Below, in pieces: positions 1 through 15,119 of a stretch of 15,119 nucleotides of DNA. The stretch is taken from assembly GCA_020428185.1 (NCBI GenBank), contig JAGQNH010000079.1, positions 1 through 15,119 on the forward strand, written 5' to 3'. The notes beneath the pieces are model-generated. The model did no database searches. It was not told the origin of the DNA and worked only from the letters and a program-made list of their open reading frames with translations. Origin of the DNA: Candidatus Saccharimonadota bacterium (GTDB lineage Bacteria; Patescibacteriota; Saccharimonadia; Saccharimonadales; Saccharimonadaceae). Within the stretch, counting starts at the first letter, position 1, and each line of letters starts with the position of its first letter. Both the position numbers and the translations under genes were made by a program.

Positions 1-20
1 AGTATTGCTGAGTGAAACAT
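1..20 (-). CDS. 5' end of a gene, probably sensor histidine kinase (partial)
   Basis: An ATG at 18-20 on the minus strand opens a frame (M-F-H-S-A-I...) that runs off the left edge of the window. It lies 17 nt after the tandem TAA TAA stops of the response regulator, with an AAGGTGG Shine-Dalgarno-like run about 10 nt upstream. Response regulators of this family are usually followed by their sensor kinase, so that is the natural guess. Only six codons are visible, so neither the gene nor its product is proven. Confidence 0.4.
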
Positions 21-37
21 GCTAGAAAACCACCTTA

Positions 38-709
38 TTATTCATCGATTTTATACCCAAATCCGCGCACGGTTTTGATTAACTGTTTTTCAAATGGTTC
101 ATCGACTTTTGCACGTAGGTATTTGATGTATACTTCGACGGTATTCAAGAGAATGTCGGCATCATAGTCCCATACGTGTGCAACGATATTTTCTTTACTC
201 GATGGACGACCCTTGTTTCGTAGTAGGTATTCAAGTAGTGCGAATTCCTTGCTTGTCAGGTGGATTTCTTTTCCTGCACGAGTCACTCGAAATGTTGTCG
301 TGTCTAGCTCTAGGTCTTCGGCGGTTAGGATTGTTCCTTTTTGTTCGACGGGACGGCGCAGAAGCGCTCGAACGCGGGCAAGTAGTTCGGCGAGTGCAAA
401 TGGCTTCACGAGATAATCATCGGCGCCGCTATCAAGTCCGGTTGTTTTGTCGGTAGTAGTGCCAAGTGCCGTGAGAAGTAGTACGGGTGTCTGGATTTTT
501 TCTTCGCGCATTGCCTTGACGATATCTATTCCGTTGTAATCGCCAGGAAGCATGCGATCGATAATCGCAAGGTCGTATGGTTCTGTGGTCGCCATAGCGT
601 AGCCTTCGTCACCATCGAATGCGATGTCGACGGCATAGCTTTCTTGCTCGAGCGCGCGTGCGACAGCTCGTGCAATTTTGTGCTCGTCGTCAATAACCAA
701 TATTCTCAT
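38..709 (-). CDS. OmpR/PhoB-family two-component response regulator
   Basis: A 223-aa cytoplasmic DNA-binding regulator switched by phosphorylation. The receiver domain (about residues 1-115) has the full active site: acidic pair D7-D8, phospho-acceptor D51, switch T80 and K102 in the VKPF motif. A winged-helix OmpR_C domain follows (about 125-220), ending in the usual TVRGFGYKI hairpin. The length is normal for the family and nothing essential is missing. The gene ends in two consecutive TAA codons and is followed closely by a probable kinase start. It begins 34 nt after the HxlR-type gene on the same strand, so the two may share a transcript. A weak TATATA box at 720-725 sits 10 nt before the ATG and could also start a nearly leaderless message. 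The inducing signal cannot be told from the sequence. Confidence 0.93.
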   Translation of the reverse strand: MRILVIDDEHKIARAVARALEQESYAVDIAFDGDEGYAMATTEPYDLAIIDRMLPGDYNGIDIVKAMREEKIQTPVLLLTALGTTTDKTTGLDSGADDYLVKPFALAELLARVRALLRRPVEQKGTILTAEDLELDTTTFRVTRAGKEIHLTSKEFALLEYLLRNKGRPSSKENIVAHVWDYDADILLNTVEVYIKYLRAKVDEPFEKQLIKTVRGFGYKIDE

Positions 710-743
710 ATGTATAGCCTATATAGTGTTGCTGAAAAGTAGC

Positions 744-1076
744 TTAACGTTTGGCATGTGAAAGTGTTGGATATTTTGTACTCCACGCTTGCATAGAGCG
801 AAGGATTGGCATAATTTCTTTGCCTTTTTCGGTCAGCCTATATACGCACCGGCTGCCTTCGCCTGTCGATTCTTTCGATATAATACCTTCGCGTTCGAGT
901 TCTTCGAGCCGTGAGCATAGTGTACGTGGATTAATGCCACCTACTAATTCTTGTATTTGGCAGAACCGTACTGTCTCCTCGTTGAGGAAAAAACGAAGTA
1001 GTTTTGGCGTCCACTTGTTGCCGAGTATATCGGTCGCACTGTCAATACATCCGATTTTTTTGCTTGTCGCAGTCAT
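744..1076 (-). CDS. HxlR-family winged-helix transcriptional regulator
   Basis: About 110 aa with the HxlR layout: a Cys near the N-terminus, the GNKWTPKLLRFF helix, RFCQIQELVGGINPRTL as the recognition region, LEELEREGII, and the wing plus YRLTEKG. The C-terminal dimerisation helix carries a Trp. Such proteins are small repressors or activators, often answering reactive electrophiles or redox change through the N-terminal Cys. The frame extends five codons upstream to an ATG at 1091. I prefer the ATG at 1076, because the -10 box TATAGT (1083-1088) lies inside those five codons and would start transcription at or next to 1076. The gene sits directly upstream of the response regulator on the same strand, so it may regulate itself and that pair. 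The target is unknown. Confidence 0.88.
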   Translation of the reverse strand: MTATSKKIGCIDSATDILGNKWTPKLLRFFLNEETVRFCQIQELVGGINPRTLCSRLEELEREGIISKESTGEGSRCVYRLTEKGKEIMPILRSMQAWSTKYPTLSHAKR

Positions 1077-1082
1077 AAACTT

Positions 1083-1111
1083 ACTATACATTAAATAGCG
1101 ATTTTTAACAA
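1083..1111 (-). promoter_or_regulatory. Promoter of the HxlR-type gene (leaderless layout)
   Basis: On the minus strand a -35 TTGTTA (1106-1111) and a -10 TATAGT (1083-1088) are separated by exactly 17 nt. Six bases separate the -10 from ATG 1076, so transcription should begin at about the start codon itself. The box overlaps the upstream in-frame ATG (1091), which argues against that start. Confidence 0.65.
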
Positions 1112-1147
1112 CATCGACAGAGTGGTGACAGTCCCCCTTATATACTC

Positions 1148-1191
1148 AAAACCTTCCTGGTATTGTGCTAGTGCACATTGCAGGAAGGTTT
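1148..1191 (-). terminator. Hairpin terminator of the 81-aa gene
   Basis: An 11-bp perfect stem (AAACCTTCCTG, 1149-1159, with CAGGAAGGTTT, 1181-1191) encloses a second 5-bp stem (TGTGC/GCACA, 1164-1168 and 1173-1177). On the minus strand it begins 10 nt after the stop codon of the 81-aa gene and is followed by TTTTGAGTATAT, a weak U-rich tail. It best fits a Rho-independent terminator. The two-level stem is more elaborate than most, so a structured 3' RNA end is also possible. Confidence 0.65.
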
Positions 1192-1201
1192 CGATGTCTA
1201 T

Positions 1202-1447
1202 CTAGTTAATACCGACCAGTGTCCAGCTGCCGCCTCGATTGTCGCTTCGCAGGTGGAAGATCTGTGAACCGTCGCTCAAAGCGAGGATTTGCCTGATTTT
1301 TCCGCCGCTACGGATAGTCGTGCAGACACCGCTATCGATAAAATCGATTGCCTTGCCCTGAAACTCCATGCGGCGTGGAATTGCTCGCATATTGCGCCCA
1401 AAACCCATGCTCAGGATTGTCACTGGTGTGTTAAATAGTTTAGTCAT
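1202..1447 (-). CDS. Conserved-looking 81-aa protein of unknown function
   Basis: I do not recognise the family. The product is basic at its N-terminus (two short Arg clusters around residues 18-27) and then reads as a run of short beta strands with turn-rich links (G-K-A, S-G-G-K, S-D-G-S, N-R-G-G-S), ending W-T-L-V-G-I-N. There is one Cys and no membrane helix or signal peptide, so a small cytoplasmic beta-barrel-like fold is a guess. It is supported as a real gene by AAGG seven nt before the ATG, preceded by a GGGGG run, and by a strong hairpin 10 nt after its TAG stop. It may be read from a promoter at 1678-1706 or from a weak TATAGT nearer the gene. Confidence 0.7.
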   Translation of the reverse strand: MTKLFNTPVTILSMGFGRNMRAIPRRMEFQGKAIDFIDSGVCTTIRSGGKIRQILALSDGSQIFHLRSDNRGGSWTLVGIN

Positions 1448-1552
1448 TTCCTTATTCCCCCTTCGGATAATTTTGTGAACGTGCGGATTTGATTGGGGAA
1501 CTATATTGGCTGACAGATCTACCGCATGATCTACATAATCGCCTCTATAGCG

Positions 1553-1666
1553 TTACAACATCAACAGGGACGCTTGGTTATTCTCGCAAAACCAGTGTGT
1601 ATGTCGATGTAATTGTTCATCTACGTCTGCGGGTAGAAAGACGGGTACGCCCACCAGTACTCGCAT
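1553..1666 (-). CDS. Possible 37-aa small ORF (unknown)
   Basis: A 38-codon frame on the minus strand begins at ATG 1666 and ends at TAA 1553. The predicted peptide starts with a short hydrophobic run including G-V-P-V-F-L-P and continues with a polar His-rich part (D-E-Q-L-H-R-H-T-H-W). No SD is present. A TTGACT-17-CATAAT promoter lies immediately upstream and would start the RNA about 5 nt before this ATG, matching the leaderless habit of neighbouring genes. The opposite strand is also open for about 65 codons here, so coding is not proven. It could instead be the 5' leader of the 81-aa gene, whose start is 105 nt downstream. Confidence 0.35.
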   Translation of the reverse strand: MRVLVGVPVFLPADVDEQLHRHTHWFCENNQASLLML

Positions 1667-1677
1667 GATTGAAGATT

Positions 1678-2983
<1,306 letters not shown>

Positions 2984-3013
2984 TTTTCACTAGTCAAAAT
3001 GCTTGTACTCAGC

Positions 3014-3019
3014 TATACT
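3014..3019 (+). promoter_or_regulatory. -10 box before the AI-2E-family permease gene
   Basis: TATACT lies 8 nt before ATG 3028, the same close spacing seen at several genes here, which suggests a leaderless or 1-2 nt leader message. The -35 is not convincing (TAGTCA at 2991-2996 with a 17-nt spacer). The gene may also be read through from tgt. Confidence 0.4.
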
Positions 3020-3027
3020 AAAAACCA

Positions 3028-4161
3028 ATGAAAGTACGCGTTGAAATTGATACAAAGACGTTCATTCGTTTTTGGTTGGTCATTGCAGTTCTACTGCTTG
3101 CCGCAAAGGCAATTGAAGTCGCGATGCCAGCATTGCTAGTCTTGGGAGTTGCATTCTTTCTGGCCATGGCCCTCAATCGCCCTGTTACGGCACTTGCGAA
3201 TATCTTGCCGGGCAAAAGTCGTATCGGTGGCACCGCCATCGCTTTTATCCTTGTCGTTGGCTTTGTTGGTACGTTTTTGTCGTTTGTCGTACCGCCAATT
3301 ATTGAACAAACTATCCATGTGGTTGAATCGTTACCAAGCTTTGTCGACAAAGTGCAGACGCAATGGTCTGGTCTCAATAAGCTAGTAGAGCATTACGGAT
3401 TGCAATCACAGGTCAATCAGGCGCTTGATACTGTTCGTAATAATGCTACCGATTGGGCTGCACATCTGGGTACAAATATTATTTCAAGCGTTGGGTCACT
3501 GTTTAGCTTTATGACAGCGATGTTCCTGATATTGGTGCTTTCGTTTCTTATGCTTGTTGAAGCACCTCGATGGCTATCATTACTGTGGAGTGTGTATAAC
3601 GATCAAGATAAGATGAAAGCTCATAAAAAGCTCGTTGGTCGTATGTACAATGTCGTTACGGGATATGTTACAGGACAATTGGCCGTATCGGGAATAGATG
3701 CATTTTTCGCTGGAGTGACTGTGTATATATTGAGTTTCATATTTAATTTCCCAGCGAATCTAGCTTTGCCGACTGCGGCAATTGCATTTGTACTTTCGCT
3801 TATTCCGATGTTTGGTGCGACGATCGGTGGCATACTCATTTGTCTATTGCTCGCATTTAGTAGTATTACCGCATCGTTAATTTTTGCAGTGTACTTTGTT
3901 ATTTATCAACAAATTGAGAATAATTTTATTGCACCAACTGTACAGTCGAAAACAGTCGAACTCTCTGCCCTTGCTGTACTGGGATCGGTGACTGTCGGTT
4001 TGTATTTGTTTGGTGTAGCTGGAGGTATTATCTCTATCCCAGTCGCAGGTTGTATCAAGGTGTTGCTTGAGGAATATTTCGACCGTTCAAACAAGAAGTC
4101 AAAAAAGGAATCAGATGGTCCTCTTCATAAATTAGTGAAAAAAGTGCAAGAAACCACCTAG
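3028..4161 (+). CDS. AI-2E family transporter (PF01594-type permease)
   Basis: A 377-aa polytopic inner-membrane protein. The N-terminus has two closely packed hydrophobic helices (about residues 11-45) and a third (about 65-90). A long amphipathic extracytoplasmic stretch follows (about 95-155). Then come helices near 158-178, 210-235, 245-265 and 270-290, with the family's IYQQIENNFIAPTVQSK signature between them, and a final helix pair around 310-345. The C-terminal 30 residues are Lys-rich and cytoplasmic. This is the standard order for the AI-2E/PerM family. Named members export AI-2 (TqsA) or act as Na+/H+ antiporters, but the substrate cannot be read from sequence. It starts 44 nt after tgt on the same strand and meets the 97-aa gene tail to tail. 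Confidence 0.9.
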   Translation: MKVRVEIDTKTFIRFWLVIAVLLLAAKAIEVAMPALLVLGVAFFLAMALNRPVTALANILPGKSRIGGTAIAFILVVGFVGTFLSFVVPPIIEQTIHVVESLPSFVDKVQTQWSGLNKLVEHYGLQSQVNQALDTVRNNATDWAAHLGTNIISSVGSLFSFMTAMFLILVLSFLMLVEAPRWLSLLWSVYNDQDKMKAHKKLVGRMYNVVTGYVTGQLAVSGIDAFFAGVTVYILSFIFNFPANLALPTAAIAFVLSLIPMFGATIGGILICLLLAFSSITASLIFAVYFVIYQQIENNFIAPTVQSKTVELSALAVLGSVTVGLYLFGVAGGIISIPVAGCIKVLLEEYFDRSNKKSKKESDGPLHKLVKKVQETT

Positions 4162-4168
4162 TAATGAA

Positions 4169-4193
4169 ATAACCCCGGCAATGCCGGGGTTAT
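4169..4193. terminator. Shared hairpin terminator between convergent genes
   Basis: ATAACCCCGGC (4169-4179) pairs with GCCGGGGTTAT (4183-4193) around a 3-nt loop: an 11-bp perfect stem. It begins 3 nt after the stop of the minus-strand 97-aa gene and 7 nt after the stop of the plus-strand permease gene. The minus-strand exit (TTATTTCATTAC) is more T-rich than the plus-strand exit (TTATCCGTTAC), so it probably serves mainly the 97-aa gene while working in both directions. Confidence 0.75.
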
Positions 4194-4196
4194 CCG

Positions 4197-4490
4197 TTAC
4201 GAAAACTTACTTTTCCATGTATCGCATACTGCTTTGTACAGTTTGCGACTGTAGTAGGAGCCTTGCGTCTGACTCTCCCACCAAATGGCAGGATTCTCTC
4301 CGCGTCGCCGGATTTCTCCGCAGATGCGGAACGCGAACTGGAGGTATTCAAGCTCCTCCATGATTTCTTCGGACTCAACTGTGAGTTGCGCGTTGACGCC
4401 GTGCCACGATGATTCAGCAATGCTTTCTTCGTCGTGTTCCTTCAGATTTGCTGCAATTGCCGCCAGTCTGCGTGGATCATTGTGACCCAT
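4197..4490 (-). CDS. 97-aa protein of unknown function
   Basis: I do not recognise the family. The product is soluble and rich in acidic residues in its first two thirds, with a predicted helical stretch (VESEEIMEELEYLQFAFRI, about residues 38-56). A basic patch (EIRRRGE) follows, then a Trp/Tyr-rich tail (WW near 69-70, YYS near 78-80, W near 92). There is no signal peptide or membrane helix. Gene status is well supported: SD AAGGAAG three nt before the ATG, a perfect TATAAT with extended TG upstream, and a strong hairpin 3 nt after the TAA. It forms a complete one-gene unit, next to a second unit of the same design on the same strand. Confidence 0.75.
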   Translation of the reverse strand: MGHNDPRRLAAIAANLKEHDEESIAESSWHGVNAQLTVESEEIMEELEYLQFAFRICGEIRRRGENPAIWWESQTQGSYYSRKLYKAVCDTWKSKFS

Positions 4491-4493
4491 TGA

Positions 4494-4500
4494 CTTCCTT
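4494..4500 (-). promoter_or_regulatory. Shine-Dalgarno of the 97-aa gene
   Basis: AAGGAAG on the minus strand, 3 nt before ATG 4490. It fixes the start of this gene and contrasts with the leaderless housekeeping genes. Confidence 0.6.
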
Positions 4501-4531
4501 CACTCTCGTAAGTTAATGTACGAACCATTGT

Positions 4532-4560
4532 ATTATAACATAAACACTATATAAACGCAA
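4532..4560 (-). promoter_or_regulatory. Strong promoter of the 97-aa gene
   Basis: -35 TTGCGT (4555-4560), a 17-nt spacer and -10 TATAAT (4532-4537), with TG at 4539-4540 giving an extended -10. The predicted start is near 4525, giving a leader of about 35 nt that contains the SD. Confidence 0.7.
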
Positions 4561-4576
4561 GTATCTAAACAAGAAG

Positions 4577-4601
4577 AGTCCCGGTCGTGATGGCCGGGAC
4601 T
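4577..4601 (-). terminator. Hairpin terminator of the 44-aa gene unit
   Basis: AGTCCCGGTC (4577-4586) pairs with GGCCGGGACT (4592-4601) as 10 bp including one T-G pair, around a 5-nt loop. On the minus strand it is followed by CTTCTTGTTT, a U-rich tail in the RNA. It lies 18 nt past the 44-aa ORF stop. Confidence 0.75.
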
Positions 4602-4619
4602 AGTTGATGTGACGTCGCT

Positions 4620-4754
4620 TTATCTTCTGGTGACGCCGATCCAGACGCCTGACCTTTCGAGAGCATCGAAATACTCTTCCCTCTGCTTCCGCTTCTGTTC
4701 TTCGGTCAGCCGGGGGTGGAGGTGCAGGAATTTGCTAATGTCCTTTATAGACAT
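4620..4754 (-). CDS. 44-aa small protein (unknown)
   Basis: A 45-codon frame from ATG 4754 to TAA 4620; an in-frame ATG at 4766 would add four residues. The peptide looks like a real soluble protein: a short amphipathic start (SIKDISKFLHLHP), a charged helix (TEEQKRKQREEYFDALE) and a basic C-terminus ending V-T-R-R. I do not recognise it. It lies between a near-consensus promoter (4826-4854) and a hairpin terminator (4577-4601), so a transcript of roughly 250 nt covers it. There is no SD before either ATG. A 23-aa ORF in another frame starts nearer the RNA 5' end and overlaps this start by 20 nt, so translation may be coupled. A non-coding RNA is the alternative. Confidence 0.5.
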   Translation of the reverse strand: MSIKDISKFLHLHPRLTEEQKRKQREEYFDALERSGVWIGVTRR

Positions 4755-4806
4755 AATTATTCGCATTCGTTGGATAGTAGTTGGATGGAGCGCCGTAGCT
4801 TCCCAT
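4735..4806 (-). CDS. 23-aa leader ORF overlapping the 44-aa gene
   Basis: ATG at 4804-4806 opens 23 codons ending at TAG 4735-4737. The peptide is Gly/Tyr/Asn-rich (starts MGSYGAPSNYYP). It is the first ATG of any length in the transcript predicted from the 4826-4854 promoter, about 13 nt from the RNA 5' end, and has no SD. It may be a leader peptide, the true N-terminus of a frameshifted protein, or chance. Confidence 0.3.
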   Translation of the reverse strand: MGSYGAPSNYYPTNANNYVYKGH

Positions 4807-4825
4807 TGAGGTTACGGTAACATAT

Positions 4826-4854
4826 ATATTATCACAAAATTGTAGGATAGTCAA
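4826..4854 (-). promoter_or_regulatory. Near-consensus promoter of the 44-aa gene unit
   Basis: -35 TTGACT (4849-4854), a 17-nt spacer, and -10 TAATAT (4826-4831) preceded by TG-A (extended -10). It begins 2 nt past the cysS stop. The expected start is near 4819, next to a small GTTAC-C-GTAAC dyad (4811-4821). Confidence 0.75.
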
Positions 4855-4855
4855 T

Positions 4856-6277
4856 TTACGCGTATTCCCATACGCTACCATCGGGAGTGTCTCTGACGAC
4901 GATACCCTGGCTGTCTAGTGTTGCTCGTAGTTCGTCTGAGCGAGACCAATCCTTGGATTGCCTTGCATGTTCTCGTTCTTTGATGAGGCTCTTTTGCTCA
5001 TCTGATATATCGGGAGTTGTTTGTAGCAATTGAAGACCAAGCATTTTGTCTATGGCCGAAAGTAGATCGACGAGTGCCTGTTGATCGATTGTGGCAACGC
5101 TATGTGCTTCTAGATTCGAGAATGTTTCATCGATTATTCGAAGCGCTTCGGGTGTATTCAGGTCGTCGCTGATTGCATCACGGATTGTGTCAATCGACTG
5201 AAGAGATGACAGCTCTCCATTGTGCGAGTATGTCGTTTGGTGGCGCAGTGCAGCAATAGCACGCCAGTGCTGTAAGCGATTGTGCGCGGCCTGGGCGTTG
5301 TCGATGCTAAAATTGGTTGGCTTGCGATAGTGAGATTGCAATACGAGTAGTCGAAATGCTAGTGGATCGATAGTGTTGGCAAGCAGATCTGCAAGTGTGA
5401 AGAAGTTTTGCTCGCTTTTTGACATTTTTTTGCCATCGACGAGTATGTGTTCGTTGTGGACAAAGGTTGTCGCATAGGTCGGATCGTCATGACCCGCTGT
5501 GCTTTGGGCAATTTCATTTTCGTGATGAGGAAATGCAAGATCAATACCGCCAGTGTGTATATCAAATGGTTGACCAAGCTCGAGACGACTCATGACCGAA
5601 CATTCAATATGCCAGCCTGGCCTGCCATGAAGATCGTGGCCGTCGAGCGCGAAATCCCATGATGGCTCGTCGTCCTTTCGTTTCTTCCATAGTGCAAAAT
5701 CATGTGCAGATTCTTTGTCGTATTCATCGTTGTGAATTCGCTCACTACTCGTGTTGTCTTCTGTGATTTCAACAAGTTGCCCGTATTTTTTGCCTGATTT
5801 TTTGTAGGCATCGATATTGAAGTACACACCGTCATCCGAGATGTATGCAAAGCCCTTTTCGTGGAGTTCGGTAATTAGTTGGCGCATGCCTTCGATAGTC
5901 GAATCATCCGCCGCTTTGATAAATGTGAGCGCATCGATATCATTGCCAATTGCGCGCATGTCACTAAGAAATTGATCGCCATATTTGCTTGTAAGATTTT
6001 TGAGTGCATCGGCTGGTCTATCATCGGGAAACTCTTCTCGACTGCGACGAATTGTTTTGTCGTCGATGTCCGTGAAGTTCATGACATGCTTGACACTAGG
6101 GTAATTTTCGGCCAGAGCTCGCCGTAAGACATCGGCGACGATGAACGCACTGAGATTGCCGATATGCACGTGGTCGTAGACGGTCGGCCCGCAGCTATAT
6201 ATAGTCACTTGCTCAGGATTAAGTGGGCTAACTTCATCGATGTTTTTTGTGAGTGTGTTATGTAGTGTGACTGTCAT
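4856..6277 (-). CDS. cysS: Cysteinyl-tRNA synthetase
   Basis: A class Ia aminoacyl-tRNA synthetase of 473 aa, close to the usual 460-ish length, that charges tRNA-Cys in the cytoplasm. The catalytic-site signatures are HIGN (38-41) and KMSKS (284-288). The four zinc ligands that read the cysteine thiol are all in place: C29 in YSCGP, C226 in HIECS, H251 and E255 in HHENE. MNFTDIDDK, GRPGWHIECS and FDIHTGGIDLAFPHH are textbook CysS blocks, and the DALR/anticodon-binding region ends in a short domain finishing WEYA. The start overlaps the end of the upstream DHH gene by 20 nt and has no strong SD, which points to translational coupling. A new promoter for a minus-strand mini-gene lies 2 nt past its stop. 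Confidence 0.98.
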   Translation of the reverse strand: MTVTLHNTLTKNIDEVSPLNPEQVTIYSCGPTVYDHVHIGNLSAFIVADVLRRALAENYPSVKHVMNFTDIDDKTIRRSREEFPDDRPADALKNLTSKYGDQFLSDMRAIGNDIDALTFIKAADDSTIEGMRQLITELHEKGFAYISDDGVYFNIDAYKKSGKKYGQLVEITEDNTSSERIHNDEYDKESAHDFALWKKRKDDEPSWDFALDGHDLHGRPGWHIECSVMSRLELGQPFDIHTGGIDLAFPHHENEIAQSTAGHDDPTYATTFVHNEHILVDGKKMSKSEQNFFTLADLLANTIDPLAFRLLVLQSHYRKPTNFSIDNAQAAHNRLQHWRAIAALRHQTTYSHNGELSSLQSIDTIRDAISDDLNTPEALRIIDETFSNLEAHSVATIDQQALVDLLSAIDKMLGLQLLQTTPDISDEQKSLIKEREHARQSKDWSRSDELRATLDSQGIVVRDTPDGSVWEYA

Positions 6278-7250
6278 GTTCTTTGAGCGCCTTGTCTGTT
6301 GCTTCTATTAGTTCTTTTACTACCGTGTCGTATGTATCGTATACGCGAAATCCTGCTGCGTATTGATGACCGCCACCACCAAAATATCCTGCAATTGTTT
6401 CGCTGATTGGTATATTGCTTCGTAATTTCCCGGTGAGTTTACCATCTGGGTACGTTTTGATTGCGACACCAACTTCGACGCCTTCTACGAGGCGCATTTC
6501 GTCGAGTACAAGCATGCTTGGATTGTATTGATCGCTGTATTTTTGTATATCGCCCCATGGAACATGGACGAGTGCTAATTTGCCATCAAGAAAATATTCA
6601 ATTCTACCGATAAGCTCACCTTTGTATTCGAGAACTTCAGGTGATTTTTTCATGAATTCGCGTCGGCGTTCTTCGATGGCTGAATTTTGGGCGCCAAGTG
6701 CAACGAGTTTGCCGCACACTTCGAATGTATGTGCGGTGACATTTTGAGTGGTAAGGCCAAGGCTGTCACTCATTATCGCAATGAGCATATCCTCTGCCGC
6801 TTGTGCAGATATTTGCCAATTGTTGGCGCTTGCAAGTCCATAGATAACTTCTCCGGTCGCCACTGCCTCTGCTGAGAGAAGTGTGTGTTCAAACGACAGG
6901 TCTGATTCAGTCGTGTGATGATCGATGACGAGTACTGGATGTGTTTCGAGAAAGTGGCGTACGCCTGGTGTGTCGAGTACTTTGCTGATAAGTACGTCTG
7001 CAGCCGTATCGACAATGATAGCGAGATCGGTTTTTGTGTCAAAATGACTAACCACCCTATCCCAGCCTTTGATGTAGCGCAAATATTTCGGGATGTCTAC
7101 TGGGCAATACAGGGATACGTTTTTGCCTGCGTCACTCAGTATTTCTTCGAGTGCAATGCTACTACCCAGACTGTCTCCGTCGGGGTTTTCTGCTTGAATG
7201 ACTACAATTTTTTGGGCGTCATTAATTAATTTCGTTGCTTGGTCGTACAT
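6258..7250 (-). CDS. DHH/DHHA1 phosphoesterase (NrnA-like nano-RNase / pAp or c-di-nucleotide phosphatase)
   Basis: A 330-aa cytoplasmic phosphoesterase. The DHH domain shows motif I NPDGDSLGS (22-30), motif II VDTA (D80), motif III DHH (110-112) and motif IV with D162 in IMSDSLG. A helical linker and a DHHA1 domain with GGGGHQYAAG (291-300) complete the NrnA architecture and length. Family members remove nucleotides from 2-5-nt RNAs and dephosphorylate pAp; relatives cut c-di-AMP or pApA. The motif-I His that normally precedes E-N-P-D is Ala here (A20), although the other metal ligands remain. A TATAAT box 7 nt before the ATG suggests a leaderless message shared with cysS, whose start lies inside this gene's last codons. 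The exact substrate is undetermined. Confidence 0.9.
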   Translation of the reverse strand: MYDQATKLINDAQKIVVIQAENPDGDSLGSSIALEEILSDAGKNVSLYCPVDIPKYLRYIKGWDRVVSHFDTKTDLAIIVDTAADVLISKVLDTPGVRHFLETHPVLVIDHHTTESDLSFEHTLLSAEAVATGEVIYGLASANNWQISAQAAEDMLIAIMSDSLGLTTQNVTAHTFEVCGKLVALGAQNSAIEERRREFMKKSPEVLEYKGELIGRIEYFLDGKLALVHVPWGDIQKYSDQYNPSMLVLDEMRLVEGVEVGVAIKTYPDGKLTGKLRSNIPISETIAGYFGGGGHQYAAGFRVYDTYDTVVKELIEATDKALKEHDSHTT

Positions 7251-7257
7251 TGTCCCT

Positions 7258-7266
7258 ATTATAACA
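7258..7266 (-). promoter_or_regulatory. Extended -10 promoter of the DHH-cysS operon
   Basis: TG-T-TATAAT on the minus strand (hexamer 7258-7263, TG 7265-7266), 7 nt before ATG 7250. There is no good -35 at 17 nt. The AGGGA between box and ATG looks like an SD but would lie upstream of the expected RNA start. Confidence 0.6.
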
Positions 7267-7290
7267 GAGGTATCGGTATATCATAAGTAA

Positions 7291-7319
7291 TTGACAAATA
7301 AGCTATTAGATACTATAGT
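7291..7319 (+). promoter_or_regulatory. Consensus promoter of the 60-aa membrane protein gene
   Basis: Perfect -35 TTGACA (7291-7296), exactly 17 nt, -10 TATAGT (7314-7319). The predicted start is near 7326, leaving a leader of about 57 nt. This is the best match to a vegetative promoter in the window and is divergent from the DHH-cysS promoter. Confidence 0.75.
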
Positions 7320-7327
7320 TATATATG

Positions 7328-7345
7328 ATTATCCTCATGGATAAT
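7328..7345 (+). promoter_or_regulatory. Hairpin at the 5' end of the leader (ATTATCC-TCAT-GGATAAT)
   Basis: A perfect 7-bp inverted repeat with a 4-nt loop, extendable by a G-T pair at 7327/7346. It starts about two bases after the predicted transcription start. It could be a 5' stabilising hairpin in the RNA or, as DNA, an operator just downstream of the promoter. Confidence 0.45.
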
Positions 7346-7382
7346 TTGTACTGACAATCATCTACTCACTATATGGGGAGTC

Positions 7383-7565
7383 ATGGTCACGAAGCTCTTT
7401 AGGACGCTAGCAGCGATTTGCGGTCTGATGCTTTTGTTTGCGGCATTACCGGTCTTAACCCTCGGCAAGTCGATTGGCTGGTCCGATGTATTTTGGTACT
7501 TTGTGATTGCGACGGGTGTCGTACTCATCTATGAGTTGTATGTCTATCTTCGGTACCGAGGATAA
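7383..7565 (+). CDS. 60-aa membrane protein with two transmembrane helices (unknown)
   Basis: A small integral membrane protein. The first hydrophobic helix spans about residues 8-28 after a basic start (M-V-T-K-L-F-R), and the second about 35-56 with a Tyr-rich end and a basic tail (Y-L-R-Y-R-G). This predicts a hairpin with both ends in the cytoplasm. The short loop carries G-K-S-I-G-W-S-D. There are no catalytic motifs and I do not recognise a family. A GGGGAG SD lies 2 nt before the ATG (short spacing), a consensus promoter is upstream and a hairpin with a T5 run follows, so it is a complete one-gene unit on the plus strand between two minus-strand operons. A role in envelope physiology is only a guess. 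Confidence 0.7.
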   Translation: MVTKLFRTLAAICGLMLLFAALPVLTLGKSIGWSDVFWYFVIATGVVLIYELYVYLRYRG

Positions 7566-7629
7566 AATATACGCGACATGCACGAGAGTTGATTTGTCGC
7601 AAAGAAACGACATTGCGTCGTATATAGGT

Positions 7630-7665
7630 GCGGGAGTGTGTCATGAGACACCCCCGTCCCTTTTT
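7630..7665 (+). terminator. Rho-independent terminator of the 60-aa gene
   Basis: A GC-rich hairpin (GCGGG..GTGT paired with ACAC..CCCGT, one mismatch; alternative register GTGTC-ATGA-GACAC) followed by CCC and T5 at 7661-7665 on the plus strand. The minus strand has no T run at this spot, so it serves the plus-strand gene rather than recR. Positions 7566-7629, between stop and hairpin, hold nothing recognised. Confidence 0.75.
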
Positions 7666-7682
7666 AATATACGATGTCCTGC

Positions 7683-8297
7683 TTACAGTATTCGGCGACC
7701 TTCAAGAGCGTGGCCGAGAGTTATTTGGTCGGCATATTCTAGGTCGACGCCGACTGGGATGCCGCGTGCCAGGCGCGACATTTTGATCTCTATATTTTCG
7801 TCGCGAATGTATTTTTGTAGAAATAGTGCGGTCGATTCGCCCTCGACGCTCGCATTGGTGGCAATGATGAGTTCCTGGACGTTGTCGTTTTTGATTCGTT
7901 CGATGAGTTCAGGAATATGTAGTTGCTCGGGCCCGACGCCGTCAATTGGACTAAGCGCGCCGCCGAGTACATGATATGTACCGTGGTATTGGCCAGTTCG
8001 CTCAAGTGCAACTATATCAAGAGGCTCTTCGACAACAGCAATGAGTGTCTTGTCGCGGCCTGGATTACTATAGAGCGGTGAAACTTCTTGCGATGCGTCA
8101 ATCAGAGCGAAGGTCACGGGACATGACTTCACGTCGGTATGGAGCTTCTCGAGACTCGAGGCTAGTTTGTTGGCGATTGTCGGTCTTGCTCGCAAAAGGT
8201 AATAAGCATAGCGTTCGGCGGTACGTGCACCAACACCCGGTAAATGTCCGAGTTCATCAATAACTTCTGTCAGTGCTTTTGGTAGTAAGCCGCTCAT
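7683..8297 (-). CDS. recR: Recombination mediator RecR (zinc-finger-degenerate)
   Basis: RecR (204 aa, normal length) works with RecO/RecF to load RecA on gapped DNA. The helix-hairpin-helix DNA-binding segment (LGHLPGVGARTAERYAYYLL, residues 16-35) is intact. The Toprim domain is clear (AVVEEPLDI near 87-95, then ELIIATNASVEGESTA and LARGIPVGVDLEYAD), and the C-terminal TLGHALEGRR block is standard. The zinc-finger region between them is altered: the family's four Cys align with C59, T62, S73 and Y76, keeping the flanking EVxxxxSNP frame. It therefore probably binds no zinc. It follows ybaB after a 79-nt spacer full of short repeats and is expected to share ybaB's promoter. Confidence 0.96.
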   Translation of the reverse strand: MSGLLPKALTEVIDELGHLPGVGARTAERYAYYLLRARPTIANKLASSLEKLHTDVKSCPVTFALIDASQEVSPLYSNPGRDKTLIAVVEEPLDIVALERTGQYHGTYHVLGGALSPIDGVGPEQLHIPELIERIKNDNVQELIIATNASVEGESTALFLQKYIRDENIEIKMSRLARGIPVGVDLEYADQITLGHALEGRRIL

Positions 8298-8300
8298 TGT

Positions 8301-8367
8301 AGTTAGTAGTTGGTAGATTGTAATTAGTTGTAGTTACTATCTATTAGTTACTAACTCCGTCTACCAA
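8301..8367. repeat. Interleaved short repeats in the ybaB-recR spacer
   Basis: AGTTAGTA (8301-8308) is complementary to TACTAACT (8349-8356), and TTGGTAGA (8310-8317) to TCTACCAA (8360-8367). The order A-B-A'-B' is the pattern of a pseudoknot. TAGTTACTA also occurs twice as a direct repeat (8331-8339, 8345-8353). The whole stretch is built from TAGTTA-like words, so part of this may be simple low complexity. Confidence 0.45.
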
Positions 8368-8376
8368 AACCTGCGT

Positions 8377-8679
8377 CTAAAGACCGAGGTTACCTAGTCC
8401 TCCCATAAGAGGTTGCATTTTGGCTGCTGCAATTTCTTGAGCTTTTTGCATGCCATCGCGGATTGCGATCTCGACGTTATTTTCAAGGTCCTCGATGTCG
8501 TCAAGGTCAACATAGTCTGGGTTGATTTTTACTTTTTCTACTTTGAGTTCGCCGTTGATTGTAATCTCAACTGCTGGATCATCTTCTTCGCCACCTGCAA
8601 CTACTACAACCTTTTGCTTTTTGAGTTCTTTTTGCGCTTTGCGTAGTTCGTTTAACATCTTCATTTGGTCGAAAGCCAT
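8377..8679 (-). CDS. ybaB: YbaB/EbfC family nucleoid-associated protein
   Basis: A 100-aa small DNA-binding protein of the YbaB/EbfC family, which forms tweezer-like dimers on DNA and commonly sits beside recR. The N-terminal helix (MLNELRKAQKELKKQK, about residues 8-23) is followed by the beta sheet with VEITINGELKVEKVKINPDY, a D/E-rich helix (DLENNVEIAIRDGMQKAQEI) and a Gly/Met-rich tail (MGGLGNLGL). The start is fixed by a strong SD (GAGGAGGA, 8687-8694) 7 nt upstream and an extended -10 beyond it. It leads a two-gene unit with recR. The usual third partner, dnaX, is not adjacent but lies about 5.6 kb upstream on the same strand. Confidence 0.95.
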   Translation of the reverse strand: MAFDQMKMLNELRKAQKELKKQKVVVVAGGEEDDPAVEITINGELKVEKVKINPDYVDLDDIEDLENNVEIAIRDGMQKAQEIAAAKMQPLMGGLGNLGL

Positions 8680-8686
8680 TAGTTAG

Positions 8687-8694
8687 TCCTCCTC
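8687..8694 (-). promoter_or_regulatory. Shine-Dalgarno of ybaB
   Basis: GAGGAGGA on the minus strand, 7 nt before ATG 8679. It is the strongest SD in the window. Confidence 0.8.
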
Positions 8695-8714
8695 GGTTTC
8701 ATTAGAATAGATAT

Positions 8715-8723
8715 ATTATAGCA
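8715..8723 (-). promoter_or_regulatory. Extended -10 promoter of ybaB-recR
   Basis: TG-C-TATAAT on the minus strand (hexamer 8715-8720, TG 8722-8723). Expected start near 8708, leader of about 30 nt holding the SD. No clear -35. Confidence 0.6.
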
Positions 8724-8771
8724 GACCTGGGTATTTTTCAGGATTAACCTGCTATTTTTTAGTAATACAGT

Positions 8772-10217
8772 TTAGTTTTTATAAATATAAAATCTGTCAC
8801 TATCATTGCTATTGTCTGTAGTGACGATATGCGTTGGAGTGGATTTGATTTTTGTGTGAGCGTCTTTTGTTGCAGCGTATTCGCCAGCTGAGCTTGGCGC
8901 AAAAACCTGAACAGTAATATGTGCTTTAGGATTGTAGCGAGCTACTGCATTATAGAATGGTACTTGAGAGGGTGTGACCACTATCGTCTTGATACCTCTA
9001 TCGAGCACCCTCGTGTTGTATAGCGATAAATCGTGGCTAAATGTACTCGCTGTTTCTGGATCATAACGGTATCCGTCGAAGTAACGATATAATCCAGATG
9101 TGACTAGGCCGCCGACGAGAATTGTTAGTGGTATCACTCCCACGAACCTGGCATATGGATTGAGCGGGAATATTTCATACCATGACCGCAAGAGATAGCT
9201 GAGACCGTTTGCGAGTAGCAAAAGTAGCGGAACAAATAGGACGGTTGTGTATTGTGGGTTGAGGATAAGGATTGGTATAAGAACGATAATCCATGCTGTC
9301 AGCGTATAACTTCGTGCCGTATATCGAATTTTGAATAATTGCCATGCTCCAAGTATGATGAGGGCCATTGAGCCAAGGTCAAGAACTGGTGTCATAAGGT
9401 TGCCGCTACTTGGGTGCATAAAGTTGAAGTACTGTTGGAAAATAATCTTGAGATTCTCGTATATATTTGGTGGCCATGATGCAGGCGCTCCAGATAATTG
9501 TATGATTAAACTAGGATGAGTGATGACTAGGTATCCTAGTGGCAGTAAGGTTACAGTTGTGACCGAGAGAAAAACGAAAAGTTGCTGCCACGACATTTTT
9601 TTGACTACGTAACGCACGTGTGGATGCAATAAGCCTGCACTGACGATTGCAAGCACGAGGTATATGCTCATCGGAGTATAGAGGCTGAGTGGCATAGCGA
9701 CAAAGAAAGCGAGCTTCCAGAACATCCGGTGTCGCTCAGAAGTCGTGATCATTGTAGCTATTAGTAGTAGCCAGACAGACCACATGATAAACGTAATATT
9801 CGCAGCTCCTGATTGGGCGACGTATAGGAATTGTCCGGTTGTTATCATGATGACAGTCGACAAGACGGCGATATTTGGTCGGAACCATCGACGCAAAAGC
9901 AGGACCGCGCCGACACCCGTGAAGAATGCGCATAGTAATGCAGGTAGCTTAAAGGCAAATGTGTTGGACCCGAATATATCGATACTAATACGTTGTGCTG
10001 CGAAGAAAGGCATATTTGGAATAGCCAACGTCTCGTTGTTTTGTAAATCCATCGCCGCTGTTTGGATAAATGATTCTGTCTCGTTTTCGCTGAGGCCACC
10101 CGGGACGTAGAGTCCAGCAACGGCGAGTAGCGAAACGAATACAAGGATAATCAATGAATAGCCGATTTGATATCGAAAGCGGTAGGTGTAAAAATCGGTA
10201 AGCTTTAGGCGTGCCAT
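8772..10217 (-). CDS. GT39/ArnT-like polytopic glycosyltransferase
   Basis: A 481-aa integral membrane protein. It has a short basic N-terminus, a first helix at about 18-38, and then the first external loop with LSENETES (42-49), where family members carry an acidic catalytic pair. Roughly ten further helices run to about residue 385, followed by a soluble tail of about 95 residues (from STFSHDLSLYN) on the outer face. This matches the GT-C fold of PMT/ArnT-type enzymes that move a sugar from a polyprenyl-phosphate carrier to a protein or lipid. The acidic pair is Ser-Glu-Asn-Glu here rather than Asp-Glu, and the substrate is unknown. Its -10 box lies in the 62-nt gap after the metallophosphoesterase gene. 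A shared transcript is also possible. Confidence 0.78.
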   Translation of the reverse strand: MARLKLTDFYTYRFRYQIGYSLIILVFVSLLAVAGLYVPGGLSENETESFIQTAAMDLQNNETLAIPNMPFFAAQRISIDIFGSNTFAFKLPALLCAFFTGVGAVLLLRRWFRPNIAVLSTVIMITTGQFLYVAQSGAANITFIMWSVWLLLIATMITTSERHRMFWKLAFFVAMPLSLYTPMSIYLVLAIVSAGLLHPHVRYVVKKMSWQQLFVFLSVTTVTLLPLGYLVITHPSLIIQLSGAPASWPPNIYENLKIIFQQYFNFMHPSSGNLMTPVLDLGSMALIILGAWQLFKIRYTARSYTLTAWIIVLIPILILNPQYTTVLFVPLLLLLANGLSYLLRSWYEIFPLNPYARFVGVIPLTILVGGLVTSGLYRYFDGYRYDPETASTFSHDLSLYNTRVLDRGIKTIVVTPSQVPFYNAVARYNPKAHITVQVFAPSSAGEYAATKDAHTKIKSTPTHIVTTDNSNDSDRFYIYKN

Positions 10218-10226
10218 GTTGAATTA

Positions 10227-10235
10227 ATTATAACA
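10227..10235 (-). promoter_or_regulatory. Extended -10 promoter of the GT39-like gene
   Basis: TG-T-TATAAT on the minus strand (hexamer 10227-10232), 9 nt before ATG 10217; the predicted leader is 0-3 nt. The CTGTTATAAT core is the same as at the DHH-cysS promoter. No -35 match. Confidence 0.55.
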
Positions 10236-10279
10236 GACACAGCGCAGAACAGGCATAAGCATTGCTTTATTTTGAGAAA

Positions 10280-12754
10280 CTAGAAATCTTTTCCTAGACT
10301 ACCGGTGCGATCAATACTATATGCAGCGTCTTGTCCGAGTTTGAGGACCATTTTTTGGAGTGCGCTTTTTGGAAAACGTGAATCCAGGTATGGCGTATGT
10401 TTGCCAATATCAAATCCTTTGTCATCGCGAAAGCCGTGCTCTGTGCGGAGTTGTTTGTCGCTGAATGGACCATCGGGGATCTTGTAATTATTGATTGCCT
10501 CTTCGCTAATAATCTCGATGCGAGGGGGCTGTCCAGGTGCGAGATGTAGTGCGACAATCGAGCTTGCAGAGCGAAGCCCTCTTTCGTATTCAAAGCCAGT
10601 GATACCATTGAGCGATCCGGCACCGACGTATAGTTTGTTACCGCCAAGGACATAGGACGCATGATGGTAGTGGCCGAAGATGCCGACATCAATATCTTTG
10701 CGAACTTCACCTAGCCCATTTGTTTGATTGAGTCCAGTGAATGCAGGTGGTTGGCCGCCCGTGCCGCGTCCTGCGCCGAAGAAATGACTAAGGCTGACGC
10801 CAAGTTCGCCGATACGAAATACAGTCTCATATGTCTTGAATGGTTCGCCTCGCGATGTGACGAGTGTATCCTGGATTTGTACACGATTTCGTATTTCGTT
10901 CGGAGTAAACCCTCGGGATGCATACGCTTGTTTGTATGGGCCAATAATTGGCTCGAAAAATGAGTAGCCATTCCACTTTAGTGTGCCGCTATTGTATTCG
11001 TGATTTCCGATAGTCGCCTTGATGACAAGATTTTTTATCTGTTCTTTGGAAAGTTGGTCAAGTGATTGTTCGACCATGAGTCGTACGAATTCAAATTGCT
11101 GATCCATCGCACCTAGGCCAGTTCGGCCGCTTTCGCGGTTGAAGTCAGAGTAATTTCGTCCTTCTACAGTGTCGCCTCCGAGTGCTACGTAGACAACGCC
11201 GCGCCCAAGTCGACGATTGATCATGTCGAGTTGCTTGAGCTGCAAGTCTGGTCGAGATGCAATATTGCCCGCCTGCCAGTCACACTGCAGCATGACAGTG
11301 ACAGGCTGATCGAGACTTTCACATACTTCCATAAGGTGCTTGTTGTAGATTGATACGAATTGCGTGCCGTCGTCTAATCGTTCGATAGATGTTGCGCTGG
11401 CGGGATGGAAGCGTCGCCGGCCGAGAATTTCTCGTCCTGCTTGGTTGGCTGGTGATGTCAGTACATAGCCTTTTGACCTCGCGGCCTTGCGTGTATCTTG
11501 GAAGCTACCGATTGAGTGAATTGCTTCATTATTGATGCCGAATACGCCAGCGGCTTCTCGTTGGCCGGTCATGATGATGTTGTCATATGAGTCTTGTCCG
11601 TCGGCGGCAAGCTGTTTGCGTATTTTGGTGGGTGCGCTGAAATAATTTGATACTGGTAATTTTGTTGTCTGGAAACGGTGTCTGATGAGATCGGTATATT
11701 GGCGTCCGCGTGTTCGTGTGCGTAGCTCGAAATCTTCAACAATCTGCAATGAATCGCTATCTTTGAGTGCGTGCATATCGAGAATCATGCGATGTTTTGC
11801 GGATAATCGTTTACCCTGTGCTTGCAGCTTGTACGCATCATAGAGAATTTCGCGTTCGGGAAGTTCGAAGTCTCCTCGTGCGATATTGTGACGTAAACGT
11901 GTCAGTTGATCTGTAATTTGTGTGCGATCACTATCTTGTAGGGACTCGTCGTGCAACGATTGTTCGAGTGACGATGCAAGGTTGTTTGCGATGGCAGTGA
12001 CTTGGTCTGCTGTTCGTAGCGCCCTGCCACTTCGAATACAATATGGAAACGCAACTTCTTGTGTGAAACGATAATATTCGGGCCAGTTTGGATTTGCTTT
12101 TGCTTTTTCTAGTCGCGAAACTTGACGTCGTACGTCATCGCTTTCTTGATTCTCGCGAGCATGTTTTTTGGCGAGCTGGTGCATTTGTTCGAATGCCTCG
12201 AAGGTCATCTCTTCGACGATATCAGTATCGTTATCGCTCATACTGTAGACAATCGGTACGCCAATAGACTCTTTGAGCTGGTCTAGTTTTGCCTTGCCAT
12301 GATAGAACTGTTCGTCGAGAGTTCGAAGGCCGTTTTTGAGCATCCAGCGTGAATTTTTTTTGCGACCACCAAAATCACCCATGTAGAGACCGGTCACAAT
12401 GATTTGATCGGGCTTTTGTTCTTTTGGTAGTGAGCTAACCTTTTCGACTACTTCATTGAAAAAATGATTGTCGCTGAAACGACTACCGACGAGAAGGTCC
12501 GCGAGAAAGAGTGTGTGCTCGGACTTTTGGCGACCACGACGGCGTTCGATAGCCTGAATGTCGTCGACGGTGACATCTTTGTCCATGATGTCGTCGTATG
12601 ACAAATTGCTAAAATCACCTTTGTTGGTCAAGTAGTCGAAGGCATTGAGGGCTTTGGGATCGAGAGTTGGCTCCTGTGTATTTTCGTCGTCATGTGATTC
12701 GGATGAATTCTCCGCACTTATAAACCTGCCGCCTTTGCCCCTCAACCGTTCCAT
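10280..12754 (-). CDS. Large tandem metallophosphoesterase protein with an inactive first domain
   Basis: An 824-aa soluble protein. After a polar tail of about 75 residues (R-G-K-G-G-R-F-I-S start, acidic linker) comes a calcineurin-like scaffold without ligands: LADLLVGS (84-91; DxH reads D-L-L), GLYMGDFGG (122-130), SDND (173-176; for GNHD) and GQRE (397-400; for GHxH), with a helical insert at about 180-360. A second, largely intact metallophosphoesterase follows: CDWQAGN (491-497), GGD (526-528), GNHE (583-586), H657 and GHYH (694-697), with YVGAGSLNG closing the sheet. Motif I of this domain reads D-W-Q, not D-x-H. Such enzymes cut phosphodiesters with two metals, so nuclease or nucleotidase activity is likely but unproven. 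A GGGGG SD lies 4 nt before the start. The gene sits between dnaB and the GT39-like gene. Confidence 0.85.
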   Translation of the reverse strand: MERLRGKGGRFISAENSSESHDDENTQEPTLDPKALNAFDYLTNKGDFSNLSYDDIMDKDVTVDDIQAIERRRGRQKSEHTLFLADLLVGSRFSDNHFFNEVVEKVSSLPKEQKPDQIIVTGLYMGDFGGRKKNSRWMLKNGLRTLDEQFYHGKAKLDQLKESIGVPIVYSMSDNDTDIVEEMTFEAFEQMHQLAKKHARENQESDDVRRQVSRLEKAKANPNWPEYYRFTQEVAFPYCIRSGRALRTADQVTAIANNLASSLEQSLHDESLQDSDRTQITDQLTRLRHNIARGDFELPEREILYDAYKLQAQGKRLSAKHRMILDMHALKDSDSLQIVEDFELRTRTRGRQYTDLIRHRFQTTKLPVSNYFSAPTKIRKQLAADGQDSYDNIIMTGQREAAGVFGINNEAIHSIGSFQDTRKAARSKGYVLTSPANQAGREILGRRRFHPASATSIERLDDGTQFVSIYNKHLMEVCESLDQPVTVMLQCDWQAGNIASRPDLQLKQLDMINRRLGRGVVYVALGGDTVEGRNYSDFNRESGRTGLGAMDQQFEFVRLMVEQSLDQLSKEQIKNLVIKATIGNHEYNSGTLKWNGYSFFEPIIGPYKQAYASRGFTPNEIRNRVQIQDTLVTSRGEPFKTYETVFRIGELGVSLSHFFGAGRGTGGQPPAFTGLNQTNGLGEVRKDIDVGIFGHYHHASYVLGGNKLYVGAGSLNGITGFEYERGLRSASSIVALHLAPGQPPRIEIISEEAINNYKIPDGPFSDKQLRTEHGFRDDKGFDIGKHTPYLDSRFPKSALQKMVLKLGQDAAYSIDRTGSLGKDF

Positions 12755-12832
12755 ATGACCCCCATATCTTCAGTTCAACGATACTCCACACATGCATCGG
12801 TGTTTGAATTATTTACGCACCTTTATTCTTCT

Positions 12833-12841
12833 TCTATACTA
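12833..12841 (-). promoter_or_regulatory. Possible -10 region of the metallophosphoesterase gene
   Basis: Overlapping boxes TATAGA (12833-12838) and TAGTAT (12836-12841) on the minus strand. A 17-nt spacer would place the -35 inside the palindrome at 12852-12869, where no TTGACA-like word exists. The leader would be about 70 nt. Confidence 0.35.
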
Positions 12842-12851
12842 CACTGCACAT

Positions 12852-12869
12852 TACGCTAGCGCTAGCGTA
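12852..12869. repeat. 18-bp perfect palindrome TACGCTAGCGCTAGCGTA
   Basis: A perfect inverted repeat with no spacer, made of two GCTAGC units. It lies in the 178-nt gap between dnaB and the metallophosphoesterase gene, over the expected -35 of the latter. There is no T run on either side, so it is not an ordinary terminator. An operator for a dimeric regulator is the simplest reading. Confidence 0.6.
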
Positions 12870-12932
12870 TCGCTTATGTAAAATAAACAATATTCCGCTA
12901 TATGTAGCGTTTGGCAAATTAATATGTACCAG

Positions 12933-14282
12933 CTACTCATGATGCTTGTCGAGTGACATGAATCGTAGACGCTCCGGATGGAAGTAAAGCTCTACTCTGC
13001 CGGTCGGTCCGTTTCGATGCTTGGCGATGATAAGATCGGTTATATTTTGGCGGTCAGTGTCGGGGTTGTAGTACGCCTCACGATAGATAAACATGACGAT
13101 ATCGGCATCTTGCTCGATTGATCCAGATTCACGAAGGTCGGCTAACTGTGGAATTTGTGGATTGCGCGATTCTACCGTACGTGAGAGCTGGCTCAGTGCA
13201 ATAACTGGTACGTTTAATTCACGTGCGAGCAATTTGAGACCACGGCTGATTTCGCTCACTTCTTGCACTCGATTGCCGTCTTTGCGTCCAGCGCCGGATG
13301 AAATGAGCTGTAAGTAGTCGATAACAATCAAGCCAAGGGGTTGTTGATGTGCCGCGCGTCGAGCCTTGGTGCGCATCTCGAGCACAGTGAGACCTGGTGT
13401 GTCGTCGATAAATATTGGTGCTTCGGCCATTTCTCCCGATGCCTCGCTGAGTTTTGCGAAATCTTCATCACTGAGATTGCCGGTTCGAATATTCCAGGAG
13501 TCGACACCTGAAACATCAGAAAGCATACGGTCGATCAACTGCTCTTTGCTCATCTCGAGGCTGAAGAAAAGAACGGCTTGCTTGTTGATTGTAGCGACAT
13601 TGTATGCGAGATTTGTGACGAGAGTTGTTTTACCCATCGCTGGTCGCGCGGCAAGGATGATAAGGTCGCTACGCTGTAGGCCTGCGGTCATATTATCTAA
13701 GTCACGGTAGCCTGTTTTGACGCCACGGATTTGTCCTTTGTTTCGATGTAGCTCTTCGAGTCGATCAAAACTTTCTAGCAGGATTGTTTCGAGGCTAGTG
13801 AGGTCTTGTTTGAGATTTTGATCACTGACCGAAAATAGCTCTGCTTCGGCTTTTTCGAGAAGTTCCTGAACATTGAAATCTTCATCGTAGCCGAGCTCAG
13901 AGATGTCGCTACTTGCCTTGATGAGGCGTCGGCGCACTGCAGCTTGAGCTACCATCTCGGCGTACGTTGTGGCGTGCGCAGCTGTCGGTACGTAGTTTGT
14001 AAGTTCGGTGAGGTATGCGGAGCCGCCTACTTCTTCGAGTTTTTTCTTCTTTTTGAGCTCATCAGTGAGGGTCAGCAGGTCGACCGGCTTGTGGTGCTCG
14101 AACAAGCGTAACATTGCCTCAAATATAGATTCATGGCGCTTGTCGTAGAAATCTCTCGCATCGAGTATTTCAGTAACGTCAGCGAGTACTTCTTCGTCAA
14201 TCAAGACTGCGCCAATAAGGCTCATCTCTGCATCGACATTTTGTGGCGGTATTTTTGGATCGATTGCTTTTTGTGCACTCAT
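12933..14282 (-). CDS. dnaB: Replicative DNA helicase DnaB
   Basis: The hexameric 5'-3' helicase that unwinds the chromosomal fork; 449 aa, standard length, no intein. The N-terminal DnaB_N domain (about 11-115) starts PPQNVDAEMSLIGAVL. The RecA-like motor follows, with Walker A ARPAMGKTT (212-220), FFSLEMS (239-245), Walker B IVIDYLQLI (D322), the ALSQLSRTVESR sensor loop, and DLRESGSIEQDAD with the arginine-finger region. Its ATG overlaps the TGA of the upstream dnaX by four bases (ATGA), so the two should be translationally coupled and made in linked amounts. No terminator with a T run follows; the next gene begins 178 nt downstream. Confidence 0.98.
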   Translation of the reverse strand: MSAQKAIDPKIPPQNVDAEMSLIGAVLIDEEVLADVTEILDARDFYDKRHESIFEAMLRLFEHHKPVDLLTLTDELKKKKKLEEVGGSAYLTELTNYVPTAAHATTYAEMVAQAAVRRRLIKASSDISELGYDEDFNVQELLEKAEAELFSVSDQNLKQDLTSLETILLESFDRLEELHRNKGQIRGVKTGYRDLDNMTAGLQRSDLIILAARPAMGKTTLVTNLAYNVATINKQAVLFFSLEMSKEQLIDRMLSDVSGVDSWNIRTGNLSDEDFAKLSEASGEMAEAPIFIDDTPGLTVLEMRTKARRAAHQQPLGLIVIDYLQLISSGAGRKDGNRVQEVSEISRGLKLLARELNVPVIALSQLSRTVESRNPQIPQLADLRESGSIEQDADIVMFIYREAYYNPDTDRQNITDLIIAKHRNGPTGRVELYFHPERLRFMSLDKHHE

Positions 14283-15119
14283 GCTTTGCTAGCCTCATCC
14301 TCAAGGGTTATTTCGTGTCCTCCTCCCATCATAGCAGCAACTTTTGCTAATTTTTCATCCGAAGGTGGTTTTGCGATTGGTAGAGTGTGAATCTCTGTGT
14401 TGGCATGGCCGCATGCCTCAAGCGATTCTTGTAGTTGCGTCAGGTACTTGGCTTGATCTAGCTTGGTTTTGTTGAATTTTCTGACAGCATATATCGTCAA
14501 TATATTTCCATCGTATTCATAGTCACATTTACTGATGACGCTATGTAGGGCGAGGAATTTTTCTTTTGAGTATGATATGAGTTTTTCCCAATCGAACGGA
14601 ACTGATGTTTGTGATCGACGTTTTGCGGCTGCTATTTGTTCCTCGATGTCATTATTGTGCTCTGGTTGTATTGCAGTCTTGGTTTCTGTATTTGCGACGG
14701 CTTGCTTTTTTGGAGTAGGCTTTTCGATAACAATAACAGGTGCCTCTATGACTGTTGGAGCAGATTTGGGTGGACGGGTGGCGACTGCGGGAGCCGATTT
14801 CGGCTTACATGCTCCGACAAGTGTGGTGAGAAGTTTGAGTTGTGGTTGAGGTGATGAGCTGACGGTGATTAATGCGTCTAGGAGATTGACAAAGTGCGGC
14901 TCACTGACGAGCGTATCTCGTAGTGATTTGATAAGTTGGTCAGTCAAGACGAGTGGCTGAACTCCCAGTTTTTCGAGTTCGTCTAGTTGTGACACGACTG
15001 CTGCGATGTCTCGATTGCGAACAGCGCCTAGTAGTTGCGATACAGTTTCTGGCGATGCTTGTCCAAGTGCCGACTGTACAAAATCAAGAGTAATGGGTTC
15101 GTCTGTGCTTGCAAAACTT
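14279..15119 (-). CDS. dnaX: DNA polymerase III subunit gamma/tau, C-terminal part (partial)
   Basis: The frame stays open through GTG 14995 to the right edge, giving 279 visible residues. The first part, from the edge, reads DEPITLDFVQSALG..SPETVSQLLGAVRNRDIAAVV, the classic start of DnaX domain III, which oligomerises in the clamp loader. A Pro/Ala/Lys-rich linker follows (about visible residues 100-165), then a compact C-terminal domain starting FDWEKLISYSKEKF and ending KVAAMMGGGHEITLEDE. The ATPase domain lies outside the window, so the internal frameshift site for gamma cannot be checked. The stop TGA overlaps the dnaB start. A start at 14995 would be an artefact, because the homology continues upstream of it. 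Confidence 0.9.
   Translation of the reverse strand, partial: SFASTDEPITLDFVQSALGQASPETVSQLLGAVRNRDIAAVVSQLDELEKLGVQPLVLTDQLIKSLRDTLVSEPHFVNLLDALITVSSSPQPQLKLLTTLVGACKPKSAPAVATRPPKSAPTVIEAPVIVIEKPTPKKQAVANTETKTAIQPEHNNDIEEQIAAAKRRSQTSVPFDWEKLISYSKEKFLALHSVISKCDYEYDGNILTIYAVRKFNKTKLDQAKYLTQLQESLEACGHANTEIHTLPIAKPPSDEKLAKVAAMMGGGHEITLEDEASKA

Follow-up and report, generated by a model that had tools for sequence, protein, structure and literature searches.

The locus described here raises the question of why a protein should retain a degenerate copy of an enzyme next to an apparently functional one, and whether its position between dnaB and ybaB-recR reveals what it does. The window, i.e., the whole stretch of 15,119 nucleotides that was analyzed, comes from a member of the Saccharibacteria, which are tiny, mostly uncultured bacteria. 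It encodes on the minus strand an 824-aa tandem metallophosphoesterase (MPE), with the following features:

10280..12754, minus strand: gene of the 824-aa tandem MPE, with its ATG start at 12754
11315..12562, minus strand: residues 65-480, degenerate first MPE domain (pseudo-MPE), which carries a large helical insertion
12491..12499, minus strand: DLL, residues 86-88, at the DxH place of the first domain (alignment counts, 120 rows)
12386..12394, minus strand: TGL, residues 121-123, at the GD place of the first domain (alignment counts; located via strand order)
12227..12238, minus strand: SDND, residues 173-176, at the GNHD/E place of the first domain (alignment counts)
11783..12235, minus strand: helix-rich insertion of the first domain, residues 174-324, between the GNHD and His-motif strands (DSSP on models)
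11678..11683, minus strand: RH, residues 358-359, His359 occupying the position of the lone ligand His657 (counts and strand order, not superposition)
11555..11566, minus strand: GQRE, residues 397-400, at the GHxH place of the first domain (alignment counts)
10400..11323, minus strand: second MPE domain, predicted active, residues 478-785
11273..11281, minus strand: DWQ, residues 492-494, where D-x-Q replaces D-x-H in the second domain (alignment counts)
11171..11179, minus strand: GGD, residues 526-528, second domain (alignment counts)
10997..11008, minus strand: GNHE, residues 583-586, second domain (alignment counts)
10784..10786, minus strand: H657, second domain (alignment counts)
10661..10675, minus strand: GHYHH, residues 694-698, second domain (alignment counts)
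10352..10372, minus strand: PKSALQK, residues 795-801, conserved C-terminal element past the second domain

Structure models indicated that the first and the second domain each adopt an MPE fold, so that one chain is predicted to contain two such folds. The initial annotation had read two calcineurin-like domains in tandem from the sequence, and the models agreed with it in both halves, including residues 75-430, which were modelled as an MPE fold and not another. The full-length model (824 residues) reached a pLDDT of 86.1 and a pTM of 0.87, and the first domain modelled alone reached 90.8 and 0.89, respectively. A pTM of 0.87 over 824 residues suggested a fixed packing of the two halves against each other. 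The archaeal polymerase subunit DP1 was the top VIA match for both halves. In the Foldseek search with domain 1, DP1 (9f2a_A) also ranked first (E 6.9e-05), and the Ap4A hydrolase SapH and LpxH were among the best rows; in the ranking for domain 2, the archaeal phosphodiesterase 1s3l stood above Mre11.

The main secondary-structure elements of the two halves match in order, according to our reading of the model. Comparison of whole-half profiles was marginal, with a probability of 11% with 106 rows (score 31.1 vs. 25.8 for the best of 40 shuffles) and of 2.7% with 120 rows, where the score of 25.7 was barely above the best of 100 shuffles (23.7). Residues 75-195 alone gave 29% (30.2 vs. 20.7 for the best of 30 shuffles), and residues 340-450, at 21.1, did not exceed the shuffles (21.4). 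When six domain-1 segments were slid ungapped over residues 440-824, segment 79-106 found its best partner at 485-512 (first of 358 offsets), segment 138-162, which includes GLRTLDEQF, at 542-566, which includes GLGAMDQQF (first of 361), and segment 116-162, which contains 138-162, at 520-566 (first of 339); the other three (116-128, 166-180 and 388-420) missed the homologous register. As the profile signal weakened once the alignment included its 14 most distant rows, we rest the internal duplication on the fold and on segments 79-106 and 138-162, and regard it as likely, not proven; two old MPE copies may conceivably have been fused instead.

Three protein searches, each scoring ~8,000 candidates, returned 52, 54 and 14 proteins, and the resulting alignment of 120 rows comprises the window protein and 119 relatives, with the database copy of the window protein itself (P0005) omitted. 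The first two relatives found in genomes, 36% and 27% identical, stand in it as P0057 and P0114, and the tandem protein of G275 (L024) is outside the 120-row counts. A tree of 26 of the 120 rows, midpoint-rooted for drawing only, contained a well-supported far clade, which corresponds to the group from the 14-protein search, and a remainder that includes a supported clade with the window protein. Where names were stated, the relatives were Candidatus Saccharibacteria, Saccharimonas or plain "bacterium". With the window's own genome counted, tandem matches occurred in 6 of 61 genomes of relatives, 6 of 392 of the order, 5 of 392 of the class and 2 of 379 of the phylum. Within Saccharibacteria, the gene has a sporadic distribution and occurs at differing loci.

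This alignment allowed the ligand positions to be counted in both domains. In the window protein, the first-domain motifs that the initial annotation had described as altered (D86-L-L88, S173-D-N-D176 and G397-Q-R-E400) were read correctly, next to strings such as PDQIIVTG (115-122), YDNIIMTG (390-397) and GINNEAIHSIGS (ending at 417). Among the aligned rows, His at 88, 175 and 400 and Asp at 123 (the GD position) were found in 0/120, His at 398 in 1/120, Asn at 174 in 39/120 and Asp at 86 in 24/120. The first domain kept two of the eight canonical residues in 64 rows, one in 54 and none in two, and lacks the canonical two-metal site in 120/120 rows. The loss extends beyond the window protein, i.e., it is more general than a single sequence could show, and an intact site, which orthologues might have retained, was present in 0/120 rows. 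Nevertheless, the region is under selection though its two-metal site is gutted: Arg358, Asp176, Gln149 and Glu300 are invariant (120/120), and the acid at 86 (119/120), His359 (118/120) and Glu400 (116/120, with Gln in the other four) are nearly so. The equivalences of L123 with GD and of H359 with the lone His follow from the order of motifs and secondary structure, not from superposition; His359 is paired with His657 through strands E352-358 and E651-656 of the model. As R358-H359 is kept at the place of H657, by element order, one canonical ligand persists in the first domain. Together with the pTM of the full-length model, the several invariant residues make it plausible that this domain was kept as a platform, as proposed initially.

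The second domain presents the opposite picture. The motifs reported for it earlier, GGD (526-528), GNHE (583-586), H657 and GHYH (694-697 in the window protein), were all present, and D492-W-Q494, absent from that list, was added here. Asp492, Asp528, Asn584, His585, His657, His695 and His697 are each conserved in 120/120 rows, as is Gln494, so that seven of the eight canonical residues are kept and the missing one is always the same: within the DxH-GD-GNH-H-GHxH set, the His of DxH is replaced by Gln in every row. DP1 is described as holding two metals with two Asp, one Asn and four His, H451 being catalytic (PMC10721889), and the second domain matches this set but for the Gln replacing one metal-1 His. 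When that His is changed to Asn in LpxH (H10N), metal 1 is described as lost (PMC5016852). Past this domain, Lys796, Ala798 and Gln800 of the PKSALQK element occurred in at least 90% of the rows.

Family databases and phage collections contributed little to naming the protein. Pfam, NCBIfam and PADLOC provided no usable name, the best Pfam matches being sub-threshold PRP8_domainIV and Metallophos; PF00149 scored 11 bits in P0001, under the cut-off, but passed it in P0101 and, by a narrow margin, in P0105. The window's own genome (75% complete) had no PF00149 match at E <= 0.001, and the same search was positive in 14/14 control genomes. A PDB sequence search with a 15-row profile gave a chance row only (E 2.2), the 45 pattern matches in viral contigs included no relative by tblastn, and 50,697 phage records gave no tblastn match for P0001, P0110 or P0101. 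Among phage profiles, the "exonuclease" phrog_284 matched P0001 (E 1.6e-11), with a best stretch of only 519-593 to profile positions 178-249 of 398, and the "DNA repair exonuclease" phrog_7339 matched P0110. A literature search by titles and abstract openings did not find the tandem protein described, which does not prove its absence from the literature; passages from a jumbo-phage review (PMC7824862) were not directly relevant to it. The 913-aa relative P0101 showed weak, sub-cut-off matches to resolvase-type helix-turn-helix domains at residues 88-126 of its N-terminal extension, and this stretch is possibly a DNA-binding add-on.

Comparison of gene order in the same genus bears on the hint of a DNA-processing role that had been drawn from the position between dnaB and ybaB-recR. 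The dnaB gene was present in 9/9 same-genus genomes, and its downstream side was readable in seven; G002 and G008 were left uncounted because the contig of the former ends and dnaB of the latter is split. The tandem gene was absent in all seven readable loci, so the window's position is peculiar among these, and three same-genus genomes (G003, G007 and G009) carry it away from dnaB. The gene next after dnaB encodes PMT_2 in 6/7 (ORFs of at least 70 aa counted), and the dnaB-PMT_2 junction may be an insertion point. In G004, a 131-aa ORF with no Pfam match (L065:1763-2158) lies between dnaB and PMT_2, where the window has the tandem MPE. In other contexts, the tandem gene is flanked by greA on one side and by a gene for a class II tRNA synthetase on the other (L012), or adjoins NUDIX and CorA genes (L020). 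A role on DNA is now suggested not by position but by the fold likeness to DP1 and Mre11 and by the phage "exonuclease" profiles. Elsewhere in the window, cysS (4856-6277) shares 40-43% identity with its positional counterparts in four same-genus genomes, whereas those four cysS copies share 50-79% among themselves; an in-place replacement by a foreign copy is possible. Scans for promoters (8 vs. 4.2 +/- 1.9) and terminators (5 vs. 2.9 +/- 1.5) were not taken as evidence.

A recurrent neighbor was found instead in a gene combining a winged helix-turn-helix with a NUDIX domain (wHTH-NUDIX). Nine tandem loci were read (the window, L010, L012 and L020-L025), and this gene divergently adjoins the tandem gene in four (G009, G007, G053 and G177), with a 145-aa short ORF between the two in G177. 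The other five loci lack it, and among these L025 has just 606 bases upstream. In the genomes of the remaining four loci, G000, G003, G275 and G027 (69-85% complete), the best NUDIX matches were 8.7e-19 or weaker, with no regulator orthologue. The NUDIX part of the putative regulator begins at about residue 80 (E 1e-13 to 1e-15), and HTH-type matches, all below the Pfam cut-off, fall within its first 65 residues (three proteins scanned). Lys replaces the second Glu of the REUxEE Nudix box in 9/9, and such an impaired box is described as characteristic of NrtR regulators, which sense a ligand (PMC4666351). NrtR-type regulators have an N-terminal Nudix-like domain followed by a C-terminal wHTH; the order is reversed here, the impaired box being common to both. 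The regulator at L020:6645-7361 weakly matched the PADLOC candidate-defence model PDC-S07 (E 1.8e-05) through its NUDIX part, and no defence reading was built on this match.

A search with the G009 regulator detected orthologues also in G008 and G002, where a protein of 454 or 390 aa occupies the slot. This protein is a phage-type MPE with D-x-Q (phrog_20266, E 3.1e-40) and has 28% identity over 71% to the metallophosphatase of Clavibacter phage CN1A. The same pairing of regulator and single-domain MPE occurred in G293, G278 and G148; the divergent arrangement lies at L063:2696-5023, at L064:7824-9993 and in L073-L075. Sequence likeness of the G008 and G002 proteins to the live domain of the tandem was undetectable (hhalign 0.1%), and the slot exchange is therefore one between two MPE families. 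A regulator profile, built from six regulators of which four had been chosen for adjoining the tandem gene, gave 7 matches at E <= 1e-80 in 349 genomes of the order, followed by a gap to 1.4e-34. All seven adjoin an MPE (three tandem, four single), and with G007 and G002 the orthologues beside an MPE amount to 9/9, of which five (G008, G002, G293, G278 and G148) are independent finds because the other four were picked as tandem neighbors. Beside the 10 weaker matches, an MPE was seen in 0/10 within the 2.7-3.7 kb read per locus.

Single-domain MPEs were positive in 7/392 genomes of the order, and in three of them (G024, G344 and G114) the regulator was not seen in the short loci read. D-x-Q and the other ligands were kept in 7/7 aligned proteins, an eighth, weak match from G344 being omitted. 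Tandem and single-domain genes shared no genome (6 positives for the former and 7 for the latter, each in a 392-genome sample of the order); a mutual exclusion of the two was considered and dropped, because at these frequencies chance alone predicts ~0.1 genomes with both. Five genomes (G009, G007, G008, G002 and G003) encode a family of ~150-170 aa immediately downstream of their tandem or single-domain MPE, at L020:10217-10720, L021:8861-9376, L063:2167-2664, L064:10021-10464 and L010:9972-10424. Its three scanned members had no Pfam match above cut-off, and the 150-aa G003 member is much diverged. As a candidate third member of the module, this ~165-aa gene was not found in the window's genome.

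Taken together, these results are consistent with an accessory metal-dependent phosphodiesterase, probably acting on nucleic acid, in which pseudoenzyme and enzyme are paired in one chain and the dead domain serves as a scaffold, an explanation to which we give an even chance. The second domain would cut a phosphodiester by the customary mechanism with two metals, or by a variant of it in which Gln binds metal 1, perhaps more weakly; as the Gln is invariant in both the tandem and its slot partner, a working, perhaps altered, metal-1 site is expected. The substrate would most likely be nucleic acid, because the DP1 proofreading exonuclease clearly leads the fold matches, although a nuclease activity, as opposed to one on a small nucleotide, is the least certain step. 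By analogy with polymerase B-subunits, which are described as having become scaffolds in trans, the first domain could be a duplicated copy that now serves in cis as a scaffold, clamping the substrate cleft or giving it its shape. In loci that have the divergent regulator, it would control expression, and its impaired Nudix box suggests that it senses a nucleotide-like ligand and does not cleave it.

The last point would also suit a live domain that hydrolyses a nucleotide or other small phosphodiester, e.g., a signalling nucleotide, a dinucleoside polyphosphate or an NAD-derived compound, with the regulator sensing its substrate or product and the likeness to DP1 and Mre11 reflecting a shared fold only. 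The association of regulator orthologues with MPEs (9/9, four picked so and five independent, vs. 0/10 weaker matches), the Lys in the Nudix box in 9/9, reminiscent of what is described for NrtR sensors (PMC4666351), and the ranks of SapH, LpxH and 1s3l all point this way, yet DP1 heads both VIA lists, phage "exonuclease" families match domain 2 and the regulator is missing in five of the nine tandem loci read; we consider such a substrate possible but doubtful. That the D-x-Q substitution abolishes metal 1 in the second domain too, leaving a pure binding scaffold, would accord with the metal loss described for LpxH H10N (PMC5016852) and is very unlikely, given seven other canonical residues in 120/120 rows and single-domain slot enzymes that, though unlike in sequence, are also D-x-Q with ligands kept in 7/7. 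A D-x-Q common to two sequence-unlike groups rather suggests a working subclass.

As to the first domain, D176, R358, Q149, E300, the acid at 86, H359 and E400 might form a new ligand site or a one-metal site, since they are conserved above the seeming need of a plain structural relic; the loss of the bridging Asp in 120/120 rows and of His at 88, 175, 398 and 400 in at least 119/120 makes such a repurposing improbable. A function in replication or recombination, with a tie to dnaB, ybaB and recR, is favored by the position in the window only, and with 0/7 readable same-genus dnaB loci, three such genomes carrying the gene elsewhere and differing contexts in other genomes, this tie is already largely refuted by synteny and scarcely credible. 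The initial interpretation thus stands in its inactive domain, with two MPE folds of which the first has no metal site (120/120), and falls in what it drew from the dnaB/ybaB-recR neighborhood.

Returning to the pseudoenzyme-enzyme pair, we tentatively propose that a D-x-Q phosphodiesterase fused to its catalytically dead twin, a bacterial architecture of which we found no description, and the wHTH-NUDIX sensor make up a small, mobile module of two genes in Saccharibacteria. Its enzyme slot would hold either the tandem or a single-domain D-x-Q phosphodiesterase that is of phage type and belongs to another family. Such a module, if true, would imply that both enzymes carry out the same selectable reaction, on nucleic acid or on a nucleotide signal. 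That two D-x-Q enzyme families replace each other next to one regulator suggests that they are naturally equivalent, so that the substrate can be tested directly, as can the question whether D-x-Q is a functional form of the classic site, and the fused dead-live pair, uniform in 120 rows, offers a compact system for testing the role of the dead copy.

To our knowledge, inactive MPE copies occur mainly as separate scaffold subunits, such as polymerase B-subunits and Vps29. The scaffold Vps29 is small (~183 residues in matched chains) and not fused to a second MPE copy, whereas the tandem is a fused pair. Mre11, which has a capping domain and the ATPase Rad50/SbcC as its partner, is a homodimer of active copies, and Mre11/SbcD differs from the tandem in joining two active copies, not a dead and a live one. 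The phage MPEs of phrog_20266/221 and their Saccharibacterial single-domain relatives share with the tandem the regulator slot (five genomes), the D-x-Q and the other ligands kept, but have one MPE domain by motif count and no detectable sequence likeness to its live domain. PolD DP1 consists of an OB and an MPE domain, while in the tandem a second MPE fold precedes the live domain; D-x-Q, the bacterial host and an identity of ~16% over the aligned part set the two further apart, and DP2 (PF03833), the partner of DP1, was found in 0/4 genomes, three of them at least 97% complete, with a positive control in three archaea. In eukaryotic B-subunits, all catalytic residues of DP1 are described as lost and the proteins are read as scaffolds (PMC4996933); there the dead MPE is a separate subunit, whereas the tandem unites a dead and a live copy in one chain.
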